Source: a virus. From it: a stretch of DNA of 64,000 bases. Below are positions 1 through 64,000 of the stretch, one piece after another. The position numbers and the translations under genes were made by a program. Location of the stretch: positions 1-64,000 of IMG/VR virus record IMGVR_UViG_3300036668_000173. One strand, written 5' to 3'. Every line of letters begins with the position of its first letter. Positions within the stretch are counted from its first letter, which is position 1. The notes beneath the pieces were generated by a model. The model made no database searches and was not told the DNA's origin. It worked only from the letters and a program-made list of their open reading frames with translations.

Positions 1-430
1 CTCCTACATTGGTCACACCAAATATTGGTACTCCATCGGCAGGTGTAGTCAGTAATTTGACTGGTACTGCATCTATTAACATTAACGGAACAGTTGGCGC
101 TTCAACAGCAAGCACTGGTGCATTTACGACGCTAAACAGTTCATCGACTACAATTTTAAACGGTACTACAATACCTGCGTCGTCTACATTAGTAAAAACT
201 GCTGATAAAATTAGTGTTCTATCTTCTACAACTTCTGCAGAATTAGCTGGAGTCATTAGTGATGAAACTGGTACAGGTTCTTTAGTATTTGCCACATCTC
301 CTACATTGGTCACACCAAATATTGGTACTCCATCGGCAGGTGTAGTCAGTAATTTGACTGGTACTGCATCTATTAACATTAACGGAACAGTTGGCGCTTC
401 AACAGCAAGCACTGGTGCATTTACTACGCT
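1..430 (+). repeat. Direct repeat inside fibre gene (copies at 1-133 and 298-430)
   Basis: Bases 1-133 recur at 298-430, in the same reading frame, with one mismatch (128 versus 425) that I can see. The period is 297 bases, exactly 99 codons, and the first copy may extend beyond the window edge. The near identity at DNA level points to recent duplication or gene conversion of a fibre module. Confidence 0.95.
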
Positions 431-2306
431 GTCGGCATCAGGAACTTCTACGCTAGCTGCCGTGAACTCAGGGGCACTAGCAGTAACCGGAGCTATCACT
501 TCCACAACCGACGCAACCCTGTCAGGCGTGCGCGTGGGCAAAGGTGCTGGGGCTATAGATACAAATACCGCATTGGGTTCGGGTGCTCTGGACTCCAACA
601 CCACAGGCGGCGGAAACACAGCCAGCGGGCAGGGCGCACTCCGCAATAACACCACGGGCAACAGCAACACAGCCAGCGGGTTTCAAGCACTTGCCAACAC
701 CACGGGCAGCCAAAACACAGCAATTGGTGTTAACTCAGGCCAAGCAATAACCACAGGATCAAAGAACTCAATACTAGGTTCGTTCGATGGTAACAGTAAT
801 GGTCTTGACATTCGTACCAGCAACAATAACATTATTCTTTCTGATGGTGATGGTGTCCTAAGACTATATGTCAATGGTTCTGGTAATACTGGTATTGGTA
901 CGACAACACCTGGATCCAAATTAGCCGTAAATGGTTCAATAACAGAATCACCTAATGGTGTCGATTATTATAATGTAGTGACTCAGCGAGACATCGGCAC
1001 AGACCCAAACCAGATACCACTGAATCAGTTTTTAGGCACGATGGCTTATCAGGATTCTAACAACGTAGTAGTGGGCAACTTAACGGTTACAGGGCAGTTA
1101 AATGTGCGCCAAGAGTTATTGACAGGTTCTTTTACTTGGAATTCATTAACATCTACGCCCGATTCAATTTATGGTCGTTCGCAGGTTGTTACAGGAATCC
1201 ACGACATGATGCGTGGCTGTGTGCTTAACGCTGATGGTTCGGTTAATTATTACTTGAACCCAACAAATTGGGCACAACAAGCTAACGGTACAGCTTCTGT
1301 TTTGACGGGTGCAGACGGTAACGTGATGGTAGAGATACCTAAGTTTTATTACCGTATTGTGCAAGCAGGAACAGAAACCACTTGGAAAATCTCTGCTGTA
1401 CAACAGTCGGGTTATGTGACTCACCCTGCATTTATTAAAGACAATGTAGAGGTAGACTTTAGATACATGGGTGCGTATGACGCTTGTGTTTTTGACACTT
1501 CAGCATCGGCTTACATTTCAGGCACTAACTTAGATAACAACAATGGTAACGTTGACACGGCCGCAGACAAGCTCTCAAGTGTAAAAGGCATTTATCCTAT
1601 GGTTGGGTTAACTAGAAATGAGTTTAGGCTGTTAGCTTCGGTTAATGGCACTGGTTGGAGACAACTTGATTATGATTTATGGTCTGCTGTGCAGTTAGTT
1701 TACATCATTGAATACCAATCATTCTTCTCACAAAACATTTTAGGCGCAGGCAATACCAACGGTTCATATTTAGCACCAAGTGCGGTTCAGGCTAATAGCC
1801 CACATACCATAGCAGGTGCAGGTGATTCGATTGCCAACGGCTCTACTAATACCACTTCAGGTGCAGGCGTAAGTGCAAAGCCTGGCATATCGTTTATGAA
1901 ATATCGTGGTATTGAAAACTTTTACGGTAATGGTTGGAATTGGGCTGACGGTATCAATGTCAACGTCACAGTTACGGGTAATGTTCACATCACTAATGAT
2001 GCGGCTTTCTTTGCCGATAATACGGCAACAGGCATGGAGTTAGTAACTAGTAGCTTTCCAACGGCATCAGGTTACATTCGAGATATGTCAACAACCGTTG
2101 ACCCTTACTTTTTAAGTTCGACCAATTCAGGTGGCGGCTCTACTACTTACATAACAGATTATCATTTTGCATTGGCGTCAAGCAATCGGGGTGTGTTTGT
2201 GGGCGGGGCGGCTGATTATGGCGCGGGTGCGGGTGCGTTCTGCTTGTTTTCGTATTATGCTTCTTCTTTTACTAATCGTACTATTAGTGGTCGGCTCGCA
2301 TATTAA
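1..2306 (+). CDS. Tail fibre protein with C-terminal lectin-like domain (5' truncated)
   Basis: The reading frame is open from the first base and the first visible residues repeat a block found again 297 bases later, so the true start lies upstream of the window. Domain order: two copies of a Gly/Thr/Ser-rich block with TPNIGTPSAG; a YadA/trimeric-adhesin-like stretch with repeated NTA-G-AL motifs (about residues 180-260); a segment containing GNTGIGTTTPGSKL, common in phage fibres; and a C-terminal region (about 380-765) with RGVFVGG and a terminal SGRLAY, resembling C-type-lectin-fold receptor-binding domains. Likely role: a trimeric distal fibre that contacts the host. Composition changes sharply inside the gene, with about 515-720 much more GC-rich than its flanks, which suggests a mosaic origin. 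The exact receptor and family are not recognisable. Confidence 0.8.
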   Translation, partial: PTLVTPNIGTPSAGVVSNLTGTASININGTVGASTASTGAFTTLNSSSTTILNGTTIPASSTLVKTADKISVLSSTTSAELAGVISDETGTGSLVFATSPTLVTPNIGTPSAGVVSNLTGTASININGTVGASTASTGAFTTLSASGTSTLAAVNSGALAVTGAITSTTDATLSGVRVGKGAGAIDTNTALGSGALDSNTTGGGNTASGQGALRNNTTGNSNTASGFQALANTTGSQNTAIGVNSGQAITTGSKNSILGSFDGNSNGLDIRTSNNNIILSDGDGVLRLYVNGSGNTGIGTTTPGSKLAVNGSITESPNGVDYYNVVTQRDIGTDPNQIPLNQFLGTMAYQDSNNVVVGNLTVTGQLNVRQELLTGSFTWNSLTSTPDSIYGRSQVVTGIHDMMRGCVLNADGSVNYYLNPTNWAQQANGTASVLTGADGNVMVEIPKFYYRIVQAGTETTWKISAVQQSGYVTHPAFIKDNVEVDFRYMGAYDACVFDTSASAYISGTNLDNNNGNVDTAADKLSSVKGIYPMVGLTRNEFRLLASVNGTGWRQLDYDLWSAVQLVYIIEYQSFFSQNILGAGNTNGSYLAPSAVQANSPHTIAGAGDSIANGSTNTTSGAGVSAKPGISFMKYRGIENFYGNGWNWADGINVNVTVTGNVHITNDAAFFADNTATGMELVTSSFPTASGYIRDMSTTVDPYFLSSTNSGGGSTTYITDYHFALASSNRGVFVGGAADYGAGAGAFCLFSYYASSFTNRTISGRLAY

Positions 2307-2320
2307 CAAAGGATTAAACA

Positions 2321-4651
2321 ATGTCTATTAAAAACAATTTTCCAAACACACGCCCAACGCTTCTAGTTGACTTTAGAAACTCAGAAACAGTAGACCCGCG
2401 TATCGTAACCGCACGAGCCTCTACAGCGACATTTACAGACAAGTTCGGTGTTATCCAGACAGCGTTAAGCAACGTGCCTAGAATTACTTACGATGCAGTG
2501 ACAGGCGAGTGTGAAGGGTTGATGCGAGAAGCGCAGAGGACTAATCAACTGACGTATAGTCAAGATTTTAGTAATGCGGCTTGGACTAAAACAAATTTAA
2601 CTGTTGAAAGCAATGTTATTCTTGCTCCCGATGGAACACTTACTGCGGATAAGTTAATTGCAGGCGCTACAACAACGGCACATTGTGTTGAAAGACTCAT
2701 TGGTTATGCACTTAACACCTACACGGAGTCTGTTTACGCACAAGCTGGAGAAAATAGATTTATACAACTTGGTATAGCCTTCTATGCTCAAAACGCGTCT
2801 GATTGGTCTAATTTTGATTTAATAAACGGTACTGTTCAATCATTTGGTTCAGCAATAGGTAAAATCACAAACATAGGTAACGGCTGGTTTAGATGCGAAA
2901 CGATAAAAAATACGAATGCTGGCGCAGGACAAACATATATAATTATAGCCACATCGCTAAGTAGCTCGTTTGCCCCAAGTTATTTAGGCGATGGAGTATC
3001 AGGCCTTTACATCTGGGGATCACAAACTGAATTAGGTGCATACGCATCATCTTACATTCCAACAGTGGCATCACAAGTTACCCGCGCGGTAGACGCTTTT
3101 ACTCTCTCAGGCTCAAACTTTACCCAATGGTATAACCAATCGGGTCAAGGCACACTTGTAGCAGACGTAGACACACCCCAAGCGGGCATCATTGTCACAG
3201 CGGGTACTGCTAACCTACGCGCTCCTGTTATCGCTGACCGTTCTTACGGCTTACCTTTTTACCCAACGGCTACCACTTCACTAACTTTAGGTGTCGGTAC
3301 ACATAAAAAACTAAGCTACTACCCTGCCGATGTTGAGTACAGAAACCTGATCACACTTGTTGATGCGCCGTCTAATGCTTTCGTGATGACCGTGTTTATC
3401 TCAGCTAATGGTGGCACATTCCAATGGCCTAACCGTGCGGGTACAAGAGATGGTGTAATTAATTGGGGTGATGGTACTAGTGAAACTAGTGTTGGTAATT
3501 TGACTGCTAAGACTTATGCGCTTGCGGGCTATTACGATATCAGTGTAACGGGTACATACACAGCACCATTCTTTAATAATGTAGGGGATAGACTCAAGTG
3601 CGTGGATGTTAGGCAATGGGGTTCAGTGACGGGCATGACTACTTGGAATGCATCGTTTATGGGTTGTAATAATTTAGTTGGGACAGCTACTGACGCACCT
3701 GTTTTAATTGGCGCTTTATCCAGTATGTTTGAAGGTTGTAAAGTATTTAACGGTGCTATTGGTAACTGGAACACAAGTGCAGTTACTGCTATGAATAGTA
3801 TGTTCCGCGATGCAACAGTATTTAACCAAAACATCGGCGCTTGGAATACGAGTGCAGTTACTAATATGGCTAGTATGTTCCAAAGCGCAACAGCGTTTAA
3901 CCAAGACATCGGTTCGTGGAACACAAGTGCGGTTACTAATATGTCACAAATGTTCTATAGTGCATCAGCATTTAACCAAAACATTGGTTCTTGGAACACA
4001 GGTGCAGTTACTAATATGGTTGCTATGTTCTACAACATACCAGCATTTAACCAAGACATAGGTTCTTGGAACACAGGTGCAGTTACTAATATGGCTAGTA
4101 TGTTCCAAAGTGCGCCAGCATTTAACCAAAACATAGGCGCATGGAACACAGGCGCAGTTACTAATATGTTTCAAATGTTCTACGCCGCAACAGCATTTAA
4201 CCAAGACATTGGTTCTTGGAACACAGGTGCAGTTACTACTATGGCTAATATGTTCTTTAGTGCATCAGCATTTAACAACGGTGGTAGCGCAAGCATAAAT
4301 AACTGGAACACAAGTGCAGTTACTACTATGTCACAAATGTTCTATAGTGCATCGGCATTTAACCAAAACATTGGTTCTTGGAACACAGGTGCAGTTACTA
4401 ATATGGTTGCTATGTTCTACAACATACCAGCATTTAACCAAGACATAGGTTCTTGGAACACAGGTGCAGTTACTAATATGGCTAGTATGTTCCAAAGTGC
4501 GCCAGCATTTAACCAAGACTTATCTGTTTGGGTTACGGGTCTAACAGCACAGCCAACCAACTTCTCTTTGAGCGCAAACGCTACATTCGCTAACAATGCT
4601 AACGGGCTGAAGCCATACCTGTCGGGTGGCGTAACTCAAATCAACACATAA
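2321..4651 (+). CDS. Tail-fibre/adhesin-like protein with DUF285 (BspA-like) repeats
   Basis: 776 residues. The N-terminal portion (about 1-70, with [10 protein letters not shown] and [10 protein letters not shown]) is a module also present as a truncated remnant at 5581-5763, so it is probably a fibre-attachment module. The middle is a beta-rich segment of unknown fold. From about residue 468 there are eleven tandem 25-residue repeats with the pattern [18 protein letters not shown], which matches the DUF285/BspA leucine-rich-repeat surface-protein family known from bacterial adhesins. One repeat carries a four-residue insertion (GGSASI region). The gene lies 14 bases after the preceding fibre gene and 10 before the next, so they look co-expressed. 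Likely a receptor-binding or decoration fibre; the target is unknown. Confidence 0.7.
3722..4541 (+). repeat. Tandem 75-base (25-residue) repeats, eleven units, with a 189-base perfect-type duplication
   Basis: Each unit encodes a variant of MF-x-A-FNQ-IG-WNT-AVTNM. Within the array, bases 3941-4129 and 4328-4516 are identical except for one base (GCATCA versus GCATCG). The offset is 387 bases, equal to five units plus the four-codon insertion. This indicates recent internal expansion by recombination. Confidence 0.93.
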
Positions 4652-4661
4652 GGAAAACAAA

Positions 4662-4979
4662 ATGTCTGATTTTTACCTAAAATTTGTTGACGAAGAGCAA
4701 GCGCAAGAAGTTCTCTACACTAAAGTAGTAGACGAGTGGAGCGAGCCTGAAGACCCTGACGTTGAGCCTATCCCTTTGCGGTGGCATTATGTGCCGAACT
4801 ATGTAAACATTGACACGATTGGAGTTATTTACGAGCCACAGCCTGACACAGAGCCACCACCAGAGCCTGTAGCCTATGATGGTTGGTTTGTAAATGTGCG
4901 GGTAGTTAGCGAAGACCCAGAGCCTCTGTTACCGTTTAGTATCGACCCACAGCCGTATCCCATAAGAATTTGGGCTTAA
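4662..4979 (+). CDS. Small acidic protein following the fibre gene
   Basis: 105 residues, acidic and proline-rich (DPDVEPIP, PDTEPPPEP), starting 10 bases after the fibre gene behind an AAGGAAA ribosome site. The C-terminal half (from HYVPNYVNIDTIGVIYE onward) is clearly homologous to the remnant at 5764-5962, so this gene and the upstream fibre form a unit that was once duplicated. Position directly behind a fibre gene is typical of tail-fibre chaperones or assembly factors, but there is no recognisable family motif. Function unknown. Confidence 0.65.
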   Translation: MSDFYLKFVDEEQAQEVLYTKVVDEWSEPEDPDVEPIPLRWHYVPNYVNIDTIGVIYEPQPDTEPPPEPVAYDGWFVNVRVVSEDPEPLLPFSIDPQPYPIRIWA

Positions 4980-4992
4980 CAAGGATTGATTC

Positions 4993-5109
4993 ATGTCGCA
5001 AGAAGTTTACAACATAGTTTTGGGCCTTGCGTGCAAGGGCAAATTAACTCAATTATTACACCTCCCGTTACACCACAAGACACGCCCTTACCTTGGGTCA
5101 GTTAAATAA
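4993..5109 (+). pseudogene. Remnant of a small gene fused out of frame to a foreign 3' end
   Basis: An ATG with a good ribosome site (AAGGATTG) opens a 38-codon frame beginning MSQEVYNIVLGLA, which looks like the start of a small membrane-anchored phage protein. It then runs into sequence that makes sense only in another frame, ending TPPVTPQDTPLPWVS-stop, which looks like the tail of an unrelated protein. The simplest reading is a deletion that joined two gene ends. It is probably not functional. Confidence 0.5.
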
Positions 5110-5112
5110 ATA
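5105..5112 (+). promoter_or_regulatory. Possible late promoter (AATAAATA)
   Basis: AATAAATA followed by AAGC, the same octamer and flank as the element at 57826. It lies 24 bases before the next start codon. It differs from the T4 TATAAATA consensus at the first base and is only a candidate. Confidence 0.35.
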
Positions 5113-5135
5113 AAGCCTATCAAAGGAACAAAAGA

Positions 5136-5354
5136 ATGAACATCTCACTCACCGAAGCTCAAGAACTTATCCTCACCACAAAAGCCACTCGAGATGGCAC
5201 TACCATTGATGAAATGATTGCTGTGAAAATTGGGCAGTATGTAACCGACAGTTCCAGAGATAATGAGTATGCATTAGCGAACCCAGTGGTAGAGGCCGAA
5301 GATGTACTCGCGCTGGTGGATCCAGTAGTAAATCCCGAAAATGTATTCCAATGA
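5136..5354 (+). CDS. Small protein of unknown function
   Basis: 72 residues, preceded by AAAGGAAC at suitable distance. No recognisable motif; the second half is rich in V, E, D, P and A (PVVEAEDVLALVDPVV). Its stop overlaps the start of the next gene (ATGA), suggesting translational coupling. It lies between two deletion remnants in the decayed fibre region, so it may belong to an older tail-fibre module. Confidence 0.55.
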   Translation: MNISLTEAQELILTTKATRDGTTIDEMIAVKIGQYVTDSSRDNEYALANPVVEAEDVLALVDPVVNPENVFQ

Positions 5355-5584
5355 CACTCTCAATCGACAAACAAGCACACTTCTTTAGCGGTCTAGCCTT
5401 ATGCCTAGCTGTAGCTCTATTCTTTGGTGCATACGCTGGATTAGCTGTGGCTGTACTAGCGGGTCTTGGCAAAGAGGTATACGACAACTATGGGCGTGGT
5501 GCACCTGACATTTACGATGCTGTAGCAACGGCAGTTGGCGGTGCGCTTGGCTTTGTACTAATAATGATTGCGGAGGCTCTATGA
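5351..5584 (+). CDS. Small two-helix membrane protein
   Basis: 77 residues with two hydrophobic helices (about 12-37 and 58-76) separated by a short loop containing KEVYDNYGRGAPDIYDA. This arrangement, with H-F-G near the N-terminus and D-x-x-D before the second helix, resembles small uncharacterised membrane proteins of tailed phages. ATGA overlaps couple it to both neighbours. A role in lysis or membrane modification is possible since the lysis cassette follows, but nothing in the sequence proves it. Confidence 0.6.
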   Translation: MTLSIDKQAHFFSGLALCLAVALFFGAYAGLAVAVLAGLGKEVYDNYGRGAPDIYDAVATAVGGALGFVLIMIAEAL

Positions 5585-5962
5585 GCATTAAAGACAATTT
5601 TCCAAATTCGCGTCCTACGCTTCTAGTTGATTTTCGTAACAGAGAAACAGTAGACCCGCGTATCGTAACCGCACGAGCCTCTACAGCGACCTATACAGAC
5701 AAGTTCGGTGTGATGCAAACAGCGTTAAGCAACGTGCCACGGATTACTTACGATGCGGTAGCATTATGTGCCTGATTATGTGAACATTGATACAATTGGA
5801 GTTATTTACGAAGAGCAAGAAATTGTAGACCCTGAGAACCCACCTGAGCCTATTGTAAAAGATGGGTGGCACGTCAATGTTCATGTAGTCGGTTCAGAAG
5901 ACGTCACGGCACTTGAACCCTATTCAATATTGCCAGAAAATCCCCGCAGAGTCTGGGGATAA
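5581..5962 (+). pseudogene. Decayed second copy of the fibre/small-protein module
   Basis: 5581-5763 encodes a close copy of the first 60 or so residues of the fibre at 2321 ([18 protein letters not shown] and so on). At about 5759-5772 it jumps directly into a copy of the C-terminal half of the small acidic protein at 4662 (VPDYVNIDTIGVIYE to the end at 5962). Both parents contain GCGGT at the joint (compare 4778 onward), so a short-homology deletion removed about 2.4 kb of fibre. The two halves are in different frames, so the first part stops at 5775. An ORF-like GTG at 5768 is a by-product, not a real start. Confidence 0.8.
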
Positions 5963-5965
5963 ATA
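5958..5965 (+). promoter_or_regulatory. Possible late promoter (GATAAATA) for the lysis cassette
   Basis: GATAAATA, seven of eight matches to the T4 late consensus, overlapping the end of the remnant and 31 bases before the first gene of the lysis run. Lysis genes are expected to be late, which supports it weakly. Confidence 0.35.
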
Positions 5966-5996
5966 TTACTACTATAAACTATAAAGGAATAACAGC

Positions 5997-6224
5997 ATGA
6001 ACGATACAACTATACTCATCACCCCAGGACAGGTTCAACGTCATTATGATGCCGCCATGGACTCGGTCAATCTAATCAATGCTGGTCAACCCGTGGGCAT
6101 GACTGATGAAGACTGGGCAGATACAGTCAAGCGTAATGTGGATCATTTAGAGGTCATGTTAGCAAAAGACTTTTGGACAGAAGATCAAGATTTAACTCCA
6201 CTTGAAGGGGCAGTAGAACAATAA
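5997..6224 (+). CDS. Conserved-looking small protein ahead of lysis genes
   Basis: 75 residues, acidic, predicted soluble, behind AAAGGAATAAC. The segment MTDEDWADTVKRNVDHLEVML looks like a structured amphipathic helix pair; no known domain is recognised. The stop overlaps the start of the holin-like gene (TAATGA), placing it in the lysis operon. Function unknown. Confidence 0.65.
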   Translation: MNDTTILITPGQVQRHYDAAMDSVNLINAGQPVGMTDEDWADTVKRNVDHLEVMLAKDFWTEDQDLTPLEGAVEQ

Positions 6225-6433
6225 TGAAATTAGATACACGTTGGTCAGAAATCCTAAAGCGAGCATGGTCAATACGATTCATTGTGATCGCAGGTATTCT
6301 TACTGCCGCAGAGGTAGTATTGCCAATGTTCGAGAATGACATACCAAGAAATGTATTTGCCTTCCTTTCGCTAGGAGCAGTGGCAGGTGCATTTATTTCT
6401 AGACTCGTGGCTCAACAGGATCTACCCGAATAA
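6224..6433 (+). CDS. Putative holin (small membrane protein)
   Basis: 69 residues with two hydrophobic stretches, about 17-33 (RFIVIAGILTAAEVVLP) and 44-62 (VFAFLSLGAVAGAFIS), separated by a polar turn. Size, topology, and position immediately upstream of a lysozyme with overlapping start/stop codons fit a class II holin, or the small holin-like family common in phages of Betaproteobacteria. It would permeabilise or depolarise the inner membrane and release or activate the endolysin. The call rests on context and topology, not on a diagnostic motif. Confidence 0.65.
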   Translation: MKLDTRWSEILKRAWSIRFIVIAGILTAAEVVLPMFENDIPRNVFAFLSLGAVAGAFISRLVAQQDLPE

Positions 6434-6912
6434 TGATAAAACCACAAAATAAGACTCGCGCAGGAATTGCAACTCTGGTACTGAGTGCATCGGCTCTGGT
6501 CGGTTTGGCAGTACACGAAGGATATCAGGAAAGGGCATACATACCAGTCCCAGGGGATGTACCAACAATCGGATTTGGTACCACTCAAGGTGTCAAGCTC
6601 GGTGATCGTACAAACCCTATCATTGCCCTACAAAGAAAACTAGATGACATCAAAAACTTTGAAGGTGCTCTAAAACAATGTGTCACGGTTCCACTTCATC
6701 AATATGAGTATGATGCATTTATTTCACTATCATATAATATTGGCTCCTCGGCATTTTGTCGTTCTACCTTAGTTCGTAAACTAAATGCAGGTGACTATGA
6801 CGGTGCCTGTAAAGAAATTCTACGATGGGATAAGTTCAAGGGTGCACCACTTCGTGGTCTGACGATTCGTCGTGAAGCCGAATATCAACAATGTATCGGG
6901 AAGAAGCAATAA
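6433..6912 (+). CDS. Endolysin, phage lysozyme (GH24) with signal-anchor-like N-terminus
   Basis: 159 residues. Residues 12-27 form a weakly hydrophobic Ala/Ser/Gly-rich segment after a basic N-terminus, as in SAR endolysins exported by the Sec system and released on membrane depolarisation. The lysozyme core follows: catalytic Glu29 in HEGY, then PGDVPTIGFGTT with the Thr of the catalytic triad at about 51, and a C-terminal helix bundle with LSYNIGSSAFCRSTLVRKL. The acidic residue of the E-D/C-T triad is not at the usual place (IPVPGD instead of a D/C just after AY). The product cleaves peptidoglycan between MurNAc and GlcNAc. The type resembles lysozymes of P2/Mu-like and Burkholderiales phages more than T4 gpe, suggesting an exchanged lysis cassette. 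Confidence 0.9.
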   Translation: MIKPQNKTRAGIATLVLSASALVGLAVHEGYQERAYIPVPGDVPTIGFGTTQGVKLGDRTNPIIALQRKLDDIKNFEGALKQCVTVPLHQYEYDAFISLSYNIGSSAFCRSTLVRKLNAGDYDGACKEILRWDKFKGAPLRGLTIRREAEYQQCIGKKQ

Positions 6913-7160
6913 TGTTTATCATAGAAAATATACAAAAATGGATGTTATGGGTACTAGGTGCGATTACGACAATCGTATCGGTCTATGTCATTGGTCGATC
7001 ACAAGGAAGTTCAAATGAAAAACAACGTCAAACAGAAATTGATATCAAGCAGTCAAAGAAAATTGAAGACGTCGCGGATCGTGCTAGGAAGTCTGCTGAT
7101 AATTCTGTCGCCTCTCCTGTTGAGCGGTTGCGGAAGCACAAAAGGCTCCGAGACTTATAG
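6912..7160 (+). CDS. Rz-like inner-membrane spanin
   Basis: The ATG at 6912 overlaps the lysozyme stop and is preferred over an upstream in-frame ATG at 6891. 82 residues: one N-terminal transmembrane helix (about 8-26, MLWVLGAITTIVSVYVIG) followed by a polar, charged, coiled-coil-like tail (KQRQTEIDIKQSKKIEDVADRARK), the classical i-spanin layout. A lipoprotein frame starts inside it at 7015, as for Rz/Rz1. Together they would span the periplasm and fuse inner and outer membranes in the last lysis step, so the host must have an outer membrane. Confidence 0.8.
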   Translation: MFIIENIQKWMLWVLGAITTIVSVYVIGRSQGSSNEKQRQTEIDIKQSKKIEDVADRARKSADNSVASPVERLRKHKRLRDL

Positions 7161-7296
7161 AACCGTATGTCGTGAACTCGAAAGAGATTTACCCACATAC
7201 TCGGTCAAGGATACGCCAGAGACCCTAGAGTCTGGTGCTAAATTTATAGATGTTTTCTATGCAGTATGTGGAGAACAATTGGTAAACAAAGATTAA
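7015..7296 (+). CDS. Rz1-like outer-membrane lipoprotein spanin, nested in the Rz gene
   Basis: Starts at 7015 in a different frame, inside the i-spanin gene, and continues 136 bases past its end. 93 residues with a basic N-terminus, hydrophobic signal (IVLGSLLIILSPLLLSGC), and a lipobox LLSGC at about 34-38 for lipidation and transfer to the outer membrane. The remaining 56 residues contain two further cysteines (VCRELE, AVCGEQ) that could form a disulfide. An earlier in-frame ATG at 6958 would add an improbable N-terminus. Longer and less proline-rich than lambda Rz1. Confidence 0.8.
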   Translation: MKNNVKQKLISSSQRKLKTSRIVLGSLLIILSPLLLSGCGSTKGSETYRTVCRELERDLPTYSVKDTPETLESGAKFIDVFYAVCGEQLVNKD

Positions 7297-7320
7297 TCAA
7301 AATACAGGTAACACAACACC

Positions 7321-8067
7321 ATGGCAATTCCAACCTCACGGGCAACACTTGTCGATTACTGTCTTCGTAATCTTGGTGAACCTGTACTCGAAGTAAACGT
7401 ATCCGAAGAGCAGATTGATGATCGTGTAGACGAGGCTCTTCAATTCTTTCAACAATACCATTCGGATGCAGTGTATCCAGTATTTCATAAGCATCAGGTC
7501 ACGCAAGAGGACATGGACAGACAGTATATCGATGTGCCTGATTCGATTACTGCAGTACTCAGAATGTTTTCAATTGCCGAACACGGTGTGTCCTCGGGCA
7601 TGTTCTCGGCAAAGTATCAACTATTCTTGAATGATATATTTGATCTACGTTTTGCAGGATCTATATCAAACTATGTACAGACGATGACATATCTAAATAC
7701 GCTTGATATGATATTCAATGGCGAGCCTCAGATTAGATATAACCATCACATGAATCGATTATATGTCGATACCGATTGGGGTACGTCTATTCTGGTTGGT
7801 GACTGGATTATTGTCGAGGCATATCGAATCGTTGACCCGAATCAGTTTAGTAAGATATACAATGACTTGTTTCTGAAACGGTATGTGACTGCGCTGATCA
7901 AGAGGAATTGGGGTCAGAATTTAAGTAAATTTAGTGGAATGCAATTGCCTGGCGGTGTTACTATTAATGCTCGAGAAATTATAGATGAGGCGAATGCCGA
8001 AATAATAAAAGTCGAAGAAGAAATGCAATTGAAGTATGAGGATCCACCACTTTTTTACGTGGGTTAA
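7321..8067 (+). CDS. 13: Neck protein Gp13-like
   Basis: 248 residues. The N-terminus (TSRATLVDYCLRNLGEPVLEVNV) and C-terminus (LPGGVTINAREIIDEA, then DPPLFYVG) match the signature ends of T4 gp13 (LPGGVTI and DPPFGILVG). Gp13 and gp14 form the neck that closes the filled head and accepts the tail. At 248 residues it is shorter than T4 gp13 (309). The next genes are 14 and 15 in the T4 order with a 6-base gap, confirming the assignment. Expected late expression; no separate promoter found. Confidence 0.88.
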   Translation: MAIPTSRATLVDYCLRNLGEPVLEVNVSEEQIDDRVDEALQFFQQYHSDAVYPVFHKHQVTQEDMDRQYIDVPDSITAVLRMFSIAEHGVSSGMFSAKYQLFLNDIFDLRFAGSISNYVQTMTYLNTLDMIFNGEPQIRYNHHMNRLYVDTDWGTSILVGDWIIVEAYRIVDPNQFSKIYNDLFLKRYVTALIKRNWGQNLSKFSGMQLPGGVTINAREIIDEANAEIIKVEEEMQLKYEDPPLFYVG

Positions 8068-8073
8068 AATATA

Positions 8074-9003
8074 ATGCCAACAAATGTTTTCTTTTCTCCA
8101 AATGTACGAACTGAACAAAATCTTTACGAAGACTTGATCATCGAGTCTCTGAAGTTGTATGGTCAGGACGTGTATTATATACCACGCGAAACAATCACGC
8201 CCGATGAGATTCTGAACGAAGAATACTCTAAGTATGCACGAGCCTACATGGTAGAGATGTATATTTCTAATGTAGATGGTTTTGGTGGCGAAGGAGATCT
8301 ATACACTAAGTTCGGACTCGAGATCCGTGATCAGGCGTCCTTCATTGTTTCGCGTCGTCAGTTCTCTCGCTTAGTAAGCATTGATGATAATGCCATTCGA
8401 GAAGAGCGACCTCGAGAAGGTGACTTGATATACTTACCCTTGTCAAAGGGATTGTTTGAAATTAAATTCGTCGAACACGAATCGCCTTTCTATCAGTTGT
8501 CTAAGTTACCTACCTATGAAATGCAATGTGAACTGTATGAGTACTCGGCAGAGAAATTCGACACAGGGATTGGCGCATTAGACTACTATGAGACCGCGTA
8601 TGGGCCTCAGTCAGTCATACAAATAAGGGGTGGGACTTCTGGATTCTCTATAGGTGAAAAGGTTCAACAATTATTATTTGATGATGTCGAAGTCTCAGGA
8701 GAAGTTTCCGACTTTACGCCTACGACTCCATTCGATTCAGTACCTAGAGTGGCAGACATTACCATAACCAATATCATAGCATCCGATGGATCCCTTAGAT
8801 CATTTGAAAAAGATGGTCTACTTCTACGTATAGATTCTATTAATGATTCTGATTGGGTCATCTCAAATGTATATGACATAAACGATGAGGGTAAATTTAT
8901 TCCTCAGGAACCTCTGGCTCAGAACTCTGCATTCGAAAATCGTGGGGATGACATAATCGATTTCAGTGAAAATAATCCGTTTGGTGATTCAAGCGCCCCC
9001 TAA
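8074..9003 (+). CDS. 14: Neck protein Gp14-like
   Basis: 309 residues. Contains the gp14-type N-terminal region with a YYIPRE motif, an E-GDLIYLPLSKGLFEIKFVE core and FYQLSKL, equivalent to GDLIYFP and DPFYQLG of T4 gp14. It forms the neck with gp13 and is the head side of the head-tail joint. It is about 50 residues longer than T4 gp14, with extra sequence in the middle (about 190-260, an acidic, Gly/Thr-rich segment). Confidence 0.88.
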   Translation: MPTNVFFSPNVRTEQNLYEDLIIESLKLYGQDVYYIPRETITPDEILNEEYSKYARAYMVEMYISNVDGFGGEGDLYTKFGLEIRDQASFIVSRRQFSRLVSIDDNAIREERPREGDLIYLPLSKGLFEIKFVEHESPFYQLSKLPTYEMQCELYEYSAEKFDTGIGALDYYETAYGPQSVIQIRGGTSGFSIGEKVQQLLFDDVEVSGEVSDFTPTTPFDSVPRVADITITNIIASDGSLRSFEKDGLLLRIDSINDSDWVISNVYDINDEGKFIPQEPLAQNSAFENRGDDIIDFSENNPFGDSSAP

Positions 9004-9014
9004 AGGAAATTAAC

Positions 9015-10013
9015 ATGTTTGGAAATTATTTTTATCATGAACACATTAAGAGAACCGTCGCAGTGTTCGGGACGCTATTCAATAACTTGAAGGTAGTGAA
9101 ACGTGACTCGACAGGAAAGATAATTTCTACGATTAAGGTTCCGTTATCATATGGACCAAGACAGAAGTTTCTTGCCCGTATTGCAGACGAAGCAAACCTT
9201 AACGATCCTAAGCTGGCAATTAGACTTCCGAGAATGTCTTTTGAAATTGTGTCTTTGACATATGACACGGGTACGAAGCTACAGAAAGGACTTACCTCTA
9301 AAACTCCTTCCCCTTCTTCTAATCCACTTCAACGCCAATCGATACTTTATCCTACTACCTATAAAATTGCAATACAGTTGAACATCATGTCAAAGACTCA
9401 AGATGATGCCCTTCAATTAATAGAGCAGATTATACCACACTTTCAACCAGATTATACGGTGACCGTAAAGGAAGTTGATAATAATTTTCTAGGAGATATT
9501 CCATTTGTGATACAGGCTATCACTATGACAGACGACTACGAGGGAGACTTTAATTCTAGAAGGGCAATTATCTATACCCTTGAATTCGAAACCCGTGTTC
9601 GGTTTTATGGGCCCCTCTCTTCACGAAATGTAATCAAGACCTCTGAAGTGACTCTATCAAACCCAGACATGCAAAGGGAAGGGGTTCCTTATTCTAATCT
9701 AGAATTTACGGTAACGCCAAAGAATGCGACCAAAGACGAAGAGTATGAAATTGTCGGAAACTATAACATTTTTGATTCGTCCGACGAAGTCAAATTAAAG
9801 TACTCCAATCGGGTGGGTGGATCCTTTGTGGTCGGTGATTACCTACGTGGTCTCACCTCGATGAGTTCAGGAAAAATAACAGAGGTCACTAATAAATATA
9901 TTGTAGTAGCATTTCCTGACTCTGCATATGATATTGGTGAGACTATATCAAACACCGATGACGAAGTGAGTGCCAAAATAGATTCAATCGAACCCCTATA
10001 TAGAACTTATTAA
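9015..10013 (+). CDS. 15: Tail terminator / sheath stabiliser Gp15-like
   Basis: 332 residues. Starts MFGNYFYHEHIKRTVAVFGTLFNN, typical of gp15 (proximal tail sheath stabiliser). Gp15 caps the tail tube and sheath as a hexamer and binds the neck. An additional C-terminal part (about 255-332, RVGGSFVVGDYLRGLTS and so on) looks like a small beta domain not present in the shorter T4 protein. Follows gene 14 by 12 bases behind AAAGGAAA. Confidence 0.88.
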   Translation: MFGNYFYHEHIKRTVAVFGTLFNNLKVVKRDSTGKIISTIKVPLSYGPRQKFLARIADEANLNDPKLAIRLPRMSFEIVSLTYDTGTKLQKGLTSKTPSPSSNPLQRQSILYPTTYKIAIQLNIMSKTQDDALQLIEQIIPHFQPDYTVTVKEVDNNFLGDIPFVIQAITMTDDYEGDFNSRRAIIYTLEFETRVRFYGPLSSRNVIKTSEVTLSNPDMQREGVPYSNLEFTVTPKNATKDEEYEIVGNYNIFDSSDEVKLKYSNRVGGSFVVGDYLRGLTSMSSGKITEVTNKYIVVAFPDSAYDIGETISNTDDEVSAKIDSIEPLYRTY

Positions 10014-10026
10014 GAGTGAAAATAAT

Positions 10027-10452
10027 ATGAATGACGATGACGATGACGAAAAGTATTCTACCGAGGATCAGACTAATGATGACTTTGTTTTTTCGCGGGA
10101 CAAGTATTATAAATTAGCCGAAAGTGGTCAAGAGGCAATTGATTTGATGTTGAATCTTGCCCGTGAATCCGAGGCACCCAGAGCCTTTGAGGTTCTTGCG
10201 ACACTGATAAAAAGTAATGCCGAAATTGTAGATAGGCTAATGGATCTACAAAAAAAGAAAAAGGATATTCTAAAAAAAGAAACCACTAGCATAGCCACGG
10301 TTCCTAAAATAGAGAACGCTCCTTCGGGCAGTGGTGGCATAACCAATAACAATTTGTTTGTAGGTTCTACTCAAGAACTATCTAAGATGATAGAAGAAAG
10401 GAAAGAGGCTTTAAGAAACAAACAAAATACAATAGAAGAAGATGAAGACTGA
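10027..10452 (+). CDS. 16: Terminase small subunit Gp16-like
   Basis: 141 residues, charged, with an acidic N-terminus and a central helical region (QEAIDLMLNLARESEAPRAFEVLATLIKSNAEIVDRLMDLQKKKKDI) characteristic of cyanophage-type gp16, followed by a conserved-looking NNNLFVGSTQEL near the C-terminus. It recognises DNA for packaging and regulates Gp17. It overlaps the start of the large subunit by 11 bases. Confidence 0.85.
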   Translation: MNDDDDDEKYSTEDQTNDDFVFSRDKYYKLAESGQEAIDLMLNLARESEAPRAFEVLATLIKSNAEIVDRLMDLQKKKKDILKKETTSIATVPKIENAPSGSGGITNNNLFVGSTQELSKMIEERKEALRNKQNTIEEDED

Positions 10453-12469
10453 ATTAAATAATTACTTTGGTAATGCAAACTTAAAGGGAGCCAATGTAAC
10501 AATTGATTGGACTCCTGAGATGGTGTCCGAATGGATAAAATGTAAAAACGATCCTATGTATTTTGGTAGAAACTATATCAAAATTATTAGTGTCGACGGT
10601 GGCTTAGTTACAATTGATCCGTATGACTATCAGGAAGAGATCGTTCGTAAATTTGAAAAGTCCAGAAAACTTGTTGTCGTAGCATCTAGGCAGTGTGGCA
10701 AAACGACTACTGCGACTCTTATTGTCCTTCATTATATACTTTTCAATTCATACAAGCGCGTAGCTCTGTTAGCAAATAAACGTGATTCGGCAATGGACAT
10801 TTTAGATCGAATTCAAATTGCATTCGAAGGCTTACCCTATTGGTTACAACAAGGTGTGGTGAGTTGGAATAAACAATCTGTGGAGTTGGAGAACGGATCT
10901 CGAGTCATCGCGGCGGCAACATCATCAAGTGCAATTCGAGGAAAAAGTATAAACCTTTTATATCTCGACGAAACCGCATTTATCGATAATTGGAACGAGT
11001 TCTCTGCTTCGGTTCTGCCTACTATTTCTTCGGGCAAGACCACAAAACTGTTGTACACTTCTACCCCTAACGGATTAAATCACTTCTATAAAACCGTGAT
11101 GGGAGCAAAAGATAAATCTAACGGGTTTGAGTTAGTCGAGGTGCCTTGGTATAAAGTTCCTGGGAGGGACGAGGCATGGAAAAAAACCACTATGGGCGAC
11201 ATCGATAACGACGCTCAGAAATTTGAACAAGAATATTCTTGTGTAACGGGTGATACAATTGTAACTGTTAAAGATAAATCGACTGGTGAAATTAAAAATA
11301 TAACTATTGAAGAGTTGTATGTTAATAATTATGAAATTTTAACACATGAAGGATTTAAACCGTTTGATGGAATTAAACGGAGTCTATCTAATTCTCTAGT
11401 GTTTATCGAAACAACATCAGGGAAAAAATTAAAATGCACAAGTGACCATTTAATTTGCATTGGCAACGAATACGTTACGGCTGATAGTTTAGCTGTTAGC
11501 GACACCATACTCACTAAAGATGGTGTAGAAAGTATAAAAATTAAAAAATGTGTCAATGAAAAACAATATGTATATGATGTACTAGAAGTTAAAGATACTA
11601 ATTCGTATTATACCAATGACATAATAAGTCACAACTGTGAGTTTCAAGGCTCTTCGGGTACCCTTATCTCTGGATCAAAACTAAAAGAACTCGTGCCCCT
11701 TGATCCTATTGTATCTAAAGATAGCATGTCGATGTATGTGAAATACGAAAAAGAACATCAGTATGTGTGTATCTGTGACGTGTCACGTGGAAAGGGTCTC
11801 GACTACTCGGCATTTTCTATCATAGACATTACCCAAATGCCATACAAGCAAGTTCTCACGTTCAAAGATAATATGATAACCCCTACCGAGTATGCAGAAA
11901 CTATTTTTCGTACTTGCAAATTGTATGGTGAATGTGTTGTGTTAGTAGAGATCAACGATATTGGTCAACAAGTATCAGACACTTTACACGACACATATGA
12001 ATACGAAAATATTCTATATACCGAAAGCGCAGGTCGATCAGGAAAACGTATATCAAGTGGGTTTGGGAAAGGCGCAGACTCTGGCATAAGAACAACCAAA
12101 ACGGTTAAGGCGGTTGGTTGTAACATGTTGAAGTTAATGATCGAACAAAATCAATTGATCGTAAACGACATACAAACAATCGAAGAGTTATCCAGATTTT
12201 CACGTAAAGGACTTTCTTTCGAAGCCGAGTCGGGTTGCAATGATGACCTTGTTATGACACTAGTATTATTTGGGTGGTTGTCGGATCAACAATACTTTAA
12301 AGACCTAACCAATATCAACACCTTGGCGAACCTTCGAGAAAAGTCCGAGGATGATTTGATGAGCGAGTTAACTCCGTTTGGTGTTTTGGATGATGGGCTT
12401 AAAGAAGAAGTGATATATGAGGGTCGTGAAATGTGGACGGTGGTACCTTCTTCGGGTGAATTGTACTGA
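10442..12469 (+). CDS. 17: Terminase large subunit Gp17 (packaging ATPase-nuclease) containing an intein
   Basis: 675 residues as translated, 543 after removal of the intein at residues 267-398. N-terminal ATPase: Walker A SRQCGKTT (82-89), Walker B LLYLDE (172-177) and coupling motif LYTSTPNG. C-terminal RNase H-like nuclease: acidic residues in the VCICDVSRGKGLDYSAF segment, VLVEINDIG, and a final acidic patch CNDDLV. It translocates DNA into the prohead and cuts headful lengths. The intein interrupts the extein between S266 and C399, just after the ATPase domain at the conserved F-QEYS/CEF-G junction, so packaging depends on protein splicing. Confidence 0.95.
   Translation: MKTELNNYFGNANLKGANVTIDWTPEMVSEWIKCKNDPMYFGRNYIKIISVDGGLVTIDPYDYQEEIVRKFEKSRKLVVVASRQCGKTTTATLIVLHYILFNSYKRVALLANKRDSAMDILDRIQIAFEGLPYWLQQGVVSWNKQSVELENGSRVIAAATSSSAIRGKSINLLYLDETAFIDNWNEFSASVLPTISSGKTTKLLYTSTPNGLNHFYKTVMGAKDKSNGFELVEVPWYKVPGRDEAWKKTTMGDIDNDAQKFEQEYSCVTGDTIVTVKDKSTGEIKNITIEELYVNNYEILTHEGFKPFDGIKRSLSNSLVFIETTSGKKLKCTSDHLICIGNEYVTADSLAVSDTILTKDGVESIKIKKCVNEKQYVYDVLEVKDTNSYYTNDIISHNCEFQGSSGTLISGSKLKELVPLDPIVSKDSMSMYVKYEKEHQYVCICDVSRGKGLDYSAFSIIDITQMPYKQVLTFKDNMITPTEYAETIFRTCKLYGECVVLVEINDIGQQVSDTLHDTYEYENILYTESAGRSGKRISSGFGKGADSGIRTTKTVKAVGCNMLKLMIEQNQLIVNDIQTIEELSRFSRKGLSFEAESGCNDDLVMTLVLFGWLSDQQYFKDLTNINTLANLREKSEDDLMSELTPFGVLDDGLKEEVIYEGREMWTVVPSSGELY
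11240..11635 (+). other. Mini-intein in the terminase large subunit
   Basis: 132 codons. Splicing motifs seen: block A begins with Cys1 (CVTGDTIV), block B contains TSDH in KCTSDHLICI, block F VYDVLEVKDTNSYYTND, and block G ends ISHN followed by Cys of the C-extein, the standard Cys...His-Asn/Cys set. No LAGLIDADG or HNH endonuclease domain fits in the length, so this is a minimal splicing element. Codon use is more AT-rich than the surrounding gene (many AAT, ATT, AAA), consistent with separate origin. Confidence 0.93.
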
Positions 12470-12483
12470 TAAATTCCGATATT

Positions 12484-12491
12484 TATAAATA
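12484..12491 (+). promoter_or_regulatory. Late promoter (TATAAATA) for tail genes 18-19
   Basis: Exact TATAAATA in the gap between 17 and 18, preceded by a T-rich run. Transcription would start near 12497. The leader can fold a hairpin (CATG..AATCA pairing with TGATTCATG, about 12496-12520), and the gene 18 start is 73 bases downstream. Confidence 0.8.
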
Positions 12492-12569
12492 TAAGCATGA
12501 GAATCAAAGAATGATTCATGTCCGTATTATGGAATTTAATCTTATTACACTTTGACTAAGGAAAAGAAC

Positions 12570-14297
12570 ATGTCAGGATTTCAAGTATCCCCAGGTGTCG
12601 AGGTTAACGAAAGAGATTTAACCAACGTAGTTCCCGCAGTTTCGAGTTCTATTGGTGGCATCTCAGGCGCATTCGCTTGGGGCCCCGTCGAAGAGATCGT
12701 TAATGTAGGATCAGAAAAAGAATTGGTTGCTCGTTTCGGAAAACCCACAGACACTACCTATAAGTATTTCATGCCAGCCGCGCAATTCTTATTGTACACC
12801 AACGCGCTCAAGGTAGTCAGAACCAATAACGCAGGGCTTAAGAACGCGGCGGCGGGTGGAGAAGGAATTTTAGTTAAAAATTCAGACACCTACCCAAACA
12901 CCACATTCGCTCAAGATAGCTACGGTGAAGGGTTTGAGTTTGTTGCAAAATACCCAGGCGCATTAGGCAATAGCCTCAAGGTTATCGTTTGTACAAATGA
13001 AGCCGCATTCGATTCAACCACATTCGCCCCCTTTAAAGGTCTGTTTGACTTTGCCCCAGATATGTCAACCTATGCGAAAGAACGTGGTTTGGTTTTAAAT
13101 GGTACAAAAGACAATGGCGACGAAATGCATATTGTTGTCTTGGATTCGGACGGATCTTGGACTGGAAGTGTAAACACTGTTCTAGAAACTTTTCAAGGTG
13201 TATCACAAGCCTCAGACGCACGTCGTGACGATGGCGCCTCGAACTACTATGTCGACATATTGAATCGCGAATCTAAGTATGTTTGGTTCGGTCTTCATGA
13301 CGACGAGTTAGAGCTTGCAGGAGAACCTGTATCAGACGCTCCAAGTGGTTACCTCACGATTGATACTATCACAACCTATCAGTTTGGTGGTGGTTCGAGT
13401 GGAACATCAGAAACGCCTACGATTGGTGAGCTTGCAGATGCATATGATTTGTTTGGTGATGCCGAAACCACAGACGTAAACTTTTTAATTGGTGCTGAGG
13501 TTTCAGGAGCTGACGCAGTCGCACACGCAGTAACTTTAATTGCCATCGCTGAATCACGCAAGGATGTCCTTGCATTTGTTTCACCACATATCTCGGCAAC
13601 CGTAAACAACGTAGACGCAAGAGCTAATGTTATCGATTGGGCTAATCCTATCACATCAAGTTCGTATGGTGTATTCGATTCGACCGCTCTGTACGTGTAC
13701 GACAAATATAACGACAAGTATCGTTGGATTGTTGCATCGGGTGGTACTGCTGGTCTTTGTGCCTATACGGATTCGATCGCAGATCCATGGGTGTCACCTT
13801 CTGGCTTTAATCGTGGTCAGTATCGTGGCGTCACAAAGATTGCATTCAATCCAAAGAAAGCAGACCGTGATGAGTTGTACAAGGCTAGGGTCAATCCTAT
13901 TGTAGCATTCCCAGGGGAGGGCATTGTTCTCTACGGTGACAAGACTGCATTGAAAAAGCCTTCGGCATTCGATCGCATCAACGTTCGTAGATTGTTTATT
14001 ACTCTCGAGAAACGTGTTGCCGTTGCCGCTAAGTTTCAGTTGTTTGAATTTAACGATGAGTTCTCTCGCGCTCAATTTAAAAACTTAGTAGAACCTTTCT
14101 TACGTGATGTACAAGGGCGTAGAGGCGTTACCGATTTTGCAGTTATTTGTGATGAAACCAATAACACTGGTGAAGTCATCGACACTAACCGATTTGTTGC
14201 CGATATTTACGTTAAACCAACCCGATCAATTAATTTCATTACTCTAAACTTCATCGCTACGCGAAGTGGTATTGAGTTTTCTGAAATTGTAGGTTAA
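12570..14297 (+). CDS. 18: Contractile tail sheath protein Gp18
   Basis: 575 residues from the ATG at 12570, chosen because AAGGAAAAGAAC precedes it; the longer frame would need a TTG at 12552. N-terminus SGFQVSPGVEVNERDLTNVVPAVSSSIGG is typical of T4-like sheath proteins, and the C-terminal sheath-core domain contains RIN-RRLFITLEKRVA and FVADIYVKPTRSINFITLNF. Hexameric rings of it contract to drive the tube through the envelope. Shorter than T4 gp18 (659), lacking part of the outer domain. Confidence 0.94.
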   Translation: MSGFQVSPGVEVNERDLTNVVPAVSSSIGGISGAFAWGPVEEIVNVGSEKELVARFGKPTDTTYKYFMPAAQFLLYTNALKVVRTNNAGLKNAAAGGEGILVKNSDTYPNTTFAQDSYGEGFEFVAKYPGALGNSLKVIVCTNEAAFDSTTFAPFKGLFDFAPDMSTYAKERGLVLNGTKDNGDEMHIVVLDSDGSWTGSVNTVLETFQGVSQASDARRDDGASNYYVDILNRESKYVWFGLHDDELELAGEPVSDAPSGYLTIDTITTYQFGGGSSGTSETPTIGELADAYDLFGDAETTDVNFLIGAEVSGADAVAHAVTLIAIAESRKDVLAFVSPHISATVNNVDARANVIDWANPITSSSYGVFDSTALYVYDKYNDKYRWIVASGGTAGLCAYTDSIADPWVSPSGFNRGQYRGVTKIAFNPKKADRDELYKARVNPIVAFPGEGIVLYGDKTALKKPSAFDRINVRRLFITLEKRVAVAAKFQLFEFNDEFSRAQFKNLVEPFLRDVQGRRGVTDFAVICDETNNTGEVIDTNRFVADIYVKPTRSINFITLNFIATRSGIEFSEIVG

Positions 14298-14312
14298 TAA
14301 GGAGATATAGAA

Positions 14313-14855
14313 ATGGCGATTTTAGGCGTAGATGACTTTAAAGCAAAACTAACGGGTGGTGGTGCTCGTTCCAACTTATTCAAAGTGACGGTTGGCTTTC
14401 CTAGCTATGCGGCAGGTAATACAGAGTTAACCTCATTCATGTGTAAGTCGGCTCAGTTACCAGCCTCTACTGTTGCACCAATCGTGATCCCTTTCCGTGG
14501 ACGTCAAGTCTACGTGGCAGGTGATCGTACCTTTGAACCTGCAACAATAACCGTTATAAATGACACAAACTTCGCGGTGCGTAATGCATTTGAACGTTGG
14601 TCAAATGGTATCAACCGAAACCGTGCTAATACTGGTTTTACTAACCCTGCAGACTATATGCAAGAAGTGACCATCGAACAGCTTGATAAATCTGGTGTGG
14701 TTATTAAATCATATTTTTTAAGTGGTTGTTTTCCTACCGAAATAAGCGCGATAGAAGTGTCATATGACAACGAAAACGCGATCGAAGAGTTTACGGTTAC
14801 CATGCAAATCCAATACTGGACTTCAGGTACAACCCCTGACACTTTGAATAGATAG
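14313..14855 (+). CDS. 19: Tail tube protein Gp19
   Basis: 180 residues, close to T4 gp19 (163). Features: FKAKLTGGGARSNLFKVTV at the N-terminus, SAQLPASTVAPIVIPFRGRQVYVAGDRTFEPATITV, and EFTVTMQIQYW near the end, as in T4-type tube proteins. It polymerises inside the sheath into the DNA channel. Follows gene 18 by 15 bases behind AAGGAG. Confidence 0.94.
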   Translation: MAILGVDDFKAKLTGGGARSNLFKVTVGFPSYAAGNTELTSFMCKSAQLPASTVAPIVIPFRGRQVYVAGDRTFEPATITVINDTNFAVRNAFERWSNGINRNRANTGFTNPADYMQEVTIEQLDKSGVVIKSYFLSGCFPTEISAIEVSYDNENAIEEFTVTMQIQYWTSGTTPDTLNR

Positions 14856-14859
14856 ATAG

Positions 14860-14894
14860 TATAAACACGTGTGAGGTAAATAAAGCCTCACACG
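14860..14894 (+). promoter_or_regulatory. Hairpin with weak late-promoter match upstream of the portal gene
   Basis: ACGTGTGAGG (14866-14875) pairs perfectly with CCTCACACGT (14885-14894) around a 9-base loop TAAATAAAG, and outer GATAGT/ACTATC sequences can extend the stem. The octamer TATAAACA (14860-14867), one mismatch from the late consensus, overlaps the left arm. No T-run follows, so it is not an obvious intrinsic terminator. Confidence 0.5.
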
Positions 14895-14918
14895 TAACTA
14901 TCTTAGGAGCTATATTTA

Positions 14919-16484
14919 ATGATTGAAAATAATAATAACGGTGAAAATGGTAATGGTGCATTTTCTTTTTTTGGTTTTGAAATTAAAAGAAAATCAGACG
15001 AAAAAGAAAACTCTAAAAAACTATCTTTCGTTGTTCCTACATCAGAGGATGGTGAAGGTTACTTAGTTAATGCGGGTGGACATTTTGGCTCTTACATCGA
15101 TATGGAGGGTGCGGCTTCGAGAACGGAGCGCGACCTAATTTTAAAATATCGAGACATCGCACAACAACCCGAATGTGATTCGGCTATTGAAGATATTGTA
15201 AATGAGTCTATTGTATCAGACGAAGAATCATATCCTCTGTCTTTAATTCTTGACGACCTTAAACAACCCGAACGCATTAAAGAAATGATGCGAGACGAGT
15301 TTGAGTATATCATGGAGTTGCTAAACTTTAATTGGTTTGGTCATGACATATACCGACGTTGGTACATCGATGGTCGTTTGCATTACCACAAAATTATTGA
15401 CGAGAAGAATCCCAAAAGAGGACTTCTTGAATTACGAGCAATCGACTCGACAAAAATAAGAAAAGTAAGAGAAGTAAGGGAAGAGAGAGATCCAAAGACT
15501 GGGATTAAATTAATCAAGTCCATAAACGAATACTATGTCTACCAATCAGATGTAATGTCAAAAGGCAACCAAGGAATTAAGATTGCCAAAGATTCTATTT
15601 GTTATGTGACTAGTGGTGTACTCGATCCATCAAGAAAAAGAGTACTCTCATACCTACACAAGGCGTTAAAGACCGTAAATCAATTACGCATGATGGAAGA
15701 CTCTTTGGTCATCTATCGTATGGCTCGTGCTCCAGAAAGACGAGTGTTCTATATTGACGTAGGAAATTTACCAAAGACCAAGGCAGAAGAGTACCTTCGA
15801 AATGTCATGGCAAAGTATCGTAACAAAATGGTCTACGATGCTAGTACTGGTGAAATGAAAGATGATCGTAAACACATGTCAATGCTCGAAGACTTCTGGT
15901 TACCACGAAGAGAAGGTGGTCGAGGTACAGAAATTACTACCCTAGGTGGTGGTGATAACCTAGGTCAAATTGAAGACATCGTATATTTTCAAAAGAAATT
16001 ATATCGATCAATGAACGTGCCACCTAATCGTTTAGAACAAGAGGCCCAATTCAGTCTTGGTCGTTCGTCAGAGATAAGTCGTGAAGAATTAAAGTTTCAT
16101 AAATTCATTGCTCGTCTTCGTAAAAAGTTCTCGACTCTTTTCATGGATCTACTAAGGACTCAATTAGTTCTTAAGGGTATTTTCACTGATGAAGAATGGG
16201 AAGACATCCGACAAAATGTTTCTATTGACTATCTAGAAGACAACCACTTCACAGAATTAAAAGAAGCCGAGATTTTTAGGGATCGTGTCGCCACGCTACG
16301 TGAAGTTGATGAATATGTGGGCAAGTACTTTTCGATTGAATGGATACGCCACAACGTACTTCATCAAACCGAAGAGGACGTCAAAATTATAGACAAGGCA
16401 ATGGAAGCCGAAAAGAAGGCGGGTATGTATGGGTTTGAGGATGAAGACCCTGAGCAACAACAACAACAGGCGCCTCAAAAATAG
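14919..16484 (+). CDS. 20: Portal vertex protein Gp20
   Basis: 521 residues, nearly equal to T4 gp20 (524). Recognised by the portal core: DLILKYRDIAQQPECDSAIEDIVNE, FYIDVGNLPKTKAEEYL, YRNKMVYDASTGEM and LEDFWLPRREGGRGTEITTLGGGDNLGQ, followed by NVPPNRL. Dodecameric channel at the unique head vertex, platform for head assembly, DNA packaging motor docking and the neck. The C-terminus is Gln-rich (PEQQQQQAPQK). Confidence 0.95.
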   Translation: MIENNNNGENGNGAFSFFGFEIKRKSDEKENSKKLSFVVPTSEDGEGYLVNAGGHFGSYIDMEGAASRTERDLILKYRDIAQQPECDSAIEDIVNESIVSDEESYPLSLILDDLKQPERIKEMMRDEFEYIMELLNFNWFGHDIYRRWYIDGRLHYHKIIDEKNPKRGLLELRAIDSTKIRKVREVREERDPKTGIKLIKSINEYYVYQSDVMSKGNQGIKIAKDSICYVTSGVLDPSRKRVLSYLHKALKTVNQLRMMEDSLVIYRMARAPERRVFYIDVGNLPKTKAEEYLRNVMAKYRNKMVYDASTGEMKDDRKHMSMLEDFWLPRREGGRGTEITTLGGGDNLGQIEDIVYFQKKLYRSMNVPPNRLEQEAQFSLGRSSEISREELKFHKFIARLRKKFSTLFMDLLRTQLVLKGIFTDEEWEDIRQNVSIDYLEDNHFTELKEAEIFRDRVATLREVDEYVGKYFSIEWIRHNVLHQTEEDVKIIDKAMEAEKKAGMYGFEDEDPEQQQQQAPQK

Positions 16485-16491
16485 TAATCAA

Positions 16492-16512
16492 GTGATATGA
16501 AATCACATTTTT
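16492..16512 (+). terminator. Weak intrinsic terminator after gene 20
   Basis: GTGAT (16492-16496), loop ATGAA, ATCAC (16502-16506), then a run of T. It is immediately followed by a late promoter, so it would end upstream transcripts just before the next late unit. The stem is only five base pairs. Confidence 0.4.
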
Positions 16513-16520
16513 TATAAATA
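16513..16520 (+). promoter_or_regulatory. Late promoter (TATAAATA) for the prohead core genes
   Basis: Exact TATAAATA after a T-run, 17 bases before the gene 67-like start. The predicted leader is about 11 bases and includes AAAGGA as ribosome site. Confidence 0.8.
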
Positions 16521-16536
16521 TATTAAAGGAACATTT

Positions 16537-16782
16537 ATGTCAACAATTAACGATATTATTGTATCACTCGCTCATGACGAATTAGTAGACGCAAACTCTG
16601 CCTTTCAGTCAATCATGAAAGATAAGACTTCACAATTTTTAGATGATGCAAAAATAGATATTGCCAATAGCGCTTTGTATGGCGAAGACTCTGACGAAGA
16701 TGATGACGAGTACGAAGATGATTATGAAGGTGAGTACGAAGACGACGAAGAAGACGACGAAGAAGACGAAACCGATGATTAA
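16537..16782 (+). CDS. 67: Prohead core protein Gp67-like
   Basis: 81 residues. N-terminal helical half (DIIVSLAHDELVDANSAFQSIMKDKTSQFLDDAKIDIANSALYG) resembles gp67 (PIP), and the C-terminal third is almost entirely Asp/Glu. In T4 this protein is part of the scaffold core and is degraded by gp21 to small internal peptides. Position between 20 and 21 supports the call. Overlaps the next gene by 8 bases. Confidence 0.8.
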   Translation: MSTINDIIVSLAHDELVDANSAFQSIMKDKTSQFLDDAKIDIANSALYGEDSDEDDDEYEDDYEGEYEDDEEDDEEDETDD

Positions 16783-16993
16783 ATTTAACGAATTTAGAAA
16801 AACGTTAAGTGAAGCTAAATCTGATTCGGATAAGAGTTCATTTAGGGTAGGGAAGTATAAAGCACTTATCAAAAAAGAAAATAATAAATTTGTTGCCTAT
16901 ATTGACGGTGATCGCTTTGAAGCCTTTAAGACTGAAGCCGAAGCCAAAAAAGGTTTAACAGATTTTGTGGACATGTTAGGTAAAACAAAATGA
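16775..16993 (+). CDS. 68: Prohead core protein in the Gp68 position, with capsid-targeting N-terminus
   Basis: The start at 16775 overlaps the gene 67 stop (ATGATTAA). 72 residues. The first 14 residues, MIKFNEFRKTLSEA, resemble the T4 capsid-targeting sequence (MKTYQEFIAE type) and include LSE, a gp21-type L/I-x-E cleavage site. The rest (KYKALIKKENNKFVAYIDGDRFEAFKTEAEAKKGL) looks like a small alpha/beta fold. The location matches gene 68 of T4, but homology to T4 gp68 itself cannot be shown by eye. The longer frame upstream (from 16661) is a shadow of gene 67. Confidence 0.65.
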   Translation: MIKFNEFRKTLSEAKSDSDKSSFRVGKYKALIKKENNKFVAYIDGDRFEAFKTEAEAKKGLTDFVDMLGKTK

Positions 16994-17262
16994 CAAGAAA
17001 ATATAGACCTATATCTCAAGAAGTACCATCGCCAACTACTTTGGCTAATGCTACTACCGTTTCGGATGCCAATGTTGTTCGTGTCATAAACACTGCCCCT
17101 ACTACTACATACCTAATGACCTTACTAGATGCGTCTAATTCGGTGGTTGGTACGATGACTTTGGGTGGTGGTGAAATCGCCTTGTTAGATAAGCCAAAAA
17201 CATATAAGGTGTTTTGCGCGAACGCCTCAGTAAAGTTAACCTCAGTGAGTTACCCAGCATGA
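16990..17262 (+). CDS. Small beta-rich protein between core gene and protease
   Basis: 90 residues, coupled to both neighbours by ATGA overlaps. Thr/Val/Ser-rich with alternating hydrophobic pattern (TTYLMTLLDASNSVVGTMTLGGGEIALL) and few charges, so probably an all-beta fold. It occurs in the head-gene cluster and may be a minor virion or decoration protein. No family recognised. Confidence 0.65.
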   Translation: MTRKYRPISQEVPSPTTLANATTVSDANVVRVINTAPTTTYLMTLLDASNSVVGTMTLGGGEIALLDKPKTYKVFCANASVKLTSVSYPA

Positions 17263-17912
17263 AATTAATCACAGAAAACATCGAAGAAGTAAGGTATGTC
17301 ATTCAAGAAGACAAGGCTACTGGAAAAAAGAAAAGCATAATCGAAGGCGTGTTTATGCAAGCCGAACAGAAAAACCGTAATAATAGGATCTACTCTAAGC
17401 CTATTCTAGAAAACGCAGTTAAACGATACAGTACCGAACAGGTTGCCAAGAATCGCGCGGTAGGCGAACTCAATCACCCAGACACCCCAACAATCAACCT
17501 TGATAAAGTCTCTCACCGAATCACAGAATTGAGATGGGAAGGAAACGATGTAATGGGTAAGGCAATCATCCTCGATACTCCTATGGGAAGAATCGCCAGA
17601 GGACTCATGGAAGGCGGAGTTCAATTAGGTGTTTCTAGTAGAGGCATGGGCTCTATCGAGCAACGTGGTGGAATCTCTTATGTTAAGCCTGATTTTATGT
17701 TGGCAACAGTTGACATTGTTCAAGATCCGTCTTGTGTCGATGCAATGGTTGACGGAATATTAGAAGGCGTTGAATGGGGTCGTGATGAAAGTGGAAACTA
17801 CTATCGCATTCAAGAATATAAAGAGACCGTAAAAAAATCTTATCGTAATAGTATATCAGAAGAAGAAAGAACCAATATCCAGATTAAGGCATTTAAAAAA
17901 TTATTTAGTTAA
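17259..17912 (+). CDS. 21: Prohead protease Gp21
   Basis: 217 residues from the ATG at 17259, which overlaps the previous stop and gives the T4-like length (212). Serine protease of the herpesvirus-assemblin/U9 type: catalytic His in VGELNHPDTPTI (His73) and catalytic Ser in LGVSSRGMGS (Ser126/127). It cleaves scaffold, capsid and internal proteins after L/I-x-E during head maturation; many proteins in this window carry that motif. The longer frame from 17214 would only add translated overlap. Confidence 0.93.
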   Translation: MKLITENIEEVRYVIQEDKATGKKKSIIEGVFMQAEQKNRNNRIYSKPILENAVKRYSTEQVAKNRAVGELNHPDTPTINLDKVSHRITELRWEGNDVMGKAIILDTPMGRIARGLMEGGVQLGVSSRGMGSIEQRGGISYVKPDFMLATVDIVQDPSCVDAMVDGILEGVEWGRDESGNYYRIQEYKETVKKSYRNSISEEERTNIQIKAFKKLFS

Positions 17913-17924
17913 AAACTCGTTTTT

Positions 17925-17932
17925 TATAAATA
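17925..17932 (+). promoter_or_regulatory. Late promoter (TATAAATA) for genes 22-23
   Basis: Exact TATAAATA after TTTTT. Predicted start near 17938. The 137-base leader can form TGTGTA/TACACA (about 17950-17967) and contains a possible 28-codon leader frame (17982-18068). Confidence 0.8.
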
Positions 17933-17981
17933 ATAGGAATGCAAGAATTGTGTATTAATTTACACATCAATATTTTATGGG

Positions 17982-18068
17982 ATGCTTGATCTCAATGATC
18001 GAGTCTTTGATTTGTATGAGACAGAAATTTCATTTCCTCTCGAAACTTTAACACATAATAGGGAGTAG
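17982..18068 (+). CDS. Possible leader peptide ahead of gene 22
   Basis: ATG-initiated frame of 28 codons (begins MLDLNDRVFDLYETEI) whose stop codon lies in the GGGAG ribosome site of gene 22. The codons look ordinary, but the ribosome site for this frame is poor. It might couple translation to gene 22 or be chance. Confidence 0.2.
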   Translation: MLDLNDRVFDLYETEISFPLETLTHNRE

Positions 18069-18074
18069 TAATTC

Positions 18075-19049
18075 ATGGATCAAAAACATGAGGATCTCCA
18101 AGATGATCTCGAAGAGGAAATCTATGAGGATTCAACAGAAGAGTTAGATGAGGATAGCATGGAAGAGGGTCACGATCCTCAGAATGCACCACATCAATCA
18201 GTAAAATCAGTGGAAGCCGCAAGTGGTAAAACAAAGCGTCAACCACTTCGCAGAGGTGACAAACAAAATTCATATCCTATGCATAAAGTTGGAACCAAAG
18301 CAAAAGAAGCAATCATGGCTAAAGAAGGTATCGAAGGTGTGTTTGGTGAAGACCTTACAGCCCTAGTCGAATCTGAAGCAACATTGTCTGAAGGTTTTAA
18401 AGAGAAAGCCGAGATCATTTTCGAAGCCGCTCTTACCTCAAAGCTCAATGAACATGTCGAACGCTTAGAAGACCAATACCAAATGCAACTCGAAGAAGAA
18501 GTCGAGACATTTCAAGGACAATTAGTCGAAAAGGTTAATACCTATTTGGATTATGTTGTTGCTACATGGGCAGAAGAGAATAGGTTAGCAATTGAAAACG
18601 GTCTTCGTACCGAAATTGCCGAGTCGTTCATGAATTCACTCCATAGCGTTTTCACAGAGCACTACATTCAAGTACCCGAAGAGAAAGTTGACCTTGTTGA
18701 CGGTTTAGCCGACAAAGTCGAAGAACTCGAAGAAAGCTTGAATCGTGTGGTTCAACAAAACATTGAATTGACTGAGTCAGTTAAGGACTATGAGCGTAAT
18801 TTAGTTATCGCCGAAGCGACAAAAGATTTATCTGAGTCACAAGCCGAAAAATTAAAATCACTCTCAGAAGACGTAGCGTTTGAGACTTTAGAAAAATTCG
18901 AAGACAAAGTCAGTACTATCAAAGAATCTTACTTCAAAAAGAGTAAGGTTAGAGTACGTAGTGGTGAAGATCAACTCATTGATGAATCTGCCGATGTGGT
19001 GGAACTCAGTCCAATGATGGAACGTTACCTCAACGCACTTAAAAAATAA
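18075..19049 (+). CDS. 22: Prohead scaffolding core protein Gp22
   Basis: 324 residues, strongly helical and acidic (LEDQYQMQLEEEVETFQGQLVEKV, DGLADKVEELEESLNRVVQQ). Hallmarks shared with T4 gp22: a WAEENRLAIENGLRTEIAESFM stretch, VPEEKVD, and the ESTKDL-like ATKDLSESQAEKL. It forms the internal scaffold of the prohead and is destroyed by gp21. The N-terminal 70 residues are an additional acidic tail followed by RQPLRRGDKQN, a motif also seen in the internal protein at 54543. Confidence 0.92.
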   Translation: MDQKHEDLQDDLEEEIYEDSTEELDEDSMEEGHDPQNAPHQSVKSVEAASGKTKRQPLRRGDKQNSYPMHKVGTKAKEAIMAKEGIEGVFGEDLTALVESEATLSEGFKEKAEIIFEAALTSKLNEHVERLEDQYQMQLEEEVETFQGQLVEKVNTYLDYVVATWAEENRLAIENGLRTEIAESFMNSLHSVFTEHYIQVPEEKVDLVDGLADKVEELEESLNRVVQQNIELTESVKDYERNLVIAEATKDLSESQAEKLKSLSEDVAFETLEKFEDKVSTIKESYFKKSKVRVRSGEDQLIDESADVVELSPMMERYLNALKK

Positions 19050-19069
19050 TTCCTAGGAGAATAATAAAA

Positions 19070-20437
19070 ATGTTTAATGCAGAAAATTTAATCGAAAAAT
19101 GGTCGCCCGTTCTGAATGCAGAAGAAGCACCAGCAATCGGTAATAAGTACAAGAAGGCTGTTATTGCCAAGATTCTTGAGAACACAGAAGCCGCTCTTGC
19201 GGAAGAACGTGGTCAACAGATGTATTTGTCAGAAGCCGCTCCAACCAACTCAACTGGTGGCGCTATCAGTAATTGGGATCCAATCTTAATTTCTTTGGTT
19301 CGTCGTGCAATGCCTAACTTGATGGCATACGACGTTGCATCAGTTCAGCCTATGTCGGGCCCAACTGGTTTAATCTTTGCAATGAAGTCACGTTACAAAG
19401 ACAACGCCAACCGCTTAAACTCTACCGAAGCATTGTACGGTGAAGCTAAGACAGACTTTAGCTCAAGCTCATTCAACGGTACCTCACAGAACCGTAAAAG
19501 CGGTACTCATGGTGGTAACTCTTCGTCATTGCCAGGAACCGACGACGTTCCTTCAGGTGGTGATGATATTGATGACTTGTTTGGTTTTGGTGGTGGTATG
19601 TCAACCGCCGAATCAGAAGCCTTAGGCGACGCATCAAATAACGAGTTCGCTGAAATGTCATTCACGATCGAACGCGCAACTGTTACCGCTCGTTCACGTG
19701 CTTTGAAGTCAGAGTACACGATGGAAATGGCTCAAGACTTAAAGGCAGTTCATGGTCTCGAGGCAGAATCAGAGTTGGCTAACATCATGACAGCCGAACT
19801 CTTATTCGAAATCAACCGCGAATTGATCCGTACAATTAACTCACGAGCCAAACTTGGTTCACAACAAACTGATTTAGCTACCCCAGGCATTTTTGACTTA
19901 GACGTCGATGCCGATGGTCGTTGGTCAGGTGAGAAGTACAAAGGTCTCTTGGTTCAGTTGTCACGCGAAGCTAACGTAATTGCTCGTGAAACACGTCGTG
20001 GTAAGGGTAACTTCATTATCTGTTCTTCAGACGTTGCTACAGCACTTCAGGCAACTGGCTTGTTGGACTACGCTCCTGCATTAGCCGCTAACGCCAACTT
20101 GACTGTTGACGACACTGCAAACACCTTTGCTGGTGTATTACGTGGTGGTATGAAGGTTTATGTTGATCCATATGCAACTGTTAACTATGTTACTGTTGGT
20201 TACCGTGGTGCGACCGCCTATGATGCAGGTATGTTCTACTGCCCATACGTGCCTCTCACAATGGTTCGTGCAGTTGGTGAGAATACTTTCCAACCAAAAA
20301 TTGGTTTCAAAACTCGCTACGGCATGGTTGCGAACCCATTTGTTGGTGCTACTCCTGGTAACGATATTGGTGCAATTCGTGGCAACCAATACTACCGTAT
20401 TTTCAAAGTAGAAAACATCTTGGGCGAAGGCGTATAA
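19070..20437 (+). CDS. 23: Major capsid protein Gp23
   Basis: 455 residues, HK97-fold major capsid protein of the T4 type. The N-terminal propeptide (WSPVLNAEEAPAIGNKYKKAVIAKILEN) ends at a gp21 site, YLSE/AAPTN (after Glu55), as in T4 where cleavage follows Glu65. Then SNWDPILISLVRRAMPNLMAYDVASVQPMSGPTGLIFAM, the conserved core, with a Gly/Ser/Asp-rich insertion around 140-180. Ends with ENILGEGV. Ribosome site AGGAGAATA. Terminated by the strong hairpin at 20476. Confidence 0.97.
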   Translation: MFNAENLIEKWSPVLNAEEAPAIGNKYKKAVIAKILENTEAALAEERGQQMYLSEAAPTNSTGGAISNWDPILISLVRRAMPNLMAYDVASVQPMSGPTGLIFAMKSRYKDNANRLNSTEALYGEAKTDFSSSSFNGTSQNRKSGTHGGNSSSLPGTDDVPSGGDDIDDLFGFGGGMSTAESEALGDASNNEFAEMSFTIERATVTARSRALKSEYTMEMAQDLKAVHGLEAESELANIMTAELLFEINRELIRTINSRAKLGSQQTDLATPGIFDLDVDADGRWSGEKYKGLLVQLSREANVIARETRRGKGNFIICSSDVATALQATGLLDYAPALAANANLTVDDTANTFAGVLRGGMKVYVDPYATVNYVTVGYRGATAYDAGMFYCPYVPLTMVRAVGENTFQPKIGFKTRYGMVANPFVGATPGNDIGAIRGNQYYRIFKVENILGEGV

Positions 20438-20475
20438 GCCAACGTCACAGATATAATCTGTAACATGTACTAAAT

Positions 20476-20502
20476 AAAGGGAGACTTCGGTCTCCCTTTT
20501 TG
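20476..20502. terminator. Strong intrinsic terminator after the capsid gene
   Basis: AAAGGGAGAC - TTCG - GTCTCCCTTT, a ten-base-pair stem closed by the very stable TTCG tetraloop, followed by TTT. Because the opposite strand reads TTTATTTAG after the same stem, it can also end the convergent minus-strand genes. Confidence 0.95.
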
Positions 20503-20530
20503 TATAGGTGAAAATGGAATAATGAGAAAT

Positions 20531-20791
20531 TTAATAAATTGATCGACCTAATAACTTATTAATATTTAAACCATAGTCTTCGGCTCTAGAACCTGCCGCA
20601 CTTTCTGCTACGACTATTAAAATTTCCCAATAGGCTTCGTCGTACCGTGTTAATTTATACTCATCATGAACTGCTTGAGCATTTTCCAGATCAACACCCT
20701 CATCAGATAAATACATACTAGGACTAGTTGTTAGCTCAAGCGCTTCGAGCTCTTTCATAAAATTGTAGTATTTGACTTTATTTACCAACAT
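20531..20791 (-). CDS. Small acidic protein, minus-strand island
   Basis: 86 residues, ATG behind AAAGGAAAC. Acidic, predicted helical (FMKELEALELTTSPSMYLSDEGVDLENAQAVHDEYKLTRYDEAYWEIL), no recognised domain. It is the last gene of a four-gene minus-strand group and converges on the capsid gene terminator. A promoter-like element lies 30 bases upstream (20821-20837). Probably an early accessory gene. Confidence 0.65.
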   Translation of the reverse strand: MLVNKVKYYNFMKELEALELTTSPSMYLSDEGVDLENAQAVHDEYKLTRYDEAYWEILIVVAESAAGSRAEDYGLNINKLLGRSIY

Positions 20792-20820
20792 TTTGTTTCC
20801 TTTGGATTTTTTTTATTTAC

Positions 20821-20837
20821 TATACAGTGATTATACC
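20821..20837 (-). promoter_or_regulatory. Minus-strand promoter element (GGTATAATCACTGTATA)
   Basis: On the minus strand it reads GGTATAATCACTGTATA with TGG ahead of TATAAT (extended -10). Fifteen of 17 bases match the element at 21601-21617, and both lie about 30 bases from a start codon. No clear -35 box. Confidence 0.55.
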
Positions 20838-20855
20838 ACAAATCCCTAGGCTTTG

Positions 20856-21011
20856 TTATTTATATACTTCTTCTTCGTCTTCTGAAAAGTATTCGTATAA
20901 AGACTCTGTTGCCACATCAAGTAAATGCTTACGTAATTCGTCGACTTGAGCTTGAGTACAACCTGATCACTTAAACATCTCTAATTCCGAAAAGCTGAAT
21001 TTAATTTCCAT
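20856..21011 (-). pseudogene. 52-codon gene interrupted by an in-frame TGA
   Basis: Minus-strand ATG at 21011 behind AGGAGCAGGAA, then MEIKFSFSELEMFK, a TGA codon at codon 15, and an open continuation SGCTQAQVDELRKHLLDVATESLYEYFSEDEEEVYK to a TAA. Both sides look like real coding sequence and the ribosome site is strong. Other genes here use TGA as stop and TGG for Trp, so code reassignment is unlikely. A nonsense mutation (TGG to TGA), recoding, or a base-call error would each explain it. Confidence 0.6.
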
Positions 21012-21019
21012 TTCCTGCT

Positions 21020-21273
21020 CCTAGTGTGTTAGTGTTATTAAATTTGTGATAGTTGAATGTCAAAAGAGTGACGCTTCATTTTAATGTCATACAAATGAAC
21101 ACTGGTTACAATACCAACAGATTTTCCCATTTGATCCAAAGCAAAAAACAATGCTGTGTTTTGTAGCAAAGAATCACCACTGCATTGTTTTTTCAATGCG
21201 GCGCGAGTTGTATAAAAAGTAATTCCGTTTACAATGGCACGAATTTTCATTTTTTATCCTAGTATGTTAGTGT
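21020..21273 (-). repeat. Repeated intergenic motif with ribosome site (21020-21035 and 21258-21273)
   Basis: On the minus strand ACACTAACACACTAGG and ACACTAACATACTAGG, 15 of 16 bases identical. Each starts at the stop of one gene and ends in the ribosome site of the next, so the intergenic link was probably copied together with the genes. Confidence 0.6.
21038..21250 (-). CDS. Small protein of unknown function, minus-strand island
   Basis: 70 residues beginning MKIRAIVNGITFYTTRAALKKQCSGDSLLQNTALFFALDQMG, basic at the N-terminus and predicted alpha/beta. ACTAGGATAAAA supplies the ribosome site. No family recognised. It lies between the TGA-interrupted gene and the 101-residue gene, with short gaps carrying a repeated motif, suggesting one transcript from the promoter at 21601. 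Confidence 0.65.
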   Translation of the reverse strand: MKIRAIVNGITFYTTRAALKKQCSGDSLLQNTALFFALDQMGKSVGIVTSVHLYDIKMKRHSFDIQLSQI

Positions 21274-21572
21274 ACGTTTAATACGGTCTCATTTATTTTT
21301 CTTGCGTGATCTTCGAACTCTACTATTGCCAAAATAGCTCTATATACTTCTTTATCAGAAGCCTTGGATCCTAAATCAAAGACCTTAGCCATAATTGGAA
21401 CATCTAAGTTCACTTTTCTACCAACATCGGTATATCCATTAACAGTATCCGAAGCGTCGTACATAACGCTACATGCATCACGATAAAGAGGAAAGTGATT
21501 ATATTTTAATGCCCATGCCGCGAACACTGCTGAACCGTTATAAACAATTTTCCAATCATTCAATGTATTCAT
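21267..21572 (-). CDS. Small protein of unknown function, first gene of minus-strand island
   Basis: 101 residues (starts MNTLNDWKIVYNGSAVFAAWALKYNHFPLYRDACS), predicted helical, with a good ribosome site (GAAGGGAAATGAG). A promoter-like element lies 29 bases upstream. No recognisable domain. As the lead gene of an early-looking reverse-oriented group within a late head cluster, it may be a host-takeover or accessory factor. Confidence 0.65.
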   Translation of the reverse strand: MNTLNDWKIVYNGSAVFAAWALKYNHFPLYRDACSVMYDASDTVNGYTDVGRKVNLDVPIMAKVFDLGSKASDKEVYRAILAIVEFEDHARKINETVLNVH

Positions 21573-21600
21573 CTCATTTCCCTTCGTGCTTGTTGTTCGG

Positions 21601-21617
21601 TATACAGTAATTGTACC
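21601..21617 (-). promoter_or_regulatory. Minus-strand promoter element (GGTACAATTACTGTATA)
   Basis: Reads GGTACAATTACTGTATA on the minus strand; near copy of the element at 20821-20837 and at the same distance from its start codon. TACAAT would be the -10 box. Confidence 0.55.
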
Positions 21618-21660
21618 CTAGTTTTACAAAAAAGTGAAGGGGTTTGATGTTTATTTTTTG

Positions 21661-21668
21661 TATAAATA
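21661..21668 (+). promoter_or_regulatory. Late promoter (TATAAATA) for the tail-tube-like gene
   Basis: Exact TATAAATA after TTTTTTG, 30 bases ahead of the start codon at 21698. Diverges from the minus-strand promoter at 21601. Confidence 0.8.
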
Positions 21669-21697
21669 ACAAATAATACTTTCGACGGAATTCTGTA

Positions 21698-22207
21698 ATG
21701 ATATATAAAAATAGTGTGGACTTCAATAAACCCGACCCTCTAAAGCCGAACGCATCCTTTGCGCTCCCTGCTAACTTCAGACTGATCATAGATGGGCAGA
21801 AATACCAGAATGCCATGTTCTCGGTACAAAGGGTGGCTTTGCCCACTATCTCTGCCCAACCCGCCCCCAACAACCTACCTCAAAGGAACATTGGGTTTAC
21901 GCCAGATAAACTGACCTATGAGGATTTAGAGATATCATTTTTAATCGACGAAAATTTTACGAACTATCGAGAGATACACGATTGGATCTATGGACTTGTT
22001 AACGAAAACGACGAGCCAGCCATACCAAAATATAGGGACATAACTCTAGTAGGTCTGAGTTCACACAACAACCCAATCGTAGAATTTAAATTTGTCAATA
22101 CCTTTCCTATATCTTTGTCGTCACTTCAGTTCGACTCGACCTCCTCGGACGCTGAATACCTAATCGGTAATGTGACCTTTCACTACTCTTATTTCAGGAT
22201 AACATAA
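21698..22207 (+). CDS. Tail-tube-like protein (possible Gp3/tail terminator or tube initiator)
   Basis: 169 residues. Pattern of the gp19-like tube fold: PLKPNASFALPANFRLIIDG at the start, VQRVALPTISAQPAP, GFTPDKLTYEDLEISFLIDENFTNYREIHDWIYGL, and a final beta strand NVTFHYSYFRIT. In related marine T4-like phages a gene of this size sits between 23 and uvsY and is annotated as tail completion protein gp3, but homology to T4 gp3 cannot be shown from sequence alone. Late expression is supported by the promoter at 21661. Confidence 0.6.
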   Translation: MIYKNSVDFNKPDPLKPNASFALPANFRLIIDGQKYQNAMFSVQRVALPTISAQPAPNNLPQRNIGFTPDKLTYEDLEISFLIDENFTNYREIHDWIYGLVNENDEPAIPKYRDITLVGLSSHNNPIVEFKFVNTFPISLSSLQFDSTSSDAEYLIGNVTFHYSYFRIT

Positions 22208-22650
22208 TGGATCGCATGTTTTTAGTACAATCACTCAGTAGTATTTTAGCTACGACATACACCTTTCAACTAAAGGCACATAAGTATCATTGGAATGTCG
22301 AAGGATCTGATTTTCTGGTGTACCATAAATTTTTTGGCAAAATTTACACAGAGGCTCATGATGCAACGGATTTGATTGCCGAGAGTATACGAACGCTCGA
22401 TGCGTTGGCTCCAGGCTCCCTTGATGAGTTCAACACCCTATCGGCAATTAGTTGTGACACCGAACCAACCGTTTCTTCGAGTACAATGCTAAATAACCTT
22501 GAAGAAGACAATTTGACAATTATCGAATTGTTAAAGGTCGGTATCATGAAATCACAAGAATTACATTATGAAGATGTCGCAGATCTACTGATAACCCGAC
22601 TAGCCGTACACGAAAAACATAAGTGGATGTTTAGATCCATGAGAAGTTAA
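22207..22650 (+). CDS. dps: Dps/ferritin-like protein
   Basis: 147 residues with a four-helix Dps layout. The ferroxidase-type residues are mostly present: His28 and Trp29 in AHKYHWNVEG, His40, Asp55 and Glu59 in HDATDLIAESIRTL, corresponding to His51, His63, Asp78 and Glu82 of E. coli Dps. The residue matching Asp67 is Gly44. Known Dps proteins form dodecamers that oxidise iron with peroxide and protect DNA. Start codon overlaps the previous stop. In a phage it may protect genomes during infection or in virions; that is inference. Confidence 0.8.
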   Translation: MDRMFLVQSLSSILATTYTFQLKAHKYHWNVEGSDFLVYHKFFGKIYTEAHDATDLIAESIRTLDALAPGSLDEFNTLSAISCDTEPTVSSSTMLNNLEEDNLTIIELLKVGIMKSQELHYEDVADLLITRLAVHEKHKWMFRSMRS

Positions 22651-22672
22651 TTATTTGAGAAGGAATTAAATT

Positions 22673-23119
22673 ATGATAAAACTTGATGATGTGTTAGAGA
22701 TGTGGAAAAAGGACTCAGTGATTGACGATATAAACATAGACAAGTCTTCTATCGAGTCAGCCAAGCTTCACTCTAAGTACCTTGAAATTTTGACTATATA
22801 TAAGTTACATGTAAAGAAAAAGGAAATGGAGTTCAAGGTTCTCTTGAAAGATAAATGGCTTTGGTACAACAACAAAATGACCAAAGCCGAGATCGATGAA
22901 CGTGGTTGGGACTACGACCCTACATCAGGGTTGAAGTTATTGAAAGGAGACATGGAATATTTTTACAATTCTGATCCCCACATTCAACGCGCTCAATCTC
23001 ATATTGATTACTTAAAGACTACCGTAGACGCCGTTTCCGAAATTTTAGAAAACATAAAGTGGCGCCACCAAAATATTAAAAATATAATTTCGTGGAGACA
23101 GTTTACCTCTGGGATGTAG
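22673..23119 (+). CDS. uvsY: Recombination mediator UvsY
   Basis: 148 residues, close to T4 UvsY (137). Helical, basic, with a characteristic KLHSKYLEILTIYKLHVKKKEMEFKVL segment, WDYDPTSGLKLLKGDMEYFYNSDPHIQ and a C-terminal helix ending NIKNIISWRQF. UvsY loads UvsX on single-stranded DNA covered with Gp32. It is followed by uvsW as in related phages. Confidence 0.92.
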   Translation: MIKLDDVLEMWKKDSVIDDINIDKSSIESAKLHSKYLEILTIYKLHVKKKEMEFKVLLKDKWLWYNNKMTKAEIDERGWDYDPTSGLKLLKGDMEYFYNSDPHIQRAQSHIDYLKTTVDAVSEILENIKWRHQNIKNIISWRQFTSGM

Positions 23120-23125
23120 AGACTT

Positions 23126-24634
23126 GTGGACATTATAAAAGTACGTAAAAAGAATCATGCATATTTGCATGTAGAGTCGTCACCTTCGGTCATGAACGAG
23201 TTGACCGACTTTTTTACGTTCTATGTCCCGGGGTATAAATTCACACCCAACTATAAGAACAAAATCTGGGATGGAAAAATATATCTCTATAACTCTAGAA
23301 GTCGTGAACTTTACACTGGTCTTTTTAAGTACCTCGAAGAGTTTGCTTACGCCAAGGGTAGAGACTACAAAATAGAGCTTGAGCACGACTCATATTATGG
23401 TTACCCAAATTCTTGTGAAACCGAAATTGATATGGACTTTATTAATGGTCTTATCATTACATCAAACGGTGAAAAGATAGTTCCTAGAGACTATCAGTTA
23501 CAAGCCGTACAGCACGGTTTAATGAACCGCCAAGGGGTTCTTGTTTCACCTACAGGTTCGGGTAAGTCTCTCATCATTTACCTATTGATTCGTCATTACC
23601 TAAAGACTCACAATAAAAAGATTTTGATTGTCGTACCCTCTACCTCTTTGGTTCAACAGATGTATGGAGACTTTAAAGATTATTCATCATTGGATGAGTC
23701 TTTTGATGCCGACGAATCGTGTCACCTGATTTACGCTGGAAAAGAAAAACATAAAATAGATAAAAATATTGTCATCACTACATGGCAATCAATCTACCAG
23801 ATGCAACCAAAATGGTTTTTACAGTTTGGTGCAGTGTTTGGGGACGAGTGCCACCTTTTCAAAGCTAAGTCACTAATCACTATTTTGACTAATCTAAAAG
23901 ATGCCTCATATCGATTTGGTACTACGGGTACGCTTTCTGGGGCGCTCACACATCAATTGGTTCTTGAAGGAATCTTTGGCCCTGCTCACTATGTCACGAC
24001 AACAAAAAATTTGATGGATTCAGGAGATCTTGCAAGCCTAAAAATTAATATTTTGTTACTCAAGTATGAACCAAAACATTGCATAGATATGAAGAAGGCA
24101 AAATATCAATCAGAGATCAATTTCATCGTACAACACGAGCCCCGTAATAGGTTCATAACAAACCTTGCCCTAGACCTAGATGGGAATACATTAGTACTAT
24201 TTCAGTATGTCGAAAAACAGGGTAAGCCCTTGTTTAAACTTATATCGGAAAAGGCACATGAAAGAAGAAAAGTGTTTTATGTATCAGGCGAGACCCCTGT
24301 GGATGATAGAGAGGCGGTTAGGGGTATTGTTGAACAGGAGAAGAATTCTATTATCGTTGCATCATCGGGTGTGTTCTCGGCAGGTGTAAACATTAGGAAT
24401 GTACACAACATTATTTTTGCATCACCTTCAAAATCTCAAATCAAAGTTCTTCAATCTATTGGGCGTGGACTTCGAAAGTCAGACAACGGAAAAGAAACAG
24501 TACTATATGATATAGCCGACGACCTACACCACTTATCCTACAAGAACCACACACTGAAACACTCTGGAGAAAGAATCAAAATATACTCTCGAGAAAAGTT
24601 TATATATAAGATATATGAGATAGAACTTAAATAG
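23126..24634 (+). CDS. uvsW: RNA-DNA and DNA helicase UvsW
   Basis: 502 residues from a GTG start, the same length as T4 UvsW. SF2 helicase: N-terminal DNA-binding domain with YKFTPNYKNKIWDGKIYL, motif Q/I region RDYQLQAVQHGL, Walker A SPTGSGKS, motif II DECH, motif III TTGTLSG and motif VI QSIGRGLRK. It unwinds R-loops and branched DNA and drives the switch from origin- to recombination-dependent replication. The gap to uvsY is six bases. Confidence 0.95.
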   Translation: MDIIKVRKKNHAYLHVESSPSVMNELTDFFTFYVPGYKFTPNYKNKIWDGKIYLYNSRSRELYTGLFKYLEEFAYAKGRDYKIELEHDSYYGYPNSCETEIDMDFINGLIITSNGEKIVPRDYQLQAVQHGLMNRQGVLVSPTGSGKSLIIYLLIRHYLKTHNKKILIVVPSTSLVQQMYGDFKDYSSLDESFDADESCHLIYAGKEKHKIDKNIVITTWQSIYQMQPKWFLQFGAVFGDECHLFKAKSLITILTNLKDASYRFGTTGTLSGALTHQLVLEGIFGPAHYVTTTKNLMDSGDLASLKINILLLKYEPKHCIDMKKAKYQSEINFIVQHEPRNRFITNLALDLDGNTLVLFQYVEKQGKPLFKLISEKAHERRKVFYVSGETPVDDREAVRGIVEQEKNSIIVASSGVFSAGVNIRNVHNIIFASPSKSQIKVLQSIGRGLRKSDNGKETVLYDIADDLHHLSYKNHTLKHSGERIKIYSREKFIYKIYEIELK

Positions 24635-24643
24635 GATATAAAA

Positions 24644-25045
24644 ATGGATGAATTAGATGATGTAGACATTAGACAATTTAAATTGTCTTCTGGAGATGAA
24701 ATTGTTGGAATGGTAAAAGCAGATGACCCAACATCAGTTACGGTCATGCAACCCTTAAAGTTAAACTCTTCAAATGATGAAGATTTTACTTCGTATTCTT
24801 TTGTAGAATGGATACCCCTTAGCAAAGAACCTATCTGTGCTATTTCAAAGCTACACATCATAACTTTTGTAGAGTGCAACAACTTTATAAAAGAAAAGTA
24901 TGTACGTATGTTCACTGATGAAAATGGTCGCACTTCTGTAGAAGACTTTATTGATCTTGATGCTAAGTGCAGTGACTCTGACTTTGATGATGAATATGAC
25001 TTTGACTCTATCGAACCACCCACTAGCAAAGCTAAGTTACATTAA
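24644..25045 (+). CDS. Small Sm-like-type protein with acidic tail
   Basis: 133 residues. The first 90 residues have a small beta-barrel pattern beginning RQFKLSSGDEIVGMVKADDPTSVTVMQPLKL, much like the protein at 40663 (LLRLNSGEELIASI). Such IKL-SGEEI-A-I proteins in T4-like marine phages resemble LSm/Hfq-like folds, but this is a pattern impression. The C-terminal 35 residues are very acidic (CSDSDFDDEYDFDS). Cotranscribed with uvsW after a 9-base gap. Confidence 0.6.
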   Translation: MDELDDVDIRQFKLSSGDEIVGMVKADDPTSVTVMQPLKLNSSNDEDFTSYSFVEWIPLSKEPICAISKLHIITFVECNNFIKEKYVRMFTDENGRTSVEDFIDLDAKCSDSDFDDEYDFDSIEPPTSKAKLH

Positions 25046-25156
25046 CTTGTGTCCTATACTCTACCCCCGGCCACCGTAGATAGAGTTTATAGTAAAAATG
25101 AGGAGTTGTCAATACTTATTTTAAATTTATTTGATATTTTAAAATTATCATATTTG

Positions 25157-25165
25157 TGTTATAAT
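25157..25165 (+). promoter_or_regulatory. Extended -10 promoter (TGTTATAAT) for gene 55
   Basis: TGTTATAAT within a 150-base AT-rich gap before gene 55. No good -35 hexamer at 16-18 bases. The same nonamer recurs at 35148 and 43537, supporting a shared early or middle promoter type. Confidence 0.6.
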
Positions 25166-25197
25166 TATGCAACATTTGAGGGGAAGAAAAATTTTAT

Positions 25198-25815
25198 ATG
25201 TCACACGAAGAAAAAACAAAAACAGAGTTAACTAAGGCAAAGGATAGCCCAAATTACGTCAACAATAAAGAGTTTGTTAGCGCAGTGGTGGAATATGTCG
25301 CCAAAGTCAATCAGGCAAAGAAAGACGAAAAGCCTATACCAATCGTTCCAGATTACCTAGCAATATGCTTTTTAAAGATCTCTGAGGGGCTATCCCACAA
25401 GCATAACTTCATCAGGTATACCTATAGAGAAGAAATGGTAATGGATGGTGTAGAGACGTGTCTGAAGGGTATTACGATGTACGACATCAATGCTAAGACT
25501 CGAACAGGTTCGCCTAATGCCTTTGGCTATTTTACCCAGATTTGCTTCTGGTCGTTCCTTCGAAGAATCGCAAAAGAGAAGAAGCAACAAGACATCAAAA
25601 TGAAGTTCATGTCCGAGTGTTTTATCGAAGACTTAGTTCAATTTGACGATCTGGACGATTTTGACTACAATGCCAACAAACCATTTTTAGATCACCTCTT
25701 AGAGCGCATTAATCAAGTAAAAAATCATGACACTCAAATTAAAGAGTTTGGTAAAAAAATAAAAAAGAGTAAAAAGGAGATACCTCTTTCGATCCTTCAA
25801 TTGTTTATGGAATAA
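25198..25815 (+). CDS. 55: Late-promoter sigma factor Gp55
   Basis: 205 residues (T4 185). Divergent sigma-70-family protein: IPDYLAICFLKISEGLSHKHNF, YREEMVMDGVETCLKGI, and the region 2-like NAFGYFTQICFWSFLRRIAKEKKQQ, which contacts core RNA polymerase and the TATAAATA element. Its C-terminus ends with LSILQLFME, as expected for the clamp-binding tail that links late transcription to the sliding clamp. ATG chosen behind GAGGGGAAG. The many TATAAATA sites here are its probable targets. Confidence 0.93.
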   Translation: MSHEEKTKTELTKAKDSPNYVNNKEFVSAVVEYVAKVNQAKKDEKPIPIVPDYLAICFLKISEGLSHKHNFIRYTYREEMVMDGVETCLKGITMYDINAKTRTGSPNAFGYFTQICFWSFLRRIAKEKKQQDIKMKFMSECFIEDLVQFDDLDDFDYNANKPFLDHLLERINQVKNHDTQIKEFGKKIKKSKKEIPLSILQLFME

Positions 25816-25822
25816 TTATATT

Positions 25823-26890
25823 ATGAAAATAGCGATTCTCAACGACACCCATTGTGGTGTTCGTAAGTCTGCAGATACGTTTATTAAATATCAGGAAAGG
25901 TTCTACACCGAGATCTTTTTTCCTTATTTAAAAAAATACAGGATCAAACATATCTTGCATCTTGGTGATTACTATGACGATAGAAAGTCTTTAAACATCA
26001 AAGCGACCCGAGAGAATCGCAAACATTTTCTGGACGTGTTGATAAAAGACAAAATCAAGATGGATGTCATTTTGGGTAATCATGACGTTTTTTACAAGAA
26101 CACTAACGCAGTGAATTCTATTACTGAACTATTAAACTTTTATCCTGATAACATTAGAATCATTGAAGAGCCTACGGTAGTGGAATATGAATCTCTAAAG
26201 ATGGCTCTTATACCGTGGATAAACAATCAAAACTATCATGAGACTCTAAAATTCATTGACTCGTGTGGCACAGATTGGATGGCAGGACATTTTGAGTTTA
26301 GTGGCTTTGAAATGTCAAAGGGAAACATGAACCATCATGGTATGGAAGTGACCCCGTCATTTTCTAGATTTGAGTCCATTCTTTCTGGGCACTTTCATAC
26401 TAAGTCTTCGAAGGGGAACATTCACTACCTCGGTGCTCAAATGGAATTTACTCAGATCGATTGTAATGATCAAAAATACTTTCACATCTTAGACACCGAG
26501 ACCCGAGAGTTGGAGGCTATAAAAAATCCTTTGACCATATTTCAAACCATCATGTATGATGATACAAAGATGAACTACTTAAAAGAGTTTTACGTTTCTA
26601 CGGTAAAGCAAAAGTTTGTCAGATTGATTGTAGTCAATAAAACTGATCAATCTAAGCTAGACGCTTTTGTGACAAAACTTCAAGAGTCAGAGCTATACGA
26701 ATTGAAGATCGACGAAACCTTTAATGAGTTCCGTGGGGAGAACGTGAGTGATGAAAATATTATAATTGAAGATACGGGTACTCTATTAGACACCTATGTC
26801 GATTCGGTAGAAACTGATCTTGATAAAGAGAAAATTAAAACTGTGATGCGAGAATTGTATGCACAAGCCTGTAATGAGGAATTGACGTGA
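25823..26890 (+). CDS. 47: Recombination nuclease subunit Gp47 (Mre11-like)
   Basis: 355 residues, calcineurin-type phosphoesterase. Metal motifs visible: I-NDTHCG (I), LHLGDYYDDR (II), LGNHDVFYKN (III), GHFEF and SGHFHTKS (IV/V). With Gp46 it forms the Mre11-Rad50-type complex that resects ends for recombination-dependent replication and helps degrade host DNA. Its stop overlaps the GTG start of gene 46. Confidence 0.95.
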   Translation: MKIAILNDTHCGVRKSADTFIKYQERFYTEIFFPYLKKYRIKHILHLGDYYDDRKSLNIKATRENRKHFLDVLIKDKIKMDVILGNHDVFYKNTNAVNSITELLNFYPDNIRIIEEPTVVEYESLKMALIPWINNQNYHETLKFIDSCGTDWMAGHFEFSGFEMSKGNMNHHGMEVTPSFSRFESILSGHFHTKSSKGNIHYLGAQMEFTQIDCNDQKYFHILDTETRELEAIKNPLTIFQTIMYDDTKMNYLKEFYVSTVKQKFVRLIVVNKTDQSKLDAFVTKLQESELYELKIDETFNEFRGENVSDENIIIEDTGTLLDTYVDSVETDLDKEKIKTVMRELYAQACNEELT

Positions 26891-28605
26891 TCATATTTAA
26901 GAAAATATCATGGATGAACTTTCTGTCTACAGGAAACAATCCTACAGAGATACAACTAGATCGTTCACCTACCACACTGATCGTAGGAAAAAATGGTACT
27001 GGTAAATCTACACTATTAGACGCCCTCTCATTTGTTTTGTTTGGTAAGGCACACCGAAACGTCAATAAGAATCAATTGATTAACTCAATCAATGGTAAGG
27101 GTGCGCTCGTCACAATAGATTTTACGATTGGCAACCAAGACTTTAAAATTGTCCGTGGAATTAAGCCAAACATTTTTGAGATCTACAGAAACGATAGTTT
27201 AGTCGATCAGACTTCACAATCTAGAGACTACCAGAAACACCTAGAGCAAAATATTCTTAAATTAAATCACAAGTCCTTTCATCAGATCGTGGTCTTAGGC
27301 TCCTCTTCGTTTGTTCCCTTTATGCAGTTGCCCTTGGCGTCGAGACGTGAAATCATTGAAGACCTTTTGGACATTCAAATATTTTCTAAGATGAATGCAA
27401 TCCTTAAAGAAAAAATGAGCATAGTGAAATCAGAGATTGTTGACATCAACCATACAATCTCTTTGGTAAAAGAGAAAATTGATATGCAGAAAAAGTATAT
27501 CACCGACATAACACAAATGACTTCTGATCAGGTAGAGGTCAAGAAGAAAAAGATAACTGAGATCTCAGAAGAAATCGAAGAATTAAATATAGACATTAAA
27601 ACCTACAAGGAATCTTTGAGTGGTGAGGACTCGTCCTTATCAGAAAAGGTTAAGGATCTTGTTGGAACTAAAATTAAGTTGATTGGGTATGAAGGACAGT
27701 TTAAGCAACAGATCAATAAGTTAGTAGCCGACACTAAATTCTATGAGACTAACGATAACTGTCCTACGTGCACTCAAGCAATTTCATTGGAGATTAAATC
27801 TGAGCAGTTGGAGAGCGCAAAATCAAATGCAAAAGAGTTGGCTTCGGCAATTGAAAAGAGTAAAGAAAAGACCATTAAGTTAGACGAACAAATCGCACGA
27901 TTAAATGAACAACTAGATATTTCAAAAAAGACACGCTCTGAGATATCTTTTACTCAGTCTACTATCACTAGACTTCAAAAACAGATTACAGATCTAAACA
28001 CTGAAATCACTGAAATGACTGGCTCGACAAATGATTTGAGTAAGGCACGAAGCGACTACGACGATCTTATAGAAGAGAGTGGCGTTTTGGTTGACAGAAA
28101 GTCTTCGGTGACCGATACGAAAAGCTATTATGAATTGTCTCAAGAAATGTTAAAGGATACAGGGATCAAAACTAAGATCATTAAGGAGTATATTCCTGTC
28201 ATGAATCAGTTGATAAATAGTTACTTGGGTATCCTTGACTTTTTTGTTTCGTTCAATCTTGACGAGAACTTTAATGAAGTGATCAGATCTAGGCATCGTG
28301 ACGACTTCAATTATGCTTCGTTCTCTGAAGGTGAAAAGCAAAGAATTAATTTGGCTTTGTTGTTCACATGGCGACAGGTGGCACGAATGAAAAATTCAAC
28401 GTCAACTAATTTGCTTTTGTTAGACGAAGTATTTGATGCTTCGATTGACGAGGCTGGCGTCGAGAATCTTATGAAAATTTTAGACACTTTGGACTCTGAC
28501 ACAAACGTCTTTGTTATCTCACACAAGGGTGAAATATTAGACGATAAGTTTAGATCAAAGATAGAATTTGTGAAGCACCACAACTTTTCTGAAATGGTGG
28601 TATAA
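26887..28605 (+). CDS. 46: Recombination nuclease ATPase subunit Gp46 (Rad50-like)
   Basis: 572 residues from a GTG that overlaps the gene 47 stop (GTGA). SMC-type ATPase: Walker A VGKNGTGKST, long coiled coil with a central zinc-hook CPTC at about residue 297, signature FSEGEKQRINLAL and Walker B LLLLDEVFD. Partner of Gp47. The stop codon lies within a TGGTATAAT promoter element. Confidence 0.95.
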   Translation: MIIFKKISWMNFLSTGNNPTEIQLDRSPTTLIVGKNGTGKSTLLDALSFVLFGKAHRNVNKNQLINSINGKGALVTIDFTIGNQDFKIVRGIKPNIFEIYRNDSLVDQTSQSRDYQKHLEQNILKLNHKSFHQIVVLGSSSFVPFMQLPLASRREIIEDLLDIQIFSKMNAILKEKMSIVKSEIVDINHTISLVKEKIDMQKKYITDITQMTSDQVEVKKKKITEISEEIEELNIDIKTYKESLSGEDSSLSEKVKDLVGTKIKLIGYEGQFKQQINKLVADTKFYETNDNCPTCTQAISLEIKSEQLESAKSNAKELASAIEKSKEKTIKLDEQIARLNEQLDISKKTRSEISFTQSTITRLQKQITDLNTEITEMTGSTNDLSKARSDYDDLIEESGVLVDRKSSVTDTKSYYELSQEMLKDTGIKTKIIKEYIPVMNQLINSYLGILDFFVSFNLDENFNEVIRSRHRDDFNYASFSEGEKQRINLALLFTWRQVARMKNSTSTNLLLLDEVFDASIDEAGVENLMKILDTLDSDTNVFVISHKGEILDDKFRSKIEFVKHHNFSEMVV

Positions 28606-28606
28606 T
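28598..28606 (+). promoter_or_regulatory. Extended -10 promoter (TGGTATAAT) overlapping the gene 46 stop
   Basis: TGGTATAAT; the gene 46 stop TAA is within the hexamer. 26 bases before the next start codon. Same type as the element at 44992. Confidence 0.55.
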
Positions 28607-28631
28607 TTTCAGAATTAAAAGGCGTACATAA

Positions 28632-30704
28632 ATGAAATCAAAATCTTTACTGGCTAAACTCCTATCCAAAGAAAATATAATTGTTCATCAAGGAAACTAT
28701 GAAACCGCATTCTTTGATCTAGAACAAAGAATTCTAGGCTTGCCCCTATGGGAAGAGTTTACGAGCGACACGACAGATCTTCTTATTGGTCATGAGGTGG
28801 GTCACGCCCTTCATACACCAATAGAAGGTCTTCATTCTTTCTTAGACGCAGAAAACAAGATCCCTAAGTCCTTTATGAATATCATCGAAGATATTCGAAT
28901 CGAGAAGCTCATACAACGAGATTACATAGGATTGGTTCCGTGCTTTAAGCGTGGGTACAAGGCTCTACACGAAAGAGACTTTTTTAAGATTGCCGATAAA
29001 GACGTACAAAAAATGTCTTTTATGAATCGTCTAAATCTTAAATCTAAATTAAGGGATGATATAGTAGTAGAGTTTTCTGAAGAAGAGCAACCTTACTTAA
29101 AAATGGCAATGGCAGTAGAAACGTGGGACGACGTGGTACGCGCATGCGAAGGTATTTATAATTACCTTAAGTCAAAGCAAGATGAAAATGAACGTCCAGA
29201 ATCACCTAAAACTAAAGGTGAAGAATTAGACTCTAAACCATTTAATGATACCCAAGAGTCTACTAGTGGAGAATATACGCTAGGCAATGATCAGTGCGAC
29301 GACCTAGAATCAGACGGTTCATCTGGAACGGAGCTAGAAGAAGAGATAGGCTCAGACGACGAACTAGAAGACGAGATGGATACCTCAACAGACGAAAACT
29401 TTCGAGAAAGTGAAAGGGAGATGTCTGTCAAATCGCCCAATGATAATATTCCATTAGTGATTCATTCGCCCACAGATAAACAAGTTGATGAAATCATAGT
29501 TCGAAACGAAGCCGTAATTGCACAACGAAATTCTATTTTAAAAGAGTTGATTGAAAATAAAGAGTTCTCAGAGTACAGAACCTTTTTAGACGAAACTAAT
29601 AAGATTGTTAAGGTTATGGTTCGAGAATTTGAAATGCGAAAATGTGCATACCAACACTCGAGAGCAAAGACTTCTAAAAGTGGTACATTAAATTTAAAGA
29701 AACTTCATGAGTATAAATTTTCAGAAGACATCTTTAATTCTATTACCACATTAGCCAACGTCAAGAGTCATGGCATGATAATGTTGATGGATCGTTCGTA
29801 TTCTATGCATGAAATTTTGCACGAAGTGGCAAGACAAACTATAACCTTGGCCATGTTTTGTAGAAAGGCGAATATCCCATTCGAGGTGTATACTTTTGCG
29901 TCTTTTGGTCGTTCGGCTATTCCAGAGCCGACCATTATTCCTTATCACCTTGATGTAAAAAATGTAGGAATAGTCGAAGTATTGTCGTCAAGATTTAACA
30001 AAAAAGAATTTGAGCTCGCCTGTAAAAGTCTTTTTCTTGTTACTAATGGCAATACAAAATTTGAAAAGTCAGATTTAGATTCTATGGGAGGTACTCCGTT
30101 AAACGAAGCGTTGTTGGCAGTTCCAAAAATTATTAAAGATTTTAAGAAAAAGTATAACACCCAAAAGTTGTCGTTCACTTTGCTAAGTGACGGAGAAGGA
30201 TCTACATTTAATTATTATGACAACCAAAAGGAATCGAAACATTTAGCGTCTGGCTTTTATAAAAATGACACGTATTTAAATTTTGATTCTGGAAATAAGC
30301 TAATTAAAATTGATCCATCTAATAACTATAGTCAGTTCAAGTATCAAATTGTCAAAATAATTAAGGATATGGGAGTCAATACCATATGTTATTATTTGTC
30401 ACAAGATTCAGTGGATTACTCGTCAAAGATAGGAGAGATAAACGATTCTTATGCTAGTAAAATATTCGATGACGCCAAAAAAATGATGGAATCTCAAAAA
30501 TTTGTATCATATGAAAATCTTAAGGGGTTTAATAAATTTTTTATACTTAAGTCGAGCATGAATATATTAGATACAAATGTTGGCGATTTTGATGTGTTGA
30601 AGGGATATTCGACTAAGGGGATCAGCAACGCATTTAAAAAATATTCATCTAAGGTCAAATTGAATCGTCTTTTTGCTGTACAATACGTGAAAACAATTTC
30701 TTAA
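28632..30704 (+). CDS. CobT-like protein: zincin motif plus von Willebrand A domain
   Basis: 690 residues. N-terminal zinc-protease motif HEVGH (54-58) in LLIGHEVGHALHTP, followed by NIIEDIRIEKL. A long acidic linker (about 180-260) leads to a C-terminal VWA domain: MIDAS DRSYS in MLMDRSYSMHE, later GGTPLNEALL and LLSDGEGS. Its neighbour is a MoxR/CobS-type AAA+ ATPase, and such ATPase-VWA pairs act like magnesium-chelatase subunits, remodelling partners or inserting cofactors. T4-like cyanophages carry a cobS-like gene and a similar peptidase-like neighbour. Substrate unknown. Confidence 0.8.
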   Translation: MKSKSLLAKLLSKENIIVHQGNYETAFFDLEQRILGLPLWEEFTSDTTDLLIGHEVGHALHTPIEGLHSFLDAENKIPKSFMNIIEDIRIEKLIQRDYIGLVPCFKRGYKALHERDFFKIADKDVQKMSFMNRLNLKSKLRDDIVVEFSEEEQPYLKMAMAVETWDDVVRACEGIYNYLKSKQDENERPESPKTKGEELDSKPFNDTQESTSGEYTLGNDQCDDLESDGSSGTELEEEIGSDDELEDEMDTSTDENFRESEREMSVKSPNDNIPLVIHSPTDKQVDEIIVRNEAVIAQRNSILKELIENKEFSEYRTFLDETNKIVKVMVREFEMRKCAYQHSRAKTSKSGTLNLKKLHEYKFSEDIFNSITTLANVKSHGMIMLMDRSYSMHEILHEVARQTITLAMFCRKANIPFEVYTFASFGRSAIPEPTIIPYHLDVKNVGIVEVLSSRFNKKEFELACKSLFLVTNGNTKFEKSDLDSMGGTPLNEALLAVPKIIKDFKKKYNTQKLSFTLLSDGEGSTFNYYDNQKESKHLASGFYKNDTYLNFDSGNKLIKIDPSNNYSQFKYQIVKIIKDMGVNTICYYLSQDSVDYSSKIGEINDSYASKIFDDAKKMMESQKFVSYENLKGFNKFFILKSSMNILDTNVGDFDVLKGYSTKGISNAFKKYSSKVKLNRLFAVQYVKTIS

Positions 30705-30724
30705 TTTTTAGAGTAAACTACATC

Positions 30725-31633
30725 ATGAATTTAAATGAAGCTATCGCCACACCATATGTACCGATCAAAGATCCTTGTTTTATAAAATGGGGTCATTGTT
30801 TAGACGTCGAAAAAATTATCAAGTCCACATTGTTTTATCCGACCTTCATTACAGGACATTCGGGCAATGGTAAGACCATAATGGTCGAACAAAGTTGTGC
30901 TAACCTAGGTCGAGAATATATACGTATACAGGTCAGTCCAGAAACCGATGAAGACGATTTGATTGGTGGCTTTAGATTGATTGACGGTAATACCGTTTTC
31001 GTAAAGGGTCCAGTTGTCAATGCAATGGAGTTGGGCGCAATACTTTTGATTGATGAAATCGATCGTGGGTCAAATAAAATAATGTGCCTTCAAGGAATAC
31101 TCGAAGGTAAGGGTGTTCTGATAAAAAAGACGGGAGAGTTGGTACATCCAAAAAAAGGGTTTAACATTATTGCCACGGCTAACACAAAAGGTCAGGGTTC
31201 TGATGATGGTAAGTTCATATCGGCAATCATCATGGACGAAGCATTCTTAGAACGCTTTGTGATAACATTTGAGCAACCATATCCTTCTATGGCAATAGAG
31301 AAGAAAATTCTATTAACTCATATGGAAAAATATGGGGTGAAGGACGTTGCATTTTCGGAATCCCTAACACATTGGGCAGATACCATAAGAAAGACATTTG
31401 CAGACGGTGGAGTTGACGACATTATTACGACTAGACGCCTTTGCCATATCATACAAACCTATTCTCTTTTCGATGACCGCAATAAGGCAATTAAGCTGTG
31501 CGTGAATCGATTCGAAAGTGACGTAAAAGATGCATTCTTAGATCTTTATAAAAAGATAGATGACTCCATCAAACCTACCCAAACCAATAACACTATAGGA
31601 GATGAAATAGATGCGCTTTTATCAGGAAGCTAA
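30725..31633 (+). CDS. cobS: MoxR/CobS-type AAA+ ATPase
   Basis: 302 residues. Walker A GHSGNGKT (about 39-46), Walker B AILLIDEIDRGS, sensor region FNIIATANTKGQGSDD and arginine-finger area EAFLERFV, as in CobS/MoxR ATPases. Follows the VWA-zincin gene by 20 bases and overlaps the next gene by 23. Annotated as CobS (cobaltochelatase subunit) in marine T4-like phages; real cobalt insertion would need a CobN partner, absent from this window. It may instead chaperone another phage complex. Confidence 0.82.
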   Translation: MNLNEAIATPYVPIKDPCFIKWGHCLDVEKIIKSTLFYPTFITGHSGNGKTIMVEQSCANLGREYIRIQVSPETDEDDLIGGFRLIDGNTVFVKGPVVNAMELGAILLIDEIDRGSNKIMCLQGILEGKGVLIKKTGELVHPKKGFNIIATANTKGQGSDDGKFISAIIMDEAFLERFVITFEQPYPSMAIEKKILLTHMEKYGVKDVAFSESLTHWADTIRKTFADGGVDDIITTRRLCHIIQTYSLFDDRNKAIKLCVNRFESDVKDAFLDLYKKIDDSIKPTQTNNTIGDEIDALLSGS

Positions 31634-31958
31634 AGAGCAACCTACTGAAGAGGTGCTTGGTGTAAAGCATGACCAAGATAAGCCAGACTACACCCTTGTT
31701 CCTTACAAGGCTTTAGATGAAGTCGTAAAGGTATTGACCTATGGATCAAAGAAGTATTCAAGAGATAACTGGAGGCATGTCGACCCTAAACGATATGAAG
31801 CCGCGATGATGCGACATTTTTCAAAGTACATGCAAGGAGAGCCTATAGACCCTGAGACTGGATACCATCATATTGCACACATGGCATGTTCGGTATTATT
31901 TTTATTAGAAAATGAATTGAAAAAAGATGCACAAGAACCAAAAAGTGGTGTATACTAG
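31611..31958 (+). CDS. dATP/dGTP diphosphohydrolase N-terminal-domain protein (MazG-related)
   Basis: 115 residues. Contains KHDQDKPDYTLVPYKALDEVVKVLTYGSKKYSRDNWRHV, EAAMMRHF, GYHHIAHMACSVLFLLENEL, the pattern of the small DUF5664/dGTP_diPhyd_N family of all-alpha nucleotide pyrophosphohydrolases found in phages. It would trim purine deoxynucleoside triphosphates. No purZ-like gene for aminoadenine synthesis is in the window, so modified DNA is not implied. Start overlaps the CobS gene end. Confidence 0.75.
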   Translation: MRFYQEAKEQPTEEVLGVKHDQDKPDYTLVPYKALDEVVKVLTYGSKKYSRDNWRHVDPKRYEAAMMRHFSKYMQGEPIDPETGYHHIAHMACSVLFLLENELKKDAQEPKSGVY

Positions 31959-31993
31959 TACACTTTATTTAAAAATGTGAAGGATATAATATT

Positions 31994-32674
31994 ATGAAGC
32001 TTTCCCCAAAAACAGTAAACCTATTAAAAAACTTTGCTTCGATCCAACCTAACATGTTATTTGTTAAGGGTAACAGCCAACAGACGATGGCAGAGCTTGG
32101 CAACATCGTGTGTGAAGCCGAGATTGAAGAAGACTTTTCTCAAGAATTTGGCATTTCGGATTTATCAGAATTCCTGTCGGTGTTCGGTATGTTTCAGTCG
32201 CCCGAGTTGTCGTTTGATGATTCCATGACTTCTGTAAATTTTAAGGAAGGAAATCGATCAGTAAAATATTTTGTGTCTGATCCTAGTATCATTACTTCAC
32301 CCAAAAAGAAGGTAAAAATTCCAGACGTGGCACTGAGCTTCACCCTCACGGCAGAAGACTTATTGACTTTAAGGAAAGCGTCCTCTGCACTAAAAGTGGA
32401 GCACATGGTAATCACTAAAGCGACCGATAGCACAATTTCGGTAAAAATGACAGACATCGATGACGTCACATCAAATGCTTTTAATCTTGAGCTTTCAAGT
32501 GATAAAATGCCCGAAGAAGATTTTAAATTTATATATAGAATCTCTAACCTTAAAGTACTTTCGGGTGACTATGTAGTAGAAATCTCATCTAAGAGAGTAA
32601 CAAAATTAACAGATAGCACACAAAACCTTGTGTACTTTATTTCATTAGAAATTGAATCAACCTACGGAGAGTAA
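31994..32674 (+). CDS. 45: Sliding clamp Gp45
   Basis: 226 residues, T4 gp45 being 228. Two-domain clamp fold; MKLSPKTVNLLKNFASIQPNMLF at the N-terminus, LSEFLSVFGMF, and VVEISSKRVTKLTDSTQNLVYFISLE at the C-terminus. The trimeric ring tethers polymerase 43 and, in late transcription, contacts Gp55. Upstream ribosome site AAGGATAT. Confidence 0.95.
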   Translation: MKLSPKTVNLLKNFASIQPNMLFVKGNSQQTMAELGNIVCEAEIEEDFSQEFGISDLSEFLSVFGMFQSPELSFDDSMTSVNFKEGNRSVKYFVSDPSIITSPKKKVKIPDVALSFTLTAEDLLTLRKASSALKVEHMVITKATDSTISVKMTDIDDVTSNAFNLELSSDKMPEEDFKFIYRISNLKVLSGDYVVEISSKRVTKLTDSTQNLVYFISLEIESTYGE

Positions 32675-32678
32675 AACT

Positions 32679-32915
32679 ATGACAAACGAAACAACCCCAA
32701 ACCCACAATTAAACATCAACGATATTCAGGCAACCGTACAAGTCATTGACGTAGTCACCAAGCGTGGTGCCTTTGAAGGTGCAGAATTAGAAGCCGTAGG
32801 TAGCCTTCGTAATCGCTTTGCGACATTTTTAAATGCCAATGCACCTGAAAAGCAAGAGCAAATTCCAGAGTCTGCTGGAGACACTGCACAACTCTTAAAT
32901 GAATCAAAGGACTAA
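32679..32915 (+). CDS. Small conserved-type protein after the clamp gene
   Basis: 78 residues from the ATG at 32679 (GGAGAG ribosome site), preferred over an in-frame ATG inside gene 45. Middle part LNINDIQATVQVIDVVTKRGAFEGAELEAVGSLRNRFATFLNANAP is a regular helical pattern seen in small proteins next to gene 45 in marine T4-like phages. Acidic tail. No function known. Confidence 0.7.
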   Translation: MTNETTPNPQLNINDIQATVQVIDVVTKRGAFEGAELEAVGSLRNRFATFLNANAPEKQEQIPESAGDTAQLLNESKD

Positions 32916-32922
32916 TTAGATC

Positions 32923-33093
32923 ATGCAACTTCTTAAAAGAGTTATGCAAAAAAACGAAAAAGACGGAAGTTTTGAATTGCTTGTGGCTCTTGCGATTAAC
33001 TCTGCAGAGTTGCAGAATCAGCTATCGACCGATAAAGATGCCTTTTATAATATCGGAAAAGAATTTGTTAATGTTATCACGGAGATAAAGTAA
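32923..33093 (+). CDS. 56-residue protein of unknown function
   Basis: Starts MQLLKRVMQKNEKDGSFELL at 32923, helical, and ends exactly where the next ATG begins (TAATG). Codon use and tight packing between two genes support it as real. No domain recognised. Confidence 0.6.
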   Translation: MQLLKRVMQKNEKDGSFELLVALAINSAELQNQLSTDKDAFYNIGKEFVNVITEIK

Positions 33094-33356
33094 TGTCTAT
33101 AAATGTTGTTGTGCCCTCTTCGCCAGAAGATCGTGCTAGAATTCAATCAGCACTAAGTGAAATTTCTAATGCAATGACTCGCATTGAGTCAGAGCGAGCC
33201 TACATCAAAGAGTCCTTAGAAATGTTAGAAGAAAGTTTCGAGCTACCTAAAAAATATATGCGAAAGGTCGCGCTCGTGTATCATAAGCAAAATCTTAATG
33301 AAGTTCGAAATGAGTTTTCTGATGTAGAAGACATTTACAATGCAGTAACATCTTAA
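33093..33356 (+). CDS. dsbA: DsbA-like double-stranded DNA-binding protein
   Basis: 87 residues (T4 DsbA 89). The helical pattern with PKKYMRKVALVYHKQNLNEVRNEFSDVEDIYNAV lines up with T4 DsbA (LLALYHKDNRDVFEAETEEVVELYD). DsbA binds double-stranded DNA near late promoters and helps late transcription. In T4 it is next to gene 33; here it is in the clamp region. Assignment is by eye, on the C-terminal half. Confidence 0.6.
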   Translation: MSINVVVPSSPEDRARIQSALSEISNAMTRIESERAYIKESLEMLEESFELPKKYMRKVALVYHKQNLNEVRNEFSDVEDIYNAVTS

Positions 33357-33370
33357 AGGAGTATTACCTC

Positions 33371-33574
33371 ATGGACAGTTTAGTTAAAAACAGTTTAATT
33401 ATTATTTTTGCCCTAGGATTTTTAGTCTTTGCGCCAATCCTAACGATCATGTCATTAAATCAGCTATTTGATCTTGGTATCACAATTACCTTCTGGTCAT
33501 GGGCTTCTGTGGTTTGGTTAAACATGACAGTTCTTGGTGGATTGTCTGCTTCAATAAAACACTTAAAAAAGTAG
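33371..33574 (+). CDS. Small membrane protein
   Basis: 67 residues with two transmembrane helices (about 7-28 and 38-60, rich in L, I, F, W) and short polar ends. Behind AAAGGAG. No homologous family recognised; may target the host inner membrane. Sits between dsbA-like and clamp-loader genes. Confidence 0.65.
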   Translation: MDSLVKNSLIIIFALGFLVFAPILTIMSLNQLFDLGITITFWSWASVVWLNMTVLGGLSASIKHLKK

Positions 33575-33580
33575 TACAAT
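33572..33580 (+). promoter_or_regulatory. Possible promoter (TAGTACAAT) before gene 44
   Basis: TACAAT box directly after the stop of the membrane-protein gene, 50 bases before gene 44. Weaker variant of the TGnTATAAT type. Confidence 0.3.
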
Positions 33581-33629
33581 AGTAAAATTATTTAATTGAA
33601 AACTTTATATCATGGGGGGTATCTAATAT

Positions 33630-34571
33630 ATGTCTAATGAATTTTTATGGGTAGAAAAGTACAGACCTCAAACAGTTTCTGAGTGTATTTTACCTAAGTC
33701 AATAAAATCTACTTTTTCTTCTATTCTTAAAAGTGGTGAGATACCCAACATGTTATTTACGGGTACTGCAGGAGTGGGTAAGACTACGATTGCTAGAGCC
33801 CTTTGTAATGAGCTTGGTCTTGATTACATCATAATCAATGGTTCCGAAGAGGGCAACATTGATACGCTTCGAGGCAAGATAAAACATTTTGCGTCTACCA
33901 TATCTCTATCGGGTAGTGGGTACAAGGTTGTCATTCTGGATGAAGCCGACTATCTAAATGCAAACTCTTTTCAACCCGCGCTTCGTGGATTCATAGAAGA
34001 GTACTCAAAGAACTGTAGGTTCATCCTTACCTGTAATTTTAAGAATCGTATCATTGAGCCATTGCATTCTCGTTGTTCTACCCACGAATTTAATATTCCA
34101 AATTCAGAAAAGCCTAAGTTAGCTTCAGAGTTTTTCAAGAGGTTAACAGGTATTTTAGAAAAGGAATCAGTACAGTTTGAACCAAGAGCTTTGGCAACAC
34201 TGATCGAACGATTCTTTCCTGATTGGCGTCGGGTTCTTAATGAGTGCCAACGGTATTCAATCAGTGGGTCGATTGATGCAGGAATTCTTGTAAACTTATC
34301 TGACACGAATGTTGATGTCCTAATGACTTCGTTAAAGGATAAAGACTTTAAGACAATGCGAAAATGGGTAGTCGACAATATCGATACAGACCCACAAATC
34401 ATTTTTAGAAAAGTATATGATACGATGACCGATTTTGTTGCACCTGCTTCGGTTCCTCAGATGGTTTTAATCATTGCAGACTATCAATACAAAAATGCAT
34501 TCGTTGCCGATCGAGAAATTAATACGGTCGCCTTTATGACAGAGTTGATGGCTAACATGGAGTGGAAATGA
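33630..34571 (+). CDS. 44: Clamp-loader large subunit Gp44
   Basis: 313 residues (T4 319). AAA+ ATPase: KYRPQTVSECILP at the start, Walker A GTAGVGKTT, Walker B VILDEAD, SRC-type HSRCSTHEF. It forms the 4:1 complex with Gp62 that opens and loads clamp 45. Ribosome site GGGGGG about 20 bases upstream; the stop overlaps the next start. Confidence 0.95.
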   Translation: MSNEFLWVEKYRPQTVSECILPKSIKSTFSSILKSGEIPNMLFTGTAGVGKTTIARALCNELGLDYIIINGSEEGNIDTLRGKIKHFASTISLSGSGYKVVILDEADYLNANSFQPALRGFIEEYSKNCRFILTCNFKNRIIEPLHSRCSTHEFNIPNSEKPKLASEFFKRLTGILEKESVQFEPRALATLIERFFPDWRRVLNECQRYSISGSIDAGILVNLSDTNVDVLMTSLKDKDFKTMRKWVVDNIDTDPQIIFRKVYDTMTDFVAPASVPQMVLIIADYQYKNAFVADREINTVAFMTELMANMEWK

Positions 34572-35155
34572 AAACTAACCCTATAATTTTTGATTTTGAG
34601 ACTCTAGGGACTGATGTCAATAAATGTGTAGTATTGTGTATGGGCATTCTTCAGTTTGACGACACACGGCTTAATTCTAATAACCCTTACACCTACGAAG
34701 AGTTATTGAATCTTGGTGTTCTAATTAAGTTTGACGTCTCTTTACAAGTCAATAAGTACGGAAGAAAAATAGATCCTCAAAGTGTCGATTGGTGGTCAGA
34801 ACAATCTAAAGAGTCAAGGAAGATTCTTACCCCAACAAAGTCTGATGTGTCAATTGATACATTACATGGCATTCTCTGTGCTTACGATCAACCAAGGAAG
34901 ATATATACTAGAGGTAGTAATTTTGATCCCCTTATTTTAGATTCTTTGATGCTCGACACCAAAAAAAGTAATCCGTTTGATTGGTGGAATTTTAGAGATA
35001 CTCGTTCTCTAATTGAAGGTTTGTCGTATGGATCTGGTTTGAAACATAATTATATACCCGAAGAATTGGAAGGTAAAATTGTGGCACATAACCCAATACA
35101 CGATATCGCATTAGATGTCATAAGGATTCAACAACTAGCAAGACTTATGTTATAA
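34568..35155 (+). CDS. dexA: DexA-like 3'-5' exonuclease
   Basis: 195 residues from the ATG at 34568 (ATGA overlap, GGAG eight bases upstream); a GTG at 34562 is the alternative. DEDD-type exonuclease: IIFDFETLGT (motif I), GSNFDPLIL (motif II) and HNPIHDIALDVIR (motif III) with conserved acidic residues. T4 DexA is 227 residues. Probably degrades single-stranded or host DNA. Its TAA stop lies inside a promoter element. Confidence 0.82.
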   Translation: MKTNPIIFDFETLGTDVNKCVVLCMGILQFDDTRLNSNNPYTYEELLNLGVLIKFDVSLQVNKYGRKIDPQSVDWWSEQSKESRKILTPTKSDVSIDTLHGILCAYDQPRKIYTRGSNFDPLILDSLMLDTKKSNPFDWWNFRDTRSLIEGLSYGSGLKHNYIPEELEGKIVAHNPIHDIALDVIRIQQLARLML

Positions 35156-35156
35156 T
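35148..35156 (+). promoter_or_regulatory. Extended -10 promoter (TGTTATAAT) overlapping the dexA stop
   Basis: TGTTATAAT covers the last codons and stop of dexA. The following gene starts only at 35157, so a transcript begun here would skip that start or be used only for gene 62. Confidence 0.4.
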
Positions 35157-35450
35157 ATGCTAATTACTTCAATTAGACGTACCACAAACTGGATCAAATA
35201 TGATTTTAGCTCTCATCCTATTCGTTTTCTCATTGAGTTGTGCGCTTGGGGCATATCAATTGCTTGTAGCATTACGATGGCAGTCACCGTCCCGAACCCG
35301 CCATTACTTATTTTATATCCTATCTGGATTATTGGTTGTTCAATGTATCTCTGGTCTGCTCATACTCGCAAATCTTTTGGAATGTTCGCGAACTACATGT
35401 TACTTGTCATTATAGATTCGGTTGGTTTAATTAGAATGGTGGTCTTATGA
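35157..35450 (+). CDS. Small membrane protein between dexA and gene 62
   Basis: 97 residues with three hydrophobic segments (about 22-44, 48-66 and 73-96). The frame is chosen because it runs from just after the dexA stop to an ATGA overlap with gene 62; another 71-codon frame inside it (35200-35415) is a shadow. No family recognised. Confidence 0.6.
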   Translation: MLITSIRRTTNWIKYDFSSHPIRFLIELCAWGISIACSITMAVTVPNPPLLILYPIWIIGCSMYLWSAHTRKSFGMFANYMLLVIIDSVGLIRMVVL

Positions 35451-35827
35451 ATCCTTATGAATATGTTAAATCTATCAATCAAACAAAAGAAAACATTATG
35501 GTCGATGACGAGTCCGAGAAAGGCTACAATTCGTATATTGTAAATCGAAGCCTGTCATATTTTAATGACACTGTTATGTTTGCCAATGAAATGAATGTAA
35601 ATCATCAATTAGACAATCGACTAAAGTATGAGTTTCTATTAGGGACTATTCGTAAGAAGGCTAGGTTCTCTAAATGGATAAAGCCCGACACCGAAGAGTC
35701 TCTAAACATAATCAAAGAGTGTTACGGATATAGTAACGAAAAGGCTCTTCAAGTGTTAAATTTATTGTCTGTCGAACAAATAGGACAGATCAAAAGACGA
35801 CTATCGAAGGGTGGTCGGACTCCTTAA
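35447..35827 (+). CDS. 62: Clamp-loader small subunit Gp62
   Basis: 126 residues, shorter than T4 gp62 (187) but like the compact cyanophage form. Features: PYEYVKSINQTKENIM, YIVNRSLSYFNDTVMFANEMN, and FSKWIKPDTEESLNIIKECYGYS, equivalent to VENALSQFPE and YGKWAK in T4. It completes the loader with Gp44. Helical, acidic and basic patches; ends LSKGGRTP. Confidence 0.82.
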   Translation: MNPYEYVKSINQTKENIMVDDESEKGYNSYIVNRSLSYFNDTVMFANEMNVNHQLDNRLKYEFLLGTIRKKARFSKWIKPDTEESLNIIKECYGYSNEKALQVLNLLSVEQIGQIKRRLSKGGRTP

Positions 35828-35838
35828 AGTTTTTAGAT

Positions 35839-35886
35839 GTTGATCAGTTTACCCTCTACTGACCAACTGTTAAATGTGTAAGAGGG
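35839..35886 (+). ncRNA. Candidate H-type RNA pseudoknot upstream of a small HTH gene
   Basis: Stem 1: 35839-35848 (GTTGATCAGT) with 35858-35867 (ACTGACCAAC), nine of ten pairs. The 9-base loop contains CCCTCT (35852-35857), which is complementary to AGAGGG (35881-35886), a ribosome-site-like sequence. Both can form together only as a pseudoknot. T4 controls some genes, notably 32, with such leaders. Confidence 0.45.
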
Positions 35887-35898
35887 AATTCATGGAGT

Positions 35899-35904
35899 TA
35901 TAAT
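35899..35904 (+). promoter_or_regulatory. Possible -10 box (TATAAT) just before the HTH gene
   Basis: GAGTTATAAT four bases ahead of the start at 35908. A transcript from it would not include the start codon with a leader, so its relevance is doubtful. Confidence 0.2.
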
Positions 35905-35907
35905 ATA

Positions 35908-36093
35908 ATGTCTCATAAAGAAAAAATCGCAAAGTACTTAACAAAAAAAGAACAGACTATTCGTCAACTTAGTAGCTTGTTGAGTATCAAAGAAAATGCG
36001 GTTCGTTCGCGTGTAGCCGAGCTTCGACAAGACGGCATGAGTATCGAAACAATCACTACGAAGAGTGGCAAGACTGCATACAAGATGTCGTAA
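35908..36093 (+). CDS. Small winged-helix-like DNA-binding protein
   Basis: 61 residues: KIAKYLTKKEQTIRQLSSLLSIKENAVRSRVAELRQDGMSIETITTKSGKTAYKMS. It has a helix-turn-helix (about 17-40) followed by a beta wing, the pattern of MarR/Crp-like mini winged helices and of some T4-like regulatory proteins. Ribosome site GGAG ten bases upstream. May be a transcription regulator; ends 20 bases before the hairpin at 36113. Confidence 0.65.
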   Translation: MSHKEKIAKYLTKKEQTIRQLSSLLSIKENAVRSRVAELRQDGMSIETITTKSGKTAYKMS

Positions 36094-36112
36094 TACAAAT
36101 CTTTGATGTCCT

Positions 36113-36168
36113 ATAACAAAGATAGTGCGTGAGTATAAATACTTTCATACTATCTTTGTTATTTTTTT
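36113..36168 (+). terminator. Intrinsic terminator with a late promoter in its loop
   Basis: ATAACAAAGATAGT (36113-36126) pairs perfectly with ACTATCTTTGTTAT (36149-36162), followed by TTTTTT. The 22-base loop holds an exact late promoter. RNA from upstream can fold the complete hairpin and terminate. RNA started at the loop promoter lacks the left arm and cannot. Confidence 0.85.
36134..36141 (+). promoter_or_regulatory. Late promoter (TATAAATA) inside the terminator loop
   Basis: Exact TATAAATA. Transcription should start near 36147, at the right arm of the hairpin, 34 bases before the start of the zinc-ribbon protein. Confidence 0.8.
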
Positions 36169-36180
36169 AAGTGAGGTTAT

Positions 36181-37791
36181 ATGAATTGTCCAGAATGCCA
36201 GAGTGAAAATGTTCACGGAAATGGTTTCAGAAATACCACGCAGGGTAGAACAAAACGATACCGATGTATGGGTTGTGGTAAAGGTTTTTCGCTACCTTCA
36301 GATCTTACAGGAGATAATGAAGATCTTGGTGCCTATGATGAGACCTATGTTCGAGAAAAAGAATGGTTAGAAGAAAAGATTAAGAACCATCGTAAATTCG
36401 TCATAACTTCGGCTCAGTCGAACACCGACACGAACGAGAAATTTTTAAAGTCTTTGCTTACTTTTTGCAAGCATAACAAGGCACAACTTTTAGTCATTCC
36501 GATTAAGTATAGAAATCCAACATCAGCAGAAGACGAAAGTAATTATACATGGAGCACTTCGCTTCAGGACTACATGATCGAAAACAATTTTAAATTGCAT
36601 CCAAATCTTAAGGTCTTAGGCGCATTGAAAATAAATGCAACTGCAGAAAATCCTATGACGGGTCTAGATCCCATTTCAAAGGGAGACTCTGTAATCATTG
36701 GGCATAACCAATTACAAATGAAAACGCTTGCGGTGCAACAAAGCGACTTCCCTGTCATCATGTCTTCGACAGGAACCGTGTCCGAAAAAGATTATTCAAT
36801 TTCTAAAATGGGTTACAAGGCTCAGTTCAACCATTCATTTTCGGCTGTACTTGTCGAGCTACCACCACTAAATGCAAAAGATGATAATGACGTGTTTCAT
36901 ATTAGGCATTTAAATTTTGATGGTCGTGGGTTCTTTGACTTGTCGTATTACTATTTGCCTACTAAGGCAACCAAAGACGTCTCTAGTGTAGAAGCAATTG
37001 TTACGGGCGACGAACATGCATTGTTTACAGATCCAGTAGTTAAGTCGGTGACCTATATGTCACAGGACTCAATTGTAAAAACTTTGAAGCCTAAATTTAT
37101 TGTTCGTCATGATGTGCTTGATTGTTATACGGTAAGCCACCACCACAGACATTCGGTGTTTACTCAGTATGCAAAATATAAATGTGGTATGAATAAGATC
37201 GAAGACGAGTTGAATTTAACCATTCAGTACATAAAGGAAACAAGTCCAATATTGGCAACAAATTTAATTGTTCCTTCTAATCACAATGATCACTTGACGA
37301 GGTGGTTAAACGAGACGGATCCAAAGTATGAGCCATGGAATGCTGTGTTATACCACAAACTCATGTACCGTATGTTGGAACATACTAATATCGATTCGTC
37401 GGGTACGGTTCATCCAAATCCGTTTGAGCTTTATTGTGGACACAGTTTTAAAAATTCGGGGAATAAGGTAGAGTTTTTGAGTCGAAACACTTCATACAAA
37501 ATCAAAGAAATTGAAATTGGTTTACATGGTGATAAGGGCCAGAATGGGTCGCGTGGGTCTAGAAAACAGTTGTCTACGTTACCATCAAAGACGATTATAG
37601 GACACTCTCACAGCCCTGGGATCGAAAAAGGTTGCTACCAAGTAGGTACGTCCTCCTACCTTAAATTAGAGTACACGTCTGGGCCCTCCTCTTGGCTTCA
37701 CACACATTGTCTGATCTACTCGAACGGTAAGAGACAACTTATCAATATTATTCGAGGAAAGTGGCGAGGGGATTCTAAGATTCACAAGTGA
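36181..37791 (+). CDS. Zinc-ribbon protein with metallophosphoesterase-like domain (phage A1-type?)
   Basis: 536 residues. N-terminal zinc ribbon with Cys3, Cys6, Cys29, Cys32 (NCPECQ..YRCMGCGKGF), like transposase-type ribbons. The body has spaced metallophosphoesterase-like motifs: VTGDEHALF (about 280), SNHNDHLTRWL (about 364) and GHSHSPGIEKG (about 480). This arrangement recalls the T5 A1 protein family, which is needed for host DNA degradation, but I assign it only tentatively. It is the first gene after a late promoter that is protected by a terminator. A nuclease or phosphatase acting on nucleic acid is possible. Confidence 0.6.
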   Translation: MNCPECQSENVHGNGFRNTTQGRTKRYRCMGCGKGFSLPSDLTGDNEDLGAYDETYVREKEWLEEKIKNHRKFVITSAQSNTDTNEKFLKSLLTFCKHNKAQLLVIPIKYRNPTSAEDESNYTWSTSLQDYMIENNFKLHPNLKVLGALKINATAENPMTGLDPISKGDSVIIGHNQLQMKTLAVQQSDFPVIMSSTGTVSEKDYSISKMGYKAQFNHSFSAVLVELPPLNAKDDNDVFHIRHLNFDGRGFFDLSYYYLPTKATKDVSSVEAIVTGDEHALFTDPVVKSVTYMSQDSIVKTLKPKFIVRHDVLDCYTVSHHHRHSVFTQYAKYKCGMNKIEDELNLTIQYIKETSPILATNLIVPSNHNDHLTRWLNETDPKYEPWNAVLYHKLMYRMLEHTNIDSSGTVHPNPFELYCGHSFKNSGNKVEFLSRNTSYKIKEIEIGLHGDKGQNGSRGSRKQLSTLPSKTIIGHSHSPGIEKGCYQVGTSSYLKLEYTSGPSSWLHTHCLIYSNGKRQLINIIRGKWRGDSKIHK

Positions 37792-37809
37792 CCTCTAAAA
37801 TCATTCTTT

Positions 37810-37817
37810 TATAAATA
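37810..37817 (+). promoter_or_regulatory. Late promoter (TATAAATA) upstream of regA
   Basis: Exact TATAAATA after a T-run, 40 bases ahead of the regA start. A late promoter for regA is unusual compared with its middle expression in T4; it may serve the downstream genes. Confidence 0.7.
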
Positions 37818-37856
37818 ACATATATTATTGTTATTGCATCATAAAGGAATATTAAA

Positions 37857-38285
37857 ATGAGTGAATTTGTAAATCAATCAGAGCCCGTTGTATGGGATCC
37901 CTCTATGATGTTAGAGGTGATCCTAAACGAACCCGATGACTTTTTAAAAGTCCGAGAAACCTTAACACGGATTGGGGTCGCATCAAGAAAAGATAATACT
38001 CTATTTCAGTCGTGTCATATACTACACAAGCAAGGTCGATACTTTATCGTACACTTCAAGGAAATGTTTTTACTTGATGGTAAACCTTCTAATTTAGTAA
38101 AAAATGATCTTCAGAGGCGAGACACCATTATAACGTTACTATCCGACTGGGGTTTGATAACTGTTTTAGAAAATGGTCGAGATCTAGATTGTGCCCCACT
38201 AAGACAAATCAAAGTACTTTCGTTTAAAGAAAAGGAAAACTGGTTGTTGTCCCCAAAATATAATATTGGGAATTCGGATCGATAG
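37857..38285 (+). CDS. regA: Translational repressor RegA
   Basis: 142 residues (T4 122). Very good match by eye to T4 RegA: DDFLKVRETLTRIGVASRKDNTLFQSCHILHKQGRYFIVHFKEMFLLDG corresponds to DFLKVKETLTRMGIANNKDKVLYQSCHILQKKG. Ends SPKYNIGN as T4 KYTIGN. A 17-residue N-terminal extension precedes the family core. RegA binds the initiation region of many early mRNAs and blocks ribosomes. Confidence 0.95.
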   Translation: MSEFVNQSEPVVWDPSMMLEVILNEPDDFLKVRETLTRIGVASRKDNTLFQSCHILHKQGRYFIVHFKEMFLLDGKPSNLVKNDLQRRDTIITLLSDWGLITVLENGRDLDCAPLRQIKVLSFKEKENWLLSPKYNIGNSDR

Positions 38286-38291
38286 AATACA

Positions 38292-39146
38292 ATGACTCAT
38301 ATTCGTGGGATGTTGGGTCTTGGTGATAGCATATACCAAAGAGCCTTTATAAAAAAGATGGATCATGAAGTATATCTCGAAACACCATGGCCACAACTCT
38401 ATGAAGACCTATCTAATGTAAAATTTGTTTTACCCTCTAGAAGCCTAAGAACCCAAGATAAAAATGTAACGTCTTACTGGGTCGAATGGGAAGTTCCTCC
38501 AGAGATATGTAACACGATACGAGTCAATTATAGAGATATCAGTAAATCAGAAAAAAGTATAATTCAGGCAATGTCTGAATGTTTCGATGTAGGAGTGCCA
38601 GAATCTTTTGACCTACCCGACTTCACAGACGAATGTTCATGGGTTAAGACTCTAGGAGATTTTGCCTTAGTGCGACCAGTGACCGAAAGGAAAGAGTGGT
38701 ACAACACGTCACGAAATCCTAGACCCGAGTACGTAGAGCAGTCTGTTAACGCTCTAAGAGAAATGGGTGTGACCATTGTTTCTGTTGCAGATCTAAAGGA
38801 TTCTGAAGAGTGGTTGGTAGGAAAAGATATAAACGCAGATTTTAAGTTTCATGCTGGACAACTGACCGTAAAGGAAATGATGGCTTTGACACAATCAGCA
38901 TCCTATGTTATAGGTGGTGTTGGTTGGATAGTCCCAGCTTCGTTGGCATACAAAAGTAATGCATGGATTATTTTGGGTGGACAAGGTGGACTTAACTCCC
39001 CACAGAAGTTGGTAGATAAATTTTTGACTCCAGCCTTAAATTTTGTTGAGCCAGATAAATACTGTTTATGCTCTGGCATGACACACAATTGTAAAAAGGA
39101 AATTAGTAATTATGAGCAAAAATTTACCAACTGGCTACGAAGATGA
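38292..39146 (+). CDS. Glycosyltransferase-like protein (GT-B/GT9-like)
   Basis: 284 residues. Starts THIRGMLGLGDSIYQRAFI, the GxGD-type N-terminus of GT9 heptosyltransferase-like proteins, and its C-terminal half has a Rossmann-type pattern (DFALVRPVT, MALTQSASYVIGGVGWIVPASLAY). A similar protein is encoded at 58993. The overlapping downstream gene is a methyltransferase, so they may act on the same substrate, such as a glycan or modified base. Substrate cannot be inferred. Confidence 0.6.
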   Translation: MTHIRGMLGLGDSIYQRAFIKKMDHEVYLETPWPQLYEDLSNVKFVLPSRSLRTQDKNVTSYWVEWEVPPEICNTIRVNYRDISKSEKSIIQAMSECFDVGVPESFDLPDFTDECSWVKTLGDFALVRPVTERKEWYNTSRNPRPEYVEQSVNALREMGVTIVSVADLKDSEEWLVGKDINADFKFHAGQLTVKEMMALTQSASYVIGGVGWIVPASLAYKSNAWIILGGQGGLNSPQKLVDKFLTPALNFVEPDKYCLCSGMTHNCKKEISNYEQKFTNWLRR

Positions 39147-39726
39147 ATTTATCTGGTACCCTGACCTACAGATGGGATATCACCCAAGAGATCCGATTGA
39201 CTATGATGGCGATTATTGGGACAAGTACCTTAAGTACGACAAATCAGATATGGGAGTCGAGCTTACACGAGCACGTTTAGATTTAGTTAAGCGACACAGT
39301 AAAAGTGCCGATATAATTGACATTGGTATCGGTGGTGGTTTATTTGTTAGTGAAATGAATTGCTATGGGTTTGACGTAAACGAACGCGCTAATCAATGGT
39401 TGCATTCCAATAATAGATTTAAAAATCCGTACCAAGACCGAGCACATTCTATCACCTGTTGGGATTCGATTGAGCATGTTCCCGACCCTACCACACTATT
39501 GAAAAATGTTGACAAGTGGTTCTTTGCCTCTATACCAATTTTTCAATCACCAGAGACAGTTAAAGATTCTAAACACTACCGACCTGGGGAACACATATGG
39601 TACTTCACCCATGAAGGTTTCATTGCATGGGCAGGTCGTCATGGCTTTGAACTAGTCGAATGGAATGATCAAGAAACTTTACTGGGTCGCGAAGATATTC
39701 GCTCATACGCATTCAAGAGAGTATAA
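39112..39726 (+). CDS. SAM-dependent methyltransferase
   Basis: 204 residues. Class I methyltransferase: motif I IIDIGIGGGLFV (SAM binding), motif II/post-I GFDVNERANQWL, and CWDSIEHVPDPTTLLKNV before the active-site loop, then SIPIF and HIWYFTHEGFIAW. Resembles methyltransferases type 11/12 that act on small molecules or glycans rather than DNA methylases, as no DPPY or PC motif is seen. Overlaps the glycosyltransferase-like gene by 35 bases. Confidence 0.82.
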   Translation: MSKNLPTGYEDEFIWYPDLQMGYHPRDPIDYDGDYWDKYLKYDKSDMGVELTRARLDLVKRHSKSADIIDIGIGGGLFVSEMNCYGFDVNERANQWLHSNNRFKNPYQDRAHSITCWDSIEHVPDPTTLLKNVDKWFFASIPIFQSPETVKDSKHYRPGEHIWYFTHEGFIAWAGRHGFELVEWNDQETLLGREDIRSYAFKRV

Positions 39727-39729
39727 ATA
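39722..39729 (+). promoter_or_regulatory. Late promoter (TATAAATA) with predicted leaderless transcript
   Basis: Exact TATAAATA overlapping the end of the methyltransferase gene. By T4 spacing the RNA starts at about 39735, the A of the next start codon. Confidence 0.75.
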
Positions 39730-39734
39730 AAAGT

Positions 39735-39947
39735 ATGTTATCATTCAAAGAATACGAAGAAATATTACAAGAGGCTTCATATGCTGGAAATATCGGCATC
39801 ATGGAGTTGGTAAAATTTTATAAACAGGCAGACCCTAAGACTATTGCTAAGGTTAAAGATCTCATCGCATCAAAGAAGAACAAAGAGGCGTGGGACATAA
39901 TCCAAAAAGTGACTGGGGTAACTCTTCACAAGTCTGCTTTTGCATAG
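39735..39947 (+). CDS. Small internal head protein candidate with capsid-targeting N-terminus
   Basis: 70 residues. N-terminus MLSFKEYEEILQEAS resembles the T4 capsid-targeting sequence and contains LQE, a possible gp21 cleavage site. The remainder is a helical basic protein (KFYKQADPKTIAKVKDLIASKKNKEAWDIIQKVTG). Driven by an exact late promoter and lacking a clear ribosome site. Probably packaged in the head; function unknown. Confidence 0.6.
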   Translation: MLSFKEYEEILQEASYAGNIGIMELVKFYKQADPKTIAKVKDLIASKKNKEAWDIIQKVTGVTLHKSAFA

Positions 39948-39957
39948 GTTTCTACTA

Positions 39958-40039
39958 CCTTAGGAACGTAAAGCCGACACTACGATAAGGTGTCCCTGTA
40001 TTCGGTAAGCAGGAAACCCGATATGCCTAATGGATATCG
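39958..40039 (+). ncRNA. Candidate structured RNA upstream of hsp20
   Basis: The 132-base gap holds several short stems: GACAC/GTGTC (39976-39980 with 39990-39994), CCTG/CAGG (39995-39998 with 40010-40013), CGATAT/ATATCG (40019-40024 with 40034-40039), and an alternative CCGA/TCGG. TTAGG at 39960 is complementary to CCTAA in the last loop. Could be a leader RNA of hsp20 or an independent small RNA. Stems are short, so confidence is low. Confidence 0.35.
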
Positions 40040-40079
40040 ATTATTTTAAATTAAAACTCGCTTAATAGGAGCATTCACA

Positions 40080-40595
40080 ATGCAAAACACTTTTAACAAC
40101 TCAGTAAAAGACTTCGAGAAATTCTTCATTGGTTATGATGGCTATGCCCATCACTTGACAAAACTTCATCAAGACTTAACCAAGAACGCACCAAACTATC
40201 CCCCATACAATATCAAAAAGATTGGCGAAAACACTTATACCATTGAACTAGCCGTTGCAGGTTTTAACAAGCAACAACTAGAAATTCATATCGATGGCGA
40301 TAAACTTTCGGTCAAGGGAAATATTGACAAGTCCGAATCTTCTGGTACTATGTTATATGAAGGTATCGCGAACCGAGCGTTCACTCGGGCATTTGCCTTA
40401 AATGATAATGTCGTTGTAAAAAACGCAGGGTTGTTTAATGGTATGTTAAAAATCATGCTTGAACAAATTATTCCAGAAAAGAATAAGTCATATAAAATTG
40501 ACATTCAAGATGACGAGCCTCAATCTGTTTCTGAGTTTGCTTCGGGTAACATTCATCGTACAGGTGAACAGGTATTCGGTCCAGGCTCTAATTAA
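40080..40595 (+). CDS. hsp20: Small heat-shock protein Hsp20
   Basis: 171 residues with an alpha-crystallin domain: YPPYNIKKIGENTYTIELAVAGFNKQQLEIHIDGDKLSVKG, IANRAFTRAFALNDNVVVKNAGLFNGMLKIML, and a C-terminal tail. The A-x-x-x-G-x-L motif is represented by AGLFNGMLKI. Hsp20 genes occur in cyanophage and pelagiphage-type T4-like genomes and are thought to help capsid scaffolding or host stress. Ribosome site ATAGGAGC. Confidence 0.93.
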   Translation: MQNTFNNSVKDFEKFFIGYDGYAHHLTKLHQDLTKNAPNYPPYNIKKIGENTYTIELAVAGFNKQQLEIHIDGDKLSVKGNIDKSESSGTMLYEGIANRAFTRAFALNDNVVVKNAGLFNGMLKIMLEQIIPEKNKSYKIDIQDDEPQSVSEFASGNIHRTGEQVFGPGSN

Positions 40596-40616
40596 TATAC
40601 CGTATTGAAATGAATG

Positions 40617-40637
40617 GCGGGTCGCATTGGCTCGCCA
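40617..40637 (+). other. Short hairpin between hsp20 and the next gene
   Basis: ATGGCGGG and CTCGCCAT can pair with one G-U pair, around a short loop (about 40615-40638). No T-run follows, so it is not a clear terminator. Confidence 0.3.
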
Positions 40638-40662
40638 TGTTACACTTATAGGATTATAAATC

Positions 40663-40956
40663 ATGAGCAATATTAAATTACTACGACTTAACTCGGGCGA
40701 AGAACTGATTGCCTCGATCACAGAAAATGAAAGCGGCGACTACCTTGCAAAAGATATCACGGTGCTGATCCCAACACAATCAAATACTCTAGGGCTTGCC
40801 CCATTCATGCCTTACTCGATCATTCCAGAAGTTGGCATCACATTCAAAGAAAAGGACATCATGTTCTTTACCAAGCCAATCGATGACCTTTTGACAAAAT
40901 ATAATGAAATGTTTAAAAAGATTGTTACGCCACCCGAGAAAAGGATAATCCTTTAA
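40663..40956 (+). CDS. Small Sm-like-type protein
   Basis: 97 residues. Starts NIKLLRLNSGEELIASITENESGDYLAKDITVLIP and contains KDIMFFTKPIDDLLTKYNEMF. Its N-terminal pattern is very like that of the protein at 24644, suggesting two paralogues of a compact beta-barrel family present in T4-like marine phages. An LSm-type RNA-binding role is only a fold impression. Precedes polymerase 43 by 18 bases. Confidence 0.62.
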   Translation: MSNIKLLRLNSGEELIASITENESGDYLAKDITVLIPTQSNTLGLAPFMPYSIIPEVGITFKEKDIMFFTKPIDDLLTKYNEMFKKIVTPPEKRIIL

Positions 40957-40967
40957 GGTTGTTTTTG

Positions 40968-40976
40968 TGGTAAAAT
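40968..40976 (+). promoter_or_regulatory. Possible promoter (TGGTAAAAT) overlapping the gene 43 start
   Basis: TGGTAAAAT, a variant of the extended -10, ends inside the gene 43 start codon. If used it would need a downstream start, so it is weak. Confidence 0.2.
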
Positions 40977-43536
40977 GATTGACAATTTTTATGATGGGGA
41001 GTTAGACTTGAAAGAATTTTACACGAGCGTTAATAGATTTGGTAATAGTATTTTGTATCGGGGTTACGATTCTAGTGGTCTACCTGTTACACGAAAGGAT
41101 AAATTTTCACCAACACTATACCTTCGTTCAGATGTCGAAACTCCCCATCGAACTTTAGAAGGGCACTTTGTCAAGCCTAAGAAATTTGAGACCATGAAGG
41201 ACGCTAAAAACTTCATAGAGACTTATGGCGAAGTTGATAACATTACGGTGTACGGAAATACAAACTACATCACCCAATACATACACTCAAAATTTCCAGA
41301 CGATATCGGGCACTTCGACCGAAGTCTTGTGAATGTGGGTACGTTAGATTTAGAAATGTACTCGGGTGAAGGGTTTCCATATCCTGACCAAGCCAAACAT
41401 CCTATATTGTCTATGGGGTTGAAGTTGAGTAAAACCGATACCTACTATGTGTGGGGTATGCAAGATTATGATGTGTCTGATCCAGAGATTGCTCAATGTA
41501 ATATAGTCTACACAAAATGCGAAGACGAAGTGAAAATGTTATTGAACTTCCTCGACTTCTGGAATTCACCAGAAAATACTCCAGATATTCTTACTGGCTG
41601 GCACACAAAACTATTTGATATCACATACCTAGTTAATAGGGTGTTTGGACTTCTTGGCGAAGACGCAGTAAAGAAGTTGTCGCCATTCGGTATTGTGAGC
41701 GAGCGCAAGGTCAAGACACAACACGGAACTTCTGAAGCCTACGAATTGTATGGAATACAACAACTAGACTACATGGAATTGTTTCAGAAGTTTGGCGTTC
41801 TTGAGTACGGCCCACAAGAGAACTTTAAGCTTGATAACATATCCAACGTGGTTCTGGGAGCAAACAAGTTATCATTTGATGAAGTGTCATCCCTTCACGA
41901 ACTGTATGAAAGTAATTTTCAGAAATTTATAACCTATATGATACGAGACGTAGAGCTTGTCGATCGTATGGAAAAACAATTAGGATATATTACGTTAGCA
42001 ATGACAATGGGGTTTCGTGGTGGCGTAAACTTTGTTGACGTGTTTGGCACGACTGCAATCTGGGAATCTATTATTTTTAGAAACCTTGCAAGCAAAAATA
42101 TCGTTACTCCACCAAGCAATAATAATGTAAAGGTACCATATGCAGGAGGATACGTAAAGGATCCTAAGGTCGGTCTGCATCGGTGGGTTGTTTCTTTTGA
42201 CTTGAACTCACTATATCCAAATATTATTGCCCAGTGGAACATTTCACCCGAAACAATAAGTGACTCTCTAGGGGGCGGATCCTTTGGGGTAGAGGCTTGC
42301 TTAAATGGCATGATGGAAGAACAAGACCCTAATTTTGCCATAGCCATTAATGGAGTCAGATTCTCTAGAGACAAGCAGGGATTCATGCCCGAGATCATTG
42401 TAAATTATTATAATGACCGAGTTAGCATTCGTGGCAAAATGATAACCCTAAAGAAAGAGTTAGAGTTAGTAGAATCAACTGATACACAAAAGAGGTCTCA
42501 GTTAGATCAAGAGATTAAGAGTCTGAACACCCAACAGTTGTCCATCAAGTTGTTATTGAACTCTCTTTATGGTGCATGTGGAACCCCATACTTTAAATAC
42601 TTTGATCTCAGAATTGCCGAGGCGATTACTCTTACTGGTCAATTGGTCATTCAATGGACTGAAAAAGAAATCAATAAGGCTATCAATAAAATTCTTGAGA
42701 CTAATAATATAGACTATGTGGTTGCCATGGACACGGACTCGATATACCTTAACATGGGCCCGATCGTAGACAAATTTAACCCACAAAACCCAGTAGACTT
42801 TTTAGACAAGATTTGTGGAACTACCTTTCAGAAAATTCTCGACAATACCTACAAGGACATTTTTAAAAAGTTTAATTGCTTTGATTCGAGAATGAAAATG
42901 AAGCGGGAGTCCATAGCCGATACAGGAATCTGGACAGCAAAGAAGAGATACATTTTAAATGTGTTGGACAACGAAGGCGTTCGGTACGCAGAGCCACAAT
43001 TAAAGATTATGGGCATCGAGGCAATCAAGTCTTCGACTCCTGCAGAATGTAGAAGGGCTCTAAAAGAACTATTCAAGGTCATCATTCAGGGCTCAGAGTT
43101 GAATAGTCAAAAATTCATACAAAACTTCAAGACAGAATTTATGGCATTGAGTCCCGAAGAGGTTTCTTTTCCAAGAGGCGTGAACGAACTAAAAAAGTAT
43201 AAGGACAAGACTACCATATTTAAGAAGGGAACTCCGATCAACTCGAGAGGGTCTCTGTTATACAATCATCACATCAAGAAAAACTCTTTGGATAAAAAGT
43301 ACAATGAAATTCAGGTCGGAGAAAAGATAAAATTTTGTTATCTTAAAACTCCTAACCCTATAAAGCAAAACGTCATTGCCTACCCTGATTTTTTACCACC
43401 CGAACTAAATTTGCATAAGTACGTAGACTATGAAACACAATTTCAAAAGACTTTTGTTAAACCCATACAACCAATATTTGATGCCATTGGTTGGAAGGTT
43501 AAGAGGACAGTATCTCTAGAGGATTTTTTCGAGTAG
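40975..43536 (+). CDS. 43: DNA polymerase Gp43 (family B)
   Basis: 853 residues (T4 898), one uninterrupted frame without intein or split. Exonuclease: TLDLEMYSG (Asp125, Glu127), and later a Y-x-x-x-D region YMIRDVELVDRM. Polymerase: SFDLNSLYPNIIAQWNISPET (motif A), KLLLNSLYGACG (motif B) and YVVAMDTDSIYL (motif C with DTD). The C-terminus ends SLEDFFE, a clamp-interacting peptide. Replicates phage DNA with clamp 45. Confidence 0.97.
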   Translation: MIDNFYDGELDLKEFYTSVNRFGNSILYRGYDSSGLPVTRKDKFSPTLYLRSDVETPHRTLEGHFVKPKKFETMKDAKNFIETYGEVDNITVYGNTNYITQYIHSKFPDDIGHFDRSLVNVGTLDLEMYSGEGFPYPDQAKHPILSMGLKLSKTDTYYVWGMQDYDVSDPEIAQCNIVYTKCEDEVKMLLNFLDFWNSPENTPDILTGWHTKLFDITYLVNRVFGLLGEDAVKKLSPFGIVSERKVKTQHGTSEAYELYGIQQLDYMELFQKFGVLEYGPQENFKLDNISNVVLGANKLSFDEVSSLHELYESNFQKFITYMIRDVELVDRMEKQLGYITLAMTMGFRGGVNFVDVFGTTAIWESIIFRNLASKNIVTPPSNNNVKVPYAGGYVKDPKVGLHRWVVSFDLNSLYPNIIAQWNISPETISDSLGGGSFGVEACLNGMMEEQDPNFAIAINGVRFSRDKQGFMPEIIVNYYNDRVSIRGKMITLKKELELVESTDTQKRSQLDQEIKSLNTQQLSIKLLLNSLYGACGTPYFKYFDLRIAEAITLTGQLVIQWTEKEINKAINKILETNNIDYVVAMDTDSIYLNMGPIVDKFNPQNPVDFLDKICGTTFQKILDNTYKDIFKKFNCFDSRMKMKRESIADTGIWTAKKRYILNVLDNEGVRYAEPQLKIMGIEAIKSSTPAECRRALKELFKVIIQGSELNSQKFIQNFKTEFMALSPEEVSFPRGVNELKKYKDKTTIFKKGTPINSRGSLLYNHHIKKNSLDKKYNEIQVGEKIKFCYLKTPNPIKQNVIAYPDFLPPELNLHKYVDYETQFQKTFVKPIQPIFDAIGWKVKRTVSLEDFFE

Positions 43537-43545
43537 TGTTATAAT
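43537..43545 (+). promoter_or_regulatory. Extended -10 promoter (TGTTATAAT) after gene 43
   Basis: TGTTATAAT directly behind the gene 43 stop, 36 bases before the next start. No convincing -35 box. Confidence 0.6.
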
Positions 43546-43580
43546 AGTTTAAATTTAAATTTTGATAGGCACTCTACATT

Positions 43581-44537
43581 ATGATTCAATTGACAATATT
43601 TAAAAATCTTTATGATAACAAAACAGAAAAGGGAATGACTCTAAAGTCTTTTGATGATTTTGAGAACCTATTAATTTCTTTGTCTTCAGAAAAAAAGAAA
43701 AGCAAAAAGGATTCTAACCTAATCTCACCAGCCTGTTATCTCGAAGGCACAGACAAAAGGCGTAATGACAACGTAACCTATTGGGGTGGTTGGGGCGCTA
43801 TGGACGTAGACGACCATGATTTTGACCCAAACAATTTAGAAGAACAACTAAAGGATCGATATGGTAAATATCGTTATGTTGTTTATTCTACGGCATCCAG
43901 CACACTTGAAAAACCAAAGTTTAGGCTAATATTTGCTTTGACCGAAAATGTTTTAGTAAATGACATTAAACCATTTTGGTATGCCCTCAATCAAAAGATT
44001 GAAAAGATTGGTGACGAGCAGACAAAGGACTTGTCTCGAATGTATTACATACCCGCGCAATATGAGGGGGCAAACAATTTCATTTTTAGTAATCAAGGGG
44101 ACTACCTAGACCCAAAAACTTTAATAAAAGAATTCCCTTATCCATTTGATGTCGTAGATCCAAAGAAAGGTTTTGTCGACCGACTACCCGAATCTATAAA
44201 AGAACGAGTGTACGAGTACAAGAAGAACACCCTGACAAAAAAGGATGATGTTGTATGGAGCAGTTATAGAAACTGTCCTTTTGTCAATCAGAAACTTATT
44301 GAGAATTATAGGAATATATCTGGCGTGGATAATTCTGGTCGATACGCTATGATCTATAAAATTATTGTTTCGATTGCATTGAGTGCCATAAAAAATCAAT
44401 ATGCCATAGACTCTTATCAGATTATTGACCTTATCCGAGAGCTTGATGCCGAGACAGGGAATAGGTATAAGAAAAGAAAATTAGAGGTTGAAGTGGATCG
44501 TGCCCTAGAGTATGCCTACAAGAATATAGGAAATTGA
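43581..44537 (+). CDS. Primase-like protein (archaeo-eukaryotic primase type)
   Basis: 318 residues. WGAMDVDDHD (Asp75, Asp77) followed by RYVVYSTASSTLEKPKFRLIFALTENV (Arg115) and DLSRMYYIPAQ (Asp150, Arg153) gives the D-x-D ... R ... D-x-x-R pattern of AEP/PrimPol or VirE-N-like primases. The C-terminal half is helical with a PriCT-like look. Position between polymerase 43 and helicase 41 genes suits a priming role; the T4 Toprim primase gene 61 is not in the window. Assignment by motif spacing only. Confidence 0.5.
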   Translation: MIQLTIFKNLYDNKTEKGMTLKSFDDFENLLISLSSEKKKSKKDSNLISPACYLEGTDKRRNDNVTYWGGWGAMDVDDHDFDPNNLEEQLKDRYGKYRYVVYSTASSTLEKPKFRLIFALTENVLVNDIKPFWYALNQKIEKIGDEQTKDLSRMYYIPAQYEGANNFIFSNQGDYLDPKTLIKEFPYPFDVVDPKKGFVDRLPESIKERVYEYKKNTLTKKDDVVWSSYRNCPFVNQKLIENYRNISGVDNSGRYAMIYKIIVSIALSAIKNQYAIDSYQIIDLIRELDAETGNRYKKRKLEVEVDRALEYAYKNIGN

Positions 44538-44540
44538 ACA

Positions 44541-44999
44541 ATGGGAAAATTTACAGATCAAAAATGGATCGATCGTTACCTAGGGTTAGCCCGAGAAGTG
44601 TCTACGTGGTCAAAGGATCCGTCGCGTAAGATTGGTGCAGTCGCGGTGTCGGCTACAGGCCAGGTGTTGTCTACTGGTTACAATGGGTTCCCTAAGGGCA
44701 TCATAGATTTAAAAGAAAGGTACGATGATAGACCAACTAAGTATAGGTATGTTGTTCATGCCGAAATGAATTGTATCTATAATGCAACCTATAACGGAAC
44801 GTCTCTTTATGGTTCTTCTATGTTTGTGTGGGGTCTTCCAATTTGCTCAGAGTGTGCAAAGGGATTGATACAAGTAGGCATTAAAAACCTCTATTGGAAA
44901 AGTGGTGAAGAAAGTGTACCAGTTTCGTGGGTAGAGTCTTTTGAATTCACAAAAGAACTTTTAGACGAAGCAGGTATTTTTATAGATCAAGTGGTATAA
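44541..44999 (+). CDS. cd: dCMP deaminase
   Basis: 152 residues. Zinc-dependent deaminase: HAEMN (proton donor Glu) and PICSEC-KGLIQ (PCxxC equivalent), with a SKDPSRKIGAVAV and GYNGFPKG substrate-loop. It converts dCMP to dUMP, feeding ThyX for dTTP synthesis. Shorter than T4 Cd (193). Its stop lies in a TGGTATAAT promoter. Confidence 0.93.
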   Translation: MGKFTDQKWIDRYLGLAREVSTWSKDPSRKIGAVAVSATGQVLSTGYNGFPKGIIDLKERYDDRPTKYRYVVHAEMNCIYNATYNGTSLYGSSMFVWGLPICSECAKGLIQVGIKNLYWKSGEESVPVSWVESFEFTKELLDEAGIFIDQVV

Positions 45000-45000
45000 T
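44992..45000 (+). promoter_or_regulatory. Extended -10 promoter (TGGTATAAT) overlapping the dCMP deaminase stop
   Basis: TGGTATAAT covering the last two codons and stop of the deaminase gene; 32 bases before uvsX. Same nonamer as at 28598. Confidence 0.6.
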
Positions 45001-45032
45001 GTACCACCTCAATTATTATGGAGAAACAAATT

Positions 45033-46136
45033 ATGTCGTTGATGGATAAACTTAAAAAGAACTCTACTATCAAAGACGCTTCGATTTTGTCGACGTCTAA
45101 GTTTTTTACAAAAAAGGATATGATAAGCACATCAATTCCTGCCCTGAACGTTGCGCTTTCGGGTAGGCTTGATGGTGGCTACGTCCCTGGGGTTACCCTC
45201 TTCTGTGGGCCCTCAAAACATTTCAAATCCATGTTCTCGCTCATAATGGCAAAGTCCTACATGGACAAATACCCAGACTCGGTTATGCTTTTTTATGACT
45301 GTGAGTTCGGAACCCCTTTAGCCTATTTTGAATCTTTGCAGATCGATACATCAAGGATTATTCACGTTCCTATTATGAACATGGAAGAATTCAAATTTGA
45401 TGTCATCAAGCAGTTAGAGAACATTGCTCGCGGTGACAAGGTGGTCATTGTTGTAGACTCACTTGGTAATATGTCTAGCAAAAAAGAAATGGACGATGCG
45501 ATTGACGGAAAATCTGTTATTGACATGTCACGAGCCAAGCAGATGAAATCAATTTTCCGTATGATTACTCCATACTTAACACGGTTAGACATTCCTTTGA
45601 TTGCAGTAAATCACATTTATATGGAACAGGGTTTATATCCAAAGGCAATCATTTCGGGTGGCACAGGAATTTATTTAAGCTCAGACAATATTTTTATTCT
45701 GGGTCGACAACAGGAAAAGGAAGGAACCGAAGTCGCGGGGTATAACTTTATCATCAATGTAGAAAAATCAAGACACGTTCGTGAAAAGTCTAAGATTCCA
45801 ATTACGGTCATGTTCGAAGGTGGTCTTTCACGTTGGTCTGGTCTCATTGAAATGGCTCTAGAATCTGGTCATGTTATCAAGCCATCCAATGGTTGGTACT
45901 CAAAGGTCAACGTCGAAACAGGAGAAGTAGAAGAGAAGAAGTACCGATTAAAAGATACAGACACAAAAGATTTTTGGATGTCTATTCTTATGACAAAGTC
46001 TTTTCAAGAGTGGGTCAAAACGAACTATCAGATATCTGGTGCTCAGATGATGAAAGATGACGACATCGATAAACACCTAGCAGAAATTGAGGACGATGAG
46101 GATGAAGATATTTTAAGAGAGGAAACAGAGGCATGA
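45033..46136 (+). CDS. uvsX: RecA-like recombinase UvsX
   Basis: 367 residues from the ATG at 45033, which has GGAGAAAC at proper distance; the upstream ATG at 45018 has no ribosome site. RecA core: LSGRLDGGYVPGVTLFCGPSKHFKS (Walker A GPSKHFKS, as in T4 UvsX), LFYDCEFGTP, VVIVVDSLGNM (Walker B) and IAVNHIYMEQ. Strand exchange with UvsY and Gp32. The C-terminal tail is acidic (EDDEDEDILREE). Overlaps the next gene by four bases. Confidence 0.95.
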   Translation: MSLMDKLKKNSTIKDASILSTSKFFTKKDMISTSIPALNVALSGRLDGGYVPGVTLFCGPSKHFKSMFSLIMAKSYMDKYPDSVMLFYDCEFGTPLAYFESLQIDTSRIIHVPIMNMEEFKFDVIKQLENIARGDKVVIVVDSLGNMSSKKEMDDAIDGKSVIDMSRAKQMKSIFRMITPYLTRLDIPLIAVNHIYMEQGLYPKAIISGGTGIYLSSDNIFILGRQQEKEGTEVAGYNFIINVEKSRHVREKSKIPITVMFEGGLSRWSGLIEMALESGHVIKPSNGWYSKVNVETGEVEEKKYRLKDTDTKDFWMSILMTKSFQEWVKTNYQISGAQMMKDDDIDKHLAEIEDDEDEDILREETEA

Positions 46137-46501
46137 TCACCAACGCAGACTATATTTTTGTTGAACGAAATCCTGATGAGACGAGCTATGTTAAGTTAAC
46201 AGGTGAGTCCCCATGGAATGGTACTGTTTTTCAGTACGGTAAATTAGCTTTGCACGAAAACATTGAAGCAGATTTTATGGAATTGAGTTTCACGTATAAT
46301 GTTATAGAATCACCTCTTCGAAAAGAAATGTTAGAAGAAGACGTTAACTTTAAAAATTATATCGGTGAAGTTCTAGGGCATATTATCGATGATGCAGTAA
46401 ACACAGGAGAGTATCAGATTGGAACACGAGACAACAAATCAACAAGCCCAACACGCGACACAACTTCAGGAGCTAATCTTAAAGAATCTGATAACGAATG
46501 A
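46133..46501 (+). CDS. Unknown protein between uvsX and helicase 41
   Basis: 122 residues. N-terminal two thirds look folded (YIFVERNPDETSYVKLTGESPWNGTVFQYGKLALHEN), with FTYNVIESP and a helix VLGHIIDDAV; the last 30 residues are low-complexity Thr/Ser/Asn where the frame overlaps the start of gene 41 by 83 bases. A gene of similar size occupies this place in related marine phages. Function unknown. Confidence 0.7.
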   Translation: MITNADYIFVERNPDETSYVKLTGESPWNGTVFQYGKLALHENIEADFMELSFTYNVIESPLRKEMLEEDVNFKNYIGEVLGHIIDDAVNTGEYQIGTRDNKSTSPTRDTTSGANLKESDNE

Positions 46502-47813
46502 AACCTTCACCCGAAGAGTTATTCCGTTTTTGAATCGTGAATACTTTGATTCGTCATACGGAGAAGTATTTAAAGAGGTTGTTAAGTTTGTAGACAAGTA
46601 CAATAAACTACCTACACCCGAATCATTAACAGTAGAGCTTTCGGAGTCTGCTTCAAATGAAGTAATGAGTTTGGTTAAATTAATATCTCAGCCACAAGAG
46701 GTTGCCTGTGATACCGAATGGTTGATTGACTCCACAGAAAAGTGGTGTCAAGACAAGGCGATTTATTTAGCCATCATGGAATCTATCTCTATCATTGATG
46801 GAACACACAAGACTTTAGCCAAGACCGCTTTACCAGATCTTCTGAGCAATGCTCTTGGCGTTTCCTTTGATTCAAATATCGGACATGACTACATTAAGGA
46901 CTCGAGCGCTCGGTATGACTACTATCACCGAACCGAGTCGAGAGTTCCATTTGATCTAGATTACTTCAATAAAATTACAAAGGGTGGTTTGCCTAACAAG
47001 ACATTGAATATTATATTAGCGTCGACAGGCGTAGGTAAGAGTTTGTTCATGACCCATACATCTGCTTCGGCTCTTATGGATGGTCGAAACGTTTTGTACC
47101 TTACCATGGAAATGTCCGAAGAGAAAATTGCCGAACGCATTGACGCAAACCTTATGAACGTGCCACTAGATTCGTTAGAGGGCATGACACGTGACACCTT
47201 CAAAACCAAGATTGATAAAATTGCTCAGAGAAATATCGGTAAGCTAATCATCAAAGAGTACCCTACAGGATCTGCTCATGTAGGACACTTTCGGGCATTG
47301 CTCAATGAACTCAAGATGAAGAAAAAGTTTGTGCCCCATATAATCATGATCGACTATTTAAATATTTGCTCGTCTTCAAGGATGAAGGGCATGGGTGGTG
47401 CCATTAATTCATATGCATACATCAAATCAATCTCAGAAGAAATACGAGGGCTTGCAGTAGAGTTTGATGTCCCTATCCTTACCGCGACCCAATCCAATCG
47501 AGACGGTTTGTCTAATACTGATGTCGATCTGAGCAATACCAGCGATAGTTTTGGAACCCCTATGTCAGCAGATTTAATGTTTGCTCTCATTTCAACCGAA
47601 GAGCTAGAAGGTATGGGTCAAATCATGGTCAAGCAATTAAAGAATCGATACAATGACCTATCAAAGCATAAGCGTTTCGTGATCGGTGTGGATCGTGCCA
47701 AGATGAAACTGTATGACGTAGAGACTTCTGCTCAAACTCTTGTACAAGATACACCGAGTTATGATAACTCCCCGAAGTCCTCAAACGATAAATTTTCAGG
47801 ATTCAAAGTATGA
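46419..47813 (+). CDS. 41: Replicative DNA helicase Gp41 (DnaB family)
   Basis: 464 residues (T4 475). The start is a TTG at 46419 with GGAGAG upstream, inside the previous gene. N-terminal domain RRVIPFLNREYF, then RecA-like motor: Walker A ASTGVGKS, RNVLYLTMEMSEEKIAERIDANLM, Walker B IIMIDYLNI, and ATQSNRDGL. Hexameric 5'-3' helicase of the phage replisome, normally associated with a primase. C-terminus ends DKFSGFKV. Confidence 0.94.
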   Translation: MEHETTNQQAQHATQLQELILKNLITNETFTRRVIPFLNREYFDSSYGEVFKEVVKFVDKYNKLPTPESLTVELSESASNEVMSLVKLISQPQEVACDTEWLIDSTEKWCQDKAIYLAIMESISIIDGTHKTLAKTALPDLLSNALGVSFDSNIGHDYIKDSSARYDYYHRTESRVPFDLDYFNKITKGGLPNKTLNIILASTGVGKSLFMTHTSASALMDGRNVLYLTMEMSEEKIAERIDANLMNVPLDSLEGMTRDTFKTKIDKIAQRNIGKLIIKEYPTGSAHVGHFRALLNELKMKKKFVPHIIMIDYLNICSSSRMKGMGGAINSYAYIKSISEEIRGLAVEFDVPILTATQSNRDGLSNTDVDLSNTSDSFGTPMSADLMFALISTEELEGMGQIMVKQLKNRYNDLSKHKRFVIGVDRAKMKLYDVETSAQTLVQDTPSYDNSPKSSNDKFSGFKV

Positions 47814-48196
47814 ACAAGACCTATACTCGAACTATAAGTAAGGATGGTAGCATCTCTTTGCCTAAAAAGGTAGTCAAGCTATTAAGAGTAAAACCTAATG
47901 ATCAAATTAAGTTTGTGGATAACATGGATGGTAGTCTTATGCTTATGAGTGATTTTTTGATGGAAGATGGATATGTAGAAATATCTAAATTGGAAAGTGG
48001 GGACATGAAAAGATATGCAAGACTCTATATTTGCAAATCAAAAGATCACTATATTGTAGATATGTACGAAAATAGTAGGCTAACATATTCTAGAAAGATT
48101 TCTGGTACGCACACTCAAAACTATGTAGAAGACTGTGCTGAAAATTGGATTTTAAAATGTGGAGAATTTAAAAATGAAAGTAATGATACAAAATAA
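47810..48196 (+). CDS. AbrB/MazE-type DNA-binding domain protein
   Basis: 128 residues. The first 45 residues (TRTISKDGSISLPKKVVKLLRVKPNDQIKFV) are the swapped-hairpin SpoVT/AbrB signature. The other 80 residues (EISKLESGDMKRYARLYICKSKDHYIVDMY) are unrecognised. Could be a transcription regulator or an antitoxin-type protein, though no toxin partner is adjacent. ATGA overlap with gene 41 indicates co-translation. Confidence 0.65.
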   Translation: MNKTYTRTISKDGSISLPKKVVKLLRVKPNDQIKFVDNMDGSLMLMSDFLMEDGYVEISKLESGDMKRYARLYICKSKDHYIVDMYENSRLTYSRKISGTHTQNYVEDCAENWILKCGEFKNESNDTK

Positions 48197-48353
48197 TTCA
48201 GGATACAGTTTAAGCGTGTCTAAAGAAAAGACTAAAGTCGATATGTTTGAAATTGTTTTTCATCGAACCGTGTTGGGAGAAGACCCAAGAACCAATACTT
48301 TTTATTTTACCGAAAATCAATTGAAAACCCTTTCCGAGGTACTGATGAAATGA
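48174..48353 (+). CDS. 59-residue protein of unknown function
   Basis: Start at 48174 (MKVMIQNNSGYSLSVSKEKTKV) is chosen for the GGAG eight bases upstream. Predicted beta-hairpin-rich with a C-terminal helix (TENQLKTLSEVLMK). Linked by overlaps to the AbrB-like gene and to thyX. No domain recognised. Confidence 0.6.
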   Translation: MKVMIQNNSGYSLSVSKEKTKVDMFEIVFHRTVLGEDPRTNTFYFTENQLKTLSEVLMK

Positions 48354-49021
48354 AAGTAAAACTTGTATCGTACTCACAACCAACAGAAGATTTTATCGGC
48401 GATGGGCTAACCAACTTACAAGACTTAGTTGCATATTGTGCAAGGGTGTCTAATCCCTCTAATCAACTGAACAAGGACACCAATGAAAAATTGATCAAGT
48501 ATCTTATTAAGAATAAGCATTGGAGCCCACTCGAGATGGTTTCTGTTTGCATGGAAGTCGAAACAACTCGAGATATTGCCAGACAGTTTTTGCGGCATAG
48601 ATCCTTCTCTTTTCAGGAATTTAGCCAAAGATATGCAGATCCTACCAAAGACTTGGATTTTGTGATTCGAGAAGTTCGATTACAGGATACTACGAATAGA
48701 CAAAACTCTATTGGTATAGATCTTCAAACTGACGACGGTAGAAGGCTTTCATGGATGTTCGAGGCTCAACAACTAAAGGTTATTGAAGCCGCGAAAACTG
48801 CCTACGCTTGGGCGATCGAAAACGGCATTGCCAAGGAACAGGCTCGAGCAGTTTTACCAGAAGGCTTGACCGTTTCGCGCATGTACGTGAATGGTACCCT
48901 TAGGTCTTGGATCCACTACTGTGAGCTTAGGTCTGCTAATGGTACACAGTTAGAACACATCGAGATCGCCAAGGCATGTAGTGAGGTCATCGCCAAGGTG
49001 TTTCCCCTGATCAACGAATAA
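48350..49021 (+). CDS. thyX: Flavin-dependent thymidylate synthase ThyX
   Basis: 223 residues. ThyX signature RHRSFSFQEFSQRY (RHRxxSxxExSxR), LEMVSVCMEVETTRDIARQFLRH, and the C-terminal LRSWIHYCELRSANGTQLEHIEIA, which bind FAD and dUMP. Methylates dUMP using methylene-tetrahydrofolate. Common in cyanophage-type T4-like phages in place of T4 td. Acts with dCMP deaminase and the nrd genes. Followed by an 18-base-pair palindrome. Confidence 0.95.
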   Translation: MKVKLVSYSQPTEDFIGDGLTNLQDLVAYCARVSNPSNQLNKDTNEKLIKYLIKNKHWSPLEMVSVCMEVETTRDIARQFLRHRSFSFQEFSQRYADPTKDLDFVIREVRLQDTTNRQNSIGIDLQTDDGRRLSWMFEAQQLKVIEAAKTAYAWAIENGIAKEQARAVLPEGLTVSRMYVNGTLRSWIHYCELRSANGTQLEHIEIAKACSEVIAKVFPLINE

Positions 49022-49040
49022 GGACAAACGCCCGTTGTTC

Positions 49041-49084
49041 ATCTACACACAAGGTATAAAAAATAGTATACCTTGTGTGTAGAT
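49041..49084. repeat. Perfect 18-base inverted repeat after thyX
   Basis: ATCTACACACAAGGTATA (49041-49058), an 8-base AT loop, and TATACCTTGTGTGTAGAT (49067-49084), with no mismatch. No T-run follows either arm on either strand, so it is not a normal terminator. It lies just before a TACAAT box (49090) and an exact late promoter, and may be a processing site, a regulator-binding site or a transcription roadblock. Confidence 0.9.
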
Positions 49085-49116
49085 TCGTGTACAATTAACG
49101 TATAGATAACCAAACA

Positions 49117-49124
49117 TATAAATA
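49117..49124 (+). promoter_or_regulatory. Late promoter (TATAAATA) with predicted leaderless transcript
   Basis: Exact TATAAATA. By T4 spacing transcription starts at about 49130, the A of the ATG. The 25 bases before the ATG contain no ribosome site, which supports leaderless translation. Confidence 0.8.
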
Positions 49125-49129
49125 TACAC

Positions 49130-50143
49130 ATGAAAACCTTTAAATCCTTCCTAGCCGAGCAAGTCAAAATTTCTACCAGAGAACAGGTAGAATCAATCAT
49201 TGCTTCGTATAAAAACGCCAGCGAGATATTGAATCCTGACTATCAGAATTTAGCTCAGAGAGCAAATAACATATTGTCAAGATATTCGGAATTGGCTAAA
49301 AAACCTGTATGGGATTATTTCAGAGATCTACGTCAATATGACGAGGTCACTGATTTAGACTATGGATGGGGTATTGGTTTATCTTTAAATGGTTTGTCGA
49401 CCTTCGAGAAAAAATTAGATAAAATTAAAAAGACGAAATACCCAGCCGAAGTAAGTGGCGTTGTAAAAAAAATTGTTTCTGTTGCCGATAATATCTTGAG
49501 CGATTGGAAACAAATCTCTATTGACATGAAAGCCTTAAAGCTCAAAGTCGTAAAGGTTACTGTAAAGCGTCAACAAGAAAAAGAAGTCAAGACAGAAATA
49601 CTTAAAGGTAAGTTTCGTGATTCTTCTTCCTTGATAAAAGTACTCGAGAGTCATTTAGAAGAGTATAAGGAAAGGGCTAGAACAGAGTCTACGAAATTTG
49701 TTAAATCTAAGCTCGATGCGCTGGCCGCAAAAAATTGGGATTTAAGTGTCGTGGCACCTCGACCAAATAGTAATAATTCGAGAGAAGAATATATGAGAGC
49801 AATTGCTCGTAGATCTATCTATGAGTTATTGACTGATTCAAAAGATAAAACGCCACGATCCACATCAGATGTTCGTGTAGTTCGCGAATTGGGTGTTGCT
49901 AAATATATCAAAGATAGCGTAGACGGAGCCGAGCAAAGCTATCGGGAGTTTATGCAAAAGATGATCGAGAAAATTGGCAAGCCAGTTGTAACTGCGAAGT
50001 TTTTGGGTAACATCTGGACAGGTTCAGTTCTTGATGTCGTAACAAACGATGGCGAAAGTCAGCGCTGGAACACTAAGATGATCATTAACTTTTCAAAGTA
50101 TCAGAAGATGTTTAATCAGTTTCCTACAACCAGAAAAAAATAA
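49130..50143 (+). CDS. Internal head protein candidate with canonical capsid-targeting sequence
   Basis: 337 residues. N-terminus MKTFKSFLAEQ is almost the T4 capsid-targeting peptide MKTYQEFIAE, with LAE as the expected gp21 cleavage site. The body is basic and helical (KLKVVKVTVKRQQEKEVKTEILKGKFRDSS and so on), followed by a C-terminal portion SVLDVVTNDGESQRWNTKMIINFSKYQKMF that looks folded. No known domain. First gene of the late internal-protein cluster. Probably packaged with DNA and injected; activity unknown. Confidence 0.7.
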   Translation: MKTFKSFLAEQVKISTREQVESIIASYKNASEILNPDYQNLAQRANNILSRYSELAKKPVWDYFRDLRQYDEVTDLDYGWGIGLSLNGLSTFEKKLDKIKKTKYPAEVSGVVKKIVSVADNILSDWKQISIDMKALKLKVVKVTVKRQQEKEVKTEILKGKFRDSSSLIKVLESHLEEYKERARTESTKFVKSKLDALAAKNWDLSVVAPRPNSNNSREEYMRAIARRSIYELLTDSKDKTPRSTSDVRVVRELGVAKYIKDSVDGAEQSYREFMQKMIEKIGKPVVTAKFLGNIWTGSVLDVVTNDGESQRWNTKMIINFSKYQKMFNQFPTTRKK

Positions 50144-50161
50144 TAAAATAAGGGTTTTAAC

Positions 50162-50893
50162 ATGTTAGATATAATTTCGTTTTCTTCTTTTGTGGCATTG
50201 CAGGAGGGTGTAGTAAACCCTGCAATGCTTGGCGATAAAGATATACAAAAATTAGATAAAATGTTAAAGAACCCTAGGGCAAGTGAAATAGAAAAAAGAG
50301 ACTCCTTGGCTAGTATACATGCCAAATATTTGCCCCTGATTACAAGTGTGATGAATAAGTTCCAATCTCAGGTCAAACGAGAAATGGGAAACCTACCAAA
50401 GGTAAAGTTTTTAGCAGGAACCAAGCCCTTCGAGTCTCTTATATCTAAAGTGATTTCCCGAGGAAAGAAAATATCAGAGATAAACGACCTAGTTCGTGGG
50501 GCAGTTCTATTTGACACCAAGGAACAAGCAGACGCCTTTGTTAAGAATTTCACTAGGAGAAACTCCTCTAATGTGGTAGAATATGAAGTGAAGGATAAGG
50601 GTTCAGACACTACGTATGGTTATTTTGGTTCTCACCATATAGGGCTCAATATTGATGGTATAATTGTTGAGCTACAAGTGATGACCCGAAAGCTTTGGAA
50701 TTACAAAGGCTCGGCACACGTTATTTACAACAATACCCGAGAAAAAAAGGGAGGCCCTAATAAGTTTGACATTTCTCAGTCTAAGAAAATCTTTGCTTTA
50801 GGGAATCGTCCCGGCTATGTAAAAGATGATTGGGATTTAAGTGAGCTAGAAGTTATTCTGGAAACTAACGATGAAGCACCGTTTCGATATTGA
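50162..50893 (+). CDS. RelA/SpoT-like domain protein with capsid-targeting-like N-terminus
   Basis: 243 residues. Starts MLDIISFSSFVALQEG, a hydrophobic leader ending at LQE, a possible gp21 site. The core (about 60-205) has the RelA/SpoT synthetase order: KPFESLISKVISRGKKISEINDLVRGAVLFDT (compare DlaGiRv), TTYGYFGSHHIGLNIDG (compare YrslH), VELQVMTRKLWN (compare EiQirT) and GSAHVIYN. In the family this fold makes (p)ppGpp or related alarmones, or modifies tRNA ends by pyrophosphorylation. The N-terminal metal and ATP sites are not certain, so activity is inferred only. Confidence 0.6.
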   Translation: MLDIISFSSFVALQEGVVNPAMLGDKDIQKLDKMLKNPRASEIEKRDSLASIHAKYLPLITSVMNKFQSQVKREMGNLPKVKFLAGTKPFESLISKVISRGKKISEINDLVRGAVLFDTKEQADAFVKNFTRRNSSNVVEYEVKDKGSDTTYGYFGSHHIGLNIDGIIVELQVMTRKLWNYKGSAHVIYNNTREKKGGPNKFDISQSKKIFALGNRPGYVKDDWDLSELEVILETNDEAPFRY

Positions 50894-51254
50894 TAAATTA
50901 AGTTATGTTGCCGAATTTGTCGGTGATCATGAGTTCATATTTTATGTAGATGTGGTTGAGTCAAAAATAAACCCCTATGTTATGTCTAAGGAGTGTTTAA
51001 GTTTTGGAGATGTGTCTCCCTTAAAGATTTTTAGTAAGATTGACTCTAAGGATGTCTTTAAGATTAAAAGTCACTTGGCTAAATTTATAGATAGCGTCTT
51101 AAGTCGATATGATCCTTATTACTTCTTCTATCGAGCAAACGAGGATCATAAGCGCTCGGTGTACTACAAATTCGGTCTTTACATTGCAAAAAAATACGGC
51201 TATAATATGTATGTAGATGACGTATTGGGTAAATTTAGTTTTTATAAGAGTTAA
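50871..51254 (+). CDS. Protein of unknown function in the internal-protein cluster
   Basis: 127 residues, starting inside the end of the RelA/SpoT-like gene (23-base overlap). Aromatic- and Lys-rich (YDPYYFFYRANEDHKRSVYYKFGLYIAKKYGYNMY). No capsid-targeting leader and no recognised domain. The C-terminal segment recalls the conserved tails of small cyanophage proteins with a HKRxxYY pattern. Translational coupling suggests a partner of the upstream protein. Confidence 0.65.
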   Translation: MKHRFDIDKLSYVAEFVGDHEFIFYVDVVESKINPYVMSKECLSFGDVSPLKIFSKIDSKDVFKIKSHLAKFIDSVLSRYDPYYFFYRANEDHKRSVYYKFGLYIAKKYGYNMYVDDVLGKFSFYKS

Positions 51255-51256
51255 AT

Positions 51257-51700
51257 ATGAATGTTCATGTGACTGGTGGGAACAAACTTCAAAAAGAAAT
51301 TGCTCGTCAATTATGCGAATTCTTCAAGGCTAAGTACCTCAGTAAGTTCAAAACAATACGGATAGACATTTCTATTGAAAAAAATCTAGCCGAAGATTGT
51401 GGCTGTGATGGAGCTTGTACGCCCATTGGTGGAAATCGTGGTCGAGAGTTTGAAATAGAAATTGATCGTGATTTGTCTTTGATTCAGTTTATGAAAACAT
51501 TAACGCATGAGCTTACTCATGTTCGTCAATATGTGACAGGCGATATGGTAGAGGTCAAAGGTAAAGAGCCGAAGACGTTATGGAAAGGAAAGGACTACTC
51601 TAAGGTTTCGTATTCAAAGCAACCATGGGAGCGTCAGGCGTTTCGACTTCAAGAAAGTTTGTACCTAGAATTTTTAGCGAGTACTCCGTCAATCAAATAA
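51257..51700 (+). CDS. SprT/zincin-like metallopeptidase
   Basis: 147 residues. Zinc motif HELTH (84-88) in FMKTLTHELTHVRQYV, followed by a later WERQAFRLQESL helix that could supply a third ligand. Residues 48-54 form CGCDGAC. Small HEXXH proteins of this kind resemble SprT-like proteases or phage-encoded metallopeptidases. Gap of two bases from the upstream gene. Substrate unknown. Confidence 0.7.
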   Translation: MNVHVTGGNKLQKEIARQLCEFFKAKYLSKFKTIRIDISIEKNLAEDCGCDGACTPIGGNRGREFEIEIDRDLSLIQFMKTLTHELTHVRQYVTGDMVEVKGKEPKTLWKGKDYSKVSYSKQPWERQAFRLQESLYLEFLASTPSIK

Positions 51701-51763
51701 AATTTCACTAAGAGACTAAGGTCAAAAGTGATAACTTTGTTTTTATAAGGAATAATTTTTGTT

Positions 51764-52243
51764 ATGAATATACCCCACCTTGAGAACGTCGCCAAAGAAA
51801 TAGCGAAGTCTCGTCATTCTGGAATGGTTGACTTGTTAGGCGTAGACTATTTCTCTGGTCATCTAACATCAGTTGCCAATGGCGTTTTAGGTGACTCAAT
51901 TCTTGTGGCAATCGCATATCTTCACGATGTAATAGAAGACACTGATATTTCACCCGCCAACCTCTCTAATGTATTAATAGCCTCATCCGATAATATGTAT
52001 GACGCATCTATCGTCAAGGATGTTGTCGATGCTGTCGTGGCTATGTCTAAGGTTTCAGGTGAGACCTATAACGAATACTTAGCGCGTGTCGCCTCTAATC
52101 CTTTATCAGTAAAAGTTAAGATAGCAGATATTATGAATAACATGGACGAATCACGTGGAATTATTTCTGATCACAAATTCGTTAGCAGAAGAGTTAAGTA
52201 CTCGGACGCATTAGTCTATCTACGTGGAATCGACTCGCAATAG
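51764..52243 (+). CDS. HD-domain phosphohydrolase resembling (p)ppGpp hydrolase (MESH1/SpoT type)
   Basis: 159 residues. HD pattern with His33 in FSGHLTSVA, His54-Asp55 in IAYLHDVIEDT (the HDxxED of RelA/SpoT hydrolases), and Asp122 in VKVKIADIMNNM. TYNEYLARVASNPLSVKVKIAD matches the Y-x-x-Y-x-x-R ... VK-AD region of MESH1 proteins. In that family the enzyme removes pyrophosphate from (p)ppGpp. It lies two genes after the RelA/SpoT-like protein, so phage control of alarmone is an attractive inference. Size is near that of MESH1 (about 180). Confidence 0.75.
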   Translation: MNIPHLENVAKEIAKSRHSGMVDLLGVDYFSGHLTSVANGVLGDSILVAIAYLHDVIEDTDISPANLSNVLIASSDNMYDASIVKDVVDAVVAMSKVSGETYNEYLARVASNPLSVKVKIADIMNNMDESRGIISDHKFVSRRVKYSDALVYLRGIDSQ

Positions 52244-52252
52244 GATTTAAAT

Positions 52253-52822
52253 ATGTTATTAAAACTGAGAATTTTATATAATTTATCTTTCATGTTGGTC
52301 TTGTTTGTGTTTTTATCGGTGGCAACTTACTCTATGATAAGACCAACTCCTCCTCAGGTTTTCAATGTTTCTAGTATTCAAACCTTTGATGCCCTTCCCT
52401 TGGTCACTGAAGTTATATACTATAAAAGGGATCCAATAAAAATCACAAAAAAAGACCTTGATTGCCTCGAAAAGAACATATACTACGAGGCAGGTGTAGA
52501 GAATAGAAATGGTAAGATCGCAGTTGCTCAGGTGACCTATAATCGCCTAAAGTCTGGGAAATGGGGGGACACCTTTTGTAAGGTGATATATGCGCCACAT
52601 CAATTTTCTTGGACTAAACAGCGTAAAAAGGAAAAGCCCAAAGGTGCGTTATGGGAAGAAAGTAAATCAGTCGCGAAAGAGTTCGTGAACGGAATCCGTA
52701 TACAATCCCTTAAAAACTCCATACACTATCATGCCACATGGATAGATGAGCCTCACTGGGCAGATGAAGAAAGAATAGTTAAGACCATTGGTCAACACGT
52801 CTTTTACAGTCAAATACGTTAG
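52253..52822 (+). CDS. Cell-wall hydrolase (SleB/CwlJ type) with N-terminal membrane anchor
   Basis: 189 residues. N-terminal transmembrane helix (about 8-27, LSFMLVLFVFLSVATYSM). The C-terminal part has the SleB/Hydrolase_2 signature: LEKNIYYEAGVENRNGKIAVAQVTYNRL, CKVIYAPHQFSWT, AKEFVNG, and ITYHATWIDEPHWA-like end. Such lytic transglycosylase-type enzymes cut peptidoglycan. Separate from the lysis cassette, so it may act in entry, in head-tail maturation, or as an auxiliary endolysin. Confidence 0.82.
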   Translation: MLLKLRILYNLSFMLVLFVFLSVATYSMIRPTPPQVFNVSSIQTFDALPLVTEVIYYKRDPIKITKKDLDCLEKNIYYEAGVENRNGKIAVAQVTYNRLKSGKWGDTFCKVIYAPHQFSWTKQRKKEKPKGALWEESKSVAKEFVNGIRIQSLKNSIHYHATWIDEPHWADEERIVKTIGQHVFYSQIR

Positions 52823-52832
52823 TACTAGTCGA

Positions 52833-52840
52833 AATAAATA
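52833..52840 (+). promoter_or_regulatory. Possible late promoter (AATAAATA)
   Basis: AATAAATA 28 bases upstream of a perfect late promoter; possible second start for the same unit. Confidence 0.3.
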
Positions 52841-52860
52841 CTACTCAAAAGTTTATTTTA

Positions 52861-52868
52861 TATAAATA
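52861..52868 (+). promoter_or_regulatory. Late promoter (TATAAATA) for the basic internal-protein gene
   Basis: Exact TATAAATA. 80 bases downstream is the start at 52949. In the leader, TATAAATT (52906-52913) lies in a 12-base loop between GAGGC and GCCTC (52900-52921), another weak promoter-in-loop arrangement. Confidence 0.75.
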
Positions 52869-52948
52869 TAAGTAATTGAATATAAACTTGTAACAGGCCG
52901 AGGCATATAAATTTTCGCCTCACTCCTAATGGGAAAGTATAAACTAGT

Positions 52949-53332
52949 ATGAAAACATTTAAAGAATTTTCGTTGGACGAACAACTATCAACCCAATCAA
53001 GGTTGAAGAAAAAGCAGTCGTTACGAAGAAATAAAGCTAAAATAAAACTAGGAAAACTAAGAGCATCAAGGAAGCTTGCATCTCAGGACGTGATCGCAAA
53101 ACGCGCCAGACGTGCCGCGAGAGCCTTTATGTTCAAGAGACTAGTAAAAGGTAAAACAAAAAACGAGTTGCCTTACTCATCACGTCAGACATATGAGAAA
53201 ATCATAGATCGTCGCAAGGGCGCCGTAGATAAATTAGCAAAACGCCTTATCCCTAAAATTAGAAAAGCCGAGATGCAACGTAAGTTAAATCGTCGTCAGG
53301 CTCAAAGTGGGAGCGTCGCCAAAAATGATTAA
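52949..53332 (+). CDS. Highly basic internal head protein candidate
   Basis: 127 residues. MKTFKEFSLDEQ is a capsid-targeting sequence with LDE before the expected cut. The rest is strongly basic (KKKQSLRRNKAKIKLGKLRASRK, RARRAARAFMFKRL, IRKAEMQRKLNRRQ) and helical, as expected for a DNA-associated core protein like T4 IP proteins. Driven by a late promoter and overlapping the next gene by eight bases. Confidence 0.75.
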   Translation: MKTFKEFSLDEQLSTQSRLKKKQSLRRNKAKIKLGKLRASRKLASQDVIAKRARRAARAFMFKRLVKGKTKNELPYSSRQTYEKIIDRRKGAVDKLAKRLIPKIRKAEMQRKLNRRQAQSGSVAKND

Positions 53333-54524
53333 ATCCTTTTCGGACTACCTACAAGAATCATCACGTGAAATTACGATCGTGCGTGGCGCATTTAATCCAC
53401 CCATAGAAGATCATGAAAAACTTTTCGAAGCCGCCTCTAAGCTATCGGGTGGTGGAAAGTATCGCATACATGCAACAAAACTATCAGGAACCCCTAAGGC
53501 TCCTTTGGTGTATGAAAATAAAATAAAGTACATGAGGAAAATGTTCCCACGACATGCCAGAGCTATCGTGTTAGATTCGCATACCTCGGTTCAATCCATT
53601 CTGTCTGATTTGTATAGTGAAGGTTATACGAAAGTTAACATTGTCACAGAGTCAAAAGATTCTAGGTCATACGAAGCGATGATCTCTAATTCAAATAGAA
53701 AAGAGACAAGACACGGGTTCTATAGTTTTTTACCTTCGGACATTCAGATCGTTTCTGTTCAGATGAACGAATCAAAAATTAAAAATATAACCGAATCTGT
53801 TGAGACCGAAAGCTTTCAAGATTTCTGTTCACTTCTACCTTCAACATTCAAAGAATCAAAAGACCTATACAATGACGTTCGTGTAGGCATGGGACTTTTA
53901 CCCATGAAAGATTTTAGAACTCACCTACGACTAGAAACTGTTTCGGATGTACGCGAATCGTATATCATGGGAAATTTATTTAATATCGGTGATGAAGTGG
54001 TGATCAAAGAGTCTAATAAAATCGGTAAGGTTGCGCTCTTAGGATCAAATTATGTTTTGATCGAAATGTCAGACGGTTCTAAGGTTCGTAAGTGGTTGGA
54101 GTCCATAGAACGAGTCGGAGAGTATGACGAATACGAAGAGATCAACGAGGCTTGGTTTAAAGATCTTTTAGATAAAGTGTCTAAGGTCACCAACCGTGGT
54201 GGGTATCGAGAAGCATCAAAAATTCTAAAGATGGTTGTTGACAAAAAGAAAAAAGATGGAACTTTAAAACATCCGACTGGTTATTATGCAATGAGAATTG
54301 CAAAACAGTTCAAGGGTAACATAAACCCACAAGAATTGTTAAAGATGATCAGCGAAGAAGAAGAGCGTCCTGTGGGAACTACAGGAGTATTGAAAACTGC
54401 AGACTACAAAATTTCACCTACTACGGGTCGAAAGGTTCGCGCACACACCATCAATTTGAATAGAAAAGTAATTAAACCATCGACGAAGATAGAATCATTT
54501 TCTTCGTTCAACACAAAACAATAA
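53325..54524 (+). CDS. Nucleotidyltransferase-fold internal head protein candidate
   Basis: 399 residues from the ATG at 53325 (GGGAG 12 bases upstream; an in-frame GTG at 53307 is rejected). MIKSFSDYLQESS is a capsid-targeting leader with LQE. Residues 14-150 have a cytidylyltransferase-like fold: VRGAFNPPIEDHEKLFEAAS, a degenerate form of GxFxPxHxGH, then AIVLDSH and YTKVNIVTESKDSRSYEAM. A KOW/SH3-like segment (FNIGDEVVIKESNKIGKVALLGSNYVLIEM, about 223-255) and a C-terminal PVGTTGVLKTADYKISPTTGRKVRAH complete it. Annotated as cytitidyltransferase in cyanophages. The motif second His is missing, so activity is uncertain. Confidence 0.65.
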   Translation: MIKSFSDYLQESSREITIVRGAFNPPIEDHEKLFEAASKLSGGGKYRIHATKLSGTPKAPLVYENKIKYMRKMFPRHARAIVLDSHTSVQSILSDLYSEGYTKVNIVTESKDSRSYEAMISNSNRKETRHGFYSFLPSDIQIVSVQMNESKIKNITESVETESFQDFCSLLPSTFKESKDLYNDVRVGMGLLPMKDFRTHLRLETVSDVRESYIMGNLFNIGDEVVIKESNKIGKVALLGSNYVLIEMSDGSKVRKWLESIERVGEYDEYEEINEAWFKDLLDKVSKVTNRGGYREASKILKMVVDKKKKDGTLKHPTGYYAMRIAKQFKGNINPQELLKMISEEEERPVGTTGVLKTADYKISPTTGRKVRAHTINLNRKVIKPSTKIESFSSFNTKQ

Positions 54525-54542
54525 AAATAAGGAAGTTAAGTA

Positions 54543-55508
54543 ATGGACTTTTTCAAACTTAGAAACGAAGAACTCGGAAAGCATAACGAGGTCGGTACTC
54601 CAGAGGTGGTGGCAAAATTTAAGCGTGGTACCCCAGGGCAACTCTCTTCTCCCCCTGCTCGTCAACCCGCGCGTCGTGGTGACAAGCTCAATACAAAAAT
54701 GGGTAACTATACTAAAATTACACAAAAAGAAATTGGCGTAAAGAATAGTTTCTCTGAAGAGAAGAAGGATCCTTGTTGGAAAGGCTACAAGGCAATTGGC
54801 ATGAAGAAGAAGGGTGGTAAGTCTGTTCCTAACTGTGTTCCTGTCAAAGAGTATGTCGACGCAGATCTGAGTGAATCTATCATTCAAGAAATGCAGGGTG
54901 CCAACATGGATACTCGACAAGTTCATTCGCATTTAAAAAAGGGTGGCTGGTCTCTTACTCGAACTAGTGGTGGACATGACGTTTTTACACACCCAGATTC
55001 TGAGAATCATATTTCGGTGCCCCGTCACAAGCAACTAAAGGCTCCTTTGATTTTAGGAATTTTAAAGACAGCAAAAACCGCCAAACCGTCTAAGCCCACC
55101 AAACCCATTGAAGAGGCTAAAAAGGCGCCTAGTTATAATTTATACCATAAAGATTTTTCGGGCGCCATGCAACATGCATATGATCATGCAAAAACAAAGT
55201 ACGGCATAACAATTCATCCAGATGAGATTGATAACAAAGTTGCCATAGGCCCAAAAAAACCATCAAGTGGAAAAACAAATTCATATAGATTAAAGGGCGA
55301 CAAGGGGACTATACAAGTTCAGGTGGCAAACCTCGATAATAAAAGATATGAACTAAACATGTACAAAGAATCATTGGACAAGAAAGCGAATGTCGGAGAT
55401 TATGTTTCGGACTTCAAAAAATCAGATGCTCCACAGTTCAAGGGAAAGACTAAGAAAGAACGTCAGAAAATGGCAGTCGCGGCATTTTACTCTTCTAAGA
55501 AAGGGTAA
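54543..55508 (+). CDS. Internal head protein candidate containing a HicA-like domain
   Basis: 321 residues. N-terminal disordered basic part with QPARRGDKLN, as in Gp22, and DPCWKGYKAIGMKKKGGKSVPNCVP (77-101). Then SIIQE at 112-116, a possible gp21 site, and residues 122-176 fit the HicA mRNA-interferase pattern: RQVHSHLKKGGWSLTRTSGGHDVFTHP with catalytic-type His145, NHISVPRHKQLKAPLILGILK. The C-terminal part (about 200-321) contains a second small domain with lysine-rich tail. A HicB antitoxin gene is not adjacent. Packaging and delivery are inferred. Confidence 0.6.
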   Translation: MDFFKLRNEELGKHNEVGTPEVVAKFKRGTPGQLSSPPARQPARRGDKLNTKMGNYTKITQKEIGVKNSFSEEKKDPCWKGYKAIGMKKKGGKSVPNCVPVKEYVDADLSESIIQEMQGANMDTRQVHSHLKKGGWSLTRTSGGHDVFTHPDSENHISVPRHKQLKAPLILGILKTAKTAKPSKPTKPIEEAKKAPSYNLYHKDFSGAMQHAYDHAKTKYGITIHPDEIDNKVAIGPKKPSSGKTNSYRLKGDKGTIQVQVANLDNKRYELNMYKESLDKKANVGDYVSDFKKSDAPQFKGKTKKERQKMAVAAFYSSKKG

Positions 55509-55529
55509 TACCATATTATGGCTCAGTAT

Positions 55530-55537
55530 AATAAATA
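55530..55537 (+). promoter_or_regulatory. Probable late promoter (AATAAATA)
   Basis: AATAAATA within TATAATAAATATAT, 36 bases ahead of the start at 55573. Confidence 0.5.
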
Positions 55538-55572
55538 TATACAGAATATATTCAACAATAAGGAATGCAATA

Positions 55573-55941
55573 ATGCCGTCAATATCAAATACCACAACTA
55601 GAACACAGTTGCAGGACTTGGAAAGAAAAATGGATCAACATATGACTCAAGCAAAAAACTCTGAGGGACGTATGCATCGTATTGAGGATAAGTTGGATCA
55701 GTTAGCCGAGGCGGTTATTTCTATTGCGCGAGCAGAAGAGAAAATTGCAATCCTAATGCAAGATACTAAAGATATAAAATTTTCATTGGCAGATACATCA
55801 CACAGGATACAACAAGTCGAGTTAGCCGCTCGTTCTAATGAATCAGATCTAAAGATACTAAACAAGTTCTTCTGGCTAATAGCAACAACATCAATAACAC
55901 TGGCTGGGACTGCGATCCTCATGGCCGTAGAAATTTTTTAA
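55573..55941 (+). CDS. Coiled-coil protein with C-terminal membrane anchor
   Basis: 122 residues from the ATG at 55573 with AAGGAATGC upstream; a long upstream extension of the frame overlaps the previous gene and is rejected. Heptad-rich helix (about 15-90: LERKMDQHMTQAKNSEGRMHRIEDKLDQLAEAV and so on) and a C-terminal hydrophobic helix (FFWLIATTSITLAGTAILMAVEIF). Resembles small phage virion or hydrolase-associated DUF1640/haemolysin XhlA-like membrane proteins. Might anchor to the host membrane after injection. Confidence 0.65.
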   Translation: MPSISNTTTRTQLQDLERKMDQHMTQAKNSEGRMHRIEDKLDQLAEAVISIARAEEKIAILMQDTKDIKFSLADTSHRIQQVELAARSNESDLKILNKFFWLIATTSITLAGTAILMAVEIF

Positions 55942-55956
55942 AGGAATAAATTCAAA

Positions 55957-57780
55957 ATGATGCAAGACGAAAAAACAAAAACCATAGCCGAAGCATACAA
56001 AACCATGAAGGAAGCCATCGAGATTGTTGCTCCTACTAAGTCTAAGGCTTCTTCGACCATGAAGAAAGACGACGGTGATGAAGACGACTATCGCGACGGT
56101 GACGAAGACTGCGAAGGCAACACCAAAGACCTAAAAGTAAAACAAAAGGGTAAAAAAGTTGTCAATGAGTTGTCAAAAAAGACTCTTGGTAATTATTCAA
56201 AAAGTGCTACATATGATTTAGTATCAAGATCAATTGCTCTTGGAAGTGCCTCTAGAGGTGACTCAGAAAAAGAGAAAGCCGATGCAAAACGTTTTGCAAA
56301 TAAAATCCCTAAACGATATAAAGGTATCAACAAGGTAACTGATCGTCTAACCAAAGAAGCATTTGATAAAGTTAAACCTGAAATGAAAACGAAAGATTTA
56401 GGGTATGTAAATATAGGTGGTGCTAGAGTCAAAGACACTCCAGAAGATAGATTAAAACATCATCAAAAAACGTTTCCGAATGCCAAAACATTACCTAAAG
56501 CTAATGAAGAATTAACAGGCGGTCAGAAAAAGATCGACAAGAACAAGAATGGCAAACTTGACGCTCAGGATTTTAAGATGCTTCGTAAAGAAGATACTGT
56601 AAACGAATTGTCAAAAAAGACTCTTGGATCTTACATTAAGAAGGCATCAGACTCTTCTGCCTATGATGCAAACATGCAAGGATACAAGTCAGGGCTGAAT
56701 CATTCAAAATTTAACAATTCAGAAGTTGGTAAGGTCGAGAAGAAACGCTCTAGTGGTATTTCAAAAGCAATTGGTCGTTTAACCCAAGAAGATACCGAAC
56801 AGTTAGACGAGTTATCTAAAGACACTTTGAAGTCGTATATTAAAAAAGGCACTAGGTCTGCAAATAGCCTCAGCAAGAGAGCAGACAAGTCATACGACAA
56901 ATCGCGTTACGCCTTTGCTCCTTCGTCTATTGACAAGCATGCAGAGAATTCGGCAAAATATGATGCAGATTCCAACAAGCGAAGAGTCGGGGTAGATAAA
57001 GCAAAGGGTCGTTTAACCCAAGAAGATACCGAGCAGTTAGATGAGTTGTCGAAAAAGACTCTTGTATCTTTTATTAAAGCTCGTGATAATGATTCAACTA
57101 AAATTAACGATTATGATAAAAGAAACAAAAGAAACAAAGGTGTTCAGACAGCTATAAATAAGTATTTGCAAAAAGATAAAAACAAAGCGATGATGACCAA
57201 AGAAGATACCGAGCAGTACGATCACGTAGAAGAGTCTTTGTCTGGGCCACAGGATCGTGAATGGATAGAAAAGATGGAAAGACACGAACGTCTACACGCC
57301 TATCACAAGCGTATGGGCAACCACGACGAAGCCGCGAAACACAAAGCGGAAGTCACTAAGCTCGAACGACACAAGGAAGAGTCTAATATGAAAGAATGGA
57401 CAAATGAATATCAATGGAATTGGGATGCAATCTCAGAAGCTTCTGAGAACGAAATTGACGATTTGATTGAGCAAATGAATGACGAAGAGTACGAGTCTTT
57501 TGTTGCAGAGTTTGATGAGTTGCAAGAAGGTAATAATATGTATCAGGCGTCGACTAATAGTAGACAACCTATGGACGCGAATGGTCGAGAGAAATTAAAG
57601 CCACGCGCTCAGGCAGATGCCGCGTTCTATGACGAGCACGAAAGAAATAAGACCGTGGTAGATTACCCAGGCAAGGTGAAGCCTACAAACAAGGTTCAAA
57701 GACAAGCAAAAGTTCGTGGTGGTGAAAACCGTAATCCCGAGCCCATGAAAACTTTGTCGGACTTCCGAAAGGGCGTATAA
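55957..57780 (+). CDS. Large repetitive internal/virion protein with EF-hand-like motif
   Basis: 607 residues, highly charged. The N-terminus contains KTIAEAYKTMKEAIE, with IAE as possible gp21 site. Four copies of ELSK-TL-SYIKKA begin at about residues 71, 217, 285 and 363, each followed by a spacer and RLTKE or RLTQED. Residues 194-206 (DKNKNGKLDAQDF) form a canonical EF-hand/dockerin calcium loop. The rest is low-complexity and acidic to mixed. Similar proteins occur near internal-protein genes of marine T4-like phages; role unknown, possibly a head core or host-interacting injected protein. Confidence 0.65.
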   Translation: MMQDEKTKTIAEAYKTMKEAIEIVAPTKSKASSTMKKDDGDEDDYRDGDEDCEGNTKDLKVKQKGKKVVNELSKKTLGNYSKSATYDLVSRSIALGSASRGDSEKEKADAKRFANKIPKRYKGINKVTDRLTKEAFDKVKPEMKTKDLGYVNIGGARVKDTPEDRLKHHQKTFPNAKTLPKANEELTGGQKKIDKNKNGKLDAQDFKMLRKEDTVNELSKKTLGSYIKKASDSSAYDANMQGYKSGLNHSKFNNSEVGKVEKKRSSGISKAIGRLTQEDTEQLDELSKDTLKSYIKKGTRSANSLSKRADKSYDKSRYAFAPSSIDKHAENSAKYDADSNKRRVGVDKAKGRLTQEDTEQLDELSKKTLVSFIKARDNDSTKINDYDKRNKRNKGVQTAINKYLQKDKNKAMMTKEDTEQYDHVEESLSGPQDREWIEKMERHERLHAYHKRMGNHDEAAKHKAEVTKLERHKEESNMKEWTNEYQWNWDAISEASENEIDDLIEQMNDEEYESFVAEFDELQEGNNMYQASTNSRQPMDANGREKLKPRAQADAAFYDEHERNKTVVDYPGKVKPTNKVQRQAKVRGGENRNPEPMKTLSDFRKGV

Positions 57781-57804
57781 GACAGTAATCTGATTGTGTA
57801 GATC

Positions 57805-57870
57805 TTAATCCTCTACCTTGGTCGTAATAAATAAAGCTATAACGACTAATACTTTAAGGTAGAGGATTAA
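57805..57870 (+). promoter_or_regulatory. Long hairpin with a late-promoter-like octamer in its loop
   Basis: TTAATCCTCTACCTT (57805-57819) pairs perfectly with AAGGTAGAGGATTAA (57856-57870). Inside, GTCGT (57821-57825) pairs with ACGAC (57842-57846), leaving a 16-base loop that contains AATAAATA (57826-57833). A weak TTT follows. Late-initiated RNA would lack the left arm. Confidence 0.75.
57826..57833 (+). promoter_or_regulatory. Probable late promoter (AATAAATA) in a hairpin loop
   Basis: AATAAATA followed by AAGC as at 5105. Start predicted near 57839, 35 bases before the next gene. Confidence 0.55.
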
Positions 57871-57873
57871 TTT

Positions 57874-58242
57874 ATGCATTTGTTTGATGAATTGAATGAA
57901 GAGAATTTTTTATTGTTCGCTTCTAAAAACTATAAGAACCCACAGTGTACAAACATACAAGAATTTTATGATGACGTGTATCGATTTAAGTACATCAAAA
58001 AACTATTAAGACGATACGAAAAGAACGGTGATCTACAAGAAAGGCTAATTCTAAATCATATGTTAATTTTGTATAACGTCTTTGATATAGAAAGCGCCAA
58101 CAAGATGATGTTCTATAAGATCAACTCTGAACACTGGCCAGCTCTAAAAACGTTTTTAATTTATTTGAACTTTATCAAAGAGAACGAATATGTTGAAATT
58201 CCTCTCGAAAACCAAGTTGTTGATGCCCTAAGGAAATTGTAA
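57874..58242 (+). CDS. Protein of unknown function (virion-region small protein)
   Basis: 122 residues, all-helical pattern (FDELNEENFLLFASKNYKNPQCTNIQEFYDDVYRFKYIKKLLRRYEKNGDLQERLILNHMLILYNVF). This set of features, including RYEKNGDLQERLILNH, recurs in T4-like marine phages as a conserved unnamed protein. Overlaps the next gene by one base. Expressed late according to the promoter at 57826. Confidence 0.7.
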   Translation: MHLFDELNEENFLLFASKNYKNPQCTNIQEFYDDVYRFKYIKKLLRRYEKNGDLQERLILNHMLILYNVFDIESANKMMFYKINSEHWPALKTFLIYLNFIKENEYVEIPLENQVVDALRKL

Positions 58243-58823
58243 TGGGAATTCTCACCCAAGCCGCAGACACCTACTACGCCTACAGATTTTTACGCCTTCT
58301 CACCACGCCATGGAAAGAGACGGATGCATTCGAGCAAGGGGTCATAGATGATAATGGTAAGCTATTGATCAAGCCATCTAAGTTTACGACAAAGGAACAA
58401 AAAAATTCGTACACCTACTTTAATCGATTGGTGTTTAACATTAAGAGGTTATTGGAAAAAGCGCCTGGGTCTAATAAACTAGGCTCCTACATCGCCGCCC
58501 TATACCTGATCAGAGAAGAACTTGGCTTATCAGATTCTCACGTCCAAAGTATAGCCAAAAAAATGAACCTAGAACTTTCTGAAAACCTTACAGAATCATG
58601 GTACGTTTCCAAAGACTCCCGTCTTGAGGTAGGAACCTATACACTAACCACGGACATCGCCTCTTCACTAACAGGTGATATCGTAGGGACTTCGGGTAGT
58701 CGAGTAGTCGTCAAAGAATCAGTTCTACCAATCGACTACATTTTAGATCGTCCGATATACCCTGTCACGCACGGAATAACAAAACAAATTTTATACATAA
58801 CACCTACGGATTTAATGAGATGA
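58242..58823 (+). CDS. Conserved phage protein of unknown function (possible structural)
   Basis: 193 residues. N-terminal part YYAYRFLRLLTTPWKETDAFEQGVIDDNGKLL and SYTYFNRLVFNIKRLLEKAPGSNKLGSYIAALYLI form a recognisable family in T4-like phages, here without an assigned function. The C-terminal half is beta-rich (GTYTLTTDIASSLTGDIVGTSGSRVVVKES). Sits between two small late genes and overlaps the next. Confidence 0.7.
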   Translation: MGILTQAADTYYAYRFLRLLTTPWKETDAFEQGVIDDNGKLLIKPSKFTTKEQKNSYTYFNRLVFNIKRLLEKAPGSNKLGSYIAALYLIREELGLSDSHVQSIAKKMNLELSENLTESWYVSKDSRLEVGTYTLTTDIASSLTGDIVGTSGSRVVVKESVLPIDYILDRPIYPVTHGITKQILYITPTDLMR

Positions 58824-58993
58824 AAATAAAAAGCTACAAAGAATTTCAAAAAGAAGAAGCGCCTGTAAATTCAACGGGTGGAGCAATCGACATGAATCCT
58901 ACAGGGAAAAAGTCTAGACTCTTTAACAAAATGGATCGTCGGTCAAGGTGGGATGTTAAGAATTTGTATAATCGAGCCCGAGGGTTAAAGTGA
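58820..58993 (+). CDS. 57-residue internal head protein candidate
   Basis: Starts MKIKSYKEFQKEEA, like a capsid-targeting sequence although the E is preceded by QK rather than L-x. Then PVNSTGGAIDMNPTGKKSR and a basic tail RRSRWDVKNLYNRARG. ATGA-type overlaps join it to both neighbours. Small and basic, so probably DNA-associated inside the head. Too short for most ORF callers. Confidence 0.6.
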   Translation: MKIKSYKEFQKEEAPVNSTGGAIDMNPTGKKSRLFNKMDRRSRWDVKNLYNRARGLK

Positions 58994-59847
58994 TGCGCGT
59001 GTTGACCGTCCCAGGCATTGGGGATATTCATTGGGTTATGCTCAAGATGCAATCGTGGATCGAAAAAAATTGTCCAAACGAAAAACCCGAAATATGGATA
59101 TGGAACTTCGACGGTCGACCAAGATCCGAAGAATTCGTTAGGCGCATACCCTTTGTTAAATTTGGTGGCTATTTAAATGAATCCGTAGAAATAGATAAAA
59201 GAAAACTCCATCAATCCTATCACAAGGGAAGTTGGTCAGAAGCCTTTAACTTTCACGGATTCGACTGTTACCTTTGTGTAAACGGTGAACTACGTGTTGG
59301 GCAAAAGATGGATAACATTTTGTCTAAGTATAAAACAAATTGGGACTATCCCATAAATCTTAAGGGCATACCTAGTAGTAAAATAAAAGAACCCTACATC
59401 ATATTTTATTTTTCGGATCACGGTATGTTCAGAAAATGGGTCGAGCACATGCCTGTAGAGACCATACAACATTTTCTATCGACCATAAAGGGGTACAGAC
59501 TCATCCTAACAGGATCAGAATGGGACTTTCCCTTTAACGAAAAAATAAAGGGCGACAACATAGAGAATATGTGTGGAGAGACTTCCCTTGATGATCTGTT
59601 GTCCCTGATTGTACATGCAAATGCATTTGTTGGTTGGTGTGGGGGAAACACGATCATATCACCACACCTAGGAACACCTACACTAATGTTGTGGTCAAAT
59701 CACTTTAACCACAAAAGGTTTCAGACTAATTGGGTCAAGCCAGAAAATATTGGTACGCTGTACAGACTTATGAACGTCGAAGATATAACCGAAAAAAGAT
59801 TCACTCAAAATTTAAACAAGTTATTAGAAGTTAAGGCTAAGAAGTAA
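58993..59847 (+). CDS. Glycosyltransferase family 9-like protein
   Basis: 284 residues from the ATG at 58993 (TGATG overlap; GTG at 58990 is an alternative). GT-B fold indications: MRVLTVPGIGDIHWVMLKMQSW at the start (G-GD type), PYIIFYFSD, and SLIVHANAFVGWCGGNTIISPHLGTPTLMLW, close to the GT9 heptosyltransferase nucleotide-sugar motif. Distant relative of the protein at 38292. May modify host surface sugars or virion glycans; donor and acceptor unknown. Confidence 0.7.
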   Translation: MRVLTVPGIGDIHWVMLKMQSWIEKNCPNEKPEIWIWNFDGRPRSEEFVRRIPFVKFGGYLNESVEIDKRKLHQSYHKGSWSEAFNFHGFDCYLCVNGELRVGQKMDNILSKYKTNWDYPINLKGIPSSKIKEPYIIFYFSDHGMFRKWVEHMPVETIQHFLSTIKGYRLILTGSEWDFPFNEKIKGDNIENMCGETSLDDLLSLIVHANAFVGWCGGNTIISPHLGTPTLMLWSNHFNHKRFQTNWVKPENIGTLYRLMNVEDITEKRFTQNLNKLLEVKAKK

Positions 59848-59866
59848 AAATACTGGATGCTATATA

Positions 59867-59875
59867 AGTTATAAT
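59867..59875 (+). promoter_or_regulatory. Probable promoter (AGTTATAAT) before nrdA
   Basis: TATAAT box (59870-59875) in the 85-base gap ahead of nrdA; no clear -35 box. The nrd group starts a separate transcription unit here. Confidence 0.45.
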
Positions 59876-59932
59876 ACGAGATTAGCGTAAACGATTTTTG
59901 TCATTTTAAAAGAAATAATTGGAGAGTGAATT

Positions 59933-62233
59933 TTGAACATCAATATTACCAAGCGAGACGGTCGTCTAGAACCTTTCAATCTAGACAAAATTCATAAGGT
60001 GTTAGAGTGGGCGACCGAAGGGATTGCCAACGTTTCGATTTCGGAGATCGAACTAAAGGCTAACATCCAGTTGTTTGATAGCATTCCTGCATATGACATT
60101 CATGAGTTGTTGATCAAATCTTCTGCAGAGTTAATCTCAGAACACACGCCGAACTACCAGTACGTAGCCTCGAGACTAGTCAACTACAAACTCCGAAAAG
60201 AGGTATACGGAAAATACGAACCCGACACATTACTAGACGTTGTTCGCGCAAACGTCAAGCGTGGCGTATATGATTCAGCCATCGTTAATAAGTTTAGTAT
60301 GACCGAATGGATTGCCCTAAATGGCATGATCAAACACGAACGTGACGATACCTTTACATATGTTGGTATGGAACAACTTCGTGGGAAATATTTGGTTCAG
60401 GATCGCTTGACCAAGACCCCATATGAAACGCCTCAAATTTTGTATGCCATGGTTGCTACGACTCTCTTTGCAGATTATCCAGTTGACACTAGGATGAAGT
60501 GGATTAAAGATTACTATGATGCCATTTCACAATTCTATATCTCTTTACCTACACCTGTTATGGCTGGAGTTCGGACACCTACTAGACAATTCTCTTCGTG
60601 TGTGTTAATTGAGTCGGGAGATTCTCTAGACTCTATCAATTCTACTTCAACGTCAATTGTTCGATATGTATCAAAGAAGGCTGGTATCGGAATTGGTGTC
60701 GGTGCCATCCGAGCCTTGGGTTCACGCATTGGAGACGGGTCAGTTGTTCATACTGGTTTGGTTCCATTCTTAAAACATTTCCAATCTGCGGTGTCGAGTT
60801 GTTCACAGGGTGGCGTGAGAAATGGCGCCGCGACAATCTATATACCAATTTGGCACCTCGAGTTTGAAGACTTAGTTGTATTAAAAAACAACAAGGGAAC
60901 CGAAGAGAATCGAGTTCGCCAAATGGACTATGCATTCCAATTTAACAAATTGATGTATGAACGTTTGTTGACGGGTGGAGACATCACACTATTTTCACCT
61001 AGTGATGTTCCTAATCTATTTGAGTCGTTTTATTCTGATCAGAATAAATTTAGACACTTGTATGAAAAATACGAAAATGATCCGAGCATACGAAAAAAGA
61101 CTATGAGCGCCATCGATGTGTTTAGTAAATTTTTAACCGAAAGAAAAGAGACGGGTCGAATCTACTTAATGAATGTCGATCACGCAAATGATCATGGTGC
61201 ATTTATTCCTGAACTTGCGCCTATTAGACAATCTAATTTGTGTACCGAAATTAATCTTCCCACCAAGCCATTGAATTCTGCAGACGATCCTGATGGTGAA
61301 ATTGCCTTGTGTACCCTTTCGGCTATCAATTGGGGTTTGATCAATCAGCCAACAGATTTTGAAAAATACTGTACTCTATCAGTTCGAGCCCTTGATGCGT
61401 TGTTAGATTACCAAGATTATCCAGTACTTGCGGCTAAGACCTCGACAATGAACCGAAGACCACTAGGGATTGGGATTATTAATCTAGCCTATTTCTTAGC
61501 CAAGCGCGGGTTGAAGTACGACAAAAATTCTTTAGAAACCATTAATAGTTTTGCCGAAGCATGGTCGTACTATTTAATCAAAGCCTCTGCAGACCTAGCA
61601 GAAGAGTTTGGAGCAATACCTCTAAATGGAGAAACCAAATACGGTTCAGGAATTTTACCCATTGATACATACAAAAAGGATGTGGACGGATTAATTCCCC
61701 ATGTAGAAAATATGCCATGGCAATCTCTAAGGGATCAATTGAAGAGAACAGGTATTAGAAATTCGACGCTAATGGCGCTTATGCCGGCCGAGACTTCTGC
61801 CCAATTGTCGAACTCTACAAATGGCATAGAACCACCTAGGGCTCTGGTTTCGTATAAGCAATCTAAGGATGGTGTCATGCCTCAGGTTGTCCCGGGGTAT
61901 CATCATTTGAAAAATAAATACGACTTGTTATGGGATCAAAAAACACCCGAAGGGTATTTACAAATTTGTGCAGTATTACAAAAGTACATTGATCAAGGAA
62001 TTTCAGTCAACACCTCATACAACCCAGAGCATTTCGAAGACTCAAAAATTCCTATGTCTCAGTTGATCAAAGATGTTGTCACCTTCTATAAATATGGTGG
62101 GAAGCAATTGTACTATTCTAATACTCATGACGAGTCTGGAGAAATTAAGATTTATGGAAATAAACTCGATAAAGTAATATACGACGAAATAGGAAACAGT
62201 GGTGAAAATGATTGTGACAGTTGCAAAATTTAA
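59933..62233 (+). CDS. nrdA: Ribonucleotide reductase large subunit NrdA
   Basis: 766 residues (T4 754) from a TTG with GGAGAGTG upstream. N-terminal ATP-cone (NITKRDGRLEPFNLDKIHKVLEWA), RQFSSCVLIESGDSLDSI with an active-site cysteine, SNLCTEINLPTKPLN with the catalytic Asn-Cys-Glu, and a C-terminal CDSCKI for redox shuttling. Class Ia enzyme reducing NDPs to dNDPs with NrdB; reducing power from the glutaredoxin at 63370. Confidence 0.95.
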   Translation: MNINITKRDGRLEPFNLDKIHKVLEWATEGIANVSISEIELKANIQLFDSIPAYDIHELLIKSSAELISEHTPNYQYVASRLVNYKLRKEVYGKYEPDTLLDVVRANVKRGVYDSAIVNKFSMTEWIALNGMIKHERDDTFTYVGMEQLRGKYLVQDRLTKTPYETPQILYAMVATTLFADYPVDTRMKWIKDYYDAISQFYISLPTPVMAGVRTPTRQFSSCVLIESGDSLDSINSTSTSIVRYVSKKAGIGIGVGAIRALGSRIGDGSVVHTGLVPFLKHFQSAVSSCSQGGVRNGAATIYIPIWHLEFEDLVVLKNNKGTEENRVRQMDYAFQFNKLMYERLLTGGDITLFSPSDVPNLFESFYSDQNKFRHLYEKYENDPSIRKKTMSAIDVFSKFLTERKETGRIYLMNVDHANDHGAFIPELAPIRQSNLCTEINLPTKPLNSADDPDGEIALCTLSAINWGLINQPTDFEKYCTLSVRALDALLDYQDYPVLAAKTSTMNRRPLGIGIINLAYFLAKRGLKYDKNSLETINSFAEAWSYYLIKASADLAEEFGAIPLNGETKYGSGILPIDTYKKDVDGLIPHVENMPWQSLRDQLKRTGIRNSTLMALMPAETSAQLSNSTNGIEPPRALVSYKQSKDGVMPQVVPGYHHLKNKYDLLWDQKTPEGYLQICAVLQKYIDQGISVNTSYNPEHFEDSKIPMSQLIKDVVTFYKYGGKQLYYSNTHDESGEIKIYGNKLDKVIYDEIGNSGENDCDSCKI

Positions 62234-62245
62234 GGGTTAAGAATA

Positions 62246-63373
62246 ATGTCTAGTTCAGTTTTTAAAAAGAAGAAAAAGAGTCATCTTGAATCGAAAATGT
62301 TTTTCGATGGCTCTGTCGACGTTGCTCGATATGATGTAGTCAAGTATCCGATATTTGACAAACTTACCGACAAGTCTTTGGGTTTCTTTTGGAGACCCGA
62401 AGAGGTTGATATCACAAAAGACAAATCTGATTTTCATCGGATGACTCCACATGAACAACACATTTTTACTTCTAATTTAAAGAGACAAATTCTGTTGGAT
62501 TCGGTTCAGGGAAGAGGGCCCACCGAAGCCCTACTTCCTGTTATATCAATTCCCGAATTAGAACCTTTGATCACGACATGGGCATTTATGGAAACGATAC
62601 ACTCGCGTTCCTATACTCATATCATACGAAATCTTTATGCAGATCCTTCGGTTGTCTTTGATAATATGTTAGACGTCAAGGAGATTTTAGATTGTGCTAA
62701 GGACATTTCAAAATACTATGACGACTTTATTTCTTACTCAAAATGGTATGATTTGCTTGGAGTCGGAACGCATACGGTCAACGGTGATACGGTGACAGTG
62801 TCGATGAAGGAGTTGAAGAAAAAGCTTTGGTTGATGATGAATTCTATAAATGTGTTAGAAGGCGTTAGGTTCTATATCTCTTTTGCGTGTTCATGGGCAT
62901 ATGCCGAACTAAAGAAAATGGAAGGCAACGCTAAAATTATTAAATTTATTGCTCGTGATGAAAATATTCACCTTGCAACAAGTCAAACTATACTCAAGAC
63001 TTTGCCCAAGGATGATGCAGATTACGAGAAAATACGAATCGAGTGTGAGCCTGAAGTACTAGAGATGTTTGTTAACGCAGTCGAGCAAGAAAAGCAATGG
63101 GCAGAATACCTATTCAAAGACGGTTCGATGATTGGTTTAAATAAGAAATTATTGTCTGACTATATAGAATGGATTGCAACAAAACGAATGAAGTCTTTAG
63201 GCATCACGTCGCCTTATGTTGTTTCACAATCAAACCCTTTACCATGGACTGATAAATGGATTGGTGGTGGATCGGTTCAGGTGGCACCCCAAGAAACACA
63301 AATTTCTTCTTATGTTTTGGGTGGCGTGAAACAAGACGTTTCTTCTGACACAATGAAAGGACTATCCCTATGA
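62246..63373 (+). CDS. nrdB: Ribonucleotide reductase small subunit NrdB
   Basis: 375 residues (T4 388). Di-iron/tyrosyl-radical protein: TWAFMETIHSRSYTHIIR supplies Glu and His ligands, FACSWAYAELKKMEGNAKIIKFIARDENIHLATSQ supplies the second Glu-x-x-His pair, and TKRMKSLG and NPLPWTDKWI sit near the end. The C-terminal peptide binds NrdA. Starts 12 bases after nrdA; overlaps the glutaredoxin gene by four bases. Confidence 0.95.
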   Translation: MSSSVFKKKKKSHLESKMFFDGSVDVARYDVVKYPIFDKLTDKSLGFFWRPEEVDITKDKSDFHRMTPHEQHIFTSNLKRQILLDSVQGRGPTEALLPVISIPELEPLITTWAFMETIHSRSYTHIIRNLYADPSVVFDNMLDVKEILDCAKDISKYYDDFISYSKWYDLLGVGTHTVNGDTVTVSMKELKKKLWLMMNSINVLEGVRFYISFACSWAYAELKKMEGNAKIIKFIARDENIHLATSQTILKTLPKDDADYEKIRIECEPEVLEMFVNAVEQEKQWAEYLFKDGSMIGLNKKLLSDYIEWIATKRMKSLGITSPYVVSQSNPLPWTDKWIGGGSVQVAPQETQISSYVLGGVKQDVSSDTMKGLSL

Positions 63374-63648
63374 GCGTTACGGTTTATACGTTAGACAATT
63401 GTGGCTACTGCAAAGTCGCCAAAGAGTTATTAAAATTTAAAGATGTAGTGTATACCGAAGTACATGTACCACAAGATTTTTCGACAAGAGATTTTATGAC
63501 TAAATTTCCTAAAATCAAAACCTTTCCCTTAATTATAGAAAATGAGGGAGAGGTTATTATCGGAGGATTTACGGATTTACAAGAGTGGTTACTTAAAAAA
63601 GAAAAAACAAAAACTTTAACCGATGAAATAAAAGGACTAACCCTATGA
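63370..63648 (+). CDS. nrdC: Glutaredoxin (NrdC/Grx type)
   Basis: 92 residues with active-site CGYC in LDNCGYCKVAKELL, cis-Pro region KIKTFPLII and GGFTDLQEWL, the glutaredoxin fold. Supplies electrons to the NrdA-NrdB reductase, with which it is co-translated (ATGA overlap). Overlaps the next gene as well. Confidence 0.9.
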   Translation: MSVTVYTLDNCGYCKVAKELLKFKDVVYTEVHVPQDFSTRDFMTKFPKIKTFPLIIENEGEVIIGGFTDLQEWLLKKEKTKTLTDEIKGLTL

Positions 63649-63815
63649 TAGAATGTTTTGCATGTGGTACGAACTTTGAAATTAAATTCGAAGACGAAGA
63701 CACAAAATTAAATTATTGCCCCCACTGTGGTGAAGAGTCGGTTGACGAGATCATCATAGAAGATATTCAGGACATCGACGAATATTTTTATGAGGACGAA
63801 GACATTGATAAATAA
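63645..63815 (+). CDS. Small zinc-ribbon protein
   Basis: 56 residues: Cys4 and Cys7 (ECFACG) and Cys25 and Cys28 (YCPHCGE) form a single zinc ribbon, followed by a very acidic tail (DEYFYEDEDIDK). ATGA overlap with the glutaredoxin gene. Too short for the usual cut-off but clearly coding. Function unknown. Confidence 0.75.
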   Translation: MIECFACGTNFEIKFEDEDTKLNYCPHCGEESVDEIIIEDIQDIDEYFYEDEDIDK

Positions 63816-63847
63816 TTCCATGAAGATCAATATGGAGTTATTTGGAA

Positions 63848-64000
63848 ATGTGGCTATACGAAAATAAAGAATACAACCCTACCGAGCTAGACCCCAAAGT
63901 AGTGTATGGGTTTGTGTACTTGATTGAGAACACACAAACCCATAAAAAATACATAGGTAAGAAGTTCCTATTTTCTTCTAAGACAAAACAGGTCAAGGGA
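63848..64000 (+). CDS. GIY-YIG-like nuclease, 3' truncated by the window
   Basis: 51 codons visible from an ATG behind GGAGTTATTTGGA. YGFVYLIENTQTHKKYIGKKFLFSS matches the GIY-YIG pattern (YGFVYLI ... KYIGKK) of a phage endonuclease family with a K-rich continuation (SKTKQVKG). Could be a homing-type or recombination nuclease. An inverted repeat of 13 bases lies within the first motif region (63905-63944). Confidence 0.65.
   Translation, partial: MWLYENKEYNPTELDPKVVYGFVYLIENTQTHKKYIGKKFLFSSKTKQVKG

What the first reader, a model, noticed from the sequence alone, without database searches (positions are those of the whole stretch)
11240..11635. Minimal 132-residue intein in the terminase large subunit
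Complete splicing blocks (Cys1, TSDH, C-terminal His-Asn before Cys) but no endonuclease. It sits at the end of the ATPase domain, where inserting it inactivates packaging until it is spliced out. Very small and AT-rich compared with the host gene.
Basis: partly seen in the sequence, partly recalled or inferred. Interest (0 to 1): 0.6.

Follow-up and report, generated by a model that had tools for sequence, protein, structure and literature searches.

The report
Endonuclease-free intein in phage terminase
A T4-like environmental phage has a 132-residue self-splicing protein insert in its DNA-packaging motor; this is an ordinary kind of intein, but it is the unbroken form of a family that is mostly split in two around an endonuclease gene, and it has moved between phages independently of the gene it sits in.

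Summary
An in-frame 132-residue insert (11240-11635) interrupts the gp17-like TerL ORF (10442-12469). It has Cys1, TSDH, a terminal His-Asn and Cys+1, and no endonuclease. NCBIfam intein_Nterm scores above its cut-off, and AlphaFold gives a HINT fold (pLDDT 96) whose best PDB match is the VidaL intein. Removing it leaves a 543-residue TerL. The site is empty in 75 of 78 TerL relatives checked, so the insert is not part of the terminase.

Of 75 distinct site-c inteins in viral contigs, 61 are split after about residue 28-36, typically around an endonuclease-like gene, and 11 are contiguous. The window intein is 89% identical in DNA to its nearest copy, the flanking exteins 72-79%, so it moved independently of its host gene. 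Two other pairs show the same pattern, with the endonuclease cassette missing in one member. This fits a homing cycle ending in an endonuclease-free contiguous intein. Splicing itself and the direction of change in this lineage are untested. New member of a known kind.

The parts
10442..12469 (+). TerL (T4 gp17-like) precursor ORF, 675 aa
   Evidence: flanked by TerS (gp16) at 10027-10452 and tail sheath (gp18) from 12552
10442..11239 (+). N-extein (266 aa, ATPase domain), ends QEYS
11240..11635 (+). contiguous 132-aa intein, no endonuclease
11240..11242 (+). Cys1 nucleophile (block A, CVTGDTIV)
11315..11323 (+). residues 26-28 (LYV): the point where split relatives are broken; three consecutive substitutions plus a 2-residue indel against L002
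11438..11449 (+). block B TSDH
11630..11635 (+). penultimate His and terminal Asn
11636..12469 (+). C-extein (277 aa, nuclease domain), begins Cys+1-Glu-Phe; coordinates include the stop codon

Best explanation
It is a contiguous class-1 mini-intein. After translation of the 675-residue precursor, Cys1, the TSDH His, His131/Asn132 and Cys+1 are expected to carry out N-S acyl shift, transesterification to Cys+1, Asn cyclisation and S-N shift, releasing the intein and leaving a 543-residue TerL (inferred from motifs, fold and family chemistry; not shown). It is homologous to the atypically split TerL inteins (Cat/AceL/GOS type) and sits at their site, but in one unbroken piece with no endonuclease. 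It spreads between TerL genes independently of the exteins (shown by divergence). It most likely represents the endonuclease-free phase of a homing cycle at this site. Whether this lineage was once split is inferred, not shown.
For: Open reading frame and motifs. Intein HMMs. Homology to CatC, E 3.8e-11, 35 of 100 aligned residues identical. Cat constructs carry EFE|...|CE exteins that match this site in L011. HINT fold at pLDDT 96.1, best PDB match the VidaL intein. Site empty in 75 of 78 TerL relatives; the window sits in a 7-row TerL clade (support 99) with five empty-site members. Purifying selection on the intein against L002: dN 0.047, dS 0.42, ratio 0.11. Horizontal movement: synonymous differences are 28 of 87 sites in the intein against about 265 of 371 in the exteins, Fisher p 2e-11, with drops in identity at both splice junctions. 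Split versus contiguous counts 61 to 11. Two other pairs show the same decoupling together with presence or absence of the endonuclease cassette.
Against: No splicing data. The Pfam Intein_splicing and TIGR01443 scores are below their curated cut-offs. Extein position -1 is Ser, where split relatives mostly have Glu, so extein preference may differ. The window's place in the intein tree is unresolved, so a never-split ancestry is not excluded. The synonymous test uses one intein pair and an AT-rich element, whose saturation level is somewhat lower than that of the exteins.
Confidence: 0.9

Rival explanations
1. Re-fused split intein: this lineage was once split around an endonuclease gene, and the endonuclease cassette was deleted, restoring one frame.
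For: Most site-c relatives are split. L133 is contiguous and nested in a clade with 22 split members; its sister L156 has 92% (IntN) and 97% (IntC) identical residues and a 578-nt gap holding a GIY-YIG-like ORF. L224 lacks the HNH-like cassette that L233 has, and the cassette in L233 is flanked by ATATTATAA direct repeats. In window versus L002, three substitutions and the only indel fall exactly at the split point.
Against: No split intein is a close sister of the window and L002 copies. The variable spot could simply be a permissive loop.
Confidence: 0.5
2. Ancestral contiguous form: this lineage was never split, and the split lineages arose by endonuclease insertion into inteins like this one.
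For: Contiguous mini-inteins exist at another TerL site (VmeM-32, SRB7757), and contiguous forms are scattered through the tree.
Against: Split forms predominate at this site, and presence/absence of the cassette between near-identical inteins is seen in other lineages.
Confidence: 0.4
3. The insert is a decayed or non-splicing remnant.
For: No direct splicing evidence; small size.
Against: All nucleophiles are present; dN/dS is 0.11 in the intein; the ORF is intact; TerL is essential in T4-like phages (general knowledge).
Confidence: 0.04
4. Collaborative homing: a free-standing endonuclease elsewhere in the phage cuts empty TerL sites and carries the intein along. (Concerns how it moves, so it does not exclude the others.)
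For: L183, with nearly the same intein, has a 495-aa gene between gp13 and gp14 that is 42% identical to the ORF inside the split intein of L008, E 4e-58. Collaborative homing of phage introns is described (PMC10448857).
Against: No such gene was found in the window's own 87-kb record, which may be incomplete. The L183 protein hits no Pfam nuclease family. Another module (the lysis region) was also exchanged without an obvious endonuclease.
Confidence: 0.2

Closest known systems
AceL-TerL, GOS-TerL and consensus Cat atypically split inteins (review PMC11766414; Cat structure 6dsl)
   Same: Same host gene; EFE|...|CE exteins as at this site; homologous C part (E 3.8e-11); Cys1/Cys+1 in AceL and Cat; similar total length (25+104 for AceL)
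   Different: They are split, with IntN of 25-37 residues; the window intein is one chain with no break
VidaL intein (PDB 6vgv)
   Same: Best structural match, TM-score 0.83 on the query
   Different: 24% identity; known to me as an atypically split intein (from memory, not tested here)
TerL intein of Vibrio phage vB_VmeM-32 (KU160494)
   Same: Contiguous 142-aa TerL mini-intein; best hit in the phage collection, 38.5% identity, E 6e-19
   Different: Inserted at the Walker B motif (after residue 177 in window numbering), not between the domains
TerL inteins of Ackermannviridae, e.g. Klebsiella phage Magnus (annotated intein)
   Same: Small contiguous TerL intein
   Different: Inserted in Walker A (after residue 87); 159 aa; 31% identity

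Membership tests
Class-1 intein | Cys/Ser/Thr at position 1 in block A | tested here: met
   Cys1 11240-11242; TIGR01445 above cut-off
Class-1 intein | TxxH in block B | tested here: met
   TSDH at 11438-11449; this His is invariant in the 27-row alignment
Class-1 intein | C-terminal Asn, usually after His, and Cys/Ser/Thr at +1 | tested here: met
   HN|C at 11630-11638
Class-1 intein | HINT fold | tested here: met
   Predicted model, pLDDT 96.1; leading PDB matches are inteins
Class-1 intein | Uninterrupted homologues of the host protein lack the insert | tested here: met
   75 of 78 relatives are empty at the site
Class-1 intein | Demonstrated protein splicing | not testable with these tools
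   Needs expression
Atypically split TerL intein (AceL/GOS/Cat) | Sequence homology of the C part | tested here: met
   6dsl_B E 3.8e-11
Atypically split TerL intein (AceL/GOS/Cat) | Same insertion site in TerL | tested here: met
   Site c in the window and the split loci; Cat chains carry EFE and CE exteins
Atypically split TerL intein (AceL/GOS/Cat) | Break after about residue 25-37, two separate genes | tested here: not met
   Single uninterrupted 675-aa ORF, so it is not filed as a split intein
Homing (endonuclease-bearing) intein | Endonuclease inside or between the halves | tested here: not met
   132 aa of splicing domain only; no GIY-YIG, HNH_3 or LAGLIDADG_3 match in the 87-kb record

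The most novel reading that the evidence does not exclude
The window intein is the end product of a full homing cycle of an atypically split intein: a split, endonuclease-bearing intein invaded TerL, its endonuclease cassette was lost, and the two halves were rejoined into one working cis-splicing chain. The L156/L133 and L233/L224 pairs would show other steps of the same process.
Probability: 0.45. Interest if true: 0.6.

Novelty: new member of a known kind. Interest (0 to 1): 0.42.

Why it matters
Inteins in phage terminases are common, so the insert alone is ordinary. Two things add value. First, it gives a natural one-piece relative of the AceL/Cat split inteins used for protein labelling, so cis and trans versions of one family can be compared. 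Second, the site carries empty, split-with-nuclease, split-without-nuclease and contiguous states, with intein DNA far more similar than flanking DNA. That makes the origin and reversal of split inteins directly testable.

Tried and rejected
Conserved terminase segment: rejected, site empty in 75 of 78 relatives. Endonuclease elsewhere in the record: no match to GIY-YIG, HNH_3, LAGLIDADG_3 or the L183 gene; the record may be incomplete, and the L183 query had no positive control. Second intein in the record: none by PF14890. Relatives in prokaryote genomes: none. More copies of the L133-type junction: only the same contig, so L133 rests on one assembly. The intein tree does not place the window clade. 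Bachmann and Mootz 2015, the GOS-TerL paper, is not held. One alignment attempt failed on a frame error. The automated IntN search mis-assigned a few loci (L007, L014, L106, L112, L174, L222); these IntN calls were left out of or replaced in the tree.

Full report
Observation. The ORF at 10442-12469 encodes 675 residues without a stop. It matches T4-type TerL N-terminal (PF03237) and C-terminal (PF17289) domains at 80-271 and 446-621, and it lies in T4-like gene order: gp13, gp14, gp15, gp16 (TerS), TerL, gp18, gp19, gp20, gp22, gp23 homologues (T4 gene numbers are my assignment from the PHROG names). The stretch 11240-11635 is exactly 132 codons; without it the protein is 543 residues. It begins CVTGDTIV, contains TSDH, and ends IISHN followed by Cys. 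NCBIfam TIGR01445 scores above cut-off, while Pfam PF14890 and TIGR01443 are sub-threshold. The AlphaFold model is confident (pLDDT 96.1, pTM 0.87) and its leading PDB matches are inteins, first VidaL 6vgv. GC content is 29.5% against 40.0% in the exteins.

Not part of the terminase. Of 78 TerL loci from the viral collection in which both sides of the site could be read, 75 have the two extein parts directly joined; the three others are contigs that carry the near-identical intein. In the TerL tree the window and L002 sit in a clade of seven (support 99) with five empty-site members, L020-L024, 71-75% identical.

Which intein. The closest solved sequence is CatC of the consensus atypically split intein (E 3.8e-11). 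The Cat chains carry EFE before IntN and CE after IntC, as at this site in L011. The review PMC11766414 gives AceL-TerL as 25+104 residues and GOS-TerL as 37+115. TerL inteins occupy at least three sites: site a in Walker A (Kuja, Magnus), site b at Walker B (VmeM-32, SRB7757), and site c between the domains (window). They are different insertions, though the inteins are homologous.

Split and contiguous forms at site c. A search with a C-part profile and a DNA pattern found 144 site-c matches, 75 of them distinct. Sixty-one are split: IntN ends at a stop about 28-36 residues in, and IntC begins a new ORF. Where both halves were found there is usually an ORF between them, GIY-YIG-like, NUMOD3-bearing, HNH-like or of the L006/L008 type; apart from NUMOD3 in L011, these nuclease labels rest on my reading of the sequences, not on a family hit. 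Eleven are contiguous and three run off the contig. The contiguous forms are scattered over the tree: eight label changes in the best tree, at least three forced by strongly supported branches.

Mobility. Between the window and L002 the intein is 89.4% identical in DNA, the exteins 71.6% and 78.7%; synonymous differences are 0.32 per site in the intein and 0.77 and 0.66 in the exteins, with Fisher p 2e-11 on rounded site counts. Identity drops at both splice junctions. The same decoupling is seen in L133/L156 (intein 97%, exteins 77%) and L224/L233 (intein 98-99%, exteins 74-82%). So site-c inteins spread independently of their host genes. In both extra pairs one member lacks the cassette: L133 is contiguous where L156 has 578 nt between the halves, and L224 keeps two overlapping frames where L233 has a 567-nt gap. 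In L233 the sequence ATATTATAA lies at both ends of that cassette, and the L224 junction holds one copy, as expected for deletion between short direct repeats.

The window lineage. The only indel and three of eleven substitutions between the window and L002 inteins lie at residues 26-30, the point where relatives are split (hypergeometric p 0.008 for the substitutions alone). This is compatible with a healed break or with a tolerant loop. No close split sister was found, so direction is open. L183 (the same contig as L002) carries a free-standing gene between the gp13 and gp14 homologues that is 42% identical to the ORF inside L008's split intein; the window's 87-kb record has no match. This is a lead for collaborative homing, which PMC10448857 describes for phage introns, not evidence for it.

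Shown: the reading frame, motifs, predicted fold, homology, empty sites, and the excess similarity of the intein. Inferred: splicing, its chemistry, the effect on packaging, and past splitting. The expectation that an unspliced TerL is inactive rests on the insertion point and on general knowledge.

Noticed in passing
window 5754-6896: A lysis-region segment (includes a phage lysozyme at 6433-6912) is 89% identical to L183 overall (up to 97% in places), against a 70-74% background; a recent module exchange.
   Followed up: partly
L183 1956-3443: 495-aa gene between gp13 and gp14 homologues, 42% identical to the ORF inside the split TerL intein of L008; the window has no gene there (8067 and 8074 nearly abut). 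No Pfam hit.
   Followed up: partly
window 5581-5962 versus 2321-4651 and 4662-4979: A short ORF at 5581 repeats the start of the 776-aa repeat protein at 2321, and the ORF at 5768 resembles the end of the ORF at 4662; looks like a partial duplication of a tail-fibre-type module.
   Followed up: no
L007, L124-L126, L131, L132, L207, L222, L229: TerL genes with intein C-halves at two sites at once, Walker A and site c, each starting its own ORF.
   Followed up: partly
L008 and L010, downstream of site c: A further large intein-like insert with an endonuclease-like middle near the end of TerL, around HDD|C...N|CVTSLLW.
   Followed up: no
NC_041833.1 (Campylobacter phage vB_CcoM-IBB_35), locus L237: TerL region reported as intein plus intron with a homing endonuclease (PMC3322345); the match to residues 28-132 only suggests it may instead be a split intein.
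   Followed up: no
L115 and L128: Nearly identical TerL C-terminal parts but inteins from different clades at the same site, suggesting intein replacement.
   Followed up: no
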